Origin: Verrucomicrobiaceae bacterium
Lineage (GTDB): Bacteria > Verrucomicrobiota > Verrucomicrobiia > Verrucomicrobiales > Verrucomicrobiaceae
Assembly: GCA_947458455.1 (NCBI GenBank)
Contig: CANGYJ010000015.1
Span: forward strand, 1-64,000
Reading direction: 5' to 3'
Length of the DNA: 64,000 nucleotides
Of the stretch, positions 1-64,000 are shown piece by piece. The notes beneath the pieces are model-generated. The model searched no databases, was not told where the DNA came from, and saw only the letters and a list, made by a program, of their open reading frames with translations. Position numbers and translations under genes: made by a program. Numbering within the stretch: position 1 is the first letter of the stretch; every line of letters begins with the position of its first letter.

Positions 1-130
1 ACTCCACCACTCCACCACTCCACCACTCCACCACTCCACCACTCCACCACTCCACCACTCCACCACTCCACCACTCCACCACTCCACCACTCCACCACTC
101 CACCACTCCACCACTCCACCACTCCACCAC
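1..130. repeat. Tandem octamer array (ACTCCACC)
   Basis: Sixteen perfect head-to-tail copies of ACTCCACC fill bases 1-128, followed by two more matching bases. The array runs off the left edge of the window, so its true length is unknown. There are no spacers, so it is not a CRISPR. The period of eight breaks the reading frame. A degenerate array built on the same ACTCCA core recurs at 40327-40397. It ends about 60 bases before the sulfatase start, so it could influence that gene's promoter region. Confidence 0.97.
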
Positions 131-192
131 ACCCTCGCTTCTTCCGTAACCCGGATGAAAAGTACCTCGATCTGAGACGTTCCAGAGCGCTC

Positions 193-1614
193 ATGCGCCT
201 CCTTTCCTGTCTCCTCGCCCTTGCTTCCAGCCTCGCTGCGGCCGCGCCGCCGAACATCGTGATCATCTTCATGGACGACATGGGCTACGCCGATGTCGGC
301 TGCTTTGGTGCGCAGGGCTACCTGACGCCGAACATCGACAAGCTGGCCGCCGAAGGTCGCAAGTTCACCAATTTCCATGTGGCGCAGCCGGTTTGCAGTG
401 CCTCACGCACCGCCCTGCTCACGGGCTGCTATCCGAACCGCCTCGGCATGCATGGCGCTCTCGGGCCTTCGGCGAAGCATGGCATCCACGCCGATGAAAT
501 GACCATCGCCGAGCTGGTGAAGCAAAAGAACTACGCCACGGCGGCGGTGGGAAAATGGCACCTCGGTTCCCTGCCTCCGTTTTTGCCGGTGAAGCATGGT
601 TTCGATCAATACTACGGCATCCCCTACTCAAACGACATGTGGCCTTACCATCCACAGGCGAAGAAGGGCAGTTACCCGAAGCTGCCGATGATCGAAAACG
701 ACCGCATCATAGATGAAGAAATCACACCGGAAGATCAGACGCACCTCACCACGGACTACACGACGCGTGGGGTGAGCTTCATCGAGAAGAACAAGGACAA
801 GCCCTTCTTCCTCTACCTAGCGCACAGCATGGTGCATGTGCCGTTGTTTGTGAGCGAGAAGTTCAAGGGTAAGTCCGGCAAAGGTCTCTTTGGCGATGTG
901 ATGATGGAGGTGGACTGGTCCGTGGGCCAAATCATGGACACCCTGAAGAAAAATGGCCTCGAAGAGAACACCTGGGTGATCTTCACCTCCGACAACGGTC
1001 CGTGGCTCAGCTACGGCGACCACGCTGGCAGCGCCGGACCTCTCCGCGAGGGCAAAGGAAGCTGCTGGGAGGGCGGCACGCGTGTCTCCGGCATCATGAA
1101 ATGGCCTACCAAGATCCCCGCGGGCACCACCACAGATGCGATGATGATGACGATCGATATCTTGCCGACCATCGGTCACGTCATTGAGGCCAAGATCCCC
1201 GTTCACAAAATCGACGGCCTGAACTGCTGGTCCATCGTCGCCGGTGAAAAAGGCGCGGTGAACCCGCATGACTTCTACGCCTTCTACTACGAGCAAAATC
1301 AACTTCAGGCCATCACCAGCGGCGACGGGCGATGGAAACTCCAGCTCCCTCACAAGTATCGCAGCATCGCCGGCGTGACCGAACAGGCGCAGAACGGCAT
1401 TCCCGTGCTCTACCAACAGCATAGCATCGAGCAGCCGGAGCTTTACGATCTTTACACCGATCTCAGCGAATCGAAGAACGTGGCCGCAGCCTACCCCGAC
1501 GAGGTCGCGAAGCTTCAACGGCATGCGCAGACCATGCGCACGGAGTTGGGCGATAGCCTTATGAAGCAACCCACCGGCAGCGGCACTCGCGAGCCAGGCC
1601 GGGTGAAGGAGTGA
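193..1614 (+). CDS. Secreted sulfatase (arylsulfatase family)
   Basis: Formylglycine-dependent sulfatase that hydrolyses sulfate esters, probably on polysaccharides, in the periplasm or outside the cell. Residues 1-18 form a hydrophobic signal peptide. The metal-binding aspartates are in IIFMDDMGYAD (D28, D29). The signature CSASR at 68-72 has Cys68, the residue converted to formylglycine. GKWHLG at 120-125, the AHSMVHVP stretch and FTSDNGP supply further metal and active-site residues. The length of 473 aa is usual for the family. The ATG at 193 is directly followed by the signal peptide. The substrate cannot be read from the sequence. Many Verrucomicrobiota carry many such sulfatases for algal or mucin glycans. 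The next gene is convergent, with its stop one base away. Confidence 0.93.
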   Translation: MRLLSCLLALASSLAAAAPPNIVIIFMDDMGYADVGCFGAQGYLTPNIDKLAAEGRKFTNFHVAQPVCSASRTALLTGCYPNRLGMHGALGPSAKHGIHADEMTIAELVKQKNYATAAVGKWHLGSLPPFLPVKHGFDQYYGIPYSNDMWPYHPQAKKGSYPKLPMIENDRIIDEEITPEDQTHLTTDYTTRGVSFIEKNKDKPFFLYLAHSMVHVPLFVSEKFKGKSGKGLFGDVMMEVDWSVGQIMDTLKKNGLEENTWVIFTSDNGPWLSYGDHAGSAGPLREGKGSCWEGGTRVSGIMKWPTKIPAGTTTDAMMMTIDILPTIGHVIEAKIPVHKIDGLNCWSIVAGEKGAVNPHDFYAFYYEQNQLQAITSGDGRWKLQLPHKYRSIAGVTEQAQNGIPVLYQQHSIEQPELYDLYTDLSESKNVAAAYPDEVAKLQRHAQTMRTELGDSLMKQPTGSGTREPGRVKE

Positions 1615-1615
1615 G

Positions 1616-3493
1616 TCAGTTGCTGGCGAGGTGCTGCTCCAGTTTACGCACTTTCTCCCTTAGATTCACATCAGCGGGGAGTATCGCGCTGGCCTGACGA
1701 AAGTGGGTGAGAGACTCCCGAAGCTGCCCCTGTTCGGCGCGAATGATGCCGAGCAGACGATGCGTGAAGGCATTGCGGCGGTCTTTCTCCAGCACCGCCG
1801 TGAGTAATTCGGCTGCCTCATCCTTCTTGCCCGTTTGGAATAAGCCGAGCGCTTTCGTGTAGAGCATGGCGGGAGTAGTCGCCGATCCTGGACTGTGCTC
1901 ATTCAGTCGTTCGATCTCGCTGATGGCCTCCTGCGGACGGCCGAGACGGAGAAGCGAGTTGGATAGGTTCAGCACGCCATTGGAAAAGGCGGGTTCGATT
2001 AGGACGGACTTGCGGAAGCACTCCGCGGCCTGCTTTTCACTCCCCTTGCCCGTGAGAGCCACGCCGAGATTGCTCCACACGCGGTATTTGCCGGGGCTTT
2101 TCTCCGAGGCATCAGCCCAGAGCGTCTCCGCGCTTCGCCAGACGAGATTTCGAATCGCCGTCGTCGCCGAGAAGGCGAGTAAAACGCAGCCAGTGAGGGC
2201 ATGCACGAGCCGTGGGCGCTGCAGGACGGCTCCACGCAGCGCATCGAGCAGGCAGACGAGCACGATGAAAATGCCAGCCGAGGGCAAATAGCTGCGGTGC
2301 TCGGCCACCATATCGGGCAAGGGCACAAAACCCGAGGAAATGGAGATGCCGAGGTAAAACCACAGCACTCCAGCCAGCACGAGCCGTGTACGAAGATCCA
2401 CCTCACGCATGACGCGATAGCCAAAGGTGGCAAGGGTGATGAGGCCGAGATGCAGGAGCAGCGCACCAGCCACCGGCCAGCTCAGCAGCGTGCTGTGCGT
2501 GTCCCACGCGGGATCAATGTTCTGCCCGGAGGGCCAGAGCATGAGCCGCAGGTAGTGGGCGATGACGGTGAGCTGCGTGAGCAGGTATTGCAGATGCGTC
2601 ACCGGCTCGTCGCGGGAATTCACGATGTTCAGCCCGGCACTGAGATCGAGGCCGCCACCATTCAGCGCAGCGGAGGATATGAGCACGAGCATCGGGATGA
2701 CAGGCAGGCACGCGAGCAGCGGCCAAGCACGGCGGAGGGAAGTCTTCCACACGGTGCCTGCCACGAGCACATCGAGCAGCGCGATGAGCAGCGGCGTGAC
2801 GACAGCGCACTCCTTCGTGAGCATGCCCAAAAGCATCACCACAGCCGCAGAGGCTCGGAAACGAATGACGCGTGCTTTTTCGAGCCCGTTCTCCGTGGAG
2901 CGAAAATACAGCCAGGCGGCCAGCAGGCTCCAAAAGGCCGCCAGCGAGGTAAAACGCTGCACGATGTAGGTGACGGACTCGACGGCGAGCGGATGCGACG
3001 CGAAGAGAAGAGCCGCAGCGGCGGGAATAAAGGCGGTGGAGGACTCGGAGATCTTGCCCGCCTTCGTCAATCGGCTCATCAGCAACCGCAGCACCGCCCA
3101 GAGCAGAAGGCTGTTCGCGGTATGAAGGAGCACATTCACGAGGCGGAAGCCCCAGGTGTTCCAACCACCGAGCAGGTGGTTCAAATAGAAGGTGGCATAC
3201 GAGACTGGCCGGGTGACGAAATTGATCGCGAGATCAGGATCGAGGCCCATCTGCTGCGGCGCGTTCACAAACTCATGAAAGCGAAACGGATAGCCAAAGC
3301 TCTCGGGGCGAAAAAAGGGGTTGTTGAGGAGATAGGTGTCGTCATCGAACACCATTGGGAATGGCAGCGTCCAGCCGTAAAGAGCCGCGCAGAGCAACAC
3401 GATGGTCGCAGGCACCTTCCAGGCTCGCGGTGCGATAGCGGGCATTGGGGAGGCGGAGGCTTTGACGGGACGTTTGCGTGCTTTTTTTGCCAT
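1616..3493 (-). CDS. TMTC-like membrane glycosyltransferase-like protein with C-terminal TPRs
   Basis: A multi-pass membrane protein of 625 aa. The N-terminus is basic, then a membrane helix leads into FDDDTYLLNNPFF (residues 49-61), the acidic first-loop motif of the GT-C/TMTC-like family. About ten hydrophobic segments follow to residue 450, then tetratricopeptide repeats from about 470 to the end (VWSNLGVALTGKGSEKQA and later units). GT-C proteins move sugars from lipid-phosphate carriers onto outer acceptors, which fits the GT2 and amino-sugar genes upstream in the same direction. The start is taken at ATG 3493 because the 16 extra residues possible from 3541 do not look like a signal and no ribosome site is seen there. 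The enzyme activity is inferred. Confidence 0.72.
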   Translation of the reverse strand: MAKKARKRPVKASASPMPAIAPRAWKVPATIVLLCAALYGWTLPFPMVFDDDTYLLNNPFFRPESFGYPFRFHEFVNAPQQMGLDPDLAINFVTRPVSYATFYLNHLLGGWNTWGFRLVNVLLHTANSLLLWAVLRLLMSRLTKAGKISESSTAFIPAAAALLFASHPLAVESVTYIVQRFTSLAAFWSLLAAWLYFRSTENGLEKARVIRFRASAAVVMLLGMLTKECAVVTPLLIALLDVLVAGTVWKTSLRRAWPLLACLPVIPMLVLISSAALNGGGLDLSAGLNIVNSRDEPVTHLQYLLTQLTVIAHYLRLMLWPSGQNIDPAWDTHSTLLSWPVAGALLLHLGLITLATFGYRVMREVDLRTRLVLAGVLWFYLGISISSGFVPLPDMVAEHRSYLPSAGIFIVLVCLLDALRGAVLQRPRLVHALTGCVLLAFSATTAIRNLVWRSAETLWADASEKSPGKYRVWSNLGVALTGKGSEKQAAECFRKSVLIEPAFSNGVLNLSNSLLRLGRPQEAISEIERLNEHSPGSATTPAMLYTKALGLFQTGKKDEAAELLTAVLEKDRRNAFTHRLLGIIRAEQGQLRESLTHFRQASAILPADVNLREKVRKLEQHLASN

Positions 3494-3563
3494 GCATTCA
3501 CTTTGCCGCGAGGCCAGCCGAAGAGGCAAAAGACATGGCATGTCACGTCACACGCCACAGGCC

Positions 3564-4241
3564 TTAAGCGCCGTTGTCACGCACCCACTGGCCGGCACGC
3601 AGATAAAGCTCGGCGGCGCTGCGGAGCTGGAGCTTGTCCTTGATGCGGGCGCGGTAGGTCTCGACGGTGGAATCACCGAGGTTGAGGGCGGTGGCGATGT
3701 CCTTCGTGCTTTTGCCACGTCCGAGCATCTGGAAGACCTCCAGCTCGCGATCCGCCAGTGTTTCCACGGCTGCCAGCGTGCTGGCTGTCGTGCGCTTCTG
3801 GCTCATGCGCTGGAGCAGGCGGGCGGTGACGCGGTGGCTGGCATAAATCTCGCCCGCCATCACGCAGCGGATGGCTTTGACGACCTCGGAAGAAGCTTCG
3901 TTTTTCGTGATGTAACCGCGGGCACCGGCACGGAGGGCACGCTCAGCATAAAGATCCTCGTCATGCATGGAAAGCACGAGCACCTGCACCTCCAAATCGA
4001 GGGCCTTGATGTCTTTGAGAAGCTCCAGGCCGCTAGAGCCGCCGCGCAACGTGAGATCGACGATGGCGATATCCGGCTTCTCCTTTTCGAGGAGGATCAT
4101 GGCATCGCGGTTGTTGTCCGCCTCACCGCAGATTGTGACGCCAATCTCGCGGGTGATGAGCTGGATGAGATGCTCGCGGAACATGGGATGATCCTCGACG
4201 ATGAGCACACGGGCAGGCTTGGACTTGGCAGAGATTGGCAT
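3564..4241 (-). CDS. NarL/FixJ-family response regulator
   Basis: A 225-aa transcription factor with an N-terminal receiver and a C-terminal LuxR-type helix-turn-helix. In the receiver, VLIVEDH provides the acidic pocket (E16, D17) and Asp62 in AIVDLTLRGG is the phosphoacceptor. The HTH covers about residues 160-215 (LADRELEVFQMLGRG, then STKDIATALNLGDSTVETY). It is the cognate of the kinase immediately upstream, 28 bases away. A longer frame to 4346 exists but would overlap the kinase and adds no domain sequence, so ATG 4241 is chosen. It probably controls the operon it sits in or envelope genes. No operator was identified. Confidence 0.92.
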   Translation of the reverse strand: MPISAKSKPARVLIVEDHPMFREHLIQLITREIGVTICGEADNNRDAMILLEKEKPDIAIVDLTLRGGSSGLELLKDIKALDLEVQVLVLSMHDEDLYAERALRAGARGYITKNEASSEVVKAIRCVMAGEIYASHRVTARLLQRMSQKRTTASTLAAVETLADRELEVFQMLGRGKSTKDIATALNLGDSTVETYRARIKDKLQLRSAAELYLRAGQWVRDNGA

Positions 4242-4269
4242 GGTGGAAGTATAGGTTCGGAAGTTGCAA

Positions 4270-5343
4270 TTATTCGCGGTGGAGCGGCACCACGCAGCGC
4301 ATCGTGGCACCACGGGGATCGGGGGCAGACATGACAAGGCTGGCACCGATCATCTGGGCTCGGTAGCGCATCGTGCGCATCCCCATGCCGCCATCCTTGC
4401 GGGGATGGATAGGGAAGCCTTTGCCGTCATCCACCACCGTCAGCACGATGGATTCCACCCCGCCGTCGATCTTGATATGAACATGCTGCGCACCGCCATG
4501 ACGCACGGAATTGGCCACCGCCTCCTGAGCGATGCGGTAGAGGTGCATCGCCGCTTCGGGAGGAGAAATTTGCACATCGCCAGTTTCCTCCACTTCGATC
4601 TGCACGCCCGTGAGCCGTGAGGTGGAGCGGGCCAGCTCACTGAGGGCCACGGCGATACCGTGACGATCCACATGCACCGGAAAAATACCCCGTGCGAGAC
4701 CTCGCGCCTCGCTGACGGCCTCCAGGATGGATTGCTGGATAAGCTCCGCATCCTGCGCGGACTCATTCTTCTGCGTGTGAAGGTCATCCGCTAGCGAGCG
4801 AGCGGCCAGGCCGATGGCGGCAAGGTGCTGGCAGAGGCCATCATGCAAATCCTGGCCGATGCGCTGCTGCTCGTGCTCGCTCACCGCCACCAGATCGGCC
4901 TCGAGCTGGCGGCGCTCCTCCAGCGCCTCGATGCGGGCGGAGTCCGCCTCCTGGCGGTTACGCACGGCAGTGACGGCATAGGCCACCACGCTGAAGAAAA
5001 TCACCCGGCTCATCGTGGCCCATAGATAACCGAGCGTCGTCTCGTAGGGATGGGTGTCGTAATTGGAGGCCCACCAAAAGACGCCGCAGATCACCGCCAT
5101 GCCATACCCAGCTCGATTGCCAGCCCACCACACCGCCATCAAGATGGGGATGGCATAGAAAACGAACAAGCTCAGCTCCCACGTCGTGCTGCGGTCGATC
5201 CAGGCCATGCCAGTCGCCAGCACCAGCGGCAGCAGCAGCGCCACAATATCCGGCTGGCGGCGCATGAATTGCGTGAGCCTGGCCCAGGGGCTGGATGGCG
5301 TTTCGAGGTCCGGTGGAAGGGAGATGGAGGCGTCAGAAGTCAT
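4270..5343 (-). CDS. NarL-type (HisKA_3) membrane sensor histidine kinase
   Basis: A 357-aa sensor kinase. Residues about 33-125 carry four hydrophobic segments with very short loops, so the input is probably sensed in the membrane. A coiled coil follows at 130-158. The dimerisation box QQRIGQDLHDGLCQHLA places the phosphoacceptor at His167, typical of HisKA_3 kinases paired with NarL regulators. The HATPase_c domain follows, with the N-box in EAVANSVRHG and the G-boxes in DDGKGF and GGMGMRTM. The start codon overlaps the stop of the upstream sugar isomerase as ATGA, so the two are probably translationally coupled. That coupling ties the two-component system to sugar modification. The signal sensed is unknown. 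Confidence 0.93.
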   Translation of the reverse strand: MTSDASISLPPDLETPSSPWARLTQFMRRQPDIVALLLPLVLATGMAWIDRSTTWELSLFVFYAIPILMAVWWAGNRAGYGMAVICGVFWWASNYDTHPYETTLGYLWATMSRVIFFSVVAYAVTAVRNRQEADSARIEALEERRQLEADLVAVSEHEQQRIGQDLHDGLCQHLAAIGLAARSLADDLHTQKNESAQDAELIQQSILEAVSEARGLARGIFPVHVDRHGIAVALSELARSTSRLTGVQIEVEETGDVQISPPEAAMHLYRIAQEAVANSVRHGGAQHVHIKIDGGVESIVLTVVDDGKGFPIHPRKDGGMGMRTMRYRAQMIGASLVMSAPDPRGATMRCVVPLHRE

Positions 5344-5789
5344 GGTTTCATCGTATCTCGTATGATGCTCAAAAACTCGTGATAATCGCGGATATAATCA
5401 CCCGGATCGTAGCCGTGTGAGGCCAGCACGAGCAAGACGGAATCCACGCTGTGCCCGCTGGCCTCCGCCCACACCATCGGCGGCACCTGCACGCCGATCT
5501 CCGGCCGGTCCAACACGATCTCCTCCTGCCGAGTGCCGTCGTCCATACGTAAGCGGCAGGTGCCGTGGGCGCTGACGAGGAATTGACTGCACACGCGGTG
5601 CGCATGCTCTCCCCGCACCTGGCTGCCGGGGATGGCATAGGTCCAAAAGCAGCGCACCGGTTGAAACGGCAGCGCCTCGGCGAATTCGATCACCGCCAGG
5701 TCTCCCCGCACGGCATCACACACATGGCGCAGTTCCACCACCTTCACCCCGCGCACGGCGGATTCGCGCATCGTCATCGGGGCGATCAT
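5340..5789 (-). CDS. FdtA/QdtA-type dTDP-4-oxo-6-deoxyhexose 3,4-ketoisomerase (cupin)
   Basis: A 149-aa single-cupin protein of the FdtA/QdtA/WxcM family, which isomerises dTDP-4-keto-6-deoxyglucose to the 3-keto sugar before transamination. Family signatures are RGEHAHRVCSQFLVSAHG (the cupin active-site histidines) and IGVQVPPMVWAE, with a C-terminal YDPGDYIRDYHEFL. The start at 5789 is set by a strong AGGAGG seven bases upstream and by the ATGA overlap with the GT2 stop. A longer frame to 6017 only reads through the GT2 gene. With the DegT aminotransferase two genes upstream it would make a 3-amino-3,6-dideoxyhexose. Whether the product is the galacto or gluco form cannot be told from sequence alone. 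Confidence 0.88.
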   Translation of the reverse strand: MIAPMTMRESAVRGVKVVELRHVCDAVRGDLAVIEFAEALPFQPVRCFWTYAIPGSQVRGEHAHRVCSQFLVSAHGTCRLRMDDGTRQEEIVLDRPEIGVQVPPMVWAEASGHSVDSVLLVLASHGYDPGDYIRDYHEFLSIIRDTMKP

Positions 5790-6757
5790 GCGAGCACCTC
5801 CTGATGAGTGAAAACCTCCCGCACGAGCGACTGCGGCCTGCCTGCCACCGTGAGAAAAGCACGCCCCACATACTCGCCAATGATGCCGAGTATCAGCAAC
5901 TGCGCCCCGCTGAAGATCGCCAAGGCGCCCATCAGCGAAGGCCATCCCGCCTGTCGGGACTCGACGACCATCAACTCCGCTGCCACCGCGCCCAGCAGCA
6001 GCACGCCGCCTGCGCAAAGCACCACACCCAGCACCGAGGCGATGCGCAGCGGCATCACGCTAAAGCCAAACAACAACCCGCAGGCCAGCCGCACCAGCTT
6101 TCGCAGCGTGTAGCCACTCTTGCCGCTCGCCCGTGGCTCATGCGCCACCTTCAGCCGCGTGAAGCGATTCGTCGCCCCGAGGATGAGCCCGTCGAGATAC
6201 GGAAACGGGCTGCGATGATCCGCCACGCGGTCGATCAATTCACGCCGCAGCGCCCGAAAGCTCGACAGATACAGCTCACGCGGCTTGCCGAGCAAAAACG
6301 TGGCGCAGGCATTCGCCAGCCGGCTGCCCGCATTTCGCCACCCGGCATGCTTTTTGTCCTCGTAGAAGGTGTAGGCCACCTCCGCCTCGGAGGCCCGCAG
6401 ATGCTCCAGCAAGCGGCGAGCCTCAGAAACGGGGTTTTGCAGGTCATCATCCAGGTTCACCACGAAGCGACCCGTCGAACGCCGCCAGCCTTCGAGCACC
6501 GCCGCATGCTCACCGTAGTTTCGGGCCAGTTCGACGAGCGTTACCGGCACGGGAAAATCGGTCAGCAGCTTTTGCGCCTCTGAAAAAGTGCCGTCCGTAC
6601 TGCCATCATCCACCAGCACGAGTTCCCAGCTATCCCGCAGCGTCATCGCCTCCGCCCGAAAGGCTCCTAGGAGAGGACGCAGCATCTCCCCCGTGTTGTG
6701 AAGCGGGACGACGAAGCTGAAATCGGGGGCTGGGTGCGGCATGGAAGACAGCATCAT
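5786..6757 (-). CDS. GT2 polyprenyl-phosphate glycosyltransferase (GtrB/ArnC-like)
   Basis: A family 2 glycosyltransferase of about 323 aa. The GT-A domain opens with FSFVVPLHNTGE, then VLVDDGSTDGTF and the nucleotide/metal motif NLDDDLQNP. Two membrane segments close the protein (around LVRLACGLLFGFSVMPLRI and LLLGAVAAELMV, then LLILGIIGEYVG). This architecture is that of DPM1/GtrB/ArnC enzymes, which load a sugar onto undecaprenyl phosphate at the cytoplasmic face. The sugar could be the amino-deoxyhexose made by the flanking genes. ATG 6757 is preferred because GAGGTGG lies nine bases upstream; ATG 6742 and 6784 are alternatives. It overlaps the downstream isomerase as ATGA. Confidence 0.88.
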   Translation of the reverse strand: MMLSSMPHPAPDFSFVVPLHNTGEMLRPLLGAFRAEAMTLRDSWELVLVDDGSTDGTFSEAQKLLTDFPVPVTLVELARNYGEHAAVLEGWRRSTGRFVVNLDDDLQNPVSEARRLLEHLRASEAEVAYTFYEDKKHAGWRNAGSRLANACATFLLGKPRELYLSSFRALRRELIDRVADHRSPFPYLDGLILGATNRFTRLKVAHEPRASGKSGYTLRKLVRLACGLLFGFSVMPLRIASVLGVVLCAGGVLLLGAVAAELMVVESRQAGWPSLMGALAIFSGAQLLILGIIGEYVGRAFLTVAGRPQSLVREVFTHQEVLA

Positions 6758-6830
6758 GAGAACACGCCACCTCGAAGCATGCACATGACCTCCGGTGTGG
6801 CGTTTTTTGCCACCTAAATGTCATGAAAGC

Positions 6831-7556
6831 TCATTCCTTGATCGTCCCGTGGCTTCTCGCCACGACATGCAGCGAAGTCCCGAACGGCAGCCGCGTGTGT
6901 CGGCAGAGCGCCGCATCGAGCTTCCCACCCGCCGCGAGCAAGGCATTCAACCAACGCGGCGGCATCACCAGATCTCCGCCCGCGCTTTGCGAAAGCCACC
7001 GGTGCAACAGCAGCGGCAGGAAGAGCCAGGCATTCCAGTAATGCGCCTCCACGATCTCAAAGCCATGCGTTCGCAGCAGCCGCTTCAATGACCGCAGCCG
7101 GTAGCGGCGCACGCCATCCACTGCCGCGTCATGCGCTCCGCGCAGGCAATCAAAGGCGGGCACATTCAGGATGAGTACGCCGCCACGTTTCAGCACGCGA
7201 CGCATCTCCGAGAGCACCAGATGCTCGTCCACTTGGGCATGATAAAGCACATCGAGACTCAGCACCGCCTCGAAGGATTCATCCGCATACGGCAAGGCAT
7301 GCACACTCGAAACGAGTACACGCTCCAGCCGTCGTGCTCGGCAGTGCTCCACCGCCTCCGGCGCGATGTCGCAGCCATGCGTCTGCCATGCGTTCAGCAG
7401 AGAAAGCATGCCGCCCGTGCCACAACCCGCATCGAGCAAGCTCCTTCCCTTCGGCACCATTCGACTCAAAGACCGCTCCACCTGCCCTCGCAGCACGCGA
7501 TACCACCAGTGCTCGTCTTCCACCTGCCGCATGAGTTGATACTGGCCCGCCTTCAT
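6831..7556 (-). CDS. Class I SAM-dependent methyltransferase
   Basis: A 241-aa methyltransferase of the Methyltransf_11 type. Motif I is SLLDAGCGTGGMLSLL. The central strand motif VLSLDVLYHAQVD and the post-motif EMRRVLKRGGVLILNVPAF are also clear. The N-terminal EDEHWWYRVLR pattern is common in methyltransferases of glycan clusters. A hydrophobic stretch near WLFLPLLLHRWL may touch the membrane. ATG 7556 overlaps the aminotransferase stop as ATGA, which decides the start over the longer frame to 7583. The context suggests methylation of a sugar or of a lipid-linked intermediate. The substrate is not known. Confidence 0.88.
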   Translation of the reverse strand: MKAGQYQLMRQVEDEHWWYRVLRGQVERSLSRMVPKGRSLLDAGCGTGGMLSLLNAWQTHGCDIAPEAVEHCRARRLERVLVSSVHALPYADESFEAVLSLDVLYHAQVDEHLVLSEMRRVLKRGGVLILNVPAFDCLRGAHDAAVDGVRRYRLRSLKRLLRTHGFEIVEAHYWNAWLFLPLLLHRWLSQSAGGDLVMPPRWLNALLAAGGKLDAALCRHTRLPFGTSLHVVARSHGTIKE

Positions 7557-8638
7557 GCTGGGAAATCCTCCACCGCTGCACAAACCGCGTCGATTGCCGC
7601 CTCACTCAAATAGGGATGCAGCGGCAGCGAAAGCACCTCACGCACCGCTTTCTCCGCCACCGGAAAGCGCTCCGCGCAGGCAAACGCAGGCTGCTGATGC
7701 AGCGCCGCCGGATACAGCACGGCCGAGAGCACGCCGCGAAGCTTCAAATGCGCCTGCAACGCATCCCGATGCTCCGACCTGATGACAAACTGATGAAACG
7801 CATGCTCACAGCCCTCCCGCACCAGCGGCAGCCGCACACCGCGAAGTCGTGAAAGGTAGCATGAGGCGAGTTCGCGACGTTTGGCGACCTGCGCCGGAAG
7901 TGAGGGCAGCTTCACCCGCAGCATGGCCGCCTGCATCTCATCAAGGCGGCTGTTGATGCCCGGCAGCTCGCTGACATGCCGCTGCCGCCAGCCATATTCC
8001 CGCAGGCAGCGCAGCTTTTCCGCCAAACCAGCCTCCGAGGTCCAAACCGCACCTGCATCGCCGAGAGCACCCAGATTCTTCGTGGGATAAAAACTCCACA
8101 CCGAGGCCCGCCCGAGCGTTCCGATGGCTTTTTGTTCAAAGCGAGCCTCGTGAGCCTGCGAAGCATCTTCGATCAAAAGCACGCCCTGAGCTTCGCACAC
8201 CTCTTCGAGAGCTTTCCATTCACACGGATGCCCATAAAGATGCACCGCCAGCACCGCTTTGATGCCGCACTGCTTTTCCAGCACCTGTCGAAGCGCCTGC
8301 GGACAAAGCGTCAGCGTCTCCTCCACATCGCAAAGCACTACGCATGCTCCCGCCCGCCTCACCGCCGCCGCCACGGCGGATGGAGCCAGCACCGGAACGA
8401 TCACGCCATTCCCTGCCCCGATTTCCATGGCTCGCAGCAGCAGCTCAATGGCATCCGTGCCGCTCGCCACGCCGACGACATGTCCACCTCCGAGAAACGA
8501 AGCAAACTCCGCCTCAAAGGCCTTCACTTCCTCACCCAGGATGAAGCGACCACTTTGCAGCACGCGTTGCACCGCCAGCATCAGCGCCTCATGATGATGC
8601 CGCTGGTCCTCGGCGGGAAATTCAGGAAACAGTGGCAT
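7553..8638 (-). CDS. DegT/DnrJ/EryC1/StrS-family sugar aminotransferase (FdtB/QdtB-like)
   Basis: A PLP-dependent nucleotide-sugar aminotransferase of 361 aa, the usual family length. GVASGTDAIELLLRA binds the cofactor phosphate. IEDASQAHEA is the conserved aspartate region. Lys187 in SFYPTKNLGALGD is the Schiff-base lysine. With the FdtA-type isomerase downstream it would convert the dTDP-3-keto-6-deoxyhexose to the 3-amino sugar. Start ATG 8638 has GGAAGTGA five bases upstream and matches family N-termini, unlike the longer frame to 8674. It is the first gene of the minus-strand run. The promoter should lie in 8639-8768, shared with the divergent gene. Confidence 0.9.
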   Translation of the reverse strand: MPLFPEFPAEDQRHHHEALMLAVQRVLQSGRFILGEEVKAFEAEFASFLGGGHVVGVASGTDAIELLLRAMEIGAGNGVIVPVLAPSAVAAAVRRAGACVVLCDVEETLTLCPQALRQVLEKQCGIKAVLAVHLYGHPCEWKALEEVCEAQGVLLIEDASQAHEARFEQKAIGTLGRASVWSFYPTKNLGALGDAGAVWTSEAGLAEKLRCLREYGWRQRHVSELPGINSRLDEMQAAMLRVKLPSLPAQVAKRRELASCYLSRLRGVRLPLVREGCEHAFHQFVIRSEHRDALQAHLKLRGVLSAVLYPAALHQQPAFACAERFPVAEKAVREVLSLPLHPYLSEAAIDAVCAAVEDFPA

Positions 8639-8768
8639 GCAGGTCACTTCCACCCTCGCTCGCACCTGCCGCAACAGTCAGCTCTTGTAGCGGCGGCGTT
8701 CACATCTCCGTCATTCTCGTCGCACTGCGGATTGCATCCCCGGAGATTCATCGTAAAAACTGCCCCTC

Positions 8769-10436
8769 ATGTCCGATTCGCCCCCAGCCACACCCATTTT
8801 GACCTCCGCCTCCGGCGTGATGGTGAAAGGCCATGGCGATACCGTGGCGCTCGATCCCCTCTGGGACGAGCGCACCCAGCGCCTCCGCGTCCTCATCGAC
8901 GACAACCTCCCCACTGAGCTGCATAAGCTAGCCGCCGATCTCATGAGCTCCCTCCGGCACAATGCCGGCGTGGCGGAGCGCTTCGATGCCTTCTGCGTGC
9001 AGGCCTTTTCAAAGCCGGAGTGGGCCGTGCCCGCCAGCGCCTTCATCGGTGAGCTCTTCGAGGACAATGAAGACCGCCTCGCCGAGCTCGTCCGCGTGCC
9101 GGATCTCGTCATCGAGCTGGGCTGCGGCCTGGCTGCCGTCGCCTGCACCGTCGCCTCCAAATGGGCCACCCGGGGTGAGACGCACCGCCTTTCCCGCTTC
9201 GCAGAGTCCATCATCGCCGCCCAGGGCACGATGAAAAACGCCGCCGCCGTCGAAGTCATGCTCGCCCTCTCGGCCACGCTCGCCATCACACGCCCCTCGC
9301 GTGCCGAGCAGCTCCTCAATGCCGCCGTGCCACTCGCCTCCGAAGAGCACGCCGAATCCCTCGCCGATGCCAGGCGCTGGCTCGCCGCTGGCCGCAGCCT
9401 CGCCAGCTGCCAGCAGGACATCCGCGATTTCTGGGACACCCGCCTCCGCCGCCCGCGTGTGGCCTGGAAATGGGAATCCCCCGAGGAGCGGAAAGCCCTC
9501 AAAGCCCTCGCCGAGAACCTCAGCCCCGATTCCGATCTCGCCCCCCTCGTTCAAAAGATCGTCCCAGCCTGCTGGTGGGATATTCTCCTGCAAAAAGACA
9601 CCTCTGAGCAGGCCCTCCAGAGACGTCTCGATACGCTCTCGGCCTCGGCCAGTTCGTCTGCGGCAGTGGGCGCCGCTCCGCTGGCGGATGCCCCCTCCCT
9701 CTCGACTCGGAAGCCCCATCGAGAATGGGCGAATGATGGCGATGCGCCCCTCGGCGTGCGTCCTCAGGCCAGCTCCATGGCACGCTTCATCCTCGGCTGG
9801 GCCTTCGGCGTCTTCGTCATGGGTCTCAGCTTCTTCCTCGCGCCCGATGCCATGCATCGTTTCATCAAAGACGCACGCCAGACTCTCAGCCCAGCCTCCC
9901 CAGAGCCCCCCCCACCGCCCGCCGCCAAGCCCACCACCTCATCAGCACCAGCCACCACACAGACTTCAACTCCCGCCAGGAAGGACACCACCACCCTCCC
10001 GCTAGCGCCAGCCGTGCCTGAGCTCAGCGGCAAAGCGTGGCGAGAGGCCCAGGCGCAGAAATTTGCCCGTCACAACACCGCCATCGCCCACCTCTTTGCC
10101 CAGGTGAAACGCAGCAAGTGGAACGACAACCAGCTCATCCTCTCCGGCCACAATGCCGAGCTGCCCTTCTCGGACGAAAGATACCTCCAACTCCTCGTTT
10201 GGCTCCATCTCGATCCACCCGATGATGCGGAGACATGCCGTCATCTTCCCAGGCTTTTGCTCGACCGCGCCGATTCCAGTGTCCTCGCCATTTGGGAAGG
10301 CCTCTGCTACGCCGGTTCACCCAACGAGACCGACATCCGCCGCACCGCCCAGGAAGTGTATGCTGAAAAAGTGACCACCTGGAGCCGCGAAGACGCCGAA
10401 CGCCTCCATATGATTGCCCAAGAGCCGAATCAATGA
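8769..10436 (+). CDS. Hypothetical single-pass membrane protein with proline-rich linker
   Basis: A 555-aa protein that I do not recognise. Residues 1-290 are alanine- and leucine-rich and look helical, with alternating charge. One strong membrane segment lies at about 338-359 (FILGWAFGVFVMGLSFFL). A low-complexity stretch rich in Pro, Thr and Ala (about 375-412) follows, then a compact C-terminal domain of about 130 residues (LSGKAWREAQAQKFARHN onward). Without a signal peptide, the N-terminal domain is probably cytoplasmic and the C-terminal one periplasmic. It is divergent from the sugar operon and may share its regulatory region. Its strong codon bias supports a real gene. The function is unknown. 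Confidence 0.75.
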   Translation: MSDSPPATPILTSASGVMVKGHGDTVALDPLWDERTQRLRVLIDDNLPTELHKLAADLMSSLRHNAGVAERFDAFCVQAFSKPEWAVPASAFIGELFEDNEDRLAELVRVPDLVIELGCGLAAVACTVASKWATRGETHRLSRFAESIIAAQGTMKNAAAVEVMLALSATLAITRPSRAEQLLNAAVPLASEEHAESLADARRWLAAGRSLASCQQDIRDFWDTRLRRPRVAWKWESPEERKALKALAENLSPDSDLAPLVQKIVPACWWDILLQKDTSEQALQRRLDTLSASASSSAAVGAAPLADAPSLSTRKPHREWANDGDAPLGVRPQASSMARFILGWAFGVFVMGLSFFLAPDAMHRFIKDARQTLSPASPEPPPPPAAKPTTSSAPATTQTSTPARKDTTTLPLAPAVPELSGKAWREAQAQKFARHNTAIAHLFAQVKRSKWNDNQLILSGHNAELPFSDERYLQLLVWLHLDPPDDAETCRHLPRLLLDRADSSVLAIWEGLCYAGSPNETDIRRTAQEVYAEKVTTWSREDAERLHMIAQEPNQ

Positions 10437-10525
10437 TCGTGAGCTTTGGCTCGTGATGCTGCCAAGGATCGACCAACCCGCGCTGGGATAAGGGCGAGCA
10501 TGAACCAACTCCACCAACACCGCTC

Positions 10526-11191
10526 ATGACACGCCTCGTCTTCATCCTCCTCGCCTGCTTCATCACGCCGACTTTCGCTCAGACAAGCTTCAAAAAGGTC
10601 CTCTTTCTTGGCAACAGCATCACCAAACACGGTCCGAAGGCCGACATCGACTGGAGCGGCAACTGGGGCATGGCGGCGAGTGCGGAAGCGAAGGACTATG
10701 TGCATGTCTTCACGAAGTCGCTCAGCGACCAACAAGGCAGCGCCCCCGAGATCCTCGTCAAAAACATCGCCGACTTCGAGCGTGCGTATCAAGGCTACGA
10801 CTTCGCGGCGAAGCTCAAGGAAGCCATCGACTTCCAGGCGGACCTCATCGTGCTCGCCATCGGCGAAAACGTGCCCGCTTTGAAGACCGCCGAGGAGAAA
10901 ACGAAGCTCCAAGAAGCCGTCACGAAGCTGCTGACCACACTCAAAGGGAATCGCAAGCCGGTGATCCTCGTGCGCAGTGGCTTCTGGGCAGACGCAGCCA
11001 AGGACGGGGCTCTCCGCGGGGCCTGCGATGCCGTGAGCGGCATCTACGCGGACATCAGCGCCCTCGCGAAAGACAAAAGCCTCTACGGTCGAGCCGAGCG
11101 TGAGTTCAAGCACGACGGCGTCGCCAACCACCCCGGCGACAAAGGCATGGCCGCCATCGCCGCGGCGTTGATGAAGGCCCTGCCGCAATGA
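10526..11191 (+). CDS. Exported SGNH/GDSL hydrolase
   Basis: A 221-aa lipase/esterase-fold protein. A signal peptide covers residues 1-19 (FILLACFITPTFAQ). Block I is VLFLGNSIT with nucleophile Ser31. Block III is VLAIGEN, with Asn supplying the oxyanion hole. The C-terminal VANHPGDKGM carries catalytic His202. It probably deacylates a carbohydrate in the periplasm. The length is typical for the family. It is followed at once by a palindromic repeat (11202-11314), which may act as its transcript end. Confidence 0.85.
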   Translation: MTRLVFILLACFITPTFAQTSFKKVLFLGNSITKHGPKADIDWSGNWGMAASAEAKDYVHVFTKSLSDQQGSAPEILVKNIADFERAYQGYDFAAKLKEAIDFQADLIVLAIGENVPALKTAEEKTKLQEAVTKLLTTLKGNRKPVILVRSGFWADAAKDGALRGACDAVSGIYADISALAKDKSLYGRAEREFKHDGVANHPGDKGMAAIAAALMKALPQ

Positions 11192-11201
11192 ATCGTGCGT
11201 C

Positions 11202-11314
11202 AGCAAAGTAGCCATCTCGCTCCGTCGAGATGAGCTGGACGCTAGCGAAATTCGATGCCGCCCGAGTTTGCCACACGCTGAGCCCCTCTCGCGGAGCGAG
11301 AGGACAACTTTGCT
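11202..11314. repeat. Two-armed palindromic repeat, AGCAAAGT ends with ATCTCGCTCCG arms
   Basis: Outer inverted ends AGCAAAGT (11202-11209) and ACTTTGCT (11307-11314) enclose two hairpins. One is CATCTCG/CGAGATG (11213-11232). The other is CCTCTCGC/GCGAGAGG (11285-11303). When the right arm is reversed it reads as a near copy of the left arm, with TCTCGCTCCG shared, so the element is a diverged inverted duplication. It lies between the SGNH hydrolase stop and the UGPase start and has no coding capacity. It resembles bacterial REP/BIME or MITE-like elements, but I cannot name a family. Confidence 0.85.
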
Positions 11315-11397
11315 TCGCCGAAGCGCACCGGTAAGATGCTTTAGATTGCGATTCTGCGTTTGCTCAGGCGTGGGCGTGCTTTTAGCGTTGCGCACGC

Positions 11398-12834
11398 ATG
11401 AGCCAAATTTCCCCTTCTGATCGTCTTGAGACTTCCTTCGCCCCGTTTCGCGAAAAAATGCAGGCCGAGGGCCTGAGTGAATCGGCCATTCGGGCGTTTC
11501 GCGGGAGTTACGCGGCCTTGCTCGCCGGTGAGACGGGCATGATCCCGGAGGACTCGATCCAAGCGGCGCAGGATTTGCCGAAAGCAGACGTACTCACGGC
11601 TCCAGATGCCAATCGGGCGTCGGAATTGCTGAAGCAAACGGTGCTCATCAAGCTCAACGGCGGCCTCGGCACGGGCATGGGACTCGAAAAAGCGAAGTCG
11701 CTACTGCCGGTGCGGGTTGAGGATACCTTCCTCGATTTGATTGCCCGGCAGATCCTTCGACTGCGGGCGCAGACGGGCGGTGAAGTGCCGGTTTTCATGC
11801 TGATGAACAGCTTCAGCACGTCCGCCGATACCGCTGAGCATCTGGAGGCTCGTTTTCCGCAGCTCGGTGGTCGCGAGGTGTGGGAGTTGATGCAGAACAA
11901 GGTGCCGAAGGTGCTCGCCAGCACGATGGAGCCTGCGCCTTGGCCCGCGAATCCCGAGCAGGAGTGGTGCCCGCCGGGTCATGGCGACATCTACGCCTGT
12001 CTCGCGGGGTCCGGGTGGTTGGAGCGACTGCTCGAAAGCGGCGTGCGCTATGCCTTTGTGTCGAACTCCGACAACCTCGGCGCCACGCTCGATCCGGCGA
12101 TCCTCGCGTGGTTCGCAGATAGCGGCATGCCCTTTGCCATGGAGGTCACACGGCGCACGGAGTCCGATAAAAAAGGCGGCCACCTCGCCGTGCGGCGGCG
12201 CGATGGGCGCTTCCTGCTTCGTGAGTCCGCGCAATGCCCAAAGGACGATGAAAAGCACTTCCAGGACATCGACCTGCATCGCTACTTCAACACGAACAAC
12301 CTCTGGATCGACCTTCATGCGCTGAAAGCCGCACTCGCCGCCAATGACGGCCTCATCCCACTGCCGCCGATCATGAACAAAAAGACCGTCGATCCTCGCG
12401 ATGCTAGCTCCGCCGCCGTCATCCAGCTCGAAACGGCGATGGGTGCCGCCATCGAGTGCTTCGCGGGAGCAGGAGCCATCGAGGTCTCGCGCGTCCGCTT
12501 TGCACCGGTGAAAACCACGAGCGACCTGCTCGCCGTTCGCTCCGATGCCTACGAGCTCACGGAGGACTTCTGCCTGCGCCTCCATCCCAGCCGCCAGGGC
12601 CAGCCGCCGCATCTGCACCTCGATCAAAAGCTCTGCAAACTCGTGGACGGTCTCGAAAAGAACTTCCCACACACCCCCAGCCTCCTCCACTGCCGCAGCC
12701 TCCTCGTCCACGGCCCCGTCGTCTGCGGCGAAGGCGTCATCTTCCAAGGCGATGCCGTCATCCACAATCACACGTCCGCTCCCGTGAAGCTGAAAGCCGG
12801 CACGCACGAGGGGACGATGAGCGTGGGCGGGTAA
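11398..12834 (+). CDS. UTP--glucose-1-phosphate uridylyltransferase (UDPGP family)
   Basis: This 478-aa enzyme makes UDP-glucose from UTP and glucose 1-phosphate in the cytoplasm. It belongs to the eukaryote-like UDPGP family rather than the shorter bacterial GalU family. The nucleotide-binding signature is IKLNGGLGTGMGLEKAKSLL. Other family marks are the MLMNSFST stretch, PPGHGDIY (uridine and glucose contacts) and the NTNNLWIDL region. The C-terminal part (about 390-478) forms the left-handed beta-helix tail typical of the family, with HNHTSAPVKLKAGTHEG. UDP-glucose would feed surface polysaccharide synthesis, matching the sugar operon upstream. Confidence 0.92.
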   Translation: MSQISPSDRLETSFAPFREKMQAEGLSESAIRAFRGSYAALLAGETGMIPEDSIQAAQDLPKADVLTAPDANRASELLKQTVLIKLNGGLGTGMGLEKAKSLLPVRVEDTFLDLIARQILRLRAQTGGEVPVFMLMNSFSTSADTAEHLEARFPQLGGREVWELMQNKVPKVLASTMEPAPWPANPEQEWCPPGHGDIYACLAGSGWLERLLESGVRYAFVSNSDNLGATLDPAILAWFADSGMPFAMEVTRRTESDKKGGHLAVRRRDGRFLLRESAQCPKDDEKHFQDIDLHRYFNTNNLWIDLHALKAALAANDGLIPLPPIMNKKTVDPRDASSAAVIQLETAMGAAIECFAGAGAIEVSRVRFAPVKTTSDLLAVRSDAYELTEDFCLRLHPSRQGQPPHLHLDQKLCKLVDGLEKNFPHTPSLLHCRSLLVHGPVVCGEGVIFQGDAVIHNHTSAPVKLKAGTHEGTMSVGG

Positions 12835-12879
12835 GACTCGCAGCTTGCTTCGTTTTGGCCCAGGAAGTATCATCGCCCC

Positions 12880-13113
12880 ATGACTGCGACTGCACCCAAG
12901 TTCGATCTGACCTCCCTGCCGCCCTTCGTGGATGCAGGTGAAGGACGCTTGATGATGGCGATGAAATTCTTTGAGCTTGGCCGCCTTTCCCTCGGGCAGG
13001 CGGCGGAACTGGCGGGTTACCCAAAGCGAGCATTTATTGATGTGCTGGGGCATTACGGTATCCCGGTGGCTGATTATCCAGCCAGTGAACTCGCCGCAGA
13101 AACGGCATGGTAA
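12880..13113 (+). CDS. UPF0175-family antitoxin
   Basis: A 77-aa protein with the UPF0175 core FELGRLSLGQAAELAGYPKR, followed by FIDVLGHYGIPV. This family is the usual partner of DUF3368 PIN-like toxins. The frame overlaps the start of the next gene by seven bases (stop TAA 13111-13113, next ATG 13107), as expected of a translationally coupled toxin-antitoxin pair. It would bind and neutralise the toxin and repress the shared promoter. The start ATG 12880 gives a short N-terminal extension (MTATAPKFDLTSLPP) before the conserved core. Confidence 0.88.
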   Translation: MTATAPKFDLTSLPPFVDAGEGRLMMAMKFFELGRLSLGQAAELAGYPKRAFIDVLGHYGIPVADYPASELAAETAW

Positions 13114-13559
13114 AGATACCGGCCGTCGTCGATAGCGCCTGTCTGATCGGCCTTGAACGAATCGGCCGTCTCGACCTGCTGCCAGCGCTGATTGATCCTG
13201 TTTTTGCCCCACCGGCGGTGAATCACGAGTTTGGGGCTTTGCCCATCTGGATGCATGTGCAAAAGCCCGTCGATGTGGGCATGGTGGCTGCGTTGCGGCT
13301 GGTGGTCGATCCAGGCGAGTCGGAGGCCATCGTGCTCGCGTATGAGAAGGGAATCCGCATCATTCTCGATGATCGCAAGGCACGCGAGGTGGCCCAAAGG
13401 CTCGGCGTTCCGGTCACTGGCACGGTGGGTTTGCTGTTGAAGGCAAAGCAGGAGGGATTGATCGCCGCGATTCGCCCACTACTGGATGCACTCAATGCGC
13501 ACAAGTTCCGTATTGGTGATGCTTTGCGAGCCGAGGCATTGAAGCTGGCGGGTGAGTAG
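13107..13559 (+). CDS. DUF3368 PIN-like ribonuclease toxin
   Basis: A 150-aa PIN-fold protein. Acidic residues expected for metal binding appear in VVDSACLIGL, VNHEFG, DPGESEAIVLAYEKG and IILDDRKAREVA, in the order seen in DUF3368. PVTGTVGLLLKAKQEGLI is a further family hallmark. It would cleave RNA when not held by the UPF0175 antitoxin encoded just upstream. The TAG stop (13557-13559) lies inside the GTAG end of a palindromic repeat (13556-13620), so the present C-terminus may have been set by that element. Confidence 0.88.
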   Translation: MVKIPAVVDSACLIGLERIGRLDLLPALIDPVFAPPAVNHEFGALPIWMHVQKPVDVGMVAALRLVVDPGESEAIVLAYEKGIRIILDDRKAREVAQRLGVPVTGTVGLLLKAKQEGLIAAIRPLLDALNAHKFRIGDALRAEALKLAGE

Positions 13560-13620
13560 CATAGGCTTTCTAGCCTGTGCATGCGTCGGAAGAAGCCCGG
13601 ACTGGAAAGTCCAGGCTACG
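13556..13620. repeat. GTAG...CTAC palindromic repeat at toxin gene end
   Basis: The left end reads GTAGCATAGGCTTTCTAGCC. The right end, reversed, reads GTAGCCTGGACTTTCCAGTC. The two arms are diverged copies joined head to head. A TAGCCTG/CAGGCTA pair bounds the central part. The same GGACTTTCCAGTCC core occurs at 54941-54998 inside a coding region. The element supplies the toxin stop codon. No transposase accompanies it. Confidence 0.82.
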
Positions 13621-13674
13621 AAAAACCAAAATTCGCGTCCAAAACCAGCCCAGCAGCTCCTTATATAGGGTGAA

Positions 13675-16600
13675 ATGAACCGGCTCCGACTTTTCCCCTC
13701 TCTTGTTTTGCTCTCTGGCTTCGTGGCGCTGCCTGCTTGGGCGGCGGATGACGATGCGCAGCGGGCGGCAATGACATTTTTTGAGAAGGAGGTGCGGCCG
13801 ATCTTGGTGGAGCGGTGTTTTGAATGCCACAGCAACACGAAGCAGAAGGGCGGCCTGCGCGTGGATCACATCGGCTACCTCAAAACGGGGGGCGACACCG
13901 GTCCCGCTGTGGTGCCGGGGGAGCCATCGAAGTCGCCGCTGATGGAGGCGATTCGTTGGACGAATGAGGACTTCCAGATGCCGCCGAAGAACAATGGCGG
14001 GAAGTTGCCGGATGCGCAGATCGCGGTGCTCGAAAAGTGGATCAAGATGGGCGCGCCATGGCCGGAGGATGGCTCCAAGAAGGTCGTGGTGACGGAGGGC
14101 GGCTTCACGGAGGAGCAGCGGAATTATTGGTTCTTCCAGCCGGTGAAAAAGGTGTCGCCACCGGATGCGGGAGGCCAATGGGTGCGCAATGACGTGGATC
14201 GCTTCATCGCGGCGAAGCAGGCGGAGCAGAAGCTGAAACCCGCGCCGGAGGCTGACAGGCATGAACTTGCCCGCCGTGTGTATTTTGACCTGCACGGCCT
14301 GCCGCCGACGAAGGACCAGATCGATGCCTTTGTGAACGATCAGGACCCGAAGGCCTATGAGAAGCTCGTCGATAAGCTGCTGGCATCGCCGCGCTATGGC
14401 GAGCGCTGGGCACAGCACTGGCTGGACCTCGTGCGCTATGCAGAGAGCGATGGTTACAACGCGGACGCGTATCGTCCATCAGTGTGGCCGTATCGCGACT
14501 ATGTGATCAAGTCTCTCAACGACGACAAGCCCTACAACCAGTTCGTCAAAGAGCAGCTCGCGGGTGATGAGATGGCTCCGAATGATCCGAACGTGCTCAT
14601 CGCCACCGCCTTCCTGCGTCATCCGGTGTATGAGTGGAATCAGCGCGATGCCCGCGGCCAGTGGGACATCATCCTCACCGACATGACGGACACCACAGGC
14701 GAGCTTTTCCTCGGCCTGAGCATGGGCTGTGCGCACTGCCACAATCACAAGTTCGATCCCATCCTGCAAAAGGACTACTATCGCCTGCGGGCCTTCCTGG
14801 CTCCGGTGCAATGGCGCGATGACATGACACTGGCGACGACCGCGGAGAAGAAGGCCTTCAACGAGCAGCAGGCGAAGTGGGAAGCCGCCACGGCGGAGAT
14901 TCGCACGAAAATGGATGCGCTGACGAAGCCTCTGATCGCCCCAAAAGTCGAGCGGGCACTCACGCGCTTCACGGATGATTTGCAGGTGATGACGCGGAAG
15001 CCTGCTGAAAAGCGTGATGCTTTGGAAAAGCAGCTCGCGGGACTCGTGGAGCGCCAGATGGAAGTCGAACGCGATCGGTTTGACCCAATCAAGAGCCTCA
15101 AAACGGACGAGGCGAAGGAAGAATACAAGGCGCTGGAGACCGAACTGAAGAAGCTCGGCCACCTGAAGCCGAAGCCGCTGATGGAAGCCTTTGTGGCGAC
15201 GGATGCGGGACCTGTGGCACCAGCGGTGGCGATCAAGACTCGCAAAGGCGAGCAGCAGATCGAGCCGGGCTTCCTTTCCATCATCGACACCAGCCTGCCG
15301 AAGATCAAAGCCACGAAGACCTCCACCGGTCGCCGCACCGCCCTGGCGGAGTGGATCACGCGACCTGACAACCAGCTCTCCACCCGCGTGATCGTGAATC
15401 GCATGTGGCAGTATCACTTCGGGCGCGGCATCGTGGCCACGGCGAGCGATTTCGGGAAACTGGGCGAGCCTCCGACGCATCCTGAGCTGCTCGATTTCCT
15501 CACGACGAAGTTTGTGAAGGGCGGCTGGCATTTGAAGCCGCTGCATCGCGAGATCATGCTCTCGGCGGCCTATCGTCAAACGGCGCGTCACGAGCCGGAT
15601 GCGGTCGCCTTGAAGGTCGATCCTTCAAATCGCTACCTCTGGCGCTTCAATCCGCGTCGTCTCGATGCCGAGCAGGTGCGCGATGCCCTACTCGCGGTGA
15701 GCGGTGAACTCGACGCCGCGGCCGGCGGACCTGCCGGCGATGGCAATGCCACACGTCGCTCGGTTTACACGATGAAGAAGCGCAACAACCCGAACGAGCT
15801 TCTTCGTGCGCTCGACATGCCAGCCGGCTTTGCCAGTAACGCCGAGCGCCAGAGCACCACCACACCGACGCAGGCGCTGCAATTGCTCAATGGCGACTGG
15901 TTGCTCGCCCGTGCCCGCAAGCTCGCCTCACGCGTGGAAGGCATCGACGATGCCTGGATGGCCGTTTTGGGCCGTCCGCCGACACCGAAGGAAAGAGCCA
16001 CCGCCGAGGCCTTTTTGAAGAAACGGGCCGGAACGACTGAATCGAAGGTTTCGGAGGCCGCCGAGAACCGCGAGAGCGGCGATGCCTTCAAAGAGAACAG
16101 CCCGCACGAGCGCCTGCTGATCAACACAAACGAAAAAGAGGGCGATGAGTTCAGCGTCGAAGCGGTGGCGAGCCTCAACAGCGTGGATGTGCATGCTTCC
16201 GTGCGCACGTTGGCCTCTCGCTGGAATGGCGGGAAGGACAGCCAGGAAGCCTTCGGCTGGAGCCTCGGTGTCACCGGCGAAAAATCACGCTACAAGCCAC
16301 GCAATGTCATCGTGCAGGTCGTCGGCGAGGATGAGAACTCAAACATCGGCTACCAAGTTGTGGCTTCCAACATCCACATCGAGCTAGGTCGTCGCTATCA
16401 CCTTGCGGCACGGGTCTCCTGCCCTGCCAAGAACGTCACCTTCACCGTGCGTGATCTCGATACGCCCGGAGCCGCCGTGCAGTCCGCCGTGGTGCCGATG
16501 GACATCCGCTCGAAGCTCAGCCTCGGCTCCTCGCAGCTCGTCATCGGCGGCCTAAACAAACGGGCACCCTCGCATCAATGGGACGGCAGCATCGAGGCCG

Positions 16601-16824
16601 TGCGCATCGCCACTGGTTACCTCGCCGACAAGGCGCTGAACGCCGACCCGGAAAAATGGAGCGCCGGTTTCGTCGTCTGGCGTGCCGCCGATGCGCTGAA
16701 CTCCCAATACGCCTGGAGCGGCAGCGATACGAAGAGCGTCGAAGAGGCCGATCCTTTCCGCCAAGCCATGAATGATCTCTGCCAGGTGCTGCTGAACACG
16801 AACGAGTTTTTCTACCTGCATTGA
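13675..16824 (+). CDS. DUF1549/DUF1553 cytochrome c-type protein (planctomycete type) with a LamG-like insertion
   Basis: An exported 1049-aa protein. A signal peptide covers residues 1-23. The N-terminal planctomycete cytochrome C domain has the haem motif CFECH at 48-52. The DUF1549 region carries a second motif CAHCH at 352-356. DUF1553 follows (NRMWQYHFGRGIV and TPTQALQLLNGDW). Between about 822 and 996 lies an inserted LamG/concanavalin-like domain, after which the DUF1553 tail resumes with NDLCQVLLNTNEFFYLH. The family is abundant in Planctomycetes and Verrucomicrobiota and usually pairs with DUF1501. It is thought to act in periplasmic oxidation of complex substrates, but no reaction is proven. 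The DUF1501 partner here is at 17705, beyond a toxin-antitoxin pair. Confidence 0.93.
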   Translation: MNRLRLFPSLVLLSGFVALPAWAADDDAQRAAMTFFEKEVRPILVERCFECHSNTKQKGGLRVDHIGYLKTGGDTGPAVVPGEPSKSPLMEAIRWTNEDFQMPPKNNGGKLPDAQIAVLEKWIKMGAPWPEDGSKKVVVTEGGFTEEQRNYWFFQPVKKVSPPDAGGQWVRNDVDRFIAAKQAEQKLKPAPEADRHELARRVYFDLHGLPPTKDQIDAFVNDQDPKAYEKLVDKLLASPRYGERWAQHWLDLVRYAESDGYNADAYRPSVWPYRDYVIKSLNDDKPYNQFVKEQLAGDEMAPNDPNVLIATAFLRHPVYEWNQRDARGQWDIILTDMTDTTGELFLGLSMGCAHCHNHKFDPILQKDYYRLRAFLAPVQWRDDMTLATTAEKKAFNEQQAKWEAATAEIRTKMDALTKPLIAPKVERALTRFTDDLQVMTRKPAEKRDALEKQLAGLVERQMEVERDRFDPIKSLKTDEAKEEYKALETELKKLGHLKPKPLMEAFVATDAGPVAPAVAIKTRKGEQQIEPGFLSIIDTSLPKIKATKTSTGRRTALAEWITRPDNQLSTRVIVNRMWQYHFGRGIVATASDFGKLGEPPTHPELLDFLTTKFVKGGWHLKPLHREIMLSAAYRQTARHEPDAVALKVDPSNRYLWRFNPRRLDAEQVRDALLAVSGELDAAAGGPAGDGNATRRSVYTMKKRNNPNELLRALDMPAGFASNAERQSTTTPTQALQLLNGDWLLARARKLASRVEGIDDAWMAVLGRPPTPKERATAEAFLKKRAGTTESKVSEAAENRESGDAFKENSPHERLLINTNEKEGDEFSVEAVASLNSVDVHASVRTLASRWNGGKDSQEAFGWSLGVTGEKSRYKPRNVIVQVVGEDENSNIGYQVVASNIHIELGRRYHLAARVSCPAKNVTFTVRDLDTPGAAVQSAVVPMDIRSKLSLGSSQLVIGGLNKRAPSHQWDGSIEAVRIATGYLADKALNADPEKWSAGFVVWRAADALNSQYAWSGSDTKSVEEADPFRQAMNDLCQVLLNTNEFFYLH

Positions 16825-16894
16825 GCCTGCTGCCTGGCCTTTCTGCATGAGATTGAAGGATTGACCTGCTTCCGGCGAAAAGTATCATTCGCCC

Positions 16895-17161
16895 ATGAGC
16901 ATTGCTGAATTAGCTGACATCCCCGCTGACCTTGCCGAGGAGGCCGCCCGCGTCCCAGGAATCGGCGCACGCCTCGTCTCCTTCCTGCGGGCGGAGATCG
17001 CGCAGAATCAAAAGCGCCTGCGCCGCCACAGCGAGGAGGCTCGGGAACTCGTGGAGCAAGCCAAAGCTGAAGCAGAGAAGCTCAAAGCGGCGGGAATCAC
17101 CCGTGATCAGGTCATGGAGAGCTTTGAGAAGAACTATTTCGACATCCTCAAACAGCTCTGA
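16895..17161 (+). CDS. Small coiled-coil protein, probable antitoxin
   Basis: An 88-aa protein with an N-terminal helical segment (DLAEEAARVPGIGARLVSFLR) and a long charged coiled coil (RRHSEEARELVEQAKAEAEK). No known DNA-binding motif is obvious. It ends six bases before a PIN-domain gene, and the size and spacing match a type II antitoxin-toxin pair, so antitoxin is the inferred role. The name rests on the neighbour rather than on a recognised family. Confidence 0.72.
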   Translation: MSIAELADIPADLAEEAARVPGIGARLVSFLRAEIAQNQKRLRRHSEEARELVEQAKAEAEKLKAAGITRDQVMESFEKNYFDILKQL

Positions 17162-17167
17162 GCAGCC

Positions 17168-17596
17168 ATGAAAAGAGCCGTTCTCGACACGAATGTGATG
17201 CTGGCCTCGCAAAAAACAGCCAGCGCACAAAGTCCGAACGCTGAAATCGTGCGACGTTGGAAGGTGGGTGAGTTCACACTCATAGTCACCGACGATCTGC
17301 TTCAGGAATACGCGGAGAAGCTCATCGAAAAGGGAATTCCTCTCGCGAGCAGGCGGGCGCTGTTGCGGGATTTGATGCTTCTTGGGGATCAGATTCCCAT
17401 CACGTTCTTCCATCTTCGCCACTATCCGGTCGATCCCGAGGACACGCCGTTCCTGCTCGCCGCGCTCAACGGGAATGCCACGCACCTCGTCACCTACGAT
17501 CAGCATCTGGAGGATGTGGGCGTCTTCTACCCCGAATTCATCACCTGCAAACCTTTGGTCTTTCTGCAAGACCTGCGTCTAGCCGTTCACCCCTGA
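17168..17596 (+). CDS. PIN-domain ribonuclease toxin (PIN_3 type)
   Basis: A 142-aa PIN-domain protein of the putative toxin-component type. It opens with RAVLDTNVMLAS, with the first metal-binding Asp at 7. It continues with IVTDDLLQEY, DPEDTPFLLAA and THLVTYDQH, giving the acidic set of the RNase site. With the 88-aa gene just upstream it forms a second toxin-antitoxin unit within 5 kb. Unlike the DUF3368 pair there is no overlap. The unit lies between a DUF1549/DUF1553 gene and a DUF1501 gene that normally sit side by side. Confidence 0.87.
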   Translation: MKRAVLDTNVMLASQKTASAQSPNAEIVRRWKVGEFTLIVTDDLLQEYAEKLIEKGIPLASRRALLRDLMLLGDQIPITFFHLRHYPVDPEDTPFLLAALNGNATHLVTYDQHLEDVGVFYPEFITCKPLVFLQDLRLAVHP

Positions 17597-17704
17597 CTGC
17601 AGCTCGGGTGAGGCTTTTGCGCACTTTTCGTGTCAAAAAACGGCCAGCAATGGCCTATAGGTGAGGAAGAGAGCTTTCGTCCCCCGTTTAAACCCACCAC
17701 CATC

Positions 17705-19111
17705 ATGCGCTGCCATCGTTACGATCATCCCACGTCGCGTCGCGACTTCCTGCAAACCGCCGGCTGCGGCTTTGGTTCGGTCGCTTTGGCCGCTCTCATG
17801 GGCCAGGAGCAGGCCAGCGCCGCACCGCTGCGTGTCGCGCATCGCCCGGCGAAGGCGAAGAGCGTGATCTTCCTCTTCATGGAAGGCGGCCCGAGCCATC
17901 TCGACACCTTTGACTACAAGCCGCTGCTGAACAAACTCGCCGGCCAGTCGCTGCCCCCGAGCTTCAAGGCTCCGATCACGGCCATGGGCGAGGCAAAGTC
18001 CCCGATCCTCGAGAGCAAACGCACCTGGAAGCAGCACGGGCAAGGAGGCCTGTGGATCTCGGATTGGTTCAGCCATGTGGCGACACATGCCGATGAACTC
18101 GCGGTGATTCATTCCTGCGCCTCCAGCGGCATCAATCATGCCGGCGGCGTGTGCTCGATGAACACCGGCTCCGTCTTCGGTGGTCGCCCCTCGCTCGGTG
18201 CCTGGGCGCAGTATGGCCTCGGCACATCGAATCAAAACCTGCCCGGCTTTGTCGTCATCAAAGACAGCGAAGCCACCGTGGTGAACGGTGCCCGCAATTG
18301 GGGCAATGGCTTCATGCCCGCCGTGTATCAGGGCGTGGAGTTCAGCTCCGAAGGTACGCCGATCAAGTTCCTCGACAACCCCAAAGGCGTCGATCGCGGC
18401 CGTCAGCGTGAGAAGCTCGACCTGCTCGGTGCTTTGAACCGCGACTACAACGCCCCTCGTGCGAGCAACACCGAACTCGACGCCCGCATCAAAGGCTACG
18501 AACTCGCCTTCCAGATGCAGGCCGAGGCTCCCGATGCGGTCGATCTCAGCAAGGAAACCGAAGCCACCAAGAAGCTCTACGGCATGGACAACGAGGCGAC
18601 CGCCGTCTTTGGCCGCAACTGCCTTCTGGCGCGTCGCCTGGTCGAAAACGGCGTGCGCTTCATTCAGCTCTACAGCGGTGCAGGCAGCAAATGGGACGCT
18701 CACAAAGGCATCGAGGTGAATCACGGCAAATACTGCAACTCTGTCGATAAGCCGATCGCGGGCTTGCTCTCCGATTTGAAGGCCCGCGGCCTGCTCGACG
18801 AGACCCTCGTCATCTGGGGCGGTGAATTTGGCCGCACACCCATGTCCGAGCAAGGCGACGGGCGCGACCACAACCCCACCGGCTTCACCATGTGGATGGC
18901 TGGCGGCGGCGTCAAAGGCGGCCAAACCTACGGCGCGACCGACGACCTCGGCTTGTATGCCGTTGAGGATCGCCTGCATGTGCATTCCATCCACGCCACC
19001 ATCCTCTATTTGATGGGCATTGATCACACCAAGCTCACCTACAACCACAAAGGCCTCCCCGAACGCATCGACCAGAACGAAGGGCATCCGTTTGTGCGGT
19101 TGCTGGGGTGA
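17705..19111 (+). CDS. TAT-exported DUF1501 (sulfatase-like fold) protein
   Basis: A 468-aa DUF1501 protein. A twin-arginine signal at the N-terminus (SRRDFLQTAGCGFGSVALA) is followed by an Ala-rich cleavage region, so it is exported folded. FLFMEGGPSHLDTFD, the CSMNTGSVFGGRPSLG region and VIWGGEFGRTPMSEQGDGRDHN are the family's alkaline-phosphatase-superfamily-like metal-site motifs. In this phylum it works with the DUF1549/DUF1553 cytochrome protein, here the gene at 13675. ATG 17705 is chosen because it begins just before the TAT motif; a frame from 17630 adds 25 residues with no signal character. Confidence 0.93.
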   Translation: MRCHRYDHPTSRRDFLQTAGCGFGSVALAALMGQEQASAAPLRVAHRPAKAKSVIFLFMEGGPSHLDTFDYKPLLNKLAGQSLPPSFKAPITAMGEAKSPILESKRTWKQHGQGGLWISDWFSHVATHADELAVIHSCASSGINHAGGVCSMNTGSVFGGRPSLGAWAQYGLGTSNQNLPGFVVIKDSEATVVNGARNWGNGFMPAVYQGVEFSSEGTPIKFLDNPKGVDRGRQREKLDLLGALNRDYNAPRASNTELDARIKGYELAFQMQAEAPDAVDLSKETEATKKLYGMDNEATAVFGRNCLLARRLVENGVRFIQLYSGAGSKWDAHKGIEVNHGKYCNSVDKPIAGLLSDLKARGLLDETLVIWGGEFGRTPMSEQGDGRDHNPTGFTMWMAGGGVKGGQTYGATDDLGLYAVEDRLHVHSIHATILYLMGIDHTKLTYNHKGLPERIDQNEGHPFVRLLG

Positions 19112-19167
19112 TGAGGCGTTTGGGAATGGCGGTGGCGAACAGAGCCGGGCTAGTTATCAATCCGCCC

Positions 19168-21477
19168 ATGCGTCATCGTCCATTGCCTACCACCCCCACA
19201 CCTCGGTGCCTGCTGATAAGCATGCTCCTCGCAGTGCTGGCCATCGCAGTCAATGCGGCAACGGACCTGCCCGCGAAGGCGCTGCCGGTTGAAGAGGAGG
19301 ACAAACCCTCCAAGCCACCTCTTCGCACGCCTCTGACCACGTTTGGCGGCCTCAACTGGCTGAACAAACAGATCCAGCGTAACCTCAAAGGTGCGGCGCA
19401 AACGGGGTTTAACTTCCCAGTGACCGATGTTCCTGGGCTGGGTGCCCGAGTGAGCGGTCGTTATGAGCTGCAAAGGCTGGGCGCACACTTTCGGCGGTCC
19501 GATCAGATCACCTGGACGCTGAGCTACGGGGCAGGCTTCAATCCGGCGGGAGTGGCCTTGCAGGCCGCCGGTGTCAGCGTGCCGCTTTCGGTATCTGCCA
19601 GTGTCTCTCGCACGCAGTCGTGCCTCTTCATGCGGCAGTCACCGGACTACTGGGCGATGGCGCTGGATGGGGTTTACCTTCCCACTTCCATTCCACGATC
19701 GAGCGCGGACCTCGATACCCTGGATGTCGGCACCATGCTCAGCATCCCGGTACAAACCTCTTTCGGCCCCGGCATCGGCATGGAGAAGGTTTTGCCGCTG
19801 TTTGGCAAGGCACTGGGCGATCAGGCGATCATTGCCCGGGCGGGCGCTTCGGGCAGCGTGCAGGTGAGCGGTTCGTTTGACGTGCATCTGTATCGACGCA
19901 GCGAGCACGCCGTCGGGCTCATCATTCAATCCAGCTCGAGCGATGGTTACACCGCCGGGATCGATGTGCGGATCGGCACCGAATACCTCAACGAGATCAC
20001 CGAAGGGCAATACCGCATCGCCACCAAGCGAGTGGAGCGAAAGCTCCGTTTCGCGCCGCTCTCTGCCACGCTGGCCGCTGGCTCTCGAAACAGTGGCGCG
20101 ACGCTTTATCATGAGTTTGACCTCACACGAGAGGATCATCGTCAGGCCTTCGATCTCCTGTGGGGTCCGCTTTCAGGTGTCATTCCGATGATCACGACCG
20201 GAAACGATCTGCGCAATGCGCGAGACGCCGCGTGGCATCAGTTCAAAGGGGGCGCAGATGCCATGGGTGGGGTGCATAGCGAGCGGGTCGCGTCACTCAA
20301 GGGCACGCCGACGACGCTCGTGCGGGCGGTCACCCATGCGGGAAGCTCGTTCAGCCGCAGCGTCGGGGCCAATCTGCCGCTGGCGGCCAAGGTGGATGCG
20401 CACATTCAGCGTCGCTTGGTGAAGTACACCCTTCATGAAGGCAGCCAGAGCAGTCTCTTCGCGGCGCAGGCCGAATCACAGAGTGGGCACGGCACTCGCT
20501 GGCTGATGGGCTTCGCGGGCGAGGGCGAGGTGCTGGAGCGGTCCTTGGTGCGGAGTGTTTCCTCCGATCCGGCCAGCTCCACCGAGGATGGGATCACGGA
20601 GATCGGGCGTGAGCATCGCCTCTCCGTGAACAGCGTGGATTCGGACGACACCATGCGCATCATGGCGGAACTCGCCATCAAGCTCGGGCCGGTCATGTTT
20701 GACAGCGTCGCAGCGCAGATCCTGCATTCGTTGAGCACGGCGGTGAAAAGTGACGGCGTGGTGGCCCTCGAACTCACCGCAGGCCTCACGGAGAAAGGCA
20801 CCGCCGCACTCTTTGAAGTACTGGCCCGCCACCTTCACCTGGAGCCCAAAGAAGGCGAACTCATTCTCGCCGCCCTGCTGCGCAGCAAATTCGACCAGTA
20901 TCTGGCCGCCCTCGATGAGATCCGCCTCATGGATCCGGAGCAGACCGCCCTCGCGGATTTTCAGCGCCAGGGAAAAACGCTCCAGCAACGGCTTCTCGGC
21001 ACGGGGGATCGCGAGCAGGACTCGATCAAGATCCTCGCGGCGTTTCTGAACACCATGTATCGCACCTGGGCGGAGGCCTCGGAAGGCGAACGCGAGGAGA
21101 TGATGTGCGAGTTCGCCGCGCTTCTGCAGACCGATCCCGTGCTGAAGCAGGTGGGCATCGGCTACCTCGCCTTCATCGTGGCGGGCGAGCAGGGCACAAA
21201 GCCATCCGATCTCTACCGCCTCACGCTGCGAGACGGCACGCTCGATAAGGACAACCAAATCGATGAAGGGGCCTATGATGTGGCCCACCGCATTGACGAT
21301 GCCTCTCAGCTCTCGCAGCGCGGCCATCAGTCCGCTTTGGATCTCTTTCTCCGCTGGGCACCCCGCGCCCAACCCGTGCAGGAAGACACCAGCCCGACGT
21401 TCGAGGTTACACGCCCCAGCGGTTCGTCTCCGATGGGCGATCCGCTTCCCGAACGAATGGTTCCAGCGGGTCCTTGA
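19168..21477 (+). CDS. Hypothetical exported protein, 769 aa
   Basis: I do not recognise this family. From ATG 19168 a signal peptide is clear (CLLISMLLAVLAIAVNAA). Residues about 60-330 are rich in alternating polar and hydrophobic residues and look like beta structure (for example SFDVHLYRRSEHAVGLIIQS). The C-terminal half looks helical (ALFEVLARHLHLEPKEGE, then ILAAFLNTMYRTWAEASEG). The tail is Pro/Ser-rich (PVQEDTSPTFEVTRPSGSS). An outer-membrane or surface location is possible. A decayed copy of the same tail lies at 22609-22693, so a paralog once stood nearby. The alternative start at 19108 overlaps the DUF1501 stop. Confidence 0.72.
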   Translation: MRHRPLPTTPTPRCLLISMLLAVLAIAVNAATDLPAKALPVEEEDKPSKPPLRTPLTTFGGLNWLNKQIQRNLKGAAQTGFNFPVTDVPGLGARVSGRYELQRLGAHFRRSDQITWTLSYGAGFNPAGVALQAAGVSVPLSVSASVSRTQSCLFMRQSPDYWAMALDGVYLPTSIPRSSADLDTLDVGTMLSIPVQTSFGPGIGMEKVLPLFGKALGDQAIIARAGASGSVQVSGSFDVHLYRRSEHAVGLIIQSSSSDGYTAGIDVRIGTEYLNEITEGQYRIATKRVERKLRFAPLSATLAAGSRNSGATLYHEFDLTREDHRQAFDLLWGPLSGVIPMITTGNDLRNARDAAWHQFKGGADAMGGVHSERVASLKGTPTTLVRAVTHAGSSFSRSVGANLPLAAKVDAHIQRRLVKYTLHEGSQSSLFAAQAESQSGHGTRWLMGFAGEGEVLERSLVRSVSSDPASSTEDGITEIGREHRLSVNSVDSDDTMRIMAELAIKLGPVMFDSVAAQILHSLSTAVKSDGVVALELTAGLTEKGTAALFEVLARHLHLEPKEGELILAALLRSKFDQYLAALDEIRLMDPEQTALADFQRQGKTLQQRLLGTGDREQDSIKILAAFLNTMYRTWAEASEGEREEMMCEFAALLQTDPVLKQVGIGYLAFIVAGEQGTKPSDLYRLTLRDGTLDKDNQIDEGAYDVAHRIDDASQLSQRGHQSALDLFLRWAPRAQPVQEDTSPTFEVTRPSGSSPMGDPLPERMVPAGP

Positions 21478-21511
21478 CCTCTCGTTCCGCGCAGGTTTTG
21501 AGAGTTTTCGA

Positions 21512-22561
21512 CTAGTTAACCGCTGGCGCGATACTCGGCGGTGATGAGCGGTTGGTTAGCCGTTTCATGGGGCGCAAGAGATTGATGGAGGCCGTTGAGA
21601 CTGCCCTCACCTTGTAGTGAACAGGTTGGAATTTTAAAGACGCCAAGGGAATCCTCCAGGTAATCAACCAAGGCATCATCATCCATAATGCAGCGATGCA
21701 GAAAGCCACTGCGCTGATGAAGCCGTAACCGCTCATTTGAAACACAAATGGCAAGGCCACACCACGCGCCTGCAGCCAGGCATCCGTGCCTGGCATGAGC
21801 TGCTCCACCAGGGCAAAACCGGGCAGGCGCTGCCAGTTGGTGTAATAGAGGCTCACATAGCTGAATGTTTCCGCATCGTAGTCAGCAGGCAGTTGCTGCA
21901 TGACCTGTTGCCAGTCCTTCTGCACCTCGGCCGCTGAGCTGAGAGACCCGTCAGCATCCACAAAGGCATGCGAGAAGATGGTATCGAGCAGGACCCAGTC
22001 TTGCGCCTCCGGAAGCCAAACCTCGAGCACATGATGCGTCGCACGCTGGCCGGTTTTCGATGAAGTAAGGCCCACTTTTCGAACCTTGTAGCCTGAGCAT
22101 CGCAGCAACTTACCGAGGATGATCGTGTAACTGGCACACTTGCCACCAGGATCGTTCAAATGGTCGCGGGCGCCAATACGTGGAAGATAGTTTGGGCGGG
22201 TGAAGCGGCCAAAATTCAGATCACGCTCGTGCGCGAGTCTTGCTACGTAGGCCAATAGCAGCAGCACCTCCCGCTCTTCAGCGCTCAAGCGGTCAAACTG
22301 TGCCCTCAGAGGCTCACTCAGGCAGCTCACCAGCTTTCCGAATGCTTCGGCTGACTGTGTTTCTTCCCAGGCTGCACTCGATAGCCGTTGGAAAGCGGAA
22401 TCCTCCTGGTGCTGCAAATAGGCGCCGCCCAGGCCAAGCATCAACAATGCTCCCAGCAGATATTGTTTCGACATGTCAGCCAGCCTCCATAGGCGAGTGG
22501 CAGTGGTGATTAACAAAGCTTTGATCATACGACGGTTCATATTTTTCATGATTACCATCAT
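21512..22561 (-). CDS. Transglutaminase-like cysteine protease-fold membrane protein
   Basis: A 349-aa protein with an N-terminal membrane segment (YLLGALLMLGLGGAYL) and a transglutaminase-like core. The triad is Cys in GGKCASYTIILGKLL, His in ATHHVLEVWLP and Asp in WVLLDTIFSHAF. A second hydrophobic segment (ISAVAFCIAALWMMMPWLI) lies near the C-terminus, so the core probably faces the periplasm. An ideal AAAGGAGGTG seven bases before ATG 22561 fixes the start. It is on the strand opposite to its neighbours and lies between a gene and that gene's decayed tail copy, as if inserted. The substrate is unknown. Confidence 0.75.
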   Translation of the reverse strand: MMVIMKNMNRRMIKALLITTATRLWRLADMSKQYLLGALLMLGLGGAYLQHQEDSAFQRLSSAAWEETQSAEAFGKLVSCLSEPLRAQFDRLSAEEREVLLLLAYVARLAHERDLNFGRFTRPNYLPRIGARDHLNDPGGKCASYTIILGKLLRCSGYKVRKVGLTSSKTGQRATHHVLEVWLPEAQDWVLLDTIFSHAFVDADGSLSSAAEVQKDWQQVMQQLPADYDAETFSYVSLYYTNWQRLPGFALVEQLMPGTDAWLQARGVALPFVFQMSGYGFISAVAFCIAALWMMMPWLITWRIPLASLKFQPVHYKVRAVSTASINLLRPMKRLTNRSSPPSIAPAVN

Positions 22562-22608
22562 CTCAATTCACCTCCTTTGCCGCCTCTCGATTTGGAGTAA
22601 CCCTTTAT

Positions 22609-22693
22609 TCAACCCGTGAGGGAGGACACCAGCCCGGCCATCGAAACCACCCGCTCTTCGGGACCCATTCCCCGCATGCCACCCAGACTTTGA
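22609..22693 (+). pseudogene. Decayed tail copy of the 19168-21477 gene
   Basis: Bases from 22610 match the C-terminal coding end of the gene at 19168. CAACCCGTGAGGGAGGACAC here corresponds to CAACCCGTGCAGGAAGACAC near 21370, and the match continues through the next codons. Translation gives REDTSPAIETTRSSGP beside QEDTSPTFEVTRPSGS, ending in a stop at 22691-22693. Nothing of the rest of the paralog is visible upstream, where the minus-strand transglutaminase-like gene now lies. It is a relic of a duplication followed by deletion or insertion. Confidence 0.75.
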
Positions 22694-22823
22694 GGACCGT
22701 CGGCGGAGTCGCCGTTGCTCTGCGCCGGCATATCGCAGAGGCCATCCTACCCGCGGAACCCTTCAGCGGCGCTCCCCTCTAACCAGAGTTTTCGTCGACC
22801 AGGCCTATCAAACGTCGCTGGTT

Positions 22824-23150
22824 TTGGCGAAGGCGCTGCCTCAGCGGCCGGTCATTGAGGCATGCGATGACACATCATTGCGGCGTGCCGGGCTGAGTCG
22901 CCGGGAGGCGGAGGTGCTCCACTGGATGGCACAGGGAAAAAGGGACAAGGCGATCGCCATCATCTTGGGCATCAGCTACCGGACGGTCACTCACCATGTG
23001 AGCGCCATCCTGCAAAAGCTGTGTGTGGAAACCCGCACGGCTGCTGTGGCCGTGGCCATACCGCCGGACATGCAGGCCCTGCAGTCAGGACAGAAGGCCG
23101 ATAAAATAGGTAATCTTACCGATAGGAACCTCCACTTGCGCGGAACATAA
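22824..23150 (+). CDS. Orphan LuxR-type HTH protein, probably a truncated regulator
   Basis: The translated region contains a complete LuxR C-terminal HTH: LSRREAEVLHWMAQGKRDKA, then IILGISYRTVTHHVSAILQKL. No receiver or ligand domain precedes it. The only possible start is a TTG at 22824 without a ribosome site. The frame is open further upstream (VFVDQAYQTSLVLAKAL) but lacks a start codon. It therefore looks like the surviving end of a longer LuxR-family gene, or a short standalone regulator. It is next to the tail relic at 22609, in a stretch that shows rearrangement. Confidence 0.55.
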   Translation: MAKALPQRPVIEACDDTSLRRAGLSRREAEVLHWMAQGKRDKAIAIILGISYRTVTHHVSAILQKLCVETRTAAVAVAIPPDMQALQSGQKADKIGNLTDRNLHLRGT

Positions 23151-23224
23151 ACAGCGTTCAGATCCCGCCGCCCTGCCGGCTTTGAACTCCCTCGGCACCT
23201 TTCGTCCCCCCCAAGTCTGGTTTT

Positions 23225-25318
23225 ATGCGTCTCACTTTTCTTCATCTCCTCTTTTTCAGTCTTTTCTTGGGAGCTTCTGCCCATGCCTTAGACATCTTTA
23301 AAACTTGGCATCTGGAAGGTGGGCAGTTTACTGGCAATGCGAATGTGACAGCGCCCTTCGTCTCACTCTATGGAACGGTGGAAATCACCGCGAATGAACT
23401 TCGATTTGCCACCAACCAAGGCGCATTTACCCGAGGAGCAGCGCTCCCGGACATGGGGCCTGCCTACACGGGGCCATCTTTAGAGTATCTCTTCAATGAA
23501 ACCATTCCCTCTGAGGTGCCCGGTGCCCCTCCTTTGTTGATCCGTTCCACCCGAGTCCGGGTGGTCGTGCAGGATCCAAACACCCTAGTCCTGCTCTTTG
23601 GGCGAACCTCGTATCCTAACGGAGGAAACTTCATGGACTATGAGTGGATTGGCGGTGTCCTGACAACTGCACCGCTGCCTATCAGGACGACCCCATTAAC
23701 GAAAGCAGCTCCTTGGGCGGGCAGGTACAACGGCACGTTCTTTGACTTTTACGGGGACAACTTCGGGAACGGTATTTCAGCCACCATGGGTTCTTATGGT
23801 GGCACGTTTGTCCGCAAGCCCAATGGTGACTTTTTTGCGCACTTTCAAGGGGAGGAAGACATCGATACCTTTGGATTGACCAGCTCTTTTGAAATCCTCA
23901 GTACGATATGGTCAGACACCAACCTCAGGGTCAAATGGTCCAATCCGATTTGGGACGAGAATGGGGCCGTCGCCGGAAATCTCTTCGCTTACCTGCTCGA
24001 GGATCGGAATGAACAGCGGGCCATTTATCTGGGAGACGGACGGATTCTCATCATGGAATCTAACTCCACGCGGGTGGACGAAACGGTGCTCTATTTTTCA
24101 GGTGGGTCGAACTACATCCCGCCCCACATGGCTGATTCATTTCTCACCTGCATGCTACTCACCCAGGAGTCCATCGGACATGTGGATGTGATTCAAGGCA
24201 CGTCTGTTCAGGTGCTTCGTGATGGCCAAAAGATTCCCCTGGCACTCGGAGATCCTTTTTATGAGGGCGACACCGTGATCACAGGGGCGAGCAGCTTGGT
24301 GAAAATCGCCTTCATGGACGGGGCCTCCATGACCGTAAGCCCAAACTCTGAAATGAAAGTCGAAAGCTACCGGCCGGGAAAACCGCCCTTGATGACGCTC
24401 ATCCGGGGGATCATCCTCTCCTACATCACCGGCGGCTTCAAAAGTCCCAGGCTGATGACGGTAAACACCGTCATGGGGCCACGTGGCACCGAGTTCGACT
24501 GGAGCTACCTTGAGGAGAATGGTACTGCCGTGACCAGCGTCGAGGTGATCGATGGAATTGTGGACGTCACTGATCGAGCCACCGGACAAGTGCATGAGGT
24601 GCTGGCCGGGCAAAGCAGAACCGTCACGAGCGCTGTGCAGGCACCCAGCATCACTCTGCAAGTGCCAGGCTCGGGGATGGGCCATGTTTCGATCAATGGA
24701 AACGCGGTCCATTCGTTTCCCCATACCTTCACCGCGCCAATCGGAACTGAGTTAACGATCGAAGCCCATCCCGCGGCCGGTTTGGAATTCCATCGCTGGT
24801 GGGGAAATTCAGAAATCCTGACCACAGCCTTTACCACAGTTGTGAGCGGCAGCACCGTCATGAACTGCGAGTTTCGGCAGCCTGGTTACACAGCGGAAGA
24901 CGCATTTTTTGAAGAGGCCTTTGCGATGGGATTGACGGGGGCGGACGCCTCCCAGGATGCCAAGCCTTTTGAAGATGGTTCCCCCAATCTCATCAAATGG
25001 GCATTCAATATGAATTTGGACAAAGCCGACCATCGACGACTGCCGCTGGGTGGAACTTCAACGGCTGGCCTGCCCGTGTTCGGGAATATGGGCGGTCAAC
25101 CACGTCTCCAATTCCTTCGCCGCACCGATGGCTCCATCAGTTATCGTCCCATGGTTTCCGAGGATCTGGTGGAGTGGGCACCATATGCGGTCATTGAAGA
25201 CACCCAAACGCTCGGAGACGGATGGGAACTTGTTACAATACCCGCCAATCCTCCGCAGCCAGACGGCAAAGCCCGTTTCTTCCGCGTTTCAGTTAGCCTT
25301 GCCGTTGAAGCGCCCTGA
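23225..25318 (+). CDS. Exported FecR-domain protein
   Basis: A 697-aa secreted protein. A signal peptide covers residues 1-21. Residues about 30-295 are beta-rich and of unknown type. A FecR domain spans about 315-465 (GDPFYEGDTVITGASSLVKI, SPNSEMKVESY, MGPRGTEF). It is followed by a beta-repeat-like segment (about 475-555, LTIEAHPAAGLEFHRWWG) and a C-terminal domain with FLRRTDGSISYRPMVSEDL ending in ARFFRVSVSL. That last domain is common at the ends of verrucomicrobial surface proteins. FecR domains outside iron signalling often occur in envelope proteins. There is no sigma factor nearby, so a role in regulation is unlikely. Confidence 0.8.
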   Translation: MRLTFLHLLFFSLFLGASAHALDIFKTWHLEGGQFTGNANVTAPFVSLYGTVEITANELRFATNQGAFTRGAALPDMGPAYTGPSLEYLFNETIPSEVPGAPPLLIRSTRVRVVVQDPNTLVLLFGRTSYPNGGNFMDYEWIGGVLTTAPLPIRTTPLTKAAPWAGRYNGTFFDFYGDNFGNGISATMGSYGGTFVRKPNGDFFAHFQGEEDIDTFGLTSSFEILSTIWSDTNLRVKWSNPIWDENGAVAGNLFAYLLEDRNEQRAIYLGDGRILIMESNSTRVDETVLYFSGGSNYIPPHMADSFLTCMLLTQESIGHVDVIQGTSVQVLRDGQKIPLALGDPFYEGDTVITGASSLVKIAFMDGASMTVSPNSEMKVESYRPGKPPLMTLIRGIILSYITGGFKSPRLMTVNTVMGPRGTEFDWSYLEENGTAVTSVEVIDGIVDVTDRATGQVHEVLAGQSRTVTSAVQAPSITLQVPGSGMGHVSINGNAVHSFPHTFTAPIGTELTIEAHPAAGLEFHRWWGNSEILTTAFTTVVSGSTVMNCEFRQPGYTAEDAFFEEAFAMGLTGADASQDAKPFEDGSPNLIKWAFNMNLDKADHRRLPLGGTSTAGLPVFGNMGGQPRLQFLRRTDGSISYRPMVSEDLVEWAPYAVIEDTQTLGDGWELVTIPANPPQPDGKARFFRVSVSLAVEAP

Positions 25319-25567
25319 TGAAATTGTGTCTGAACCTCCGGTGTCGAGCGATTCAACCTGGTTCGATTTGGGGCGGCGTTCACGGCTGGCTAGCGCTTGC
25401 CAAGTAGAACTCATGCAGAATCTAGTGGCAAGGTGCACACAATCAAGTTGCTGTCACAGCGGCTTCAGCAAAGGCCACCTGTAGCGCTCCGTTCAAAATG
25501 GACTGCGCCTGCCTTGAGCCGCAGAAGAATGAAGGGAGCACGGCACTCTGCAGTTCAGGAAAGGCCC

Positions 25568-27550
25568 CTACAGCAGCGCCTCGTGGGCGCGGCCGCCTTT
25601 GTTTTCGTAGTAGAGAATGAAGCTGTTGTTCACCACGGCGTAGCCGCCGGGCGTGGGGTAGTCACCGCTGAAGTACCAGTCGCCGTATTCGGCGCCGAGG
25701 GCGTTGTGGAGGCCTGGGATGGTCTGGTAAATGACTTTGACCTCGCCATGCCACGGAGTCTCTTCCGGTGAGATCATCTCGGCGACCTTGGCGGAGATTT
25801 CCTCGTCTGTGAAGGGCGCGTAAATGGCCTTCACGGCGTTGCGCATCTCTTCCTTGGGCTTTTTGAGCTCGGCTTTGCAGGCGAGGTAGGTCTCGCGGAT
25901 GACGTGGGCCATGCCGCGCTCACGGAGGAGGGCGGCGGCGGCCTGGAAGGCGATGAATTTACCGAGTTCGGCCATGTCGATGCCGTAGCAATCGGGGTAG
26001 CGGATCTGCGGGGCGGTGGAGCAGACGATGATGCGCTTCGGATTCGTGCGGGCGAGGATGCGCAGGAGGCTCTTTTTTAAGGTGGTGCCACGGACGATGG
26101 AGTCGTCGATGACGACGAGATTGTCCTGCGGGGTGACGACGCCGTAGGTGATGTCGTAACTGCCGGAGACGAGGGCGTCACGGCCGGACTCCTGCGCGAT
26201 AAAGGTGCGCATCTTGATGTCCTTGAGAGCGATTTTTTCGGCGCGGGGCCAGTTTCGCAGGACGAGTTCGTCGAGGCGGGCCTGATCGGCTTCATCGAAG
26301 GTGCCGTCTTTGAGCATTTCGGCGAGGGCCTCGCGGACCACGACGCGGCGGGCTTTGCGCAGGCCGTCGAGGAAGCCGAAGTAGGCGGTCTCGGCGGTGT
26401 TGGGGACGAAGCTGAGGACGGTGTGCTCGAAGTCGTTGTCGATGGCTTTGACGACCTGGGGGACGAGCTCTTCGCCGAGGGCTTTGCGCTGCCGGTAGAT
26501 GGCGCTGTCGTTGCCACGGGAGAAGTAGATGCACTCGAAGGAGCAGGGCTTGAAGTCACCGATGGGCCGGTAGGGCTTCAAGGAGGTCTGGCCGTCGGCT
26601 TTGACGATGAGGACGTGGGCGGGAGGTAGCTCGAGGATTTGGTTTTCTTCCAAACCGAAGACGGACATGAGGGCGACGCGCTCGGAGGCCATGGCGAGCA
26701 TCTCGTCGTTCTCGTAGTAGAAGCAGGGGCGGATGCCATTGGGATCACGCATGGCAAAGAGATCGCCATTACCGATAACGCCGACGATGGCGTAACCACC
26801 ATCCCAACGGCCAGCGGAACGTTCGATGACGTTTTGGACATCGAGCTGGCGGCTGATCTGGGCGGGGATTTCTTCACCCTGCACACCGGCATCACGGATG
26901 GTGTGGTAGAGCTGGGTGTGGGCCTCATCGAGCTGGAAGCCGATCTCTTCGAGCACACTCTGGGTATCGGTGCCGAAGACGGGGTGCTGCCCCCGCTTCA
27001 TCATGATCTGGTTGAGCTCGTGGGTGTTGGTGAGGTTGAAATTGCCCATCACCATGAGGGTGCGGGTGGGCCAGGTGGTGCGGCGCATGTAGGGGTGCAG
27101 GGCTCCCTTGCCGAAATCTCCGCAGGTACCGTAGCGGAGGTGGCCGACGTAGATCTCACCGGCCATTTCGAACTCGCGTTTGATGGCCGCCGGATCGTCT
27201 TCAAAGGCGACGAACTCTTTGCCTTCCTGATGGCGCTCCTCTTTGCGCTGGTCGTTGATGCGGCGGGCGATGCGCTTCATGTCCTTGCGCAGGCCCTCAA
27301 AGACTTGGCCGATGCGCTCGACGCTCTCGGTGCTGCGCTCGCGGAACATGTAGGGGAGTCCGGGAGGCATGTCGAGCTTGCAGCAGCCGATGCCGAAGCC
27401 GTCCTGGCCGCGGTTGCGCACCTTTTGCATCAACGCCTGGAGGGCATCGAAGCCGTAAAGGGCGTTGCCATATTTGGTGTGATAGTAGCCGAGCGGCTTT
27501 TTAAGCCGCACGACGGCAATGCCGCACTCATGCCGAATCGGGTCGCTCAT
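25568..27550 (-). CDS. purF: Amidophosphoribosyltransferase (long form)
   Basis: First committed step of purine synthesis: glutamine and PRPP give phosphoribosylamine. An N-terminal Ntn glutaminase domain begins at Cys9 in RHECGIAVVRL, so a short propeptide (MSDPIRHE) must be removed to expose the nucleophile, as in the Bacillus type. NRGQDGFGIG and the GHLRYGTCGDF region line the glutamine site. The phosphoribosyltransferase motif is VVIDDSIVRGTT. At 660 aa it is longer than the roughly 470-500 aa usual form, with extra charged sequence near residues 80-125 and a C-terminal extension. ATG 27550 is chosen because upstream residues do not fit the family. Confidence 0.9.
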   Translation of the reverse strand: MSDPIRHECGIAVVRLKKPLGYYHTKYGNALYGFDALQALMQKVRNRGQDGFGIGCCKLDMPPGLPYMFRERSTESVERIGQVFEGLRKDMKRIARRINDQRKEERHQEGKEFVAFEDDPAAIKREFEMAGEIYVGHLRYGTCGDFGKGALHPYMRRTTWPTRTLMVMGNFNLTNTHELNQIMMKRGQHPVFGTDTQSVLEEIGFQLDEAHTQLYHTIRDAGVQGEEIPAQISRQLDVQNVIERSAGRWDGGYAIVGVIGNGDLFAMRDPNGIRPCFYYENDEMLAMASERVALMSVFGLEENQILELPPAHVLIVKADGQTSLKPYRPIGDFKPCSFECIYFSRGNDSAIYRQRKALGEELVPQVVKAIDNDFEHTVLSFVPNTAETAYFGFLDGLRKARRVVVREALAEMLKDGTFDEADQARLDELVLRNWPRAEKIALKDIKMRTFIAQESGRDALVSGSYDITYGVVTPQDNLVVIDDSIVRGTTLKKSLLRILARTNPKRIIVCSTAPQIRYPDCYGIDMAELGKFIAFQAAAALLRERGMAHVIRETYLACKAELKKPKEEMRNAVKAIYAPFTDEEISAKVAEMISPEETPWHGEVKVIYQTIPGLHNALGAEYGDWYFSGDYPTPGGYAVVNNSFILYYENKGGRAHEALL

Positions 27551-27682
27551 TGGTAGGAAGAAGGGCGCCCACCCTTGGCAAGTGCCTCGAGGAGTGCAAC
27601 ACGCGGCTGCGATCATCTTTTCAGGTGAGGACGAAAAAGCGATTGCATGCCTGCTTCACCTCTTTCAGGAAACCGCCCTCGC

Positions 27683-28342
27683 ATGGCCAAAATCCGCATC
27701 AAAAACACTGGCAAGATCATCGCCTGGCTCATGCGCGGCATCGGAATGACGCTGCGCTGGGAGGTCCGCGATGAGGCGGGGGTGTTTGATGCGAATCGCC
27801 GTGGCTGGATCTGGTCCTTCTGGCACAACCGCATGTTTTTGATCCCGTGGCTGCACCACGAGTGGTTTGCGCATGTGCCGGGCACCATTCTGACGAGTCC
27901 CAGCGGAGACGGGCAAATCATCGCGGATGTGTGCGGGGCCTTTGGCATCGAAGCGGAGCGTGGATCGAGCTCGAAGCCGGAAAAAGGCATGAGCGCCCTG
28001 ATCGCCCTGGCCGCCAAGGCACGCGACGGCTACGAGATCGGCATCACGCCGGATGGTCCACGTGGGCCGCTGCATCGGGTGCAGCCCGGGATCGTGAAAC
28101 TGGCGCAACTGACCGGCGTGCCGATCATTCCAGTTCACCTCCACTACACTCGGGCGATTCAGTTCAAGACCTGGGATGAGTTCCTTCTTCCCCTGCCCTT
28201 TTCGAAAGTGACGATCGTCTTCGACCAGCCGCACCTCGTGCCCAGGCGGCTTAGTGAGGAGGAGTTTGAGGCGAAAAGGCTGGCGCTGGAGGAGGTGATG
28301 CGGGGGGGAACGAGCCTCGAAAACCTCCAGCAGAGGGAATAA
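27683..28342 (+). CDS. DUF374 lysophospholipid acyltransferase-like protein
   Basis: A 219-aa protein of the DUF374 branch of the PlsC-like superfamily. Motifs are IWSFWHNRMF (divergent HX4D region), SPSGDGQIIADVCGAFG, ITPDGPRGPLHRVQPG and LTGVPIIPVHLHYTRA. Members acylate lipids such as lipid A or lysophospholipids at the membrane, although the exact reaction of DUF374 is not settled. A start at 27647 is equally open and adds 12 residues; 27683 is preferred because the family begins close to the basic MAKIRIKNTG. It is divergent from purF. Confidence 0.83.
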   Translation: MAKIRIKNTGKIIAWLMRGIGMTLRWEVRDEAGVFDANRRGWIWSFWHNRMFLIPWLHHEWFAHVPGTILTSPSGDGQIIADVCGAFGIEAERGSSSKPEKGMSALIALAAKARDGYEIGITPDGPRGPLHRVQPGIVKLAQLTGVPIIPVHLHYTRAIQFKTWDEFLLPLPFSKVTIVFDQPHLVPRRLSEEEFEAKRLALEEVMRGGTSLENLQQRE

Positions 28343-28455
28343 AGAGAGACTGAGGTCCAGACCAAGAATTTGATAATTTTAATAATTTAAGAGTGATGAA
28401 CCTCCATACTCTTTCTCCCTCCACCCCCTCGACTTGGTTCGTTTTGACGACGGCT

Positions 28456-29362
28456 ATGCCTACTACGCTCGCCTGCCTGCTCGGCTTTGGCTGTCTTTTG
28501 GGTGGCTGCCCCTAGCCTTCTTGGCCAGAAGCTGCTCCTCCTCGCCGTGAGGCTGGGCCTCAGGCATGATCTTCGTGGTTGGATTTTCAGCCTTATCTTG
28601 CCTGCGACACCTCATTTTCATGACCTGGATAGCCAGCGGGCAAGTGATGGCAGCCTTGCGGCTTTGGCGGAATCCGGCCTCTCCTCTCGCTTCCGATGCC
28701 TCTGTGAGTTCGGATTCCACCTGGATGTGGAAAGAGGCTGGGGGGCTGCTCCTCGTGTGGGCGATCCTCCTGCCGGTATTCCAGGCACCCTACCAATAAG
28801 CCACCACAGATGGACAAGTACGACAGATCCACGCAGACCTCGGCTACTTCGCGGACAGCGTGGTGGCGCTGCCAGAATCTCAGGCGGCCAATGGATGGGC
28901 CATTTTCATGGGCAAGGAGTTCGAGGCGGCGTGCGGGTTGCCTAGCATCACTGGGGAGCACTCATCATGCCTGTCTGTGCGTGCGGCCTCTTGGCCATGC
29001 TGCGCAGCTTAGCAAGCCCGCGCCGCTTAGTGGCTATGGGGCTATTCACCGCCGTCACCATGATGGGAGCACATACTCTGATCATGCCGGCGGTCTCGCG
29101 GTGGCAAGAACCTTGGCATTTACAACGCCTCGCTGAGGTGCGGGAGCGGGAGCTGGCGCAGGGGCGGCCCGTGGGTTACTTTTCCAAATCAGACCGCAAC
29201 TGGTAGATCTCCGAGCACGGCCTGCTCGGTGGGCTACTCGAATCCCGCATCCTGCGCCTCAATCCCCTCAACGAGCGGCAGTCTTCCCACTTCTCCGAGG
29301 CCGCTTATGAGATCCCCTTCGAGGGATTCCGGCCTGACAAAGATGAAGGCACTTTGAACACG
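28456..29362 (+). pseudogene. Decayed membrane-protein gene remnants
   Basis: About 1.1 kb between the acyltransferase and the next gene holds no intact gene. Fragments suggest one or two decayed ones. They are a lipoprotein-like start (MPTTLACLLGFGCLLGGC then a stop), a membrane piece (IFVVGFSALSCLRHLIF and GLLLVWAILLPVF), a piece reading QIHADLGYFADSVVALPES, and a piece with TLIMPAVSRWQEPWHLQRL. The last is interrupted by TAG at 29204 and resumes with ISEHGLLGGLLESRILRLN to 29362. The successive frame changes point to several indels. An intact terminator follows at 29373. The region 28343-28455 is AT-rich and may hold the old promoter. Confidence 0.6.
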
Positions 29363-29372
29363 TTCAAACCAG

Positions 29373-29406
29373 ACCGCCGGGGAGGAAGCTCCCCGGCGGT
29401 TCTGTT
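29373..29406 (+). terminator. Rho-independent terminator after the decayed gene
   Basis: A perfect 12-bp stem (29373-29384 with 29389-29400, ACCGCCGGGGAG) with a GAAG tetraloop is followed by TCTGTTTT on the plus strand. It belongs to the decayed plus-strand gene. It may also keep transcripts from running into the convergent ABC genes. Confidence 0.85.
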
Positions 29407-29457
29407 TTGGCGTGTTTCATCGAGAAACACGGCCATTCCCCTGCCCCAATCCGAGCC

Positions 29458-30210
29458 TCAGAGCCGCTCATGCACGCTCAGGTGATCCGGCGGCGGATGC
29501 TCGGCATCCACATCGTGGACCTCGATGACCTTCCCATCGTCCATGCTGGCGATGCGATTGGCGTGATGGAAAATGCGGTTGTCGTGGGTGACGATCAAAA
29601 CGGCGCGATCCTGGCCACGGGCGACGTTTTCGAAGAGTTCCATGATGACATGGCCGTTTTTCGCATCGAGCGCGGCGGTGGGTTCATCGCAGATGATGAG
29701 CTTTGGCTCATGGACGAGGGCGCGGGCGATGGCGACGCGCTGCTGCTGGCCGCCGGAGAGCTGCGAAGGCCGGTGATGGATGCGCTCCTTCAGCCCGACC
29801 TGCTCCAGCACCTCGCGAGCTCGCTTTTCAGCCTTGGAAGCGGAGACGCCCTGGATGAGCAGCGGGACGCTGACGTTCTCCATGCAGGTCAGTGTGGGGA
29901 TCAAATGGAAGGCCTGGAAGATGAAACCGATGTTTTGAGCACGGAAACGCGTGATCTTGGCTTTGCTAAGGCGGCGCAGGTCGTGGCCGAAGACATTCAG
30001 TTCGCCTTCATCAGCGGCCAGCGTGCCGGCGATGATGCTGATGAGCGTGGTTTTGCCACAGCCGGAAGGGCCGACGAGCATGGTGATGTCTCCCGAGCGC
30101 ACATCGAGGTCGATGCCTTTGAGCACCTGGATGCGTGATTCACCATCGCCGAAGCTTTTGGAGATGCCGCGAAGGCGGGCGGCGATCTTGGGATCGTCTT
30201 TCGTGCTCAT
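29458..30210 (-). CDS. ABC exporter ATP-binding protein (LolD/MacB/DevA-like)
   Basis: A 250-aa ABC ATPase. Walker A is GPSGCGKTT, the Q-loop lies in FIFQAFHLIPTL, the signature is LSGGQQQRVAIARAL, Walker B is LIICDEPTAALD, and the H-loop is in LIVTHDNRIF. The short spacing and MacB-type sequence fit the FtsX-like permease encoded three bases upstream. Such exporters move lipoproteins, peptides or glycolipids across the envelope, together with a periplasmic adaptor. The adaptor is missing here; an HlyD protein at 48331 is a possible partner, but 17 kb away. Confidence 0.93.
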   Translation of the reverse strand: MSTKDDPKIAARLRGISKSFGDGESRIQVLKGIDLDVRSGDITMLVGPSGCGKTTLISIIAGTLAADEGELNVFGHDLRRLSKAKITRFRAQNIGFIFQAFHLIPTLTCMENVSVPLLIQGVSASKAEKRAREVLEQVGLKERIHHRPSQLSGGQQQRVAIARALVHEPKLIICDEPTAALDAKNGHVIMELFENVARGQDRAVLIVTHDNRIFHHANRIASMDDGKVIEVHDVDAEHPPPDHLSVHERL

Positions 30211-30213
30211 GGG

Positions 30214-31404
30214 CTAGCTGCGGAAGACCATGGCGGGTTCGAGGCGGCTCACTCGCCAGATGCCGAGCAAGGCCGCGAGCGTGCAGATGCCGAGGACGAC
30301 GGCGAGCACGGCAAAAGGCACAAACTCAGGCATGTAAAAGGGCGGCTGCTCATTTTTCAACGCCCCGAAGGCGAAACCAGCGGTGCCGAGAAGGCCGATG
30401 CCATAGCCAATGATGCCGACGGTGAAGGCCTGCGTGATGAGCATGAGGCAGAGCGTGCCATTCGAGGTGCCCATGGCTTTGAGCGCACCGAGGTGGCGCA
30501 TGTTTTCCAGCACGAAGGAATAGAACGTCTGGCAGCTCACCGCGATGCCGACCATGAGGCCCACGATGACAGTGATGCCGAAGGAGATGGGAATGCCGGT
30601 GTTTTTGACATACCACCAGACCGTGGAAGCATTGAAGTTCGTGGTGGGCTCATCGCGCATCTGGCTCAGAAAGTCGCCAAAACCGGCCTCGCGATTGGCG
30701 AAGGCCTTGAGGCCGGTTTCGCGGCGAATATCGGCGATGGCCTGATCGAGGCTCACACCTTCACGCGGAGCACAAATGACGGCCTGGAGCAGCTTGCGCT
30801 GCGAGGGCACATATTGGAGAGCACGCTCGTAGGTCGTCCACACATACGGACCGCCGGTGAAGGAGGTGACGGCATCGGCGATACCAACGACGCGGGCCTC
30901 TTGATCGTTGATTTCGAAGACGTCGTTGAGTTTCACTTTGTCACCCCTTTGGCGGGCGAGGCGCTGCACGCCGAGATCGTCGATGATGACGGAGTGCGGC
31001 AGGCGCAGCTTCATGAGATCACCCGCGAGCATCTTGGCGGGCGCACCGGCGAGGGTGTTCGCATCAATGCCGATGAGCTGGATGACTTTGAAGCTGCCAT
31101 TCTCCAGCCGCACCCGCTGGATGCCGCTGTAGATGGGCGAGGCCCAGGCCACGCTGCTCACGCTGCGCACGCGGGCCACATCGGTATCGAGCAGCGGATT
31201 GGTCTCGTTCACCTGATCCACCCGCTCTTCGACAACCCAGATGGGTGCGGGGACGTTTTTGAGGGTGGATTTTGTCCAGCTCATGAGGCCGCAGAAGACA
31301 GCCGTTTGCTGCGCCATGAGAAAGGTCGCCACGGCGATGCCGGCCACGAGCATGAGATACTTCGCGGAGTCGCCAAACAGCATTTTGAGGGCAAGACGGA
31401 GCAT
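30214..31404 (-). CDS. FtsX-family ABC permease (DevC/MacB-like)
   Basis: A 396-aa permease with the DevC layout: one N-terminal membrane helix (LMLVAGIAVATFLMAQ), a large periplasmic domain (about 45-255), and three C-terminal helices (FGITVIVGLMVGIAV, LCLMLITQAFTVGIIGYGIGLL, and FVPFAVLAVVLGICTLAALLG). It ends three bases before the ATPase and must act with it. ATG 31404 is chosen since MLRLALKMLFGD is the family start. The frame is open to 31620, but those residues run back through the terminator and into the cytochrome gene. Confidence 0.9.
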   Translation of the reverse strand: MLRLALKMLFGDSAKYLMLVAGIAVATFLMAQQTAVFCGLMSWTKSTLKNVPAPIWVVEERVDQVNETNPLLDTDVARVRSVSSVAWASPIYSGIQRVRLENGSFKVIQLIGIDANTLAGAPAKMLAGDLMKLRLPHSVIIDDLGVQRLARQRGDKVKLNDVFEINDQEARVVGIADAVTSFTGGPYVWTTYERALQYVPSQRKLLQAVICAPREGVSLDQAIADIRRETGLKAFANREAGFGDFLSQMRDEPTTNFNASTVWWYVKNTGIPISFGITVIVGLMVGIAVSCQTFYSFVLENMRHLGALKAMGTSNGTLCLMLITQAFTVGIIGYGIGLLGTAGFAFGALKNEQPPFYMPEFVPFAVLAVVLGICTLAALLGIWRVSRLEPAMVFRS

Positions 31405-31449
31405 GGGCGGATTTACGGTTTGCTTCTCGCGGCGGATGAGGAGCGGGTC

Positions 31450-31482
31450 AAAAAGAAAGGCGGGACTCGCGTCCCGCCTTTC
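31450..31482 (-). terminator. Rho-independent terminator of the di-heme peroxidase gene
   Basis: A perfect 12-bp stem (31455-31466 with 31471-31482) has a four-base loop. On the minus strand it is followed by TTTTTGA. It lies 23 bases past the stop of the cytochrome c peroxidase gene and upstream of the permease start, so the exporter should have its own promoter. Confidence 0.85.
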
Positions 31483-31504
31483 GTGAATCATGGAAAGCTC
31501 AAAA

Positions 31505-32530
31505 TCAGGCCTTCGGAGTCTCGGGTGTGCTTTCGGGCAGTTTGGGAGCCTTGATGTATTCGGCGTCCGGCGTGCCTTTGAGAGCCTTGAGGAAGGTGAC
31601 AATGGAGGAGACTTCCTCATCGGTGAGCTGCTTGGCGAGCTGATACTCAGCCATCATTTTGACCATCTCTTCAAGGGTCTTCACGCTGCCGTCGTGGAGG
31701 TAGGGACCGGTTTCGGTGACGTTGCGCAGGCTGGGCACTTTGAAGAAGAAGTTTTCGCCTTCATTCTTGGTCACGTCGCCACGGCCTTTATCCGTGAGAT
31801 TCGGCCAGGGCTTCACGAGGCCGAGCTTCTGATACATGTGACCACCGACGCCCGCGCCGTTGTGGCAGGTGACGCAGCCGGTCTTGGCGAAGGTCGCGAA
31901 ACCTTTCTTCTCGTCTGCAGTGAGGGATTCTTTGTTGCCCTTGAGGAATTCGTCCCACTTGCCGGGGGTGAGCAGCTTGCGCTCGAAAGCACCGACGGCC
32001 TTACCAAAATTGTCATAGGTCACGGGATCAACCTCACCGGGGAAGGCAGCTTTGAAGCCTTCGACGTAGCCGGGCATGGATTTGAGGACCTTCACGACGA
32101 AATCAGCGCTGGGCATGCCCATTTCGACGGGATTGAGCACCGGGCCTTTGGCCTGAGCTTCAACAGTGGGCTCACGACCATCCCAGAACTGGGCGATGTG
32201 AATGGCGGCGTTGAAGGTGGAGGGGGAGCTGCGACCGCCGAGTTTGCCCTCGTGGCCGGGGGAGAAGGGCAGGTTGTCCTGGCCGTATTTGTCGAGCATG
32301 TGGCAAGAATTGCAGGAGAGTTTTTCGCCCTTGGAGATGCGGTTTTCAAAGTAGAGCTGGCGGCCGAGATTGATCTTGGCTTCGGTCAACTCGTTGTCAG
32401 GCGAGGGAACTTCCGTCGGAAGTGCCTTAAACATGGGCAGGAAGGCTTCCGAGAGATCGGCCTGGGCCAAAGCGGAAGTGGCGCTGAGGCCAGCGACGAG
32501 GGCGAGGGTACGTGCGAGGTGTTTTTTCAT
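31505..32530 (-). CDS. Periplasmic di-haem cytochrome c peroxidase family protein
   Basis: A 341-aa protein with a signal peptide (residues 1-22, ending ATSALAQ) and two c-type haem motifs, CNSCH at 73-77 and CVTCH at 219-223. FWDGREPTVEAQAKGPVLNP is the bacterial CcpA/MauG family mark, and TGPYLHDGSVKTLEEMV is its C-terminal signature. The enzyme reduces hydrogen peroxide with electrons from small cytochromes, or acts as a MauG-like oxidase. Its length is normal. It is monocistronic, with a terminator just downstream. Confidence 0.93.
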   Translation of the reverse strand: MKKHLARTLALVAGLSATSALAQADLSEAFLPMFKALPTEVPSPDNELTEAKINLGRQLYFENRISKGEKLSCNSCHMLDKYGQDNLPFSPGHEGKLGGRSSPSTFNAAIHIAQFWDGREPTVEAQAKGPVLNPVEMGMPSADFVVKVLKSMPGYVEGFKAAFPGEVDPVTYDNFGKAVGAFERKLLTPGKWDEFLKGNKESLTADEKKGFATFAKTGCVTCHNGAGVGGHMYQKLGLVKPWPNLTDKGRGDVTKNEGENFFFKVPSLRNVTETGPYLHDGSVKTLEEMVKMMAEYQLAKQLTDEEVSSIVTFLKALKGTPDAEYIKAPKLPESTPETPKA

Positions 32531-32584
32531 GGTTCAAGGGAGCGTTAAAGCGCTGGGCGATACGTCGGCAGAAAGGGGGTGGTT

Positions 32585-32953
32585 TCAAGCGTTTGCCTCG
32601 GCGTGACGAAAAAGACGCACGGCGACGTGGTCGGTCTGCGGAAGAATGCGCTTGCGGAGGGTGATCTCGACGGCGGGGGCGTGAAATTCACTCAAAACAC
32701 AAGCCGCGAGATCGGCGGCGAGGGATTCAATGAGGCGGCGGGGCTTTTCGGCGGCGATTTGCTCCATTCGCGATGCCACAGCGGCGTAGTCCATGGTCTG
32801 CGTGATGTCGTCCTGCATGGCTTCAAAGGGCATGCGGCTATGGATGATGACATCGGCATCGAGGAGCTGGGGAGCGGCACGTTCCTCATCGGGCACACCG
32901 ATGTGGCAGCGGAGCTGGAGGGCGGAGAGGTGGATCTGGTCGGCGGCGGGCAT
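32585..32953 (-). CDS. folB: Dihydroneopterin aldolase
   Basis: A 122-aa folate-pathway enzyme that converts dihydroneopterin to 6-hydroxymethyl-dihydropterin. IHLSALQLRCHIGVPDEER carries the conserved Gly and Glu of the pterin site. TMDYAAV and RRLIESLAADLA with the catalytic-region Glu are present, and LRKRILPQTDHVAVRLFR supplies the conserved Lys. The size is typical (about 120 aa). It is a standalone gene with no other fol genes adjacent. Confidence 0.88.
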   Translation of the reverse strand: MPAADQIHLSALQLRCHIGVPDEERAAPQLLDADVIIHSRMPFEAMQDDITQTMDYAAVASRMEQIAAEKPRRLIESLAADLAACVLSEFHAPAVEITLRKRILPQTDHVAVRLFRHAEANA

Positions 32954-33008
32954 GCGATGAGCGTAGGGCGAAGGGCGAAGAGTTCAATGGGGCAGGGGGC
33001 GGCTTCTG

Positions 33009-33068
33009 TCTCCGCCTCCGTCTTCTACTCCGACTCCGACTCCAGAAGTCAGAGATCAGAGGTCAGAG
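33009..33068. repeat. Hexamer (ACTCCG) and heptamer (GTCAGAG) tandem repeats
   Basis: Imperfect hexamers built on CTCCGA/ACTCCG fill about 33009-33043. Three heptamers follow: GTCAGAG, ATCAGAG and GTCAGAG (33048-33068). On the minus strand the heptamer reads CTCTGAC, and the last one supplies the CTC TGA end of the HAD-Nudix gene. Related heptamer arrays occur at 40893-40957 and 54553-54587. Confidence 0.8.
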
Positions 33069-34112
33069 CAGGCGACAGCGGAGGCATTCGTTGATGAGGA
33101 TGCGGGTGGGGATATTGAGGTCGAGTTTCAGAGCCTCGGCGAGGGGAAGCCACTGGAAGGCCTGGGCTTCTTCGTTGAGAACGACCTGCGGATTTTCATC
33201 GGCGGCGCGGGCGAGGTAGTTCAGGAGCAAGAAATGGGCGGAGCGCTGAAACTCGGGTGGCTCGATGCAGTCCTGGACCATGACGAAGTGGATGTCGCGG
33301 AGGTGCAGGCTGGTTTCCTCGTCGATTTCGCGGATGAGGGCGGCCTCGCAGGTCTCGCCGCGTTTGATTTTGCCACCGGGAATGCCCCAGCGATGGCTCC
33401 ATTTGTGGGTGCGGATGAGAAGGAGTTCGTCGCGGGCATTCAGGATGAGAGCGCCGACGGTGGAGACGGGGATTTCGGTGCGGGAAAGGCTACGCAGACC
33501 GAGGAGGAAGGGCAGTCGGCTCAAATCGGGCACGAGCAGGTCCGGCGCAGCGGTCAAAAGCTGGGCGGCGGTCTCGTAACCGGTGCAGGTGGCGATGGTG
33601 AGCACGCCCGCAGCTTTGCCCGCATCCATATCGTGCCGCATATCGCCGATGAAGGCGGTCTCCTCGGGGCGCATGTCGAGGGATTTGAGCAGGGCGTGGA
33701 TTTCGGTGCGCTTGTCGATGACGCCGCAGCGCATGACCTCGAAATAGTCCCGCACGCCGAGGGCGATGGCTTGGGACACGACATGCGGCTCCGGGGCGCT
33801 GCTGAGCACGACGAGGCGAATGCCCGCCGCAGCGGCCTCGCGGAGCATTTCGGCGGCATGCGGGATGAGGGTGACGCCCTCATGCACATGCGGAAAGTGC
33901 TCCAGGTAGAGCTGATGCAGGCGCTCCAGCGGTGTGCCGGGCATCATTTCATCGAAAAACTCGGTGTAAGGCAGCCGAAAGCGAGCCCGGAAGCTTTCGC
34001 GGTCGAGCGGGGCTTTCCCTTCGGCACGCAGCATGCCGTTCACGGCTTGGAGGACGTTCGGGAGGTCATCCGCGATCGTGCCAGACCAGTCGAAAAGGAG
34101 GTTGCGAATCAT
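33063..34112 (-). CDS. HAD phosphatase-Nudix hydrolase fusion
   Basis: A 349-aa two-domain enzyme. Residues 1-205 form a phosphoglycolate-phosphatase-like HAD. Motif I is LLFDWSGTIADD, with Trp-Ser in place of the common xDGT. Motif II is in VLSSAPEP, and motif IV is FIGDMRHDMDAG. Residues about 215-345 form a Nudix domain with the full box GGKIKRGETCEAALIREIDE then E, apart from Ser where the final Gly is expected. A plausible role is to clean up a phosphorylated nucleotide or sugar product in two steps, but that is inference. The stop codon lies within a heptamer array. Confidence 0.85.
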   Translation of the reverse strand: MIRNLLFDWSGTIADDLPNVLQAVNGMLRAEGKAPLDRESFRARFRLPYTEFFDEMMPGTPLERLHQLYLEHFPHVHEGVTLIPHAAEMLREAAAAGIRLVVLSSAPEPHVVSQAIALGVRDYFEVMRCGVIDKRTEIHALLKSLDMRPEETAFIGDMRHDMDAGKAAGVLTIATCTGYETAAQLLTAAPDLLVPDLSRLPFLLGLRSLSRTEIPVSTVGALILNARDELLLIRTHKWSHRWGIPGGKIKRGETCEAALIREIDEETSLHLRDIHFVMVQDCIEPPEFQRSAHFLLLNYLARAADENPQVVLNEEAQAFQWLPLAEALKLDLNIPTRILINECLRCRLL

Positions 34113-34160
34113 GCGGCGCCTGCCGTAGCGGCATCGCGGGCGCTTTGCAAACCACGCGGC

Positions 34161-34756
34161 CTATTTTCGCCGACGGCGCAGGCAAAGGAAAGACGCCACG
34201 CCGAGCAAAAGAGCGCTCCCCGGCTCCGGCACGGGCGTGACGACGAAATCGATGCAGTATAGGCTCACGAAGCTAGTGCCCCCCTGGACCCAGAAGGTGT
34301 AGTCGCCGGCCTGGAGGATGGCGAGGAGGTTGGTGTTCGTGTTGCCGAGACCGTCGAGTTCTTCCCGCCAGAGGCCATTGCTGAGGTGGTTGACGCTTTG
34401 CGCCGTGTCGATGGTGTTTCCGCTGGCGAGGGCCATGAAATGGCCGTTCGGGAAAACCGGATTCGATCCGTTGTAGGTGACGAGATTGATGGCGCTGACC
34501 TCGAAGCCGGAGGCGATGGTGAAGGTCCAGATGTCCGCGTCCAGCGTGGAACCATTCCAGCCCATGCTGCCTTGGACGATGTTGTTTCCGGCACCAAAGG
34601 TGAGGAAGGTGGGAGCGGCACTGTTTTCGAGAGGTCGAGCAGGCTGCCGAGAAGCGGGTCATGATTGAACTTGTCAGTTACCGCCTGTGCCGAGGCCACG
34701 GAGGTTCCGAGGGCCGCGAGGGGAAAGCAGATCAAGAGATGGCGGAGGTAATCCAC
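34161..34756 (-). pseudogene. PEP-CTERM surface protein gene with a frameshift
   Basis: The C-terminal frame (34161 to about 34630) encodes a beta-rich domain ending in VPEPGSALLLGVASFLCL and RRRRK. This is a PEP-CTERM sorting signal processed by exosortase. The signal peptide (YLRHLLICFPLAALGTSVA) is encoded in another frame from a GTG at 34756. The two frames meet near 34622-34632, at the GAAAAC stretch. Shifting frame there gives one continuous protein of about 198 aa (LLDL joined to ENSAAPTFLTFGAGNNI). Either the gene is broken or the base is a sequencing error. Upstream (34757-34800) is AT-rich and probably holds its promoter. Confidence 0.75.
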
Positions 34757-34877
34757 CCCTAAATTATGTTATTTATATATTTTATCATCAATAGGACTGG
34801 CTGCATTTTCAAAAAGAAGGCGGCTCCGAGGCATTTTTTGCTCGCCGGATACCCATCGAATGACTCATCCTCGCGGC

Positions 34878-35519
34878 ATGTCCCCCGCCCTGCTCCGCCT
34901 CGTTTGGCTGCCTTTTCTCCTCAGCCTGACCTCCTGCCTCTACCTGCGCACCACCCGCCAGAGCTTTGAAACCTCGGCTCCAGCGCCCGAGGTGGGCGGG
35001 GCCAAATTCCGGGCGGAATTCATCCCACGAGGCTCCGAGGCCGGGGTAACCGTCAGCGCCATGGTGCTCGGAGGGGCGATGATCACCGAAAACGGCCCCT
35101 ACCAACTCCGGCTGCATGCTTTTGGCAAAAAAGGCGAGCAGAACTGGTTCCGCGTCACCCGCTTCGTGCTGACCGTGCCGGGTAGGCTGAAGGCTCCGAT
35201 GGAAAAGCGGGCCTTCGAAGGTTCCGCGCCCTTTGAAAATACCTCCACCGCCGGCTCCACGCGTGCCAGCCTGCTCTTCGGCACCAAGATTCACATCAAC
35301 ACCCAGGATCAACGCGACAAGGAAATCTTCGTCGAAGCCGATGTGACGGTCATGCGCCGTGGCAGCCTCGTCCGTGGCACCATCCGCCTGCCGATGCAGC
35401 GCACGAAAGCCGCCCGAGGCGAGAGCTACTTCATCCCGAAGGAGATCGTGAAATCCTTCCGCCAAGAAACGCCCGCGAGCATTCCTTCCGCGCTGCCGCC
35501 GCCGCCAGAGGCTCCGTAA
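34878..35519 (+). CDS. Hypothetical lipoprotein
   Basis: A 213-aa exported lipoprotein of no known family. The signal is short (LLRLVWLPFLLSLTSC), with lipobox LTSC and lipidated Cys20. The mature part is beta-rich and ends in Pro-rich sequence. No Asp follows the Cys directly, so outer-membrane placement is likely if Lol rules hold. ATG 34860 is an alternative six residues earlier. The gene stands alone. Confidence 0.72.
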   Translation: MSPALLRLVWLPFLLSLTSCLYLRTTRQSFETSAPAPEVGGAKFRAEFIPRGSEAGVTVSAMVLGGAMITENGPYQLRLHAFGKKGEQNWFRVTRFVLTVPGRLKAPMEKRAFEGSAPFENTSTAGSTRASLLFGTKIHINTQDQRDKEIFVEADVTVMRRGSLVRGTIRLPMQRTKAARGESYFIPKEIVKSFRQETPASIPSALPPPPEAP

Positions 35520-35623
35520 ACTGAACGCTGGACAGTTCGCCACCGCTCGTCTCAAATGCGCCCGCTTTGCCCTCACTCGGGCAATTTTTTCTCCCCCTAA
35601 TCCAACAACCACACTCACATCCC

Positions 35624-36493
35624 ATGGGCAAAATCCAATTCGGCTCCGAAGTCTATACCTGGTTCATGCAGGGCACCGGCAAGGGCTACGACAACAAACT
35701 CGATCACATGATCAAGGTCGCCTCCGAAGCAGGCTTCACCGGCATCGAGCCGATGGTGCTCGAAATCTCCGCCAGCGCCCTCGGCTGCTCCAAATACTGG
35801 CTCGGGCCGCAGATCGACCCCATCCTCATGAAGGACACGCTTCAGAAGTACAACATGAAGCTCTGCGGATTGGCCCTCGTCTGCGCCTGGGATGGCGAAA
35901 CCGAGGCTCCGAACGAAAAAGAAGCCGCTGACTTCACCATCAACTACCTCAAGCACTTCCCCGGCGCCATGCTTGGCACCGTGACCCTGCCCTCCGGCCG
36001 CACCAACGACCTTCAAAAGCGCCGTTTGAACGTGGCCAAGAACGTCAACGCTGTCTCCCAGCGTGCGCATGATGCCGGCCTCGTCTGCTCCTACCATCCG
36101 AATTCCCCACCCGCCTCCCTCGTCCGCACGCAGGAGGACTACGACGTGGTCCTCAGCAGCCTCGATCCGAAGGTCACCGGCTGGACACCCGATGTGGGCC
36201 ACATCATCCGCGGCGGCATGGATGTCATCGCTACGCTGAACAAGTGGCAGCACCTCGTGAACCACATCCATTATAAAGACTTCTCCGGCAACGGCGCTGA
36301 ACCCTGGGCCCAGATGGGCACTGGCAAACTCGACTTCCATAAGGTCACCGAGTGGCTCGTGGCCCGCAATTACTCCGGCTGGATCATCTGCGAAGATGAA
36401 GCCCACGGTGCCGTCGATGACCCGGATGGCATCACCAAGCAGAACGGCGAATGGTGCAAATCCAACCTGTACCCGATCGCTGGCCTCGCCTAA
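35624..36493 (+). CDS. TIM-barrel sugar phosphate isomerase/epimerase (AP endonuclease 2 family)
   Basis: A 289-aa cytosolic TIM-barrel protein of the xylose isomerase-like superfamily. The barrel begins FGSEVYTWFMQG. Metal-site residues appear in TGIEPMVLE, SYHPNS, TPDVGHIIRGG, NHIHYKDF and WIICEDEAH. The final Glu and the two His-containing strands give the usual divalent metal set. It would interconvert ketoses such as inosose, tagatose or psicose derivatives; the substrate is not evident. ATG 35624 is chosen over 35567 because the extra residues are not conserved in type. A terminator follows. Confidence 0.87.
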   Translation: MGKIQFGSEVYTWFMQGTGKGYDNKLDHMIKVASEAGFTGIEPMVLEISASALGCSKYWLGPQIDPILMKDTLQKYNMKLCGLALVCAWDGETEAPNEKEAADFTINYLKHFPGAMLGTVTLPSGRTNDLQKRRLNVAKNVNAVSQRAHDAGLVCSYHPNSPPASLVRTQEDYDVVLSSLDPKVTGWTPDVGHIIRGGMDVIATLNKWQHLVNHIHYKDFSGNGAEPWAQMGTGKLDFHKVTEWLVARNYSGWIICEDEAHGAVDDPDGITKQNGEWCKSNLYPIAGLA

Positions 36494-36511
36494 TCGCCGC
36501 GCCTCGTTTTG

Positions 36512-36550
36512 AAGCCGCCCTCTTCCTTCCGGGAGTGGGCGGCTTTTCAT
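36512..36550 (+). terminator. Rho-independent terminator after the epimerase gene
   Basis: AAGCCGCCC (36512-36520) pairs with GGGCGGCTT (36537-36545), followed by TTTCATTTT. It lies 19 bases after the epimerase stop on the same strand. Confidence 0.85.
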
Positions 36551-36610
36551 TTTCGGAAGAACGTCATCTGCCTGTAGCATTCGGGCGTGCCCGGCGTTTA
36601 GCCTTCACGC

Positions 36611-38911
36611 ATGCCCCGAATCGTCTGGCAAAACCTCAACCTCACCTGGCTGGCCGCCGGGGTGGTGATTTTGGTGCTTGGCTTGCTCGTTTTCGGTTAC
36701 CGGCGCTCGCCCGTGCGCGGCTGGCGGCGGCTGGCGGCGTTGCTTTGCAAAACGAGTGCTCTCGCGCTGCTGGCGCTGTGCCTGCTCGATCCGCTGTGGA
36801 CGCTGTCGATGCCGAAGAAGGGCGAAAACGAGGTCGTGGTGCTCGTCGATGCCAGCGCCTCGCTCGATCTGGCCGAGTCGGCCGGAGGCGAGACAAGGGC
36901 GGCGCAGCTTCAGGCAGCGTTAATCTCAGGAAACGACGACGCGGCGTGGATTCGGGCCCTGGGCGAGGACTTCCGGCTGCGGCTGATGACGGCCGGTTCG
37001 CAAACCGTGAGCGTGCCGCATTTCCGCGGGCTGAAATTCGATGGCACGCGCTCGGACTTCGCCCGCACGCTGATGACGCTGCGCTCCGGCGGCACGAATC
37101 TGGCCGCGGTCGTCGTGGTGAGCGATGGCAACGCCACCGATGCCTCGGCATGGAAAGCCGAGGCCAAGGGTGCGCCCATCTTCACCGTGCTCACCGGCGA
37201 GAAGGCTCCGAAGCCAGATCTGAGCATCGATGAGGCCACGGTAGCCACGAGTCCCTTCGAAGATGCACCCGTGACCATCACCGCACGCGTCAGCGGCAGC
37301 GGCAAAGCCACGCTGCAAGTGCTCGGCGAGGACAAGAAGGCCGTGGCGACGGAAAAAGTGACGCTGAATGGCAATGCGGCGCAGACGGTGCGTCTCCGCG
37401 TGCCGGTGGCCAAGCCGGGCGTGTCGTTTTACCGCCTCGATCTCAAGGGCGAAGGCACTCCAGAAGCCACGCTGGCAAACAACACGCGTCTGCTCGCGGC
37501 GGATCGCGGCGCGGGGCCGTATCGCGTGCTCTATGTGACGGGCAGGCCGAACTGGGAGTACAAATTCCTTCGCCGGGCCATTGCGGGGGATGATGACATT
37601 CAAATGCCAGCGCTGGTGCGCATCGCGAAGAGGGAGCCGAAATTTGAATGGCGTGGCCGAGCTGGTGAGAGCGTGAATCCGCTCTTCCGCGGCTTTGGAG
37701 CCAAAGACGGCGAGGAAGCGCAGCGCTACGACCAGCCGGTGATCATTCGTTTGGGCACCAAAGATGCCAAAGAACTCAGCGATGGCTTCCCGAAGGCCGC
37801 GGAGGACTTCTTCGCGGAGTTCCGCGCCATCATTCTCGATGACATCGAGGCGCAATTCTTCACGCAGGAGCAGATGAACCTCATCGAGCGTTTCGTAAGC
37901 GAGCGCGGCGGTGCCTTGCTGATGCTCGGCGGCCAGGAAAGCTTCCGCGCTGGTGGTTACGACAACACGCCCATCGGCCGCATGCTGCCGGTGTATCTCG
38001 ATCAAGCCGCCATCGGTCCGGCGATCGGCGATGCGAGGTTCAATCTCACGCGGGAAGGCTGGCTCGAATCGTGGATGCGGCTGCGGACGGATCGCGAGGA
38101 GGATGAGAAGCGCCTCACGACGATGACGGCGTTTCAATCGGTGAATCCGGCCTCGTCGATCAAACCGGGCGCGAGCATCCTGGCGACGGTTTCCGATGCG
38201 CAGACGAGTCACCCAGCCATCGCGGTGCAGCGTTTTGGCGAAGGTCGCGTGGGCAGCATGCTCATCGGCGATCTGTGGCGCTGGGGGCTGCATGATGAGG
38301 AATCGCACAAGGACATGGACCGCCTATGGCGTCAGCTCATGCGCTGGCTCGTCGTCGATGTGGCGGATGCGGTTAGCTTTGCCGCCGAGATCGACCCGGC
38401 GGACCGCGAACGCGTGAAGCTGGCCGTGCGGGTAAAGGATCGCGCCTTCAAGGCGAACAGCGATGCCATCGTGAAGATCGAGGTCACGCAGCCGGACGGC
38501 ACGAAGTCGCAGCTCTTCGCCGAGCCGAGCCTGAAGGAGCCGGGTTTGTTTGAGACAGAGTTTTTTGCCAGCAAGCCCGGCAATTATCGCGCTACCACGA
38601 CGGTCGAGGATGCCGAAAAACGCACGCCGCTGGGCACGAAAGCCGTTGGCTGGATGCATGATCCGCTGGCGGTCGAGTTTGCGAAGCTGGAGCCGAATCG
38701 CGACTTGATGAAACGCCTCGCCGAGGACACCAGCGGCAAGATGATCGCCCTCGAAGACATCGCGAAGCTGCCGGAGATGCTCAAAAACATCCGCGTGCCC
38801 GTCGAGGTCACGCTCGCCACGCCGCTTTGGCATACGCCGTGGGTCTTCGCGGCCATTTTGCTGCTCCTGCTCGGCGAGTGGGCACTGCGACGGAAAGGAG
38901 GCATGGCGTGA
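36611..38911 (+). CDS. Membrane protein with VWA-like and glutamine-amidotransferase-like regions
   Basis: A 766-aa inner-membrane protein. Two N-terminal helices (residues about 12-30 and 42-62) and one C-terminal helix (WVFAAILLLLLGEWAL) frame a large periplasmic part. VVVLVDASASLDLAES and LAAVVVVSDGNATDASAW recall the MIDAS and core strands of a von Willebrand A fold. A later region (RVLYVTGRPNWEYKFLRRAI, then RGGALLMLGGQESFRAGGYD) matches the class I amidotransferase-like domain common in planctomycete and verrucomicrobial proteins of this kind. It overlaps the next gene by one base (TGATG), so the two are co-translated. It probably belongs to a MoxR/BatA-type envelope system, but no MoxR ATPase is present in the window. 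Confidence 0.8.
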   Translation: MPRIVWQNLNLTWLAAGVVILVLGLLVFGYRRSPVRGWRRLAALLCKTSALALLALCLLDPLWTLSMPKKGENEVVVLVDASASLDLAESAGGETRAAQLQAALISGNDDAAWIRALGEDFRLRLMTAGSQTVSVPHFRGLKFDGTRSDFARTLMTLRSGGTNLAAVVVVSDGNATDASAWKAEAKGAPIFTVLTGEKAPKPDLSIDEATVATSPFEDAPVTITARVSGSGKATLQVLGEDKKAVATEKVTLNGNAAQTVRLRVPVAKPGVSFYRLDLKGEGTPEATLANNTRLLAADRGAGPYRVLYVTGRPNWEYKFLRRAIAGDDDIQMPALVRIAKREPKFEWRGRAGESVNPLFRGFGAKDGEEAQRYDQPVIIRLGTKDAKELSDGFPKAAEDFFAEFRAIILDDIEAQFFTQEQMNLIERFVSERGGALLMLGGQESFRAGGYDNTPIGRMLPVYLDQAAIGPAIGDARFNLTREGWLESWMRLRTDREEDEKRLTTMTAFQSVNPASSIKPGASILATVSDAQTSHPAIAVQRFGEGRVGSMLIGDLWRWGLHDEESHKDMDRLWRQLMRWLVVDVADAVSFAAEIDPADRERVKLAVRVKDRAFKANSDAIVKIEVTQPDGTKSQLFAEPSLKEPGLFETEFFASKPGNYRATTTVEDAEKRTPLGTKAVGWMHDPLAVEFAKLEPNRDLMKRLAEDTSGKMIALEDIAKLPEMLKNIRVPVEVTLATPLWHTPWVFAAILLLLLGEWALRRKGGMA

Positions 38912-39867
38912 TGTCTTGGCTTTCTCGTAGCGGCGGGCGTCAGCACGCCGGAAAACGGACGTTTTCCGCTACGGTGGGGGTTTTGCTCCTGCTCGTGAGT
39001 TCATTGGCTGCTCGAAACCTCGATATCGTCATCGTCCGGGGTGCGGATGGCGAGGAGGAGTTCGGGAAGAAGTTCACGACGCAGGTGGAGGCCTGGAAAG
39101 CGGCCTGCGCAAAGGGCGAGGTGCCCGTCGAGGTGATCTCAGGCGCTGAAACGACCGCGAAACTCGAAAAACGACTCAGAACCTCAAAAGCGGATCGCTC
39201 ACTGTGGCTCGTGCTGATCGGTCACGGCACGTTTGATGGTCGCGAGGCCATGTTTAATGCCGAGGGGCCGGATTTTGATGCCAAGCAACTCGCCGGATGG
39301 CTGGCACCTTTGAAGCAGGAAGTGGTCGTCATTCACACCGCGTCGTCGAGCGGCGGGTTTGTGCGTCCGCTGAGCGGAAAAGGCCGCGTCATCATCACCT
39401 CGACGAAAAGCCCTGATGAGGTGTTTTATGCGCGATTTGGCGAGTACTTCGCCGAAGCCATCGGCGGCCTGCCCGAAGCGGATCTGGATCAAGACAAGCA
39501 AGTCTCGCTTCTCGAAGCCTTCCGCCATGCCAGCAAGGCCGCCGCCACCTTTTACGAGAACGAAGAACGCCTCGCCACCGAACACGCCTTTTTCGATGAC
39601 AATGGCGATGGCGTTCCCACACGCCGCGAAGCACTCGAAGCTCCGCCCGCCGATGCCAAACTCGATGGCGAACGTGCCTCCCAACTCGTCCTCGTGCTCA
39701 GCGGCGAGGAAAAGCAGCTCACCGACGAGCAGCGCACGAAGCGCGATGCCCTCGAAAGCCAGCTCAAGAAGCTTCGCGAGCAGCAGACACAGCTCGGCGA
39801 CGAGGCCTACTACTCACAGCTCGAAAAACTGCTGCGCGAACTGGCGGCGGTGTATTCAAAGGCATGA
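38911..39867 (+). CDS. C13/caspase-like fold protein lacking the catalytic Cys, with EF-hand-like loops
   Basis: A 318-aa exported protein. Following a hydrophobic segment (VGVLLLLVSSLAA), residues 36-240 resemble a legumain/caspase-like fold. WLVLIGHGTFDG holds the His (105), while the position of the Cys is occupied by Ser in IHTASSSGGF (143-150), so normal Cys protease activity is not expected. Two calcium-loop-like stretches, DLDQDKQVSLLEAF and DDNGDGVPTRREA, follow, then a C-terminal coiled coil. It is coupled to the gene upstream through TGATG. Its N-terminal residues 6-21 are encoded by a palindromic repeat (38926-38973), so the start is not certain. Confidence 0.72.
   Translation: MSWLSRSGGRQHAGKRTFSATVGVLLLLVSSLAARNLDIVIVRGADGEEEFGKKFTTQVEAWKAACAKGEVPVEVISGAETTAKLEKRLRTSKADRSLWLVLIGHGTFDGREAMFNAEGPDFDAKQLAGWLAPLKQEVVVIHTASSSGGFVRPLSGKGRVIITSTKSPDEVFYARFGEYFAEAIGGLPEADLDQDKQVSLLEAFRHASKAAATFYENEERLATEHAFFDDNGDGVPTRREALEAPPADAKLDGERASQLVLVLSGEEKQLTDEQRTKRDALESQLKKLREQQTQLGDEAYYSQLEKLLRELAAVYSKA
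38926..38973. repeat. Palindromic repeat (CGTAGCGG...CCGCTACG) inside a coding region
   Basis: Outer arms CGTAGCGG (38926-38933) and CCGCTACG (38966-38973) enclose CGGCG/CGCCG and a perfect GGAAAACG/CGTTTTCC hairpin (38950-38967). It is translated as part of the N-terminus of the C13-like protein (RSGGRQHAGKRTFSAT). The GTAG...CTAC ends match the repeats at 13556, 39896 and 54941. Confidence 0.8.
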
Positions 39868-39895
39868 GCGCAACGGCAACGATTTGCCGACCTTC

Positions 39896-40060
39896 GTAGG
39901 CCGGATGTGTTCGGCGGGACGAACTCCGCCAACAGACCAAACCCCATCGCTGAACTATCCGGCTGGCTGGGGAGTTATCGTGTGCTTCACGAGCCGGATA
40001 GTTGGGCGATGTTCCCGAAGAGAACCACGACGTCTTCTCCGCCCAACACATCCGGCCTAC
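39896..40060. repeat. 165-bp imperfect palindrome with GTAG...CTAC ends
   Basis: The left end GTAGGCCGGATGTGTTCGGC (from 39896) matches the reverse of the right end (to 40060) with one mismatch over 22 bases. Further inward AACTATCCGGC (39953-39963) pairs with GCCGGATAGTT (39993-40003), and both arms carry CATCGC before it. The arms are the same length, so this is an inverted duplication of about 70-80 bp around a short loop. There is no coding capacity and no transposase. It looks MITE- or REP-like. Confidence 0.85.
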
Positions 40061-40262
40061 ATCAGCGCCCGCGAGGAACCACCGCTGAAAAAATTTTCAG
40101 TTCGCGCAAAATTTCTGCGATTCGTCACACAGGTTGGCCCGCAGGCTGCTCATTCTAGAATTCGGTTGAGGCGAGAGCTTCAAAACGTTCCGGGTTCGCT
40201 CGGAAGACAAAACAACGAGCTAGTGAGTCACTTCATGGTTGGGGACTCACTGGTCACCTAAA

Positions 40263-40309
40263 GGCCCGGTGGAATTTTGGTTGGGTTCCACCGGGCCGAG
40301 GTGTTTTTA
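40263..40309 (+). terminator. Strong hairpin terminator
   Basis: GGCCCGGTGGAA (40263-40274) pairs perfectly with TTCCACCGGGCC (40286-40297) around an 11-base loop. GAGGTGTTTTTA follows on the plus strand. It is 400 bases after the nearest plus-strand gene, so it either ends a long 3' region or a separate small transcript. Confidence 0.8.
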
Positions 40310-40326
40310 GTCGGGACGATGGCTTG

Positions 40327-40397
40327 ATGGAGTGATGGATTATTGGAGTCGTGTAGTATTGGCTTGTCCCATCCCTCCAACACTCCAGTACTCCAAC
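40327..40397. repeat. Degenerate octamer arrays in inverted arrangement
   Basis: ATGGAGTG, ATGGATTA and TTGGAGTC (40327-40350) face CCTCCAAC, ACTCCAGT and ACTCCAAC (40374-40397). The units have the period and core of the ACTCCACC array at 1-130. The inverted halves can fold on each other. The array ends 25 bases before the GcvH-like start. Confidence 0.72.
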
Positions 40398-40421
40398 CCT
40401 GCACCCACCCTGCCCCGCCCG

Positions 40422-40904
40422 ATGCCGCTGAATTTCATCCGCTTCAAACACGCCCGCTTCTCCGCCCGGTTTCCGGACACCTTCCACTACTCGCGTTCGC
40501 ACTACTGGATGGCTCCGGTGGAAGGCGAGCCCGGCCTGTGGCGTGTGGGCTTCACGAAATTTGCCACGCGGATGTTGGGCGAGTTGGTGGATTGCGAATG
40601 GAAACCTGCCGAAGGCGGCCCCGTGGCCCCCGGCGACAACATCGGCTGGGTGGAAGGTTTCAAAGCGGCCTCGGATGTTTATTGCGTGATGAACGGTGCC
40701 TTCGCCGGAGGCAATCCACTCCTCAAACAGGATGCCTGCATCGTGCGCAGCGATCCCTACGAGCAGGGCTGGCTCTATTCGGTTCGCGGCGAACCGGAGC
40801 CAGAGAGTCTCGACGTGCAGGGCTACATCGACCTGCTCAGCGCCACCATCCACCGCATGGCCGAAGAAGGCCACGGCGAGGAGGAGGAGAACATTGAACG
40901 TTGA
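40422..40904 (+). CDS. GcvH-like lipoyl-domain protein
   Basis: A 160-aa protein resembling glycine cleavage H protein. GFTKFATRMLGELVDCEW and GDNIGWVEGFKAASDVY are the barrel strands, and Lys81 in GFKAASDVY is the expected lipoylation site. LLKQDACIVRSDPYEQGWLY matches the H-protein C-terminal part. No gcvT, gcvP or lipoyl ligase lies nearby. It may serve the glycine cleavage system encoded elsewhere or another lipoyl-linked process. The acidic end (GEEEENIER) and the TGA stop are formed by the start of a heptamer array. ATG 40422 is chosen because the frame before it is the octamer repeat. Confidence 0.82.
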   Translation: MPLNFIRFKHARFSARFPDTFHYSRSHYWMAPVEGEPGLWRVGFTKFATRMLGELVDCEWKPAEGGPVAPGDNIGWVEGFKAASDVYCVMNGAFAGGNPLLKQDACIVRSDPYEQGWLYSVRGEPEPESLDVQGYIDLLSATIHRMAEEGHGEEEENIER

Positions 40905-40961
40905 ACTTCCAACGCTCAAACTGTTGAACGTTGAGCGTTCAACGTTGAATGTTGAACGTTC
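40893..40961. repeat. Heptamer array (GTTGAAC type)
   Basis: Consecutive seven-base units read ATTGAAC, GTTGAAC, TTCCAAC and GCTCAAA. After CT they continue GTTGAAC, GTTGAGC, GTTCAAC, GTTGAAT and GTTGAAC (to 40957), then GTT. The second unit supplies the TGA stop of the GcvH-like gene. The last ones fill the ribosome-binding region of the next gene (ATG 40962), where no Shine-Dalgarno remains. Confidence 0.9.
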
Positions 40962-41810
40962 ATGAGCCTTCCCTCCCACATCTGGATCAACGGAACCGTC
41001 TTCCCGACTGCGGAAGCCCGCATCTCGCCCTTCGATCATGGTTTCCTCGTCGGTGACGGCGTGTTCGAGACCTTGGTGGCGAGACATGGGAAGCCCTTCA
41101 CGGCCATTCGGCATTGGAAGCGGCTCGTGGCTTCGTGCGATGCGATGGGCTTTGCCGCGCCTCGCTTTGAGCTGTTCATCGCCGCCATTCAGGACGTGAT
41201 GGATGCGAATGGCATGCGCGATGCCCGCATCCGTGTGACGGTGACGAGTGGCGATGGCCCGCTGGGCTCGGATCGCGGTCACGACACGCCGACGATGACC
41301 GTGGTGGCCTCCGTGCTCAAACCCTGGTCGCCGACCGAAACCGCCGTGACGGTGCCGTGGACTCGAAACGAGCGTGGTGCCCTCGCTGGCATCAAATCGA
41401 CCTCCTATGGCGAAAACGCCCGCGCCTTGGCCGATGCCAAATCACGCGGCGCTGGCGAGGCGATCCTGGCAAACACTCGTGACGAACTTTGTGAAGGCAG
41501 CGGCACGAACCTCTTCGTGGTGCATGACAATGTCGTGAAGACACCGCCGCTGGAAAGCGGATGCCTGGCGGGTGTCACGCGTGCTCTCGTGATCGAGGCC
41601 TGTCAGCACGCGGGAATGGCCGTTCGCGAGGAAACGATGCCGCTTTCCATTCTCGAAACCTGCCAGGAAGCGTTTTTAACCTCCAGCACTCGCGATGTGC
41701 ATCCGCTGGCCGCCATCGATGGCCGCAAACTGCCCGGCGAATCCGCCACGATGACGCAACGCGTAGCCCAGGCCTTCCGCGACTTCATCGCGGGCAAGGA
41801 CGATCCGTGA
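40962..41810 (+). CDS. Class IV PLP aminotransferase (PabC/BCAT-like)
   Basis: A 282-aa fold-type IV PLP enzyme. WINGTVFPTAEARISPFDHG and FLVGDGVFETL begin the domain. The catalytic lysine is in GIKSTSYGENARAL, and ANTRDELCEGSGTNLFVV and TSSTRDVHPLAAIDG close the active site. The length and motifs fit aminodeoxychorismate lyase or a short branched-chain aminotransferase, and the sequence alone does not choose between them. The start is preceded by a heptamer repeat instead of a Shine-Dalgarno, so initiation may be weak or leaderless-like. Confidence 0.87.
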   Translation: MSLPSHIWINGTVFPTAEARISPFDHGFLVGDGVFETLVARHGKPFTAIRHWKRLVASCDAMGFAAPRFELFIAAIQDVMDANGMRDARIRVTVTSGDGPLGSDRGHDTPTMTVVASVLKPWSPTETAVTVPWTRNERGALAGIKSTSYGENARALADAKSRGAGEAILANTRDELCEGSGTNLFVVHDNVVKTPPLESGCLAGVTRALVIEACQHAGMAVREETMPLSILETCQEAFLTSSTRDVHPLAAIDGRKLPGESATMTQRVAQAFRDFIAGKDDP

Positions 41811-41811
41811 T

Positions 41812-43209
41812 TCAGATCAGCTCAGGCATCGGCAGATGCGAATCGACGAGATACTGCGGTCTGCCGGCGTGGTCGGGGAGCGTGACCTTGGTCACATCAA
41901 TGCCGAGTTGGCGGTAAAGCGTGGCAAAGATCTCGCCGAAGGCCACGGGGCGGTCGGTGGGTTCGGCGGCGATCTTGTCGGTGGCACCGATGACCTGGCC
42001 ATGGCGCATGCCACCGCAGGCCAGCAGAGCGCTGTTCACTCGCGGCCAGTGATCGCGGCCTGCTTTGGGATTGATGGTGGGCGTGCGGCCAAACTCACCC
42101 CAGCAGATGACGGACACATCTTGATCCATGCCACGCTCGTGGAGATCGGTGATGAGCGCGGTGAGACCCGCATCGAGCAGTGGCAGATCCTCGCGGAGCT
42201 GACCGAAGTTATTCGAATGGTAGTCCCAGCGGCTGAAGGCCAGCGTGACGACTCTCGCGCCCGCTTCCACCAGTCGGCGAGCGGCAAGGAAGTGGCTCGT
42301 GAGCCGTGGGCCGCCATCATCGCGGTTGCGGTTCTCGCCTTTGCCATAGCGTTCGACGAGGCGCGGGTCTTCGCGGCTCAAATCGAGGGCGTGAAGCAGT
42401 TTCGGACTCGTGAGCACATTGAGCGCCTGTTCGTGAAACACATCCACACCTCGCATGAGGCCGCTGGCGTCGATGTCGCGGCGCATGGAGTCAAAGCTGG
42501 CGAGGAGGGCTTTCCGGTCGTGGAGACGATCCAGCGAGATGCCTTTCAATTCCATGTCGCCAGTGCCCGCTTCGCGATTGGGCTGAAACGGCGCATTGGC
42601 GATGCCGAGGAAGCCAGGGACGCCATTATCCGCCCAGGGCATGTGGCCCATTTTTGGAGCCAGGCCGACGAAAGGAGGCATCGCCGGAATGACGGAGCCT
42701 TGCAGCCGCGTGACACAGGAACCCAGCGAAGGCCATCCACCGGGCGGCTGGCCTTTGGTGGGCCTGCCGGTCATGCACTGGAAAGCATCGTGACGGCCTT
42801 CTGAATCGGCGATGGAGCGGATGAGCGTGCATTTATCCATCAACTTGGCCAGTCGCGGCAAATGCTCGCAGAGCTGGATGCCATCGACGTTGGTGTTGAT
42901 CGGCTTGAACTCGCCACGCACCTCGCTAGGCGCATCCGGCTTCATGTCCCACATGTCTTGATGCGGCGGCCCGCCGGGGAGGAAGACCATGATGACGGCT
43001 TTCTGTCGGTTCGTGAGCTTTTGCGCCGCCTCCGCCCGCAGCAGATTGTTCAACGACAGCCCCCCCATGGCGAGGCCGCCGATGCGGAGGAAATTGCGGC
43101 GCGAGACACCATCGCAGAAGCCAACTTGAGATTGAGAGTAGAGGGAAAGCACGCCGAACCTACGGCCCGAGTCTGGCCGCTCTTGCTGTGGCACTTGAGG
43201 GCTTGCCAT
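41812..43209 (-). CDS. TAT-exported DUF1501 protein
   Basis: A 465-aa DUF1501 protein. A twin-arginine motif (SRRNFLRIGGLAMGGLS) at residues 36-52 follows a hydrophilic leader of the type seen in this subgroup. MVFLPGGPPHQDMWDMKPDA, RHDAFQCMTGR and VICWGEFGRTPTINPKAGRDHW carry the putative metal ligands. Members usually pair with a DUF1549/DUF1553 gene, but none is adjacent here, so it is an orphan copy. It is convergent with the aminotransferase (stop codons two bases apart). Confidence 0.92.
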   Translation of the reverse strand: MASPQVPQQERPDSGRRFGVLSLYSQSQVGFCDGVSRRNFLRIGGLAMGGLSLNNLLRAEAAQKLTNRQKAVIMVFLPGGPPHQDMWDMKPDAPSEVRGEFKPINTNVDGIQLCEHLPRLAKLMDKCTLIRSIADSEGRHDAFQCMTGRPTKGQPPGGWPSLGSCVTRLQGSVIPAMPPFVGLAPKMGHMPWADNGVPGFLGIANAPFQPNREAGTGDMELKGISLDRLHDRKALLASFDSMRRDIDASGLMRGVDVFHEQALNVLTSPKLLHALDLSREDPRLVERYGKGENRNRDDGGPRLTSHFLAARRLVEAGARVVTLAFSRWDYHSNNFGQLREDLPLLDAGLTALITDLHERGMDQDVSVICWGEFGRTPTINPKAGRDHWPRVNSALLACGGMRHGQVIGATDKIAAEPTDRPVAFGEIFATLYRQLGIDVTKVTLPDHAGRPQYLVDSHLPMPELI

Positions 43210-43260
43210 TTGGAGGAAGACAGCCTAAAAAGGAGCGGAATTTTTTCTTTCCCTACCCGC

Positions 43261-43716
43261 ATGAGCACTCTCTCCACACCGCAACTGCCTGCCCAAGGCA
43301 TCCTCGAACCCCTCGGCGATGAAGATCGCGACATCCTCAGCGGCTACGGCGAATTCCTGCCGGTGCAGCCCGGCCAGCATCTGATCGAGGAAGGCATGCA
43401 GCAGAGCAGCCTGTTCTTTGTCGTCTCCGGCAAATTCCACGCCACCGCCATGCGCGGCGGTCACAAGGTGCTCCTCGGCCCCGTGCAGAAGGGCGAGACG
43501 CTCGGCGAGATCAATCTCCTCGACCCCAATGTGGCCTCCGCCACCGTCACCGCCGTGGAATTCTCCCAGGTCTGGCGCATCGACGGCGGCAATCTCGAAG
43601 GCTACATCAATGAGTATCCCCGCTCTGCGGCTTGGCTCCTCATCGGCATCGGCCGCACCATCGCTCACCGCCTCCGCACGGTGAACGAAAAGATCGCCTC
43701 CTTCTACAGCGCCTAA
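43261..43716 (+). CDS. Cyclic nucleotide-binding domain protein without a DNA-binding domain
   Basis: A 151-aa protein made almost only of a Crp-type cNMP-binding beta-roll (about residues 15-125: PGQHLIEEGMQQSSLFFVVSG and GETLGEINLLDPNVASATV). The phosphate-binding cassette is reduced: GEINLLDPNVASATV lacks the usual RxA arginine, so cyclic nucleotide binding is doubtful. A single helix ends the protein (GIGRTIAHRLRTVNEKIASF) with no HTH. It is more likely a protein-interaction or sensing module than a transcription factor. ATG 43261 follows the divergent DUF1501 gene by 51 bases. Confidence 0.82.
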   Translation: MSTLSTPQLPAQGILEPLGDEDRDILSGYGEFLPVQPGQHLIEEGMQQSSLFFVVSGKFHATAMRGGHKVLLGPVQKGETLGEINLLDPNVASATVTAVEFSQVWRIDGGNLEGYINEYPRSAAWLLIGIGRTIAHRLRTVNEKIASFYSA

Positions 43717-43737
43717 CCCACCGCCACCGCTTGTTGC

Positions 43738-44121
43738 ATGGATGGCCTGCTGCCATTTCCCGCGTATGACTGGGCCACGGCTGCGCAAATATTGTTCCTG
43801 CTCGCCGCAGGGCATGCGCTGATGGATTTCCCCCTCCAGGGAGAGTTCCTCGCACAATGCAAAAACCGCCTCTTCCTCGTGCAGCGGGCCAATCCCGCCC
43901 GCCCGCCGAGCATCTGGATCGTCTGCATGGCCTGCCACTGCCTGCTGCATGCCGCCGCCGTGTGGTTCATCACCGGCTGCGTCATCCTCGCCTGCATCGA
44001 GTTCGTGCTGCACTTCATCATCGATGTGGTGAAGTGCGAAGGATACACATCCTTCAATCAGGACCAGCTCCTGCATTTCGGCTGCAAAGTGGGCTATGTG
44101 GCCGTGGCGACCTGCTTTTGA
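43738..44121 (+). CDS. DUF3307-like small membrane protein
   Basis: A 127-aa membrane protein with about three hydrophobic segments (AAQILFLLAAGHALMDFPL, IVCMACHCLLHAAAVWFI, and CVILACIEFVLHFIIDVV). HALMDFPLQGEFLAQCKN matches the DUF3307 motif, in which a His, Asp and Gln stand in the first helix. The function of DUF3307 is unknown, though it occurs near restriction or phage-defence genes in some genomes. Here the neighbour is a cNMP-domain gene 21 bases upstream, probably in one transcript. Confidence 0.7.
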   Translation: MDGLLPFPAYDWATAAQILFLLAAGHALMDFPLQGEFLAQCKNRLFLVQRANPARPPSIWIVCMACHCLLHAAAVWFITGCVILACIEFVLHFIIDVVKCEGYTSFNQDQLLHFGCKVGYVAVATCF

Positions 44122-44181
44122 ACGGTCTGATCCGGCCGATCCGCCCGATCAGGCTGATCTTTGAAAAAACCGCGAACCAAA

Positions 44182-45582
44182 ATGCAACGCACTGCCATCC
44201 TGAATGTCGTCGGCCTCACCAGCAGGCTCATCGGCGAGCACACGCCCGCCATCCGGGCCTTTCTGGAGCGTAACCGCATCGCCACCATTGAGCCCGTGGT
44301 GCCTGCCGTGACCTGCACGGCTCAGGCCACCTATCTCACCGGTAAAATGCCGCGTGATCACGGCGCGGTCGCCAATGGCTGGTATGACCGCGAATACGCC
44401 GAGCACCGCTTCTGGAAGCAGCCCGAGCAGCTCATGCATGGCGAAAAGCTCTGGGAGTCTCTCCGCCGCATCGAGCCGGAATTCACCTGCGCCAAGCTCT
44501 TCTGGTGGTACAACATGCATTCCACCGCCGACATCGCCATCACTCCGCGCCCGCTTTACCCGGCGGATGGGCGAAAGGTCTTCGATATCCACACCCAGCC
44601 CATGCCGCTGCGGGAACGCATCAAAAAAGATCTCGGCCCCTTCCCTTTCCGCAGCTTCTGGGGTCCCGGCAGCGACATCAAATCCTCCATCTGGATCGCC
44701 GAAAGCGCCAAGTGGATCGAAGAGAAGCACTGGCCAAGTCTCAGCCTCGTTTACCTGCCCCATCTCGATTACAACCTGCAACGCGTCGGCCTCGACATGG
44801 ACAAGATCCGTTTCGACCTCCGGCAGATCGACAACGTCGTCGGCGACCTCATCCGCTTTTACGAGAAGCGAAACATCAAGGTCGTCCTGCTCTCCGAATA
44901 CGGCATCACGAACGTCGAGCAGCCCGTGCATCTCAACCGCGTCTTCCGCGAAAAGGGCTGGCTCTCCATCAAAGACGAGCTCGGTCTCGAAACCCTCGAT
45001 CTCGGCGGCTCGAAAGCCTTTGCCATCGCCGATCATCAGCTCGCCCATGTGTATGTGAACGATCCTGACCTCCTGCCGCAGGTCAAAGCCGCTCTCGAAG
45101 CCACCCCCGGCGTCGCCCAGGTGCTCGGCAAGATGGAAAAGCATCTCGCCGGCCTCAATCATGCCCGCAGCGGCGATCTCATCGCCATCGCCGATGCGAA
45201 AAGCTGGTTCACCTACTACTACTGGATGGACGACGCCAAGGCACCCGACTTTGCCCGCTGCGTGGACATCCATCGCAAGTGCGGCTACGACCCCGCCGAG
45301 CTCTTCATGGATCCCACGATCAAATATCCCAAGCTTAAGATCGCCTGGAAGCTCCTACAAAAGTCTCTCGGCCTGCGCATGCTCATGGATGTGATCCCCA
45401 TTGATGCCAGCCTCGTCAAAGGCAGCCACGGCCGCATTCCCGAGGACTTGGGAGACTGGCCCGTGCTCATCGGGGATTTCGATGCCTTCCCCAAATCCGG
45501 CACCATCGCCGCCCACGAAGTCTGCTCCCACCTTCACCGCATCTGCTCACGCGGCCAGGGGTATGGCAATGTGGGGCTGTGA
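44182..45582 (+). CDS. Alkaline phosphatase-superfamily phosphodiesterase (nucleotide pyrophosphatase-like)
   Basis: A 466-aa enzyme of the NPP-like branch. ILNVVGLTSRLIGEHTP replaces the usual first metal Asp motif with a less typical one. The nucleophile Thr is in PAVTCTAQATYLTGKMP. YLPHLDYNLQRVG, VVLLSEYG and ADHQLAHVYV carry further metal ligands, and GSHGR lies near the C-terminus. It lacks a signal peptide, so it is probably cytoplasmic. It would hydrolyse a nucleotide-sugar or phosphodiester. ATG 44182 is chosen over the TTG at 44161. Confidence 0.83.
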   Translation: MQRTAILNVVGLTSRLIGEHTPAIRAFLERNRIATIEPVVPAVTCTAQATYLTGKMPRDHGAVANGWYDREYAEHRFWKQPEQLMHGEKLWESLRRIEPEFTCAKLFWWYNMHSTADIAITPRPLYPADGRKVFDIHTQPMPLRERIKKDLGPFPFRSFWGPGSDIKSSIWIAESAKWIEEKHWPSLSLVYLPHLDYNLQRVGLDMDKIRFDLRQIDNVVGDLIRFYEKRNIKVVLLSEYGITNVEQPVHLNRVFREKGWLSIKDELGLETLDLGGSKAFAIADHQLAHVYVNDPDLLPQVKAALEATPGVAQVLGKMEKHLAGLNHARSGDLIAIADAKSWFTYYYWMDDAKAPDFARCVDIHRKCGYDPAELFMDPTIKYPKLKIAWKLLQKSLGLRMLMDVIPIDASLVKGSHGRIPEDLGDWPVLIGDFDAFPKSGTIAAHEVCSHLHRICSRGQGYGNVGL

Positions 45583-45656
45583 CCGGCAGGTGAACTTTGG
45601 CATTGCGCTTTGGAAAATTTCCTGAGAGCATCCCCGCCTTTCAACGTTCATCTGCC

Positions 45657-46229
45657 ATGAAAATCCCGTCCATCCTTATGTCGGTGGTCGTCGCGGGCCT
45701 CACAGCCCTGCCTTTTACCGTGTCCTGCCATGCTGAAGAGGCAAAGATCCCTTTTTCGAAAGGCACGAAGATCGAGGTGATGATCGGTCGCCCCACCAAG
45801 ACCAAAGGCGGAGACTTTGACGACAAGACGCAAACGCTCAACCCGCGGGTCAAGATGACGAACATCGACAACAAGCAGGGCTATCTCGACTACAAGGTCA
45901 CTTTCCTGCTTCTGGGGCAGAGCATCGTGGACAGCAAGGTCATCAAGGTGCTGCACCGCGAAGAAATCCCCACCAGCATCCTGCCGCGCCAGGTGCTCGA
46001 TCATCCCATGGCCTCCGTCACCACGATGTATGACACGGACGGAGCCAAATTCGGCTTTAAGTATGACGGTTGGATCGTGCAGGTCGCCGACTCGAAAGGC
46101 GAGATCGTGCATACCAAGTCCAGTGCTCCGAGCCTTGAGAAGCTGCGCAAGGAGATCCGGGCGATGCAAGCGGAGCAGTGTTACAACAAACAGCTCAAAG
46201 CCGTGCCCGAACCCCGTCTCCGTCTCTAA
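45657..46229 (+). CDS. Exported hypothetical protein, tandem paralog 1
   Basis: A 190-aa exported protein. The signal peptide (ILMSVVVAGLTALPFTVS) ends in a Cys-His-Ala region; SCHA is not a good lipobox. The mature part begins EEAKIPFSKGTKIEV and contains KGGDFDDKTQTLNPRVKMTN and KFGFKYDGWIVQVADSKGE. The following gene shares all these blocks, so the pair arose by tandem duplication. I do not recognise the family. The periplasmic beta-sandwich look is inference. ATG 45657 starts right at the signal peptide. Confidence 0.78.
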   Translation: MKIPSILMSVVVAGLTALPFTVSCHAEEAKIPFSKGTKIEVMIGRPTKTKGGDFDDKTQTLNPRVKMTNIDNKQGYLDYKVTFLLLGQSIVDSKVIKVLHREEIPTSILPRQVLDHPMASVTTMYDTDGAKFGFKYDGWIVQVADSKGEIVHTKSSAPSLEKLRKEIRAMQAEQCYNKQLKAVPEPRLRL

Positions 46230-46251
46230 CCTCAACTCAAACCAAACGACC

Positions 46252-46821
46252 ATGAAAACGCCTGCATTGATACGCCATGCTTTGACCGGCCTCGCTTTTG
46301 CCTGCGCCGTCACATCCACCGCTCTCGCCGAGGAGGCGAAAATCCCCTTCGCCAAAGGCGTGAAGCCCGAGGTGCAGATCGCCCGGCCTTCCCGAGTGAA
46401 AGGCGGGGACTTCGATGACAAGACCGTCGTGGTCACTCCGAAGATCAAGCTGACCAACACGACGACCCAGCAGGCCTACATGGGCTACAAAGCGGTTTAC
46501 TATCTCATCTTCGAAAGCGCCGCCCAGCGGGGCATTTATAAAGTCGTGCAGAAACATGACTTCGACATCACCCTGCCACCCAGGCAGGTCATGGAAAGTG
46601 AAGGGGCCGCTGTCACCTCCCAGTATGACACCACGGGGGCGGCATTCGGATACAAATACGATGGCTGGGTCCTCCAAGTCACCGATCCCAAGGGGGAAAT
46701 CATCCTGACCAAATCGACCTCCCCCACTCTGGAGAAGAAAGCAGCGGAGCTGACGAAGATTCTCCAAGTCGAGCAATGCTACGACCGCCAGTGGAAGCCC
46801 TGCCCCGAGCCTCGCTTCTGA
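46252..46821 (+). CDS. Exported hypothetical protein, tandem paralog 2
   Basis: A 189-aa exported protein paralogous to the one 22 bases upstream. The signal peptide spans residues 1-26 (LTGLAFACAVTSTALAE). Shared blocks are EEAKIPFAKGVKPEVQIARP, KGGDFDDKTVVVTPKIKLTN and FGYKYDGWVLQVTDPKGEI. Both have a C-terminal Cys-Tyr (EQCYDRQWKPCPEPR), and this copy adds a second Cys. The conserved cysteine may form a disulfide. A shared transcript ends at the terminator that follows. The function is unknown. Confidence 0.8.
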   Translation: MKTPALIRHALTGLAFACAVTSTALAEEAKIPFAKGVKPEVQIARPSRVKGGDFDDKTVVVTPKIKLTNTTTQQAYMGYKAVYYLIFESAAQRGIYKVVQKHDFDITLPPRQVMESEGAAVTSQYDTTGAAFGYKYDGWVLQVTDPKGEIILTKSTSPTLEKKAAELTKILQVEQCYDRQWKPCPEPRF

Positions 46822-46842
46822 TCTGCCCTGTTTCCCGTTTGC

Positions 46843-46884
46843 AAGCCGCCGATGCCTCGCCAGAGCCATCGGCGGCTTTGTTTT
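46843..46884 (+). terminator. Rho-independent terminator after the tandem paralogs
   Basis: AAGCCGCCGATG (46843-46854) pairs perfectly with CATCGGCGGCTT (46867-46878), followed by TGTTTTC. It lies 21 bases past the second paralog and just before the M48 protease start, so the protease probably has its own promoter or depends on readthrough. Confidence 0.87.
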
Positions 46885-46898
46885 CACCCCTGCCCAGC

Positions 46899-48158
46899 AT
46901 GACTCTCTCCAATCCCTGGTTCCTCGCCGCCCTCCTCGCCATCCTGGGGCTGTTTCACCTCGATCTCATTGCCACCCTGCTGAATCTCTCGCGTTACAGC
47001 CTGCCGCTGCCCGAGCGACTGAAAGGCGTGTTTGATGAAGAGACCGTCAAAAAGGCCGCCGAGTATGCGGGAAGGTCCGCACGAGTCGCTTTGATCCGCG
47101 ATGCCTTCTTTCTCGCACTGCTCATCGCCGTTTGGTGGAGCGGTGGCTTCGCCTGGATCGACGCCAAGCTCGCCGAGCAAGGCTGGAGCACTCTTTGGAC
47201 AAACGTCGCCGCCATCGGTGTGGTCGTGCTGGTGAAAACCCTGCTCGCCCTGCCCTTCGAGACCTGGGACACCTTCGGCGTCGAGGCCGAGTTCGGCTTC
47301 AATCGCACCACGCCGGGCACGTTCATCATGGATCGAGTCAAAGGCATGCTCCTCACGCTCCTACTTGGCGTGCCACTGCTGGCCTTGATCCTCTGGTTCT
47401 TCCAAACACAACCTCTCGCCGCGCTTTGGGCATGGCTTTGTGTCTCGGGTTTCAGTCTGTTGATGGCCTGGCTGGCTCCACGACTGCTCATGCCGATGTT
47501 TATGAAGTTTACCCCGCTGGGTGAAGGCACGCTGCGCACCGCCATCTTGGGTCTTGCCGAGCGTTTGAAGTTCCCCGTGGCCGATGTCTCCGTCGTGGAT
47601 GGTTCCCGCCGTTCCTCAAAGGCCAATGCCTTCTTCGCTGGCTTTGGCAAAACCAAGCGCATCGCCCTGTTTGATACCTTGATCGACAAGCACAACGAAG
47701 AAGAACTCCTCGCCGTGCTGGCGCATGAGATCGGCCATGGCAAACTGCGCCATGTGCCCATGCAGATCGCCATTGGACTCGCCGAATCTGCTTTGATGTT
47801 CTGGCTGCTGCACCTCGCCTTGAAATCACCAGCCTTCTTTGCGGCCTTTGGCGTTCAAGGCCAGCCCATCGGCCTCGGACTGCTCTTCTTCAGCCTGCTC
47901 TACCAACCTCTCGGCATGCTCCTCGGCCTCGTCTCCAGCGCCATGAGCCGCAAACACGAGTTCGAAGCCGATGCCTTTGCCGCCCAAGCCTGCACCGCCG
48001 CCCCGCTGATGACCGCCTTGAAAAAACTCTCCACCGAGAACCTCGCCCATCCGCAGCCGCACCCACTCACCGTGGCCCTGCATTACTCGCATCCGCCGCT
48101 CGGCCAGCGTCTCGCCGCGCTGGAGAAGATGGGAAATCGTATCTCTCCAAGGCTTTGA
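46899..48158 (+). CDS. M48-family membrane zinc metalloprotease (Ste24/CAAX-like)
   Basis: A 419-aa integral membrane protease. The N-terminal peptidase M48_N region (about 1-200) has five or more helices and ETWDTFGVEAEFGFNRTTPG, the Ste24-like motif. The zinc site is LAVLAHEIGHGKLRH (HExxH), with the third ligand Glu in SRKHEFEADAFAAQ. Membrane helices flank the catalytic part. It would cut membrane or misfolded proteins. The C-terminus ends in SHPPLGQRLAALEK, as in other M48 members. ATG 46899 is chosen; the preceding frame overlaps the paralog and the terminator. Confidence 0.92.
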   Translation: MTLSNPWFLAALLAILGLFHLDLIATLLNLSRYSLPLPERLKGVFDEETVKKAAEYAGRSARVALIRDAFFLALLIAVWWSGGFAWIDAKLAEQGWSTLWTNVAAIGVVVLVKTLLALPFETWDTFGVEAEFGFNRTTPGTFIMDRVKGMLLTLLLGVPLLALILWFFQTQPLAALWAWLCVSGFSLLMAWLAPRLLMPMFMKFTPLGEGTLRTAILGLAERLKFPVADVSVVDGSRRSSKANAFFAGFGKTKRIALFDTLIDKHNEEELLAVLAHEIGHGKLRHVPMQIAIGLAESALMFWLLHLALKSPAFFAAFGVQGQPIGLGLLFFSLLYQPLGMLLGLVSSAMSRKHEFEADAFAAQACTAAPLMTALKKLSTENLAHPQPHPLTVALHYSHPPLGQRLAALEKMGNRISPRL

Positions 48159-48283
48159 TTTTGCGCTCTTTGCGTTCTTTTGCGGCCATTCCTTGCTTTG
48201 GCTCTGTACTCCTCCGTGCCCCCCGCCTGCATCGCTGAGCGAAGCACTGCGGGCAGGTCGTTGGTGAAATAGAGGATCCAAAC

Positions 48284-48304
48284 GCGGGCTAAAGCCCGAA
48301 CTAC
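48284..48304. repeat. Single GTAG-type palindromic half-element
   Basis: The bases GCGGGCTAAAGCCCG form a short palindrome and end in AACTAC. Reversed this is GTAGTTCGGGCTTTAGCCCG, the same layout as one arm of the repeats at 13556 and 54941. It lies between the convergent M48 and HlyD genes. Confidence 0.6.
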
Positions 48305-48330
48305 AAACACCGAACCACTGACCTTTGCCC

Positions 48331-49293
48331 TCAGGGCTTCTTTCGTGGAATGCTCACATCCACCTGCATACCCACATAGAGCTGCGGGGCCTCTTGGCCA
48401 GATGGCAGGACGATCTCGTAAATCACCTGGAGCACCCTCGTATCCACCCTCTCCGTGCTAGCTCCGGTGAGGGAGACTTTGGGGATCACATAAGGCTCTA
48501 CGCGGATGAATTTCGCTTCGAAGTTCCGCGCTGAATCGCCCTTGAGCGAAACCTGCGCGGTGCCACCCAATTGCACGCTGACGGCGTTTTGCTCGTCCAC
48601 ATCCGCCCGCACCCGCAGCGCCGCGATGTCACCGAGAACCAAAGCAGGCTGGCGATTCTGCGGAGAGGCATACTCACCAGCACGAATGTTCACCTGAAGG
48701 ATCGTGCCATCGCGAGGAGCCATCACCGTGAGCCGCTGCACGAGCCGCACCGTCTGCTCCACCTCCGACTTTGCGGACAAAAGCTGCGCCTCAGCGGCCA
48801 TCATCTGCGCCTTGGAAACGAGCACATCGTTGCTGCGGTTTCGCAGATCATCCTGACTGATCGCACGCTGATCCGGCACCGATTTGAGGCGGTCCAGCAT
48901 GTCTTGAACCTTCGCGAGCTGCGCCTGCGTCACGGTCAAATTCGCTGCGGCGACCGCCACTGCGGCTTTTTGTCCCAGCAGCGAGGCTTGCAATTCACGA
49001 TCATCCAGCCGCAGCAAAGCATCGCCTTTCTTCACCACTTGATTCACCACCACTTTCACCTCCTCAACCAGTCCAGGCCCAGGCACACCGATGGCCACAT
49101 TTTCATCGCGGGCTTCGAGAATGCCCATCGCTCCGATGTCCGTCTCGGCGTGCTTCTCCGGCGGCTTCACTGGCGGCGGCGGAATTTTGACTTCCTGCCC
49201 GTGGAGGGTCTTCATCACCTGCCCCATCATGAACACCCCCGCGATCGCGAGCGCAAAGGTCAGGTAGCGGAGAATGCGGGAAAAGAAGTTCAT
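48331..49293 (-). CDS. HlyD-family periplasmic adaptor (membrane fusion protein)
   Basis: A 320-aa adaptor. One N-terminal membrane helix (LTFALAIAGVFMMGQVM) precedes a proline-rich link (VKIPPPPVKPP). A lipoyl/barrel half follows (VAIGVPGPGLVEEVKVVV, then KKGDALLRLDD), and a long helical hairpin spans about 105-190 (coiled coil of Ala, Gln and Leu). The second lipoyl half has VMAPRDGTILQVNIRAGEY, and a beta-barrel is at the end. It links an inner-membrane pump to an outer-membrane channel. No pump gene is adjacent. The DevCA-like exporter at 29458-31404 lacks an adaptor and is a candidate partner. Confidence 0.9.
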   Translation of the reverse strand: MNFFSRILRYLTFALAIAGVFMMGQVMKTLHGQEVKIPPPPVKPPEKHAETDIGAMGILEARDENVAIGVPGPGLVEEVKVVVNQVVKKGDALLRLDDRELQASLLGQKAAVAVAAANLTVTQAQLAKVQDMLDRLKSVPDQRAISQDDLRNRSNDVLVSKAQMMAAEAQLLSAKSEVEQTVRLVQRLTVMAPRDGTILQVNIRAGEYASPQNRQPALVLGDIAALRVRADVDEQNAVSVQLGGTAQVSLKGDSARNFEAKFIRVEPYVIPKVSLTGASTERVDTRVLQVIYEIVLPSGQEAPQLYVGMQVDVSIPRKKP

Positions 49294-49350
49294 AGGCTTG
49301 GCGGCGGAGTAGAGCGTGTGAATGGCCTTCCGGCAAACAATCGCTCCAGA

Positions 49351-49995
49351 CTACGCCAGCAAAGCCCAAATCACCTCATGCACCGCCTCCGGTGCGGCTC
49401 CTGCATCCACCACCTTGATTCGCTGCGGCTCAGCCGCCGCGAGATTGAGGTAACCTTGGCGGACTTTCTCAAAAAACTCCGGCGGCTGGCTTTCCATGCG
49501 ATCTAGCTCGCGGCCCGTGGCGTGAATGCGCTGCCAAGCCGTCGACGTGTCGAGATCCAGCAGGATCGTGAGCTGCGGCAGCGTGCCGCCAATGGCGAAG
49601 CGATTGATCGCATTCACACTCTCCAGCGGCAGCCCGCGGGCGTGCCCCTGATAAACCGTCGTCGAGTCCAAAAAACGGTCGAGGATCACAAAGGCACCGC
49701 TTTCGATCAGCGGCCTGATTTTCTCCCGCACGATTTGCGCCCGACTGGCCGCGAAAAGCAGCAACTCCGTCTCCATCGTCATCGCGTGACCTTCCTTCGC
49801 ATGCTGAAGCAGGTGTCGGATGCTCTCGCCGATCTCCGTGCCGCCCGGCTCACGAAGCACCACCACTTCGCGACCACTCTTTTCCAGTCGCTCCTTTAAT
49901 AGATGGATCTGCGTGGACTTGCCGCAGCCTTCAGAGCCTTCAAACGAGAGCAAAAAACCGGGGAGAGTGGGAGCAGGCACGAGCGGTGAGGACAA
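49351..49995 (-). CDS. tmk: Thymidylate kinase
   Basis: A 214-aa dTMP kinase making dTDP for DNA synthesis. The P-loop is FEGSEGCGKSTQ. The DR motif is VVVLREPGGTEIG, with ILDRFLDSTTVYQGHARGL the dTMP-binding stretch. LLDLDTSTAWQRI and the LID region (TGRELDRMESQPPEFF) follow. The length is normal. dTDP and dTTP would also feed the dTDP-sugar path suggested at 5340-8638, but the link is only metabolic. Confidence 0.92.
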   Translation of the reverse strand: MSSPLVPAPTLPGFLLSFEGSEGCGKSTQIHLLKERLEKSGREVVVLREPGGTEIGESIRHLLQHAKEGHAMTMETELLLFAASRAQIVREKIRPLIESGAFVILDRFLDSTTVYQGHARGLPLESVNAINRFAIGGTLPQLTILLDLDTSTAWQRIHATGRELDRMESQPPEFFEKVRQGYLNLAAAEPQRIKVVDAGAAPEAVHEVIWALLA

Positions 49996-50052
49996 AGGTG
50001 GAAGCCGCCGATAACCAGACGCGCCGTGCTAGCCAAGAGGAATTTATCACCC

Positions 50053-50580
50053 TCACATCATCACCAGCAGCGCCTCACGAATCTGCGCCTGCCATTTCGA
50101 GAGATAGGCCAGCGTGGCCTGGGCGACCTGGAGCCGCTCAAGCTCCTCCGGCAAGGCGGAGAGAATCCCTTCGCGTTTGGCCTCGATTTCCGTTCCAAGC
50201 GCCTCCAGCGCCTCCCGCAGGCTCATCTCCTCATTCGCCAGCAGTGCCTTCGCGAGAGCGGAGGAGGCCTGCTGCTTCTTTTTGGCCAAAGCAGCCGCTT
50301 TTTGCAGCAGCGGACCGATTTGGGAAAAGAGCGACATCATCTCCGCCGAGATCGGAATCGTGCGCCAGGACACCGCCTGAAGATCGAGCAGATGTTTGAG
50401 GCGCTTTTCCGGCGCGAGGAGCGTCTCGTAGGCGGCATTGATCTCCGCCGCGAGCGTGGCGCTGCCGCCCGGCTGGTCAGGGTGGGTGGCACGGCTCTTC
50501 TCATGCCAGGCTGCCTGGAGCATGGATTCATCGAGGGAGGCGGAGCGTGGGAGCCCGAGCAGGGCAAAGCAATCAGTCAT
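50053..50580 (-). CDS. J-domain co-chaperone (HscB-like)
   Basis: A 175-aa protein. Residues 1-65 form a J-domain (CFALLGLPRSASLDESMLQA, with HPD in RATHPDQPGG and INAAYETLLAPEKRLKHLL). The rest is helical, with a KKKQQASSALAKALL segment and a C-terminal helical bundle. This layout is that of HscB/Hsc20, which delivers iron-sulfur scaffolds to HscA/DnaK, but the conserved scaffold-binding residues are not clear. No isc genes lie nearby. ATG 50580 is set by the J-domain start; the 22 upstream residues look unrelated. Confidence 0.78.
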   Translation of the reverse strand: MTDCFALLGLPRSASLDESMLQAAWHEKSRATHPDQPGGSATLAAEINAAYETLLAPEKRLKHLLDLQAVSWRTIPISAEMMSLFSQIGPLLQKAAALAKKKQQASSALAKALLANEEMSLREALEALGTEIEAKREGILSALPEELERLQVAQATLAYLSKWQAQIREALLVMM

Positions 50581-50701
50581 GGTCACTAGCGTGGGCCGCA
50601 CAGTGAATCCCCCGCCCTTCCTCGCAAGACATGAATTTTCCTGCAATCTAAGCCGCCTGCCCGCGTTTCAGGCCGCGATTCCACCCCCAAAACCACACCC
50701 T

Positions 50702-51973
50702 ATGAGCACCGATCTGTCCCGTCGCCACTTCGTCACCACGGCCGCGAGCACCTTCCTCGGCGTCACCGCCTCCCGCGTGATCGCCGCCCCCGGCCTGGGC
50801 ACCTCCCCCCTAAAGCAGGCCGCCACCGCCCGCAATGTCATCTACCTTTACATGACCGGCGGCATGTCCCACCTCGACACCTGGGACCCCAAGCCGGACA
50901 ACAAAGACGTGATGGGCCTCACCAAAACCATCAGCACCAACGTCGATGGCATCCGCCTCAGCGAAAACCTCCCGCTCATGGCTCGCCAGGCGGATAAGAT
51001 CGCCATCCTTCGCGGGATGAACTCCACTCAGGGAGCCCACGAGCAAGGTCAGTATTACCAGCGCACCAGCTACACCATGCGCAGCAGCATCAAGCACCCC
51101 AGCATGGGTGCCTGGCTCGAAAAATTCCAAGGCCGTGGCAATCCCACCCTGCCCGGCTCCGTCATGATCGGCAATGACAGCCGCCATCCCGGCGCGGGCT
51201 TCTTTGAGGCTAAATTCGCCCCGCTCATGATCAATGATCCCGAGACCGGCATCGCCAATGTCCGCACCAATTCCTGGTTCACCGAAGGCCGCATGCTCGA
51301 CCGCCTCCAAGTCGCCAAGCAGCTCGACGCCAAATTCGCCGCCACCTACAACGTCAAAAACGTCCGCGCCTACAGCGACATGTATGACGACGCCATCAAG
51401 ATGATGAAGAGCGAGGAATTGAAGGCCTTCGACCTCGATGCCGAAGACAACAAACTCCGCGAAAAGTATGGCCGCGACCGCTTCGGCCAGGGCTGCCTCC
51501 TTGCCCGCCGCCTCGTCGAGCATGGCGTGCGCCATGTGGAGGTCACCTTCGGCTCGTGGGACACGCACAATGCGAACTTCACCCGCGTGCCCGAGCTCGC
51601 CGATGAGCTCGATGCCGCTTTGAGCACCCTGCTTCAAGATCTCGACTCCCGTGGTCTCCTCCAGGAAACGCTCGTCGTGCTCGCCACCGAGTTTGGTCGC
51701 ACCCCCGAGATCAATGCCAACGATGGCCGCGATCATCATGCGCCCGGCTTTAGCTGCGTCCTCGCCGGTGGCGGCGTGCGTGGTGGTCAGGTGTGGGGAG
51801 CTACCGATGAAAACGGCCACAAAGTCGCCGATGGAGCCGTCAGCGTGCCTGATTTCAATGCCACCATCGCCTACGCCCTCGGCCTTCCGATGGACACCGT
51901 CCTCTACAGCCCCTCGAAGCGCCCCTTCACCGTCGTGGACAAGGGTAAGCCCGTGACTCAGATCTTCGGCTGA
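50702..51973 (+). CDS. TAT-exported DUF1501 protein
   Basis: A 423-aa DUF1501 protein, the third in the window. The TAT signal is SRRHFVTTAASTFLGVTASR. YMTGGMSHLDTWDPKPDNKD, GAHEQGQYYQRTSYTMRSS and VVLATEFGRTPEINANDGRDHH are the family metal-site motifs. No DUF1549/DUF1553 gene is adjacent. A terminator follows, and the next gene is a DUF6807 protein. ATG 50702 begins just before the signal. Confidence 0.92.
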   Translation: MSTDLSRRHFVTTAASTFLGVTASRVIAAPGLGTSPLKQAATARNVIYLYMTGGMSHLDTWDPKPDNKDVMGLTKTISTNVDGIRLSENLPLMARQADKIAILRGMNSTQGAHEQGQYYQRTSYTMRSSIKHPSMGAWLEKFQGRGNPTLPGSVMIGNDSRHPGAGFFEAKFAPLMINDPETGIANVRTNSWFTEGRMLDRLQVAKQLDAKFAATYNVKNVRAYSDMYDDAIKMMKSEELKAFDLDAEDNKLREKYGRDRFGQGCLLARRLVEHGVRHVEVTFGSWDTHNANFTRVPELADELDAALSTLLQDLDSRGLLQETLVVLATEFGRTPEINANDGRDHHAPGFSCVLAGGGVRGGQVWGATDENGHKVADGAVSVPDFNATIAYALGLPMDTVLYSPSKRPFTVVDKGKPVTQIFG

Positions 51974-51996
51974 TCCTGATCATCTCACACTCTCAC

Positions 51997-52030
51997 AAAG
52001 CGGCAGGCTCGAAAGGTCTGCCGCTTTTGT
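51997..52030 (+). terminator. Rho-independent terminator after DUF1501
   Basis: AAAGCGGCAG (51997-52006) pairs with CTGCCGCTTT (52018-52027) around an 11-base loop, followed by TGTTTGG. It is 24 bases past the DUF1501 stop. Confidence 0.85.
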
Positions 52031-52074
52031 TTGGCCTCACGCCAGTTTGTTCTCTCCACCGCCGTTCCACCCTC

Positions 52075-53031
52075 ATGAAACTGCCCTCCATCGTCGCTTC
52101 CGTCCTTTTTGTCCTTTCCGTCCCTCCCGCCCGCTCCGCCGACATCACCGCCGAACCATCCGGCTCCGTCGTCCGCTTTGCCATCAGCGGCAAAACCATC
52201 TGCGATTATCAAATGCAGCCCGGAGAGCTTCCCGAAGGTGTGGCCGCGTCTTTTGCTCACGGTGCCCATTTGCATCCCATCTACTCGCCGAGCGGCAAAG
52301 TCGTCACCGGCAATCATCAGCCGGATCATCCCTGGCAGCGAGGCGTTTGGATCGGTTGGACGAAAACGGAGTTTGGCGATTCGCATCCCGATTTCTGGAA
52401 CATGGGCAAGGATGGCAAAATCGCCGCCGAAGTGCGCTTCGAGAAGCTGGAGAAGCTCTGGAACGGCCCCGCAGGCGGTTTCGTGAGTCGGCATGTCTTT
52501 CTCGATCACAGCCACACGCCGGATGAAAAAGTGCTGAATGAGACCTGGGAGGTCACGGTGTCGCAAAAGACGCTCGATGGCACGCTCGCCAATGTCATCG
52601 ACCTCACGAGCACGCAGACCTGTGCGGGCGAAGAGCCTCTCAAACTGCCCAAATACCACTACGGCGGCCTCGGCGTGCGTGGGAACCCGCTTTGGAATCC
52701 TGTCGATGCCGTCACCATGCTCACCAGCGAAGGTCACGACCGCAAAGCGGGCGACAACAGCAAAGCGAAATGGGTTCACCTCGGCGGCGAAGTCGATGGC
52801 ACGCCCACCGGCATCGCCGTGCTCATTCATCCGTCGAATTTCCGCTTCCCGCAGCCGCTGCGTTTGAATCCGAAGAACCCGCAGCTTTGCGTGGCACCTT
52901 CGCAGGATGGCGATTGGGCCATTGAGCCCGGAAAGCCGTATGTGTCCAAATACCGCCTTCTCGTTTTCGATGGCAAACCGGATGCGAAGTGGCTCGAAGC
53001 GCAGTGGCAGAGCTACGCGAAGAATCCCTGA
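52075..53031 (+). CDS. Exported DUF6807 (PmoA-like) protein
   Basis: A 318-aa exported protein. The signal peptide ends near VLSVPPARSAD (residue 22). The DUF6807 hallmark is PIYSPSGKVVTGNHQPDHPW with QRGVWIGW (about 75-105), where the histidines suggest a metal or substrate site. KYHYGGLGVRG and SNFRFPQPLRLNPKNPQ follow. The family is called methane-oxygenase PmoA-like in databases without evidence of such a role. In this phylum it occurs in glycan-degradation gene sets. ATG 52075 directly precedes the signal peptide. Confidence 0.87.
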   Translation: MKLPSIVASVLFVLSVPPARSADITAEPSGSVVRFAISGKTICDYQMQPGELPEGVAASFAHGAHLHPIYSPSGKVVTGNHQPDHPWQRGVWIGWTKTEFGDSHPDFWNMGKDGKIAAEVRFEKLEKLWNGPAGGFVSRHVFLDHSHTPDEKVLNETWEVTVSQKTLDGTLANVIDLTSTQTCAGEEPLKLPKYHYGGLGVRGNPLWNPVDAVTMLTSEGHDRKAGDNSKAKWVHLGGEVDGTPTGIAVLIHPSNFRFPQPLRLNPKNPQLCVAPSQDGDWAIEPGKPYVSKYRLLVFDGKPDAKWLEAQWQSYAKNP

Positions 53032-53034
53032 CCT

Positions 53035-53435
53035 TCAGCCCGCATGCGATTGATCCATTCGTTCGCAAAACTCGCGGAACGCCCCCACTTCCTCGTCCGT
53101 CGCCACCCCGGCCACAATGTGCCCGGCGAGGCTGCGAATGATGTAGGCCTCCTCGGCTGGCAGGGAGAGTTTTTGATCACCAGCGCGATGATCGAAGCAA
53201 AGGTGTAGCCGTTGCAAAAGCAGAACGGTGCCCTGCGATGACATTTGCGGCAAAGGTCAACGGCTTCATCAAGGCGCATCACTTGCGGGTGCAGCAGGTC
53301 CCACAATGCCTTCGTCTTCGCATGACCATCCGATGTGGGCTTGTGCAGCGCGTTTTTCGCCGCACACAGCACGGCATTCTGAGCCGTAACGATGTCCCAG
53401 GTGAAATCTGCCAGCCAGGCTCTCGTCGCGCTCAT
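53035..53435 (-). pseudogene. Small helical protein gene broken by a homopolymer frameshift
   Basis: The N-terminal frame from ATG 53435 reads to CNGYTFASIIALVIK (about residue 88). The frame that follows sensibly is the neighbouring one: KLSLPAEEAYIIRSLAGHIV, then EEVGAFREFCERMDQ, ending at 53035. They join at a run of five T (53170-53174, A on the coding strand). One extra base would give a continuous protein of about 133 aa. So this is either a real mutation or a homopolymer sequencing error. A Cys-rich stretch (DLCRKCHRRAPFCFC) precedes the break. The family is unknown. The gene follows the small one at 53439 by three bases. Confidence 0.7.
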
Positions 53436-53438
53436 GAT

Positions 53439-53633
53439 TCACCCCGCTTTCTGCTGGGAGGTTTTCTTGATCTTTTTCAATTCATTCACACCTGCACTTT
53501 TCAGATAGCCGTGGCCCGTCTTGGCATACACCGGCTCGGCCGCGAAGCGATCCTGCATCGCCAGCCCTTCGGCCATCAATTCCTGAAACAGCGAGCTGTT
53601 CAGTAGTTTCGGATCAATAGTCGTCGTATCCAT
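53439..53633 (-). CDS. Small hypothetical protein upstream of the frameshifted gene
   Basis: A 64-aa protein with Lys-rich C-terminus (NELKKIKKTSQQKAG) and a central MAEGLAMQDRFAAEPVYAK. Its stop is three bases before the next start, so the two were one operon. The size and arrangement resemble a toxin-antitoxin pair, but neither protein has a recognised motif, so this is only a suggestion. Confidence 0.55.
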   Translation of the reverse strand: MDTTTIDPKLLNSSLFQELMAEGLAMQDRFAAEPVYAKTGHGYLKSAGVNELKKIKKTSQQKAG

Positions 53634-53686
53634 GCCCTGAGTTTATCTTCCGCTCCCTTTCTCCGCAATCCCCGAATTCACCCGCC

Positions 53687-56600
53687 ATGACCCGTCTCTT
53701 CCTCGTCCTTCTGCTTTCCGTGTGCTCCGTGGTCAAAGCCGCCGATCTCTTCGATAAACAAAACCTCGCTGCGTGGTGCATCGTGCCGTTTGATGCCGCG
53801 AAGCGCTCTCCCGAGGCCCGGGCCGAGATGCTGGCGAAGATGGGACTGAAAAAAGTCGCCTACGACTGGCGGCCCGAACATGTGGCCGAGTTTGAACGGG
53901 AGATCCTCGCGTATCAGAAGCACGGCATCGAGATGTTCGCCTTTTGGGGCACGCATGACGAGGCGTTTCGGCTGTTTGAGAAGTATAAGCTCCATCCGCA
54001 GCTGTGGGTGATGATGAAGGGCGCCGGCGATACGCAGGAGGCGCAGGTCAAATCCGCCGCGGAAAGTCTGTTGCCCATCTTGACCAAAGCAAAAGCCATC
54101 GGAAGCCAGGTCGGCATCTACAACCACGGCGGCTGGGGCGGCGAGCCGGAGAACATGGTCGCCGTGTGCGACTACCTCAAAAAGAATCACGGCACCGACA
54201 ATATTGGCATCATCTACAACCTCCACCACGGCCACAGCCACCTCGACCGCCTGCCTAAAGCCATTGAGGCCATGAAGCCGCATCTCCTTTGCCTCAACCT
54301 CAACGGCATGGACATCGCAGGCGATACGAAAGGCCGCAAAATCCTCCCGCTCGGCGTGGGCACGCAAGATGTGAAAGTGCTGCGCCAAATCCGCGCCAGC
54401 GGCTACAGCGGCCCGATTGGCATCCTGAATCACACCGACGAAGACGCCGAAGGCCGCCTGCTCGACAACCTCGACGGTTTGAAATGGCTCGTGCCGCAAC
54501 TCGATGATGCGAAGCCGGGCGAGAAGCCGAAGTATCGGACGTGGACGGAGAAAGCGGAGAGCAAAGGGCAGAGAGCGGAGAGTTCCAAACCGGAGAGCGT
54601 TGCGTCATTGAGCGAGGAATTTGGCAAGGCGTTGAAGGGCGGTTGGGTGATCGATGGCGATGCGGAGTATGCGAAGCTGCCGTTCACGGTGGAGTGCCGC
54701 GCGAAGCTGGATGGCAAAAAGGGCTACAACATCCTCGTCGCGTCCGAGACGAAGTCCTCGGCCACGCATTGGGAACTCTACTCGCACGCGGGTCGCGGCA
54801 CGCTGGCGCTTTTCATGCCCGGACGCGGCGGCGATTACGATTCGAAGGTGGCTGTGTGCGACGGCAAGTGGCACGACTTGCTCGCGAGCGTCGATGAGAA
54901 GGGCGTCGTGATGTGGGTGGATGGCAAGCAGGTCGCCACCGTAGAACGGACTTTCCAGTCCGTTCCCAATCCGAATCGGACTGGAAAGTCCGATCTACGT
55001 CTGGCCTTCGGCCGCCTCGTCGAGGGCGGCATCGGCTGCGATGGCCTCATCGACGACGTGCGCCTCTCACGCGGCGTCATGAAGCCACGCAAAGGCAACG
55101 CCCCACGCCTGCGCATGGACAACACCCTCGGCCTCTGGGACTTCGACAACCTCAGCGACATCCTCCCTCCCCCCGCGCCGAAAGCCGCTGAGTTCAAACC
55201 CGACCTCCCGCCGCTCAACAAAGCCGACAACCAGCACTGGCAGGAGTTCGTCAATCGCGAACGCACCTTCGACTTCTACGGCAAGCAGGCTTTGAAGTTC
55301 ATGAATCAAACATTGCCCGATCTCATTCCGCCCTTCCCCGGCATGGACGGCGGCCAGCAAGGCCACTGGGGCAATCAAAACGACCAAGTGACGTGGAAAG
55401 ACGGCCGCTGGGCGGCGAGTGACCTGGGCAATGTGTTCAGCGGTGTCTTCAAAGGCGCGGGGCTGACGATTCCGAAAGCTGTATGCATTCGTCACGGCGA
55501 CCATGCGGCGGTTTTTGATCCTGAGCGCATGTCTTGGCGATTGGAGTGGTCTGGGGGCTTTTTGAAGCTCAATGACAACCGCCACGGTTTCATGGCTGGA
55601 GCACCGCTAGATGGAAAAGTGACCTCCAAAGAGGAACAGCGGCGCCCAGGCACGTATCGCGGCTTTTTTCGACTCGGAGCTGATGCGCTCATCATCACCA
55701 GCGCGATTGATTTGCCATCACCTGCCGCCGCTCAATGGCCGCAATGGATCGAAACGAAGGGTGAACTTGGCACGCAAGCGCCCTTCGCGACGGATCGGAT
55801 CACGATCCCGTTCGAGAATCCGTATGGCACGCTGTTCTTCATCACGGCGCATGATTTCTTCAGCGATGGCACCGCCACCGTCGCCACGATGACTGGCGAA
55901 GTCTGGCTGGTGAAGGGAATCGACGATAAGCTGGAGAAACTGCGCTGGAAACGTTTCGCCACCGGCCTGCATCAGCCGCTAGGCATGAAGATCATCAAGG
56001 ACAAGCTCTACGTGCTCGGCCGCGATCAGATCACCTGTCTGCATGATTTGAATGGCGATGACGAAGCGGACTTTTATGAGTGCGTGACGAATGAAATGCA
56101 GACTTCGCCGGGTGGACATGATTTCATTGTGGGGCTGGAAGCGGACAAGGAAGGAAGATGGTATTTCGCATCGGGGAATCAGGGCGTGTGTCGGATTGAA
56201 GTGGGGCGGGCACTCTTGCCCGCCGAAAGCGCTCCATTGCGGGCAAGAGTGCCCGCATCACTTCAAATCCTCGCCACCGGCTTCCGCAACCCCAACGGGC
56301 TCGGTCTCTCGCCTGATGGCCGTTTTGTCACGACGAGCGTTCAAGAGGGCGATTGGACGCCTGCCACCTCCATCTGTCAGATCGAACTCGGCAAGAACGA
56401 GGGCGCGCATTTCGGCGCAGGCGGCCCGAAGGACGGCAAGCCGCCGGAGCCGGTGCTGATGTACATGCCGCGTGGCGAGGACAACTCGGCGAGCAGTCAG
56501 GTTTTCATTCCTGAGGCAGCCGGGACGGCTGCACCACATTCATGGGCCTCGCTCAAAGGCGACAACAACTTGATCCACCTCTCCTCGGGCGGTGGCAGTG

Positions 56601-57607
56601 CTTGGCTCATGATGCGACAGCAGGTGAAAGATCGCTGGCAGGGCGCGGCGGTGAAGATCAGCGGCAATTTCGACTCCGGACCGCAATGCGCCCGCTTCAA
56701 TCCGAAAGACGGCCATCTCTACGTGAACGGCATGCAGGGCTGGGGCAGCTACACGCCAAAGGACGGCTGCTTCCAGCGCGTGCGCTTCACCGGTGGCGAC
56801 AAACCGGTGCCAGTGGCCTTTGAAGCTCGCGACAACGGCGTGCTTCTCCGCTTCAACCGACCCGTGAAGGACGCCGATGCCGCGACGTGCTTCGCGCAGT
56901 GCTGGAACTACAAATACGGGCCGCAATACGGATCGCCGGAGTATTCGGTGAAGTATGCCGACACGCCCGGCCATGATCCGCTCGAAGTCCGCAGCGTGCA
57001 GAAGCTCGACGGCGGCAAGACGCTCTTCCTCGAAATCCCGCAGATCGTCACCGCCAGCCAGATTCATCTCCGCACCAGCACCGGCCACGACATCTTTCTC
57101 ACCGCCCATGCTTTGGCCGAACCCTTCACCGACTTCCCCGGCTACGCCAAGATCGCCAAAACGAATCACGCCGCCCAAATCGGCCTCGAAGCGCCGACAG
57201 CCAGCAAACCGAACCCCTGGGCCAAAGGCGAAGGTGGTCGCGAAATCGTCATCGAAGCCGCTTTGGGCCTGCAATACGTCCAAAAGCAACTCAAGGCCAA
57301 AGCGGGCGAAAAACTCACCATTCGCTTCAAGAACCCCGATGTGGTGCCGCACAACTGGCTCCTCGCGAAGCCCGGTTCACTGCAAAAGCTCGGCGAGAAG
57401 TGCAATCTCATGATCGCCGACCCGCAAGGCATGGCCAAACACTACGTCCCCGACAGCGGCGACGTCATTGCCTACACCGACATGACGAATCCGAAGGGCG
57501 AGTTTGTGATTCACCTCACCGCGCCGAAGGAAAAAGGCGATTACCCCTACCTCTGCACCTTCCCCGGTCACTGGATGGTGATGAATGGGGTTTTGAAGGT
57601 GGAGTAG
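53687..57607 (+). CDS. Exported multidomain protein: TIM-barrel-like, LamG, DUF6797-like, beta-propeller, cupredoxin
   Basis: A 1306-aa secreted protein. Signal peptide 1-19. Residues about 25-290 look like a TIM-barrel epimerase-type domain (AYQKHGIEMFAFWGTHDEAF, VGIYNHGGWGGEPENM). A LamG-like domain spans about 305-475. DUF6797-like sequence (HWGNQNDQVTWKDGRWAASD) follows to about 680, then a propeller domain of the type called PVC membrane-bound dehydrogenase. The end is an azurin-like cupredoxin: His1222 (VPHNW), Cys1290, His1295 and Met1299 (CTFPGHWMVM), a complete type 1 copper set, suggesting electron transfer. Three unrelated repeats are translated within it: heptamers (about 290-301), a GTAG palindrome (419-438) and a GCGGGCA palindrome (about 840-857). 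The overall activity is unknown. Confidence 0.85.
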   Translation: MTRLFLVLLLSVCSVVKAADLFDKQNLAAWCIVPFDAAKRSPEARAEMLAKMGLKKVAYDWRPEHVAEFEREILAYQKHGIEMFAFWGTHDEAFRLFEKYKLHPQLWVMMKGAGDTQEAQVKSAAESLLPILTKAKAIGSQVGIYNHGGWGGEPENMVAVCDYLKKNHGTDNIGIIYNLHHGHSHLDRLPKAIEAMKPHLLCLNLNGMDIAGDTKGRKILPLGVGTQDVKVLRQIRASGYSGPIGILNHTDEDAEGRLLDNLDGLKWLVPQLDDAKPGEKPKYRTWTEKAESKGQRAESSKPESVASLSEEFGKALKGGWVIDGDAEYAKLPFTVECRAKLDGKKGYNILVASETKSSATHWELYSHAGRGTLALFMPGRGGDYDSKVAVCDGKWHDLLASVDEKGVVMWVDGKQVATVERTFQSVPNPNRTGKSDLRLAFGRLVEGGIGCDGLIDDVRLSRGVMKPRKGNAPRLRMDNTLGLWDFDNLSDILPPPAPKAAEFKPDLPPLNKADNQHWQEFVNRERTFDFYGKQALKFMNQTLPDLIPPFPGMDGGQQGHWGNQNDQVTWKDGRWAASDLGNVFSGVFKGAGLTIPKAVCIRHGDHAAVFDPERMSWRLEWSGGFLKLNDNRHGFMAGAPLDGKVTSKEEQRRPGTYRGFFRLGADALIITSAIDLPSPAAAQWPQWIETKGELGTQAPFATDRITIPFENPYGTLFFITAHDFFSDGTATVATMTGEVWLVKGIDDKLEKLRWKRFATGLHQPLGMKIIKDKLYVLGRDQITCLHDLNGDDEADFYECVTNEMQTSPGGHDFIVGLEADKEGRWYFASGNQGVCRIEVGRALLPAESAPLRARVPASLQILATGFRNPNGLGLSPDGRFVTTSVQEGDWTPATSICQIELGKNEGAHFGAGGPKDGKPPEPVLMYMPRGEDNSASSQVFIPEAAGTAAPHSWASLKGDNNLIHLSSGGGSAWLMMRQQVKDRWQGAAVKISGNFDSGPQCARFNPKDGHLYVNGMQGWGSYTPKDGCFQRVRFTGGDKPVPVAFEARDNGVLLRFNRPVKDADAATCFAQCWNYKYGPQYGSPEYSVKYADTPGHDPLEVRSVQKLDGGKTLFLEIPQIVTASQIHLRTSTGHDIFLTAHALAEPFTDFPGYAKIAKTNHAAQIGLEAPTASKPNPWAKGEGGREIVIEAALGLQYVQKQLKAKAGEKLTIRFKNPDVVPHNWLLAKPGSLQKLGEKCNLMIADPQGMAKHYVPDSGDVIAYTDMTNPKGEFVIHLTAPKEKGDYPYLCTFPGHWMVMNGVLKVE
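54553..54587. repeat. Heptamer array translated inside the 1306-aa gene
   Basis: Five seven-base units (AGCGGAG, AGCAAAG, GGCAGAG, AGCGGAG, AGTTCCA) lie in the linker between the TIM-barrel-like and LamG domains. They encode KAESKGQRAESS. The period matches the arrays at 33048 and 40893 although the unit differs. Confidence 0.8.
54941..54998. repeat. GTAG...CTAC palindrome inserted in frame
   Basis: The 22-base arms GTAG(AAC)GGACTTTCCAGTCCG (54941-54962) and their reverse (54977-54998) differ by one base. A 14-base loop separates them. The element encodes residues 419-438 (ERTFQSVPNPNRTGKSD and neighbours) between two strands of the LamG domain. The GGACTTTCCAGTCC core is shared with the repeat at 13556-13620. 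Confidence 0.9.
56195..56267. repeat. GCGGGCACTCTTGCCCGC palindrome pair inserted in frame
   Basis: Perfect 18-base arms at 56206-56223 and 56239-56256 are reverse complements, and each arm is itself a hairpin. Outer flanks TTGAAGTG and CACTTCAA extend the symmetry to about 56196-56266. It encodes GRALLPAESAPLRARVPAS in the propeller domain. The core is related to the single hairpin at 60880-60897. Confidence 0.9.
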
Positions 57608-57639
57608 ATTCGATTGCGAATCGCAGCGGCTCGGCTCCA

Positions 57640-58086
57640 ATGCGCCGCATGTCCGCCAAACCTGATCCCGCCACGCTGCCTTGCAGTCCCCTCGATGAAA
57701 CCGCCGGGTTGAAATACTTCCCGCGTATGATCGGGAAGATTCGTCTTCATGCCGCTGGCAGGCTGTGGGAGGATTTGCATGCCAATCTGGGCAAAGGCAG
57801 CGATGGGGCGCTGGTGGATTTTCTCCACATCGACTACGCCGAACTAACTGCTCGGGTGCTTCAAGGCGGCACGGATGAGGAAATCCTGCAATGGTGCCAA
57901 GAGCGCAGCCGGCCTCTCAATGACAACGAGAAGCTGATCTGGAACCACTACGTCAAAACACTCGGCTGGAATGATCACATCACAGCCATTCTGGCAAAAC
58001 GAAAAGCGGACGGAGGTCTCGGGGATCGCGATGACATCCAGACCATCGCCCACTACATCGATGTGGATGAGGGAAGGCTGCCTTAA
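57640..58086 (+). CDS. DUF5069 protein
   Basis: A 148-aa cytoplasmic protein (145 aa if the ATG at 57649 is used). The family signature is GLKYFPRMIGKIRLHAAGRL, followed by DLHANLGKGSDGALVDFLHI and WCQERSRPLNDNEKLIWN. DUF5069 is common in Verrucomicrobiota and Planctomycetes, and its function is not known. It ends one base before the convergent GT4 stop. Confidence 0.82.
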   Translation: MRRMSAKPDPATLPCSPLDETAGLKYFPRMIGKIRLHAAGRLWEDLHANLGKGSDGALVDFLHIDYAELTARVLQGGTDEEILQWCQERSRPLNDNEKLIWNHYVKTLGWNDHITAILAKRKADGGLGDRDDIQTIAHYIDVDEGRLP

Positions 58087-59373
58087 TCAGTTTAGGGCTT
58101 CGCGAAGGATGCTTTCGAAGTCCTCGGCCATCTTCGTGGCGCTGAAACGAGCGCGAACGTTGGCGACGCCGGTTTTGATGAGCTGATCGCAGCGTTCACC
58201 ATCGAGGAGGAGGCTTTCGAGGGCGTTGGCGAGGGATTCGACGTGGTCGGGCTCGCAGAGGATGCCGCCGCCGGTGGCCCCGATGAGCTCGGGGAAGGCC
58301 CCGTGATGTGGTTCCACGATGGGCACGCCGCTGGCGATGGCTTCGATGACGTAGAGACCAAAGGCCTCGCCATAGGTGGCGGGTACACTGAAGACGGTGA
58401 GATCGCGGAAGAAGTGGACCTTGTCTTTGAAGTCCAGATTGGGTCGCCACTCGACACGGGCGTCACAACCGGCGGCTTTGAGCTTCGCTTTTTGCTCGGC
58501 GATATACTTTTCGTCCACGGGCGTGGCCGCGCCGCCGATGAGGAGTTTCAGACGAGGCACGCTGCCACGCTTCACGAGGGCAATGTAGGCATCAATGAGC
58601 GTGGTGAGGCCCTTGCCATGAATCATGCGGGCGAAGTAGCCGATGGTAGGCCAGTTCGGATCGGGCGAGGCGGTGGTGAAGCTGGAAGCATCAATGCCGT
58701 TGAACAGGACTTTGATCTGTCCCTCCGTCGCATCGAGTTGCTGGCGCATGTGGCGGGCATAAAACTCACTCGGAGCGATGAACCGGCGCACGCTGCGGGC
58801 GTTCCGCTTCATGGCTTCCCAGCATTGCTCACGATACGGATCGGGCAGCGTGTCGATAAAACTATCCTCGCCTTGCAGCGAGCAGACGACGGGGATGCCG
58901 AGTTCCTTCTCAATGGCTGGCGCGAGGCCGGTGAGGAGGCTGTTGGAGAGCGAGACGACATCGAATTTCCCTACGCCGCGAATCCATTCGAGAAGCTTTT
59001 TCCATTCGCCCCATTGGCGACCTTCGATGCCCAACAGGGAGCCCAAAGTCATCTCACCGAGGGATTTGGCGCTGGTCATGCCCATGCGCTTCGCGGCCTG
59101 TCGGAGGCGTTCGGGCTTATTGAGCCAGTTGTGGACGAATTTCGGCAGCTTGTGGAACCAGGTGAATTTCTGCTGCAAATACAACGAGATGCCTCCGATC
59201 TGCACTGGCAGTTCCTGCGTGCCAAATTCGCGGTCGGTGACCAGCGGCAGATAAAGCGGTGCCATCAGCGCATCATGCCCACGCACCCGCAGCGCCTTGA
59301 TCAAGGCGTGATCCCTCAAGCAGCTCCCGCAATGGAAAGTGCCGGTGCCGGGGGTGAGGTGGAGGATGCGCAT
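58087..59373 (-). CDS. GT4 glycosyltransferase
   Basis: A 428-aa GT-B glycosyltransferase. The N-terminal domain starts MRILHLTPGTGTFHCGSCLR, with the donor-proximal Gly loop. GYFARMIHGKGLTTLIDAYI begins the C-terminal nucleotide-sugar domain. VPATYGEAFGLYVIEAIASG is the GT4 EX7E motif, and VPIVEPHHGAFPELIGATGG closes the site. It would add a hexose to a surface glycan or lipid. ATG 59373 is chosen because the six extra codons from 59391 lie inside a long inverted repeat (59380-59498). Confidence 0.9.
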   Translation of the reverse strand: MRILHLTPGTGTFHCGSCLRDHALIKALRVRGHDALMAPLYLPLVTDREFGTQELPVQIGGISLYLQQKFTWFHKLPKFVHNWLNKPERLRQAAKRMGMTSAKSLGEMTLGSLLGIEGRQWGEWKKLLEWIRGVGKFDVVSLSNSLLTGLAPAIEKELGIPVVCSLQGEDSFIDTLPDPYREQCWEAMKRNARSVRRFIAPSEFYARHMRQQLDATEGQIKVLFNGIDASSFTTASPDPNWPTIGYFARMIHGKGLTTLIDAYIALVKRGSVPRLKLLIGGAATPVDEKYIAEQKAKLKAAGCDARVEWRPNLDFKDKVHFFRDLTVFSVPATYGEAFGLYVIEAIASGVPIVEPHHGAFPELIGATGGGILCEPDHVESLANALESLLLDGERCDQLIKTGVANVRARFSATKMAEDFESILREALN

Positions 59374-59379
59374 CGAGAG

Positions 59380-59498
59380 TGACGAAATCAAAATGAGGAA
59401 TGACGAATCAATGACGAAGACCGAATGCGGAGAGATGAAGACGAATTCCGATACGCGTTAGCATGCGGAATTCGTCATTCGCCATTCTGATTTCGTCA
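59380..59498. repeat. Long inverted repeat (TGACGAAATCA arms) upstream of GT4
   Basis: Arms of 29 bases at 59380-59408 and 59470-59498 are inverted copies with three mismatches. The arm begins TGACGAAATCA and holds GAATGACGAAT. An inner GAATTCCG/CGGAATTC pair brings the ends together. It fills the gap between the ilvN stop (59514) and the GT4 start and could end or weaken ilv transcripts before GT4. Confidence 0.85.
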
Positions 59499-59513
59499 TT
59501 CCCGCGCAGCGGG

Positions 59514-60059
59514 TTAGGTCTCCGCGAGGCCGCGGGCCATGACGACTTTGCCGGTGCGGACGGTTTCGACGATGTCGAATTTGCCGAGGAGGCGCAGGGC
59601 GGCGTCGAGCTTGTCGGTGTTGCCGCTGATGAGGGCGATGAGGCTGTCTTCCTGGAGATCGACGGTCTTGCCGGCGTAGTGCTCGATGATCTGGAGGATC
59701 TCGGTGCGGTCTGCGGCGCTGGCGGCGACTTTGATGAGGACCATTTCCTTGGAGACGGCGTCGCGATCCGTGTGCTCGATGCAGTGGATGACGTCGATGA
59801 GCTTGTTCACCTGCATGATGATCTGGTGCAGGCCTTCGGGATGACCACTGATGCCGATGGTCATGCGGCTGAAGCGCGGATCACGCGTCTGGGAGACGAC
59901 GAGGGACTCGATGTTGAACCCGCGACGGCTGAAGACGGCGCAGATGCGGCCGAGGACGCCGGGCTGGTTGTTCACCATGACGCTGAGCGTGTGGATGTTG
60001 ATGATGTCCGCCTGCGGAGCGGGCTTTTTGTCGGTGGTGGCGGTGATTTTGTCGCTCAT
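59514..60059 (-). CDS. ilvN: Acetolactate synthase small (regulatory) subunit
   Basis: A 181-aa regulatory subunit that binds IlvB and confers valine feedback. The ACT domain opens with IHTLSVMVNNQPGVLGRICA and has RRGFNIESLVVSQTRDPRFS. A second ACT-like half follows (EMVLIKVAASAADRTEILQI). The N-terminal 20 residues are a non-conserved leader. It belongs to the same transcript as ilvB, but a DNA methyltransferase gene stands between the two. Confidence 0.93.
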   Translation of the reverse strand: MSDKITATTDKKPAPQADIINIHTLSVMVNNQPGVLGRICAVFSRRGFNIESLVVSQTRDPRFSRMTIGISGHPEGLHQIIMQVNKLIDVIHCIEHTDRDAVSKEMVLIKVAASAADRTEILQIIEHYAGKTVDLQEDSLIALISGNTDKLDAALRLLGKFDIVETVRTGKVVMARGLAET

Positions 60060-60071
60060 GGTCTTGTCAGG

Positions 60072-60863
60072 TTAGTTTTTGGATTTTGAAGTGGGTGTCT
60101 TGAGGCGGGCTCGGGCGATTTTGAGGTAGTTCGAGTCTTTTTCGATGCCGAGCCACTTGCGCAGGAGTTTCTTGGCGGAAGCGGCGGTGGTGCCGGAGCC
60201 GAGGAAGGGATCGAGGACGAGGTCGCCCGCATCGGTGGAGCTTGAAATGAGCTTTTCGATGAGGTCGATGGGCTTTTGAGAAGGGTGGCCGCACTTTTCC
60301 TTCGAGTTCCCTTTCAAACTAGGCACGCGGAGGATGTTCGTGGCGAACTTTCCGGCTTCGAGATGAGCTTTGCGGGCCTTTTTATTCTTGTATCGAGGAT
60401 CCCGGAGATACTCGGCGATGGTGGCGCGGTCATAGGGCACGCGCACGGCATCCTTGTTGAACTTCACGTCACCGCTTTTACGCAGGACGAGGATCATCTC
60501 GTATTGCGGGGTATAGCTGTCGCGGCGCTCGTTGTAGCCCACGGCACGATCCCAGATGATGAGATCGTGAAACTGGTGCTGCTGGGCGAGGCGTGACATG
60601 AGGTGGAGGAAGGTGTGCTCGCGCTTTCCTAACTGGCCGAAGATGAAGCAGAGGCCGTCATCGCGCAGGACGCGCATGGATTCGGCGACCCACGCCTCGC
60701 ACCAGGCGAGGTAATCGGCGGCTGTTTTCCATTGGGTGTCCCAGGCTTCATCTTCGAGAACGTTAAAGTAAGGTGGATCGGCGATGATGGACTGTGCGCA
60801 GGCTGCGGGGAGCTTTTTCAACTCGGCGAGAGCGTCGCCTTGGATGATGCGGTTGGTTTTCAT
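60072..60863 (-). CDS. Beta-class DNA methyltransferase (N6-adenine type), in the ilv operon
   Basis: A 263-aa DNA methyltransferase. Motif IV (DPPY, 29-32) comes before motif I (LDPFLGSGTT, D218 to T226), the order of the beta class. DPPY favours N6-adenine. The segment between (about 90-190) would hold the target-recognition region: YNERRDSYTPQYEMILVLRK and the HPSQKP motif are typical. No restriction enzyme is seen, so it is an orphan, possibly regulatory. It lies 12 bases from ilvN and 45 from ilvB, so it is transcribed with them. ATG 60863 is chosen over 60875. Confidence 0.88.
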   Translation of the reverse strand: MKTNRIIQGDALAELKKLPAACAQSIIADPPYFNVLEDEAWDTQWKTAADYLAWCEAWVAESMRVLRDDGLCFIFGQLGKREHTFLHLMSRLAQQHQFHDLIIWDRAVGYNERRDSYTPQYEMILVLRKSGDVKFNKDAVRVPYDRATIAEYLRDPRYKNKKARKAHLEAGKFATNILRVPSLKGNSKEKCGHPSQKPIDLIEKLISSSTDAGDLVLDPFLGSGTTAASAKKLLRKWLGIEKDSNYLKIARARLKTPTSKSKN

Positions 60864-60879
60864 CGGGCCGTGCAAAGAA

Positions 60880-60897
60880 GCGGACAGGAGTGTCCGC
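60880..60897. repeat. GCGGACA...TGTCCGC hairpin in the ilvB-methyltransferase gap
   Basis: A perfect 7-bp stem with loop GGAG. Reversed it reads GCGGACACTCCTGTCCGC, related to the arm GCGGGCACTCTTGCCCGC at 56206. The two differ by paired changes that keep the stem. It sits between ilvB and the methyltransferase gene. Confidence 0.75.
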
Positions 60898-60908
60898 GCT
60901 CCCTTCGA

Positions 60909-62636
60909 TTAGGTCGAACCGGTGGGTTTCTCCATTTTCGTCTTCGGCGTCTCGGTAAGCATGTCTTCGAGGGCGGCTCCGGCGGGGATCATGGGGAAGA
61001 CGTTTTCGAGCTTGATGCACTCGGCTTCGATGATGCAGGGGCCGTCGTTGTAATCGAGGGCCTGCTGGAGGATGCGCTCGACGTCAGCCGGGCGGCGGAT
61101 GTGCCAGCCTTTGATGCCGTAAGCTTCACCGAGCTTCACGAAGTCAGGGTTGCCGATGAGATCGACGCCGCTTTCGCGGTTTTCGAAGAAGAGCTCCTGC
61201 CACTGGCGGACCATGCCGAGGTAGCTGTTGTTGAGGATCAAAATTTTGATCGGCAGCTTGTGAATCGCGGCGGTGGCGAGTTCAAACAGGGTCATCTGGA
61301 AGCCGCCGTCACCTGAGATGGAGACGACAAGCTTGTCCGGGCAGGCGAGCTGGGCACCGATGGCAGCGGGGAAACCGAAGCCCATCGTGCCGGCACCGCC
61401 GGAGCTGATCCAGTGGTAGCTGGAATCGTTCTTGTAGAACTGCGCGGCCCACATCTGGTGCTGGCCCACATCGGTGGTGACGATGGCCTTGCCCTTGGAG
61501 AGCTGGTAGAGTTCATCAATGACCTGCTGCATGCGCAGACCGCCCTGTTTCTTATAGGCGAGGGGGAATTTCTTCTTGTAGCCATCGAGATGCGCGAGCC
61601 AGTCTTCGGTGGGCAGCTTCTCGATGTGCGGGAGGAGATCGCTGAGAGCGGCTTTGGCGTCGCCTTTGATGGTGACGTCCACTTTGATCATCTTGTTGAA
61701 CTCCGCCGCGTCGATGTCGATGTGGATGAGCTTGGCATTGCGACCAAACATGTGCGGCTTGCCGATGATGCGGTCATCGAAGCGGGAGCCGACATTGAAG
61801 ATGAGGTCGGCTTCGCAGATGGCTTTGTTGGCGTAAGCGGTGCCGTGCATGCCGAGCATGCCGAGGGACAGCGGATGCGTTTCGGGGAAGACGCCTTTGC
61901 CGAGCAAAGTGGTGGTCACCGGGCAGCCGAGGGTCTCGGCCATCATAAGCAGTTCCTTGTCCGCACGGGCGATCATCGCTCCCTGACCGGCGAGGATGAT
62001 GGGGCGCTTGGCCTGGGAGAGCAGTCGGGCAGCTTCTTTAATACCGGCCTGATCAATTTTGAAGTTCTCCTCGGGGTGGTAGCCGGGCAGGTCCATCGGC
62101 TCGTCAAAGGTGCCGGTGAAGGGTCCTTGGCTGATGTCCTTCGGGATGTCGATGAGCACCGGGCCGGGACGGCCGGTGGTGGAGATATGATACGCCTCAC
62201 GAGCGATGCGGGGCAGCGCATTGGAGCTTTTGACCAGGAAGTTGTGCTTCACGACGGGGGCCGTGATGTTGAAGATGTCCGCCTCTTGGAAGGCATCCTT
62301 CCCGAGCATCCAGGTGACCTGCTGACCGCAGAGGACGATCATCGGCACGCTGTCCATCTGCGCGGTCATGAGGCCGGTGACGGTATTGCCAGCGCCGGGG
62401 CCGGAGGTGACGAGAACCACAGCGGGCTTGCCGGTGGCACGGGCATAGCCATCGGCCATGTGAACAGCGCCCTGCTCGTGGCGGACGAGGATGAACTTCA
62501 TGTCCGTCTTGACCGTTTCGAGAGCGTCGAAGATCGGGATCGCCGCGCCGCCGGAGTAACCGAAGATGTATTCGATGCCGAGGTCGGCGAGAGTTTTGAT
62601 GAGGGCTTGAGCGCCGTCCATTTTTTGCTGACTCAT
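60909..62636 (-). CDS. ilvB: Acetolactate synthase large subunit
   Basis: A 575-aa ThDP enzyme that makes acetolactate or acetohydroxybutyrate in branched-chain amino acid synthesis. The catalytic Glu is in LVRHEQGAVHMADGYARATG. TSGPGAGNTVTGLMTAQMDS and the FAD-linked central domain follow. The ThDP motif is SISGDGGFQMTLFELA with downstream ILILNNSYLG. Length and domains are standard. ATG 62636 is chosen because 29 upstream codons fall in an AT-richer leader and are not conserved. No leader-peptide attenuator or T-box was recognised upstream. Confidence 0.94.
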   Translation of the reverse strand: MSQQKMDGAQALIKTLADLGIEYIFGYSGGAAIPIFDALETVKTDMKFILVRHEQGAVHMADGYARATGKPAVVLVTSGPGAGNTVTGLMTAQMDSVPMIVLCGQQVTWMLGKDAFQEADIFNITAPVVKHNFLVKSSNALPRIAREAYHISTTGRPGPVLIDIPKDISQGPFTGTFDEPMDLPGYHPEENFKIDQAGIKEAARLLSQAKRPIILAGQGAMIARADKELLMMAETLGCPVTTTLLGKGVFPETHPLSLGMLGMHGTAYANKAICEADLIFNVGSRFDDRIIGKPHMFGRNAKLIHIDIDAAEFNKMIKVDVTIKGDAKAALSDLLPHIEKLPTEDWLAHLDGYKKKFPLAYKKQGGLRMQQVIDELYQLSKGKAIVTTDVGQHQMWAAQFYKNDSSYHWISSGGAGTMGFGFPAAIGAQLACPDKLVVSISGDGGFQMTLFELATAAIHKLPIKILILNNSYLGMVRQWQELFFENRESGVDLIGNPDFVKLGEAYGIKGWHIRRPADVERILQQALDYNDGPCIIEAECIKLENVFPMIPAGAALEDMLTETPKTKMEKPTGST

Positions 62637-62702
62637 GGTTTTGGGTGTGAAAATTGGTATTTCGAACACCAAAGTGGGGTCAAAGGTCAAAATGGCAAGG
62701 TG

Positions 62703-62727
62703 AAGTTTGCCTGATTTTGGCAAACTT
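62703..62727. repeat. Hairpin in the ilvB leader region
   Basis: AAGTTTGCC (62703-62711) pairs with GGCAAACTT (62719-62727) around seven bases. The T-rich run follows on the plus strand, where no gene ends, so it is not a terminator for the minus-strand genes. It could fold in the ilvB leader transcript. Confidence 0.5.
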
Positions 62728-62795
62728 TTGGTTTTTGAGTCGGTCCACGATTTAAAAATGGACGTTTTTGACCCGAATGACCGGATTGACGTGGG

Positions 62796-64000
62796 TCAAT
62801 CGATGTAAAGCAGAGCATTGCTGCTCATCAGGGCGTGGCAGAGGGCGGTGAGGCCGAGAAAGGCCGGGTCGCCGGGGGTTTTGGAGGTGGGACCGGCGGA
62901 CTCGAGGGGCGTGGGGTTGGCCTGATAGAAGGCTGTCTGAGCCTGCACAAACTCGACGCTATGCTGCACATCGGATTCCGAGGGCGGTTTGCCATGCACC
63001 AGCTTCCACGCGAGGCGCACCTGATCCGGCGAGTCCTTGCCGCCCTCGCTTTGCACCCGCTGGGCGAACTGCTGGGCATGCACTCGCATGATGGCGCTAT
63101 TCATGAGCAGGAGGCTCTGCGGGCTGACGGTGGTGACGGAGCGGGCATCGCAGTTCGGCTCCATGATGGGGGCGTCAAAGGTGGCGAACATCTCCAGCGG
63201 GCGTGAGCGGCGGGCCTGGATGTAGATACTGCGGCGGAACTCCTCGCCGTTGAGGGGAATGATTTTGCCAGAGGGCCGGCCTGCGGTGTCCGTCGTGTCG
63301 ATGCCGATAACCACCCGCCCCTCCTCGTTCTGCATCACCGGCACGGGCGCACCGCCGATCTTCGGGTTCAATTTCCCACTGAGAGCCAGCAGCGAATCCC
63401 GCAGCGTCTCCGCCTCCAGACGTCGCACGTTCATGCGGCTGAGCAGCGTGTTGTCGGGGTCGATCAAATCTCGCTTTTCATCCCGCGTGGAGGCCTGGCG
63501 GTAGGTGCGAGAGGTCATGATCTGGCGGTGGAGCTGCTTCAGGCTCCAGCCGTTGCGCATGAACTCCGCGGCCATCCAATCGAGCAGCTCGGGATGCGTT
63601 GGCTGGCTGCCGAGCTGGCCGAAATCGCCGGGACTGGCGACGATGCCTTTGCCGAAATGATGCATCCACACGCGGTTCACCATGACGCGGGCCAGCAGCG
63701 GGTGTTTGCCATCGGTCAAAGCGTTGGCGAAAGCGAGGCGGCGACCGGTGGTGGCGAGCTTCGGATCTTTTTCCAGCAGCTCGACCTTCCGATGCGCGGC
63801 GAGCACCGTGAGTTCACTGGGGTTCACTTTGTCTTTCGGTTGGTCGTGGTTGCCGCGATTGAAGATGAAGGTGGCCGGGATGAGTTCCGGCTTGGCCTTC
63901 GGCAGCTCGGTGAAGGCATGCACGAACTCCTCCACGGGCTTCTTCGCCCGCAAGGCCGTCGCTTCCTCGATCATCTTCTTCAACGTGTCGGCATGCTTCG
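62796..64000 (-). CDS. DUF1553-type cytochrome protein, C-terminal part (runs off the window)
   Basis: The open frame continues past 64000, so only the last 401 or so residues are seen. They match the DUF1553 end of planctomycete-type cytochrome proteins: LLARVMVNRVWMHHFGKGIV, GDFGQLGSQPTHPELLDWMA, LKQLHRQIMTSRTYRQAS and SVTTVSPQSLLLMNS. The end is LCHALMSSNALLYID, with no LamG insertion, unlike the protein at 13675. The N-terminal haem domain must lie outside. No DUF1501 partner is downstream (ilvB follows). Confidence 0.9.
   Translation of the reverse strand, partial: KHADTLKKMIEEATALRAKKPVEEFVHAFTELPKAKPELIPATFIFNRGNHDQPKDKVNPSELTVLAAHRKVELLEKDPKLATTGRRLAFANALTDGKHPLLARVMVNRVWMHHFGKGIVASPGDFGQLGSQPTHPELLDWMAAEFMRNGWSLKQLHRQIMTSRTYRQASTRDEKRDLIDPDNTLLSRMNVRRLEAETLRDSLLALSGKLNPKIGGAPVPVMQNEEGRVVIGIDTTDTAGRPSGKIIPLNGEEFRRSIYIQARRSRPLEMFATFDAPIMEPNCDARSVTTVSPQSLLLMNSAIMRVHAQQFAQRVQSEGGKDSPDQVRLAWKLVHGKPPSESDVQHSVEFVQAQTAFYQANPTPLESAGPTSKTPGDPAFLGLTALCHALMSSNALLYID

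Follow-up and report, generated by a model that had tools for sequence, protein, structure and literature searches.

The palindromes in a 1306-aa gene of the window (the whole 64,000-nucleotide stretch of DNA that was analyzed) are best read as REPs of several families, those at sites 2 and 3 forming REPINs, which were spread by RAYT-type transposases, filtered for copies in permissive loops, and in some of these loops occupy recurrent slots; we assign this reading a probability of about 0.82. The observations comprise the occupancy pattern among homologs, the intact reading frame, a bias of reading phase, reduced divergence at synonymous sites, and compensated changes in some stems. Judging from the anatomy of the elements, RAYT-type HUH transposases would spread REPs into genes and intergenic DNA, and the copies that are in frame, free of stop codons, and situated in a permissive loop would persist as translated inserts. 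A few highly accepting loops may act as slots, and across the genus one such slot would gain, lose, and regain an insert, or swap one insert for another, as different REP families or heptamer arrays come to occupy it. In-frame REPs are already known from Rickettsia and Opitutus terrae, and the turnover of many families within one slot is the new part: a known oddity, mobile hairpins read as protein, is here recurrent and site-specific. Given that the same slot is empty, filled, differently filled, or decayed in close relatives, it offers a natural experiment in hairpin insertion, reading-phase filtering, upkeep as DNA structure, and replacement.

In-frame elements of the host gene

The host gene (53687..57607, plus strand) is a single open frame encoding a TIM-barrel-like part, a LamG domain, a sugar-dehydrogenase-like beta-propeller, and a plastocyanin/azurin-like C-terminus. 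A weak heptamer array (site 1), two REP doublets (sites 2 and 3), and a fourth element (site 4) all lie in it in frame; repeats within this gene had been proposed by a sequence-only reading, and they prove more extensive than it claimed. Site 2 (54941..54998, plus strand, exactly the span given for a GTAG palindrome in that reading) is the doublet GTAG-AA-CGGACT TTCC AGTCCG ... CGGACT GGAA AGTCCG-AT-CTAC, with 23-nt arms that are 96% complementary and 14 nt apart. Site 3, in a loop of the propeller, is the doublet GTGG-GG-CGGGCA CTCT TGCCCG ... CGGGCA AGAG TGCCCG-CATCAC, with 28-nt arms that are 93% complementary and 15 nt apart; the GCGGGCA palindrome pair described at 56195-56267 is therefore real, with its core at 56201..56261 (plus strand). 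Site 4 (56516..56537), overlooked in the earlier reading, is a single REP, GTGG-TG-CAGCCG TCC CGGCTG-C (GCAGCCGGGACGGCTGCACCAC), whose pattern is read on the minus strand and which is translated within PEAAGTAAPHS.

In every palindrome of the gene, a hairpin of 6 bp or more adjoins a GT[AG]G tetranucleotide. They are thus one kind of element with a common architecture, and not the unrelated families they had been taken for. The head and hairpin that mark GTAG REPs are present at site 2 (GTAG) and at sites 3 and 4 (GTGG), and GTGG heads are described for the GTAG-20 elements of O. terrae (PMC3733652); the inverted dimer of a REPIN is present at sites 2 and 3 and absent from the single REP of site 4. 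A strict scan of 464 kb of the genome found only three headed doublets, two of which are sites 2 and 3, versus none in a single shuffle, and we therefore turned to family-wise searches.

Sites 2, 3, and 4 map to loops of the predicted model and site 1 to the linker preceding it, in keeping with the earlier placement of the elements in linkers and loops. For comparison we used the 85 homolog rows that were left once 36 identical rows, and a further six that were duplicates or split halves, had been removed; one of the 85 (L099) has no sequence at sites 1–3. Most genomes compared are MAGs, the named relatives are Verrucomicrobiota, and the lineage is one of Prosthecobacter-like bacteria. Distant homologs have a different, shorter sequence at sites 2, 3, and 4; the possibility raised with the original claim, that they carry the same residues without palindromic DNA, was checked, and they lack residues and palindromes alike. 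This comparison refutes the explanation that the segments are native variable sequence with chance palindromes, to which we give a negligible probability, and the elements are also present in multiple copies in the genome, where control patterns have none (and are at or near zero across the family searches).

The linker that precedes the LamG domain contains site 1 (54553..54587, plus strand), an array with a period of 7. The heptamer array claimed there is real according to a lag-7 test with base shuffles (p = 0.001 for the gene), but it is weak, and TRF at score 30 does not list it. By the same test 22 of 81 homologs have a period of 7 at p < 0.01. Three heptamer arrays were found in 464 kb of the genome, none with the site-1 motif. 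The heptanucleotide tandem repeats of cyanobacteria are likewise period-7 arrays of differing motifs; unlike those, the array described here lies in a coding linker, and homologs have other heptamer motifs, several in all, at the same place.

Genomic copies, RAYT-type genes, and reading phase

The genome of the window (5.35 Mb) contains 56 CGGGCA, 19 CAGCCG, and 12 CGGACT (at most one mismatch) copies, which are modest numbers for REPs. Two of these three families flank RAYT-like transposase genes: one PF01797 gene (C7:60637-60864) lies amid CGGGCA hairpins at C7:60509-61687, and another (C4:208946-209164) has a CAGCCG copy on either side, at 208866 and at 209603. Both score above the cut-off of Pfam Y1_Tnp (PF01797) and, with 60.8 and 64.7, below the cut-off of 80 of the NCBIfam model for REP-associated transposase, NF047646. 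No copy of the site-2 family, CGGACT, is near a RAYT-type gene in this genome, the nearest PF01797 match being ~9 kb away. RAYT/TnpA-REP-type genes flanked by the same repeat are also a feature of GTAG-superfamily REPs and REPINs as described in PMC3733652, PMC3116915, and PMC8266576, as are the GTAG or GTGG head, stems of mostly 6–9 bp, inverted dimers, and some intragenic copies.

REPs are extragenic by name, yet almost one in two of the copies tested here is translated: 28 of 61 are intragenic, 26 by our own two-sided codon score, with stems matched exactly or nearly, together with the window's sites 3 and 4, which fall short of the score's threshold and were added. The stretches used for this count cover, among the matches listed, 13 of 19 CAGCCG and 50 of 56 CGGGCA places; the CGGACT copy at C8:302180 lies in one of these stretches and is left out of the count. 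Inserts fall within Pfam matches to MutS_III, ACR_tran, FAD_oxidored, PSCyt2, PSD1, and DUF7133, and the proteins with inserts include MutS, ClpB, and RecD2. The earlier statement that even one in-frame insertion is unusual is therefore false for this genome, and the accompanying suggestion of a general way for repeats to extend proteins holds within it.

Intragenic position does not exclude membership among the REPs, since intragenic copies already appear in PMC3733652, where most REPs are described as intergenic and some as lying within genes. In that account intragenic GTAG repeats are most numerous in O. terrae, where two uvrA genes have double insertions each, and recB of one Xanthomonas has another REP than recB of a second at roughly the corresponding position. 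In contrast to the mostly intergenic REPs described there, intragenic copies are frequent here and two families have a dominant reading phase. Rickettsia palindromic elements resemble the present ones as in-frame palindromes in unrelated genes (PMC10969869, PMC3733652), and RPE-4 and RPE-6 have been classed with CGTC REPs (PMC3733652). However, RPEs are described as ten families of ~150 bp (PMC10969869), a description that sets them apart from the elements reported here, which are 22–61 nt long and GTRG-headed and have RAYT-type genes beside two families.

One phase accounts for 16 of 18 CGGGCA and all seven CAGCCG intragenic copies, giving peptides similar to SDAGTPAR and SGAAVPAA, although the other phases are also open across the element. 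The window's own site 3 sits in the rarer CGGGCA phase. The bias is not general, because two of the three CGGACT inserts are in phase 0 and the third is in phase 2. Where it occurs, it suggests that tolerance of an insertion depends on the peptide it encodes, and such filtering would be the cause of the bias.

Divergence at sites 2 and 4

Site 2 is carried by 11 homolog rows, the window gene included, with a mutated head in L085 and a mutated tail in L084. The pS of the insert is 0.126 versus 0.428 for the remainder of the gene (L007 excluded from the count owing to a gap, and L085 from the site-2 DNA alignment), lower than in all 205 overlapping 20-codon windows; pN is 0.080 versus 0.060. Covariation is small, consisting of two compensated pairs that are matched by 23 of 500 and 11 of 500 shuffles. 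With pS in the insert at roughly one third of its value elsewhere in the gene, and with compensation of some changes in the stems, it is the hairpin in the DNA, more than the peptide, that seems to have been preserved. Upkeep at the DNA level, through correction of one arm against the other or renewal from other copies, would produce the low pS. Site 4 is present in six homolog rows, the window gene included, and a compensated stem change there switches two residues together while the stem is retained.

These patterns bear on the explanation that the inserts serve as adaptive linkers and that selection favors the peptide itself. The favored phase and the retention of site 2 in 11 rows are what such selection would leave; however, the site-2 insert combines a lowered pS with a pN close to that of the remainder, site 4 altered two residues at once, site 3 is missing in some close relatives (L084, L120, L158) and holds another peptide in others, and the window's site 3 is in the rarer phase. 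We consider adaptive linkers improbable. Of the earlier proposal that the repeats are "tolerated or selected" as linkers, selection for a useful peptide finds no support in the site-2 pN or the site-4 residues.

As a separate observation, sites 2 and 4 look as if native codons had been replaced and not like clean insertions.

Turnover at site 3

Site 3 is occupied in 20 of the 84 homologs that have sequence there. REP-like hairpins with ~10 different stems are found in 17 of these rows (families read by eye), and a clear REP is absent from the other three (L006, L085, L121). A REP-like insert at site 3 is also present in the gene of a cultured relative, Brevifollis gellanilyticus NBRC 108608 (L137, the same as L017). 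On a 72-row tree, for which the site columns were masked and four partial and nine planctomycete rows left out, site 3 requires no fewer than 19 changes of state and 10 of occupancy. Known GTAG REPs differ from this arrangement of one slot with ~10 stem families across a genus and similar slots in other genes. Such slots were recognized by eye in ClpB and MutS (30 of the loci read for each; 48 genomes matched), and they also contain tandem 9- or 7-nt units.

The junctions of site 3 suggest replacement in place, in which another REP family overwrites a filled slot by recombination or RAYT action, keeping the outer flanks and the phase, instead of repeated fresh insertion. ATTGA precedes the head in nine of the 20 occupied alleles, across four stem families (CGGGCA, GGAATTCC, CAGACA, and CAGGCT), whereas among the 64 unoccupied rows it occurs in L009 alone, apparently a decayed remnant. 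Inspection by eye shows one reading phase shared by 15 of the 17 REP-like inserts; in 12 of the 17, the right-hand end lies 5 or 8 nt upstream of one shared conserved codon. We are cautious in following this explanation, which we think has perhaps one chance in three, given that the other 11 occupied alleles have different left flanks and that ATT GAN could reflect convergent codon use. The flank was also considered as part of the element itself and rejected, since none of 68 REP heads in stretches of the window's genome has ATTGA; this absence, which counts toward replacement in place, comes from a comparison of three families in that genome only.

Pure structural tolerance, for which we see somewhat less than an even chance, would require neither site preference nor exchange: a few exposed loops would accept almost any sequence, REPs and heptamers being just the commonest mobile or slippage products. 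The sites do fall where the model has loops of low confidence, and both the inserts without a clear REP and the tandem units in MutS and ClpB are what indiscriminate loops would collect. However, no REP sits in another low-confidence stretch (model residues 251-270), the other multi-row matches in a hairpin scan of the homologs are only in conserved, uninserted sequence (near residues 729 and 900), and at site 3 different families share the right-hand junction. A bolder version of the REP reading would make these loops cassette slots, which a REPIN entered in frame and which REPINs of other families then overwrote repeatedly with flank and phase kept, so that RAYT-driven elements diversify fixed loops of conserved proteins (MutS, ClpB, and the propeller protein); we offer this version tentatively and think it rather unlikely.

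We also considered whether the family in the site-3 slot tracks genome copy number, which is true of CGGGCA in part: its copies number 55, 21, 16, and 38 where it is in the slot and 2–6 in seven close relatives without it. The relationship fails for G029 (43 copies) and G067 (20), in which CGGGCA is abundant yet the slot holds something else, and for CAGACA, whose copies in G067, G001, and G009 equal or outnumber those in G020, the genome whose slot holds it. It fails likewise for the CAGGCT family, of which neither G061 nor G008 has an exact copy outside this gene.

Repeat elements within one reading frame

The gene at 53687-57607 (plus strand) is a single open frame of 1306 aa that matches Pfam models for a LamG domain, DUF6797 and a plastocyanin/azurin-like end, with a TIM-barrel-like stretch scoring slightly below cut-off. 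NCBIfam azurin and PVC-type heme-binding matches are both weak and under cut-off, and the best PDB match for a model of residues 300-1165 is a glucose-dehydrogenase propeller. Relatives are encoded in Prosthecobacter, Brevifollis, and many Verrucomicrobiaceae (named records). The sequence-only reading had placed three repeat families in this frame; we confirm the placement and extend it to four sites: a weak heptamer array (site 1, 54553-54587), a GTAG doublet (site 2, 54941-54998), a GTGG doublet (site 3, 56201-56261), and a single minus-strand GTGG element absent from that reading (site 4, 56516-56537). Its interpretation, that unrelated repeats are tolerated or selected as peptide linkers, was right in part: the in-frame position stands, but the palindromes are not unrelated. 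They share one architecture, a GT[AG]G tetranucleotide separated by about two bases from a hairpin, with inverted doublets at sites 2 and 3. On sequence grounds, these palindromes are REPs.

The window's own genome (G000) holds 56 CGGGCA, 19 CAGCCG, and 12 CGGACT copies, and zero copies of control patterns. It has twelve matches to PF01797, the profile marking RAYT-like transposase genes, two of them sharing one frame; the match at C7:60637 sits among CGGGCA hairpins, and that at C4:208946 is flanked by CAGCCG copies on both sides. Both ORFs contain an H-V-H motif and a tyrosine region, and their matches to the NCBIfam REP-associated transposase model score under its cut-off. No CGGACT copy found in G000 lies closer than ~9 kb to any PF01797 match.

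Among 85 distinct homolog rows (84 with sequence at site 3), site 2 is carried by 11, the remainder having mostly a shorter native stretch of the EKPVQPLQGTAKPGG type; site 3 is filled in 20 of the 84, CRITGRDKLEV being one frequent empty state; and site 4 is carried by six, other rows having about four native residues instead. Residues shared with distant homologs would mark the segments as native, and the Opitutae and Planctomycetes rows lack sites 2, 3, and 4 altogether. Judged from this alignment, sites 2-4 are insertions. In the predicted model (60 sequences, mean pLDDT 88.4; model position is residue minus 299), they fall in lower-confidence stretches between confident strands or helices, with block pLDDT of 58-64 (site 2), 52-62 (site 3, including a low-confidence helical turn), and 71 (site 4). 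Model residues 251-270 form another low stretch (59-62) that has no REP. Separately, close relatives diverge strongly at ~55649-55741 (residues 655-685), where a short version of the FFRRGNEVNIVTS type alternates with a longer one of the FYRHGKEVIFSYS type and no repeat is evident, which suggests recombination between alleles.

Turnover of elements in a slot

REP-like hairpins fill site 3 in 17 of the 20 occupied homologs, with a mutated head or an imperfect stem in some of them, and about ten stems can be told apart by eye: CGGGCA (four species), GGAATTCC, CGAGTT, CAGACA (two), CAGGCT (two), CGAACT, CAGCCG, GGCATT with several hairpins (two), a CGGACA/CGGGCA hybrid, and CAAGCT (two). The other three inserts (L006, L085, L121) have no clear REP. 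Site 3 is a slot at which close relatives differ from the window gene and among themselves: L084, L120, and L158 are empty, L083 holds CAGGCT, L002 GGAATTCC, and L018 CAGCCG. A 72-row tree (quick method, site columns excluded, poor support on 12 of the 69 inner branches) requires at minimum 19 state changes and 10 occupancy changes, with the L009 remnant scored as occupied. This remnant resembles a decayed, shortened CAGGCT-type element with the frame kept.

An ATTGA flank precedes the head in nine of the 20 filled alleles, which span four stem families, and in one of 64 unoccupied rows (L099, lacking sequence there, left out), namely L009; among REP heads in the fetched stretches of G000, it occurs in 0 of 68. 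The pattern is compatible with in-place exchange of elements on a common occupied allele; the other left flanks of 11 of the 20 filled alleles count against such exchange.

Where CGGGCA fills the slot (four species), the genomes have 55, 21, 16, and 38 copies of it; most close relatives lacking it there have 2-6. A rule that the slot family tracks genome copy number is broken by G029 (43 copies) and G067 (20), whose slots hold something else, and by CAGACA and CAGGCT. At G061:C35:30805 and G008:C5:266598, the in-gene element is the sole exact ACAGGCTNNNNAGCCTGT copy of its genome, and an in-gene element can thus apparently outlast its own family.

Site 1 behaves similarly to site 3: 22 of 81 homologs show period 7 (p < 0.01), and their motifs include AGAAGTC, AAATCAT, GCGGAGA, and AAATCCG. 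A perfect octamer array, ACTCCACC, lies at window 1-130 (16 copies), at the contig start. Two other insert-bearing genes of G000, ClpB and MutS, show similar behaviour by eye (30 loci each). ClpB has a CGGGCA doublet in three species and heptamer-like or other sequence in others, and MutS domain III has differing palindromes in six species and 9-nt tandem units or plain sequence in others. At MutS query residues ~386-406 (L272-L301), these units form three-codon repeats, by eye, in several palindrome-free species.

PMC3733652 describes intragenic GTAG REPs, most frequent in O. terrae, GTGG variants in that species, and two Xanthomonas whose recB genes carry distinct REPs at roughly one position; REPINs, inverted REP doublets, are defined in PMC3116915, TnpA-REP cleavage with GTAG as likely guide is shown in PMC8266576, and in-frame RPEs are summarised in PMC10969869. 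In-frame and intragenic REPs are thus already known; we found no earlier description of a single slot changing REP family in the literature covered (REPs/palindromes, Verrucomicrobia, Rickettsia; few subscription journals).

Reading phase and DNA-level conservation

In the fetched stretches and window of G000, a two-sided codon score places 26 of 61 merged elements (three families) within genes, and the total is 28 because window sites 3 and 4 fall under the threshold yet lie inside a gene. Since ~82% of the sampled DNA is coding by our own gene caller, genes hold fewer elements than random placement predicts. Inserts lie inside Pfam matches to MutS_III, ACR_tran, two FAD oxidoreductases, PSCyt2, PSD1, and DUF7133, and between domains in ClpB and RecD2. 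DUF7133 may be a favoured host family, since nine of the 25 ORFs outside the window that contain an intragenic element match it (L199, L203, L206, L213, L219, L220, L234, L238, L240).

Sixteen of 18 intragenic CGGGCA elements share one reading phase (SDAGTPAR, AGKSARIT); the RALLPA-like phase is also open in 16 of 16 such elements (element plus 10 nt each side), and window site 3 is read in the rarer phase. All seven CAGCCG elements are read in the corresponding phase, although one or both of the other phases are open in each, and the three CGGACT elements use other phases. We interpret this bias as filtering of insertions by the peptide they encode; preferential insertion in one phase could also produce it.

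Synonymous divergence (pS) is low within the inserts. Across ten site-2 carriers, the insert has a pS of 0.126, against 0.335 for the flanks and 0.428 for the remainder, and lies below 205 of 205 overlapping 20-codon windows; nonsynonymous divergence (pN) is 0.080 versus 0.060. Insert pS is 0.116 versus 0.359 for site 3 (four CGGGCA carriers) and 0.138 versus 0.434 for site 4 (ten codons in six carriers). Any one of four processes could lower pS: the insertion may be recent, elements may be exchanged between species, one arm may be corrected from the other, or the hairpin may be under constraint. At site 4, a stem change from CAGCCG/CGGCTG to CAGTCG/CGACTG is compensated and replaces two residues; at site 2, seven distinct sequences include two compensated pairs, a modest result reached by 23 of 500 and 11 of 500 shuffles.
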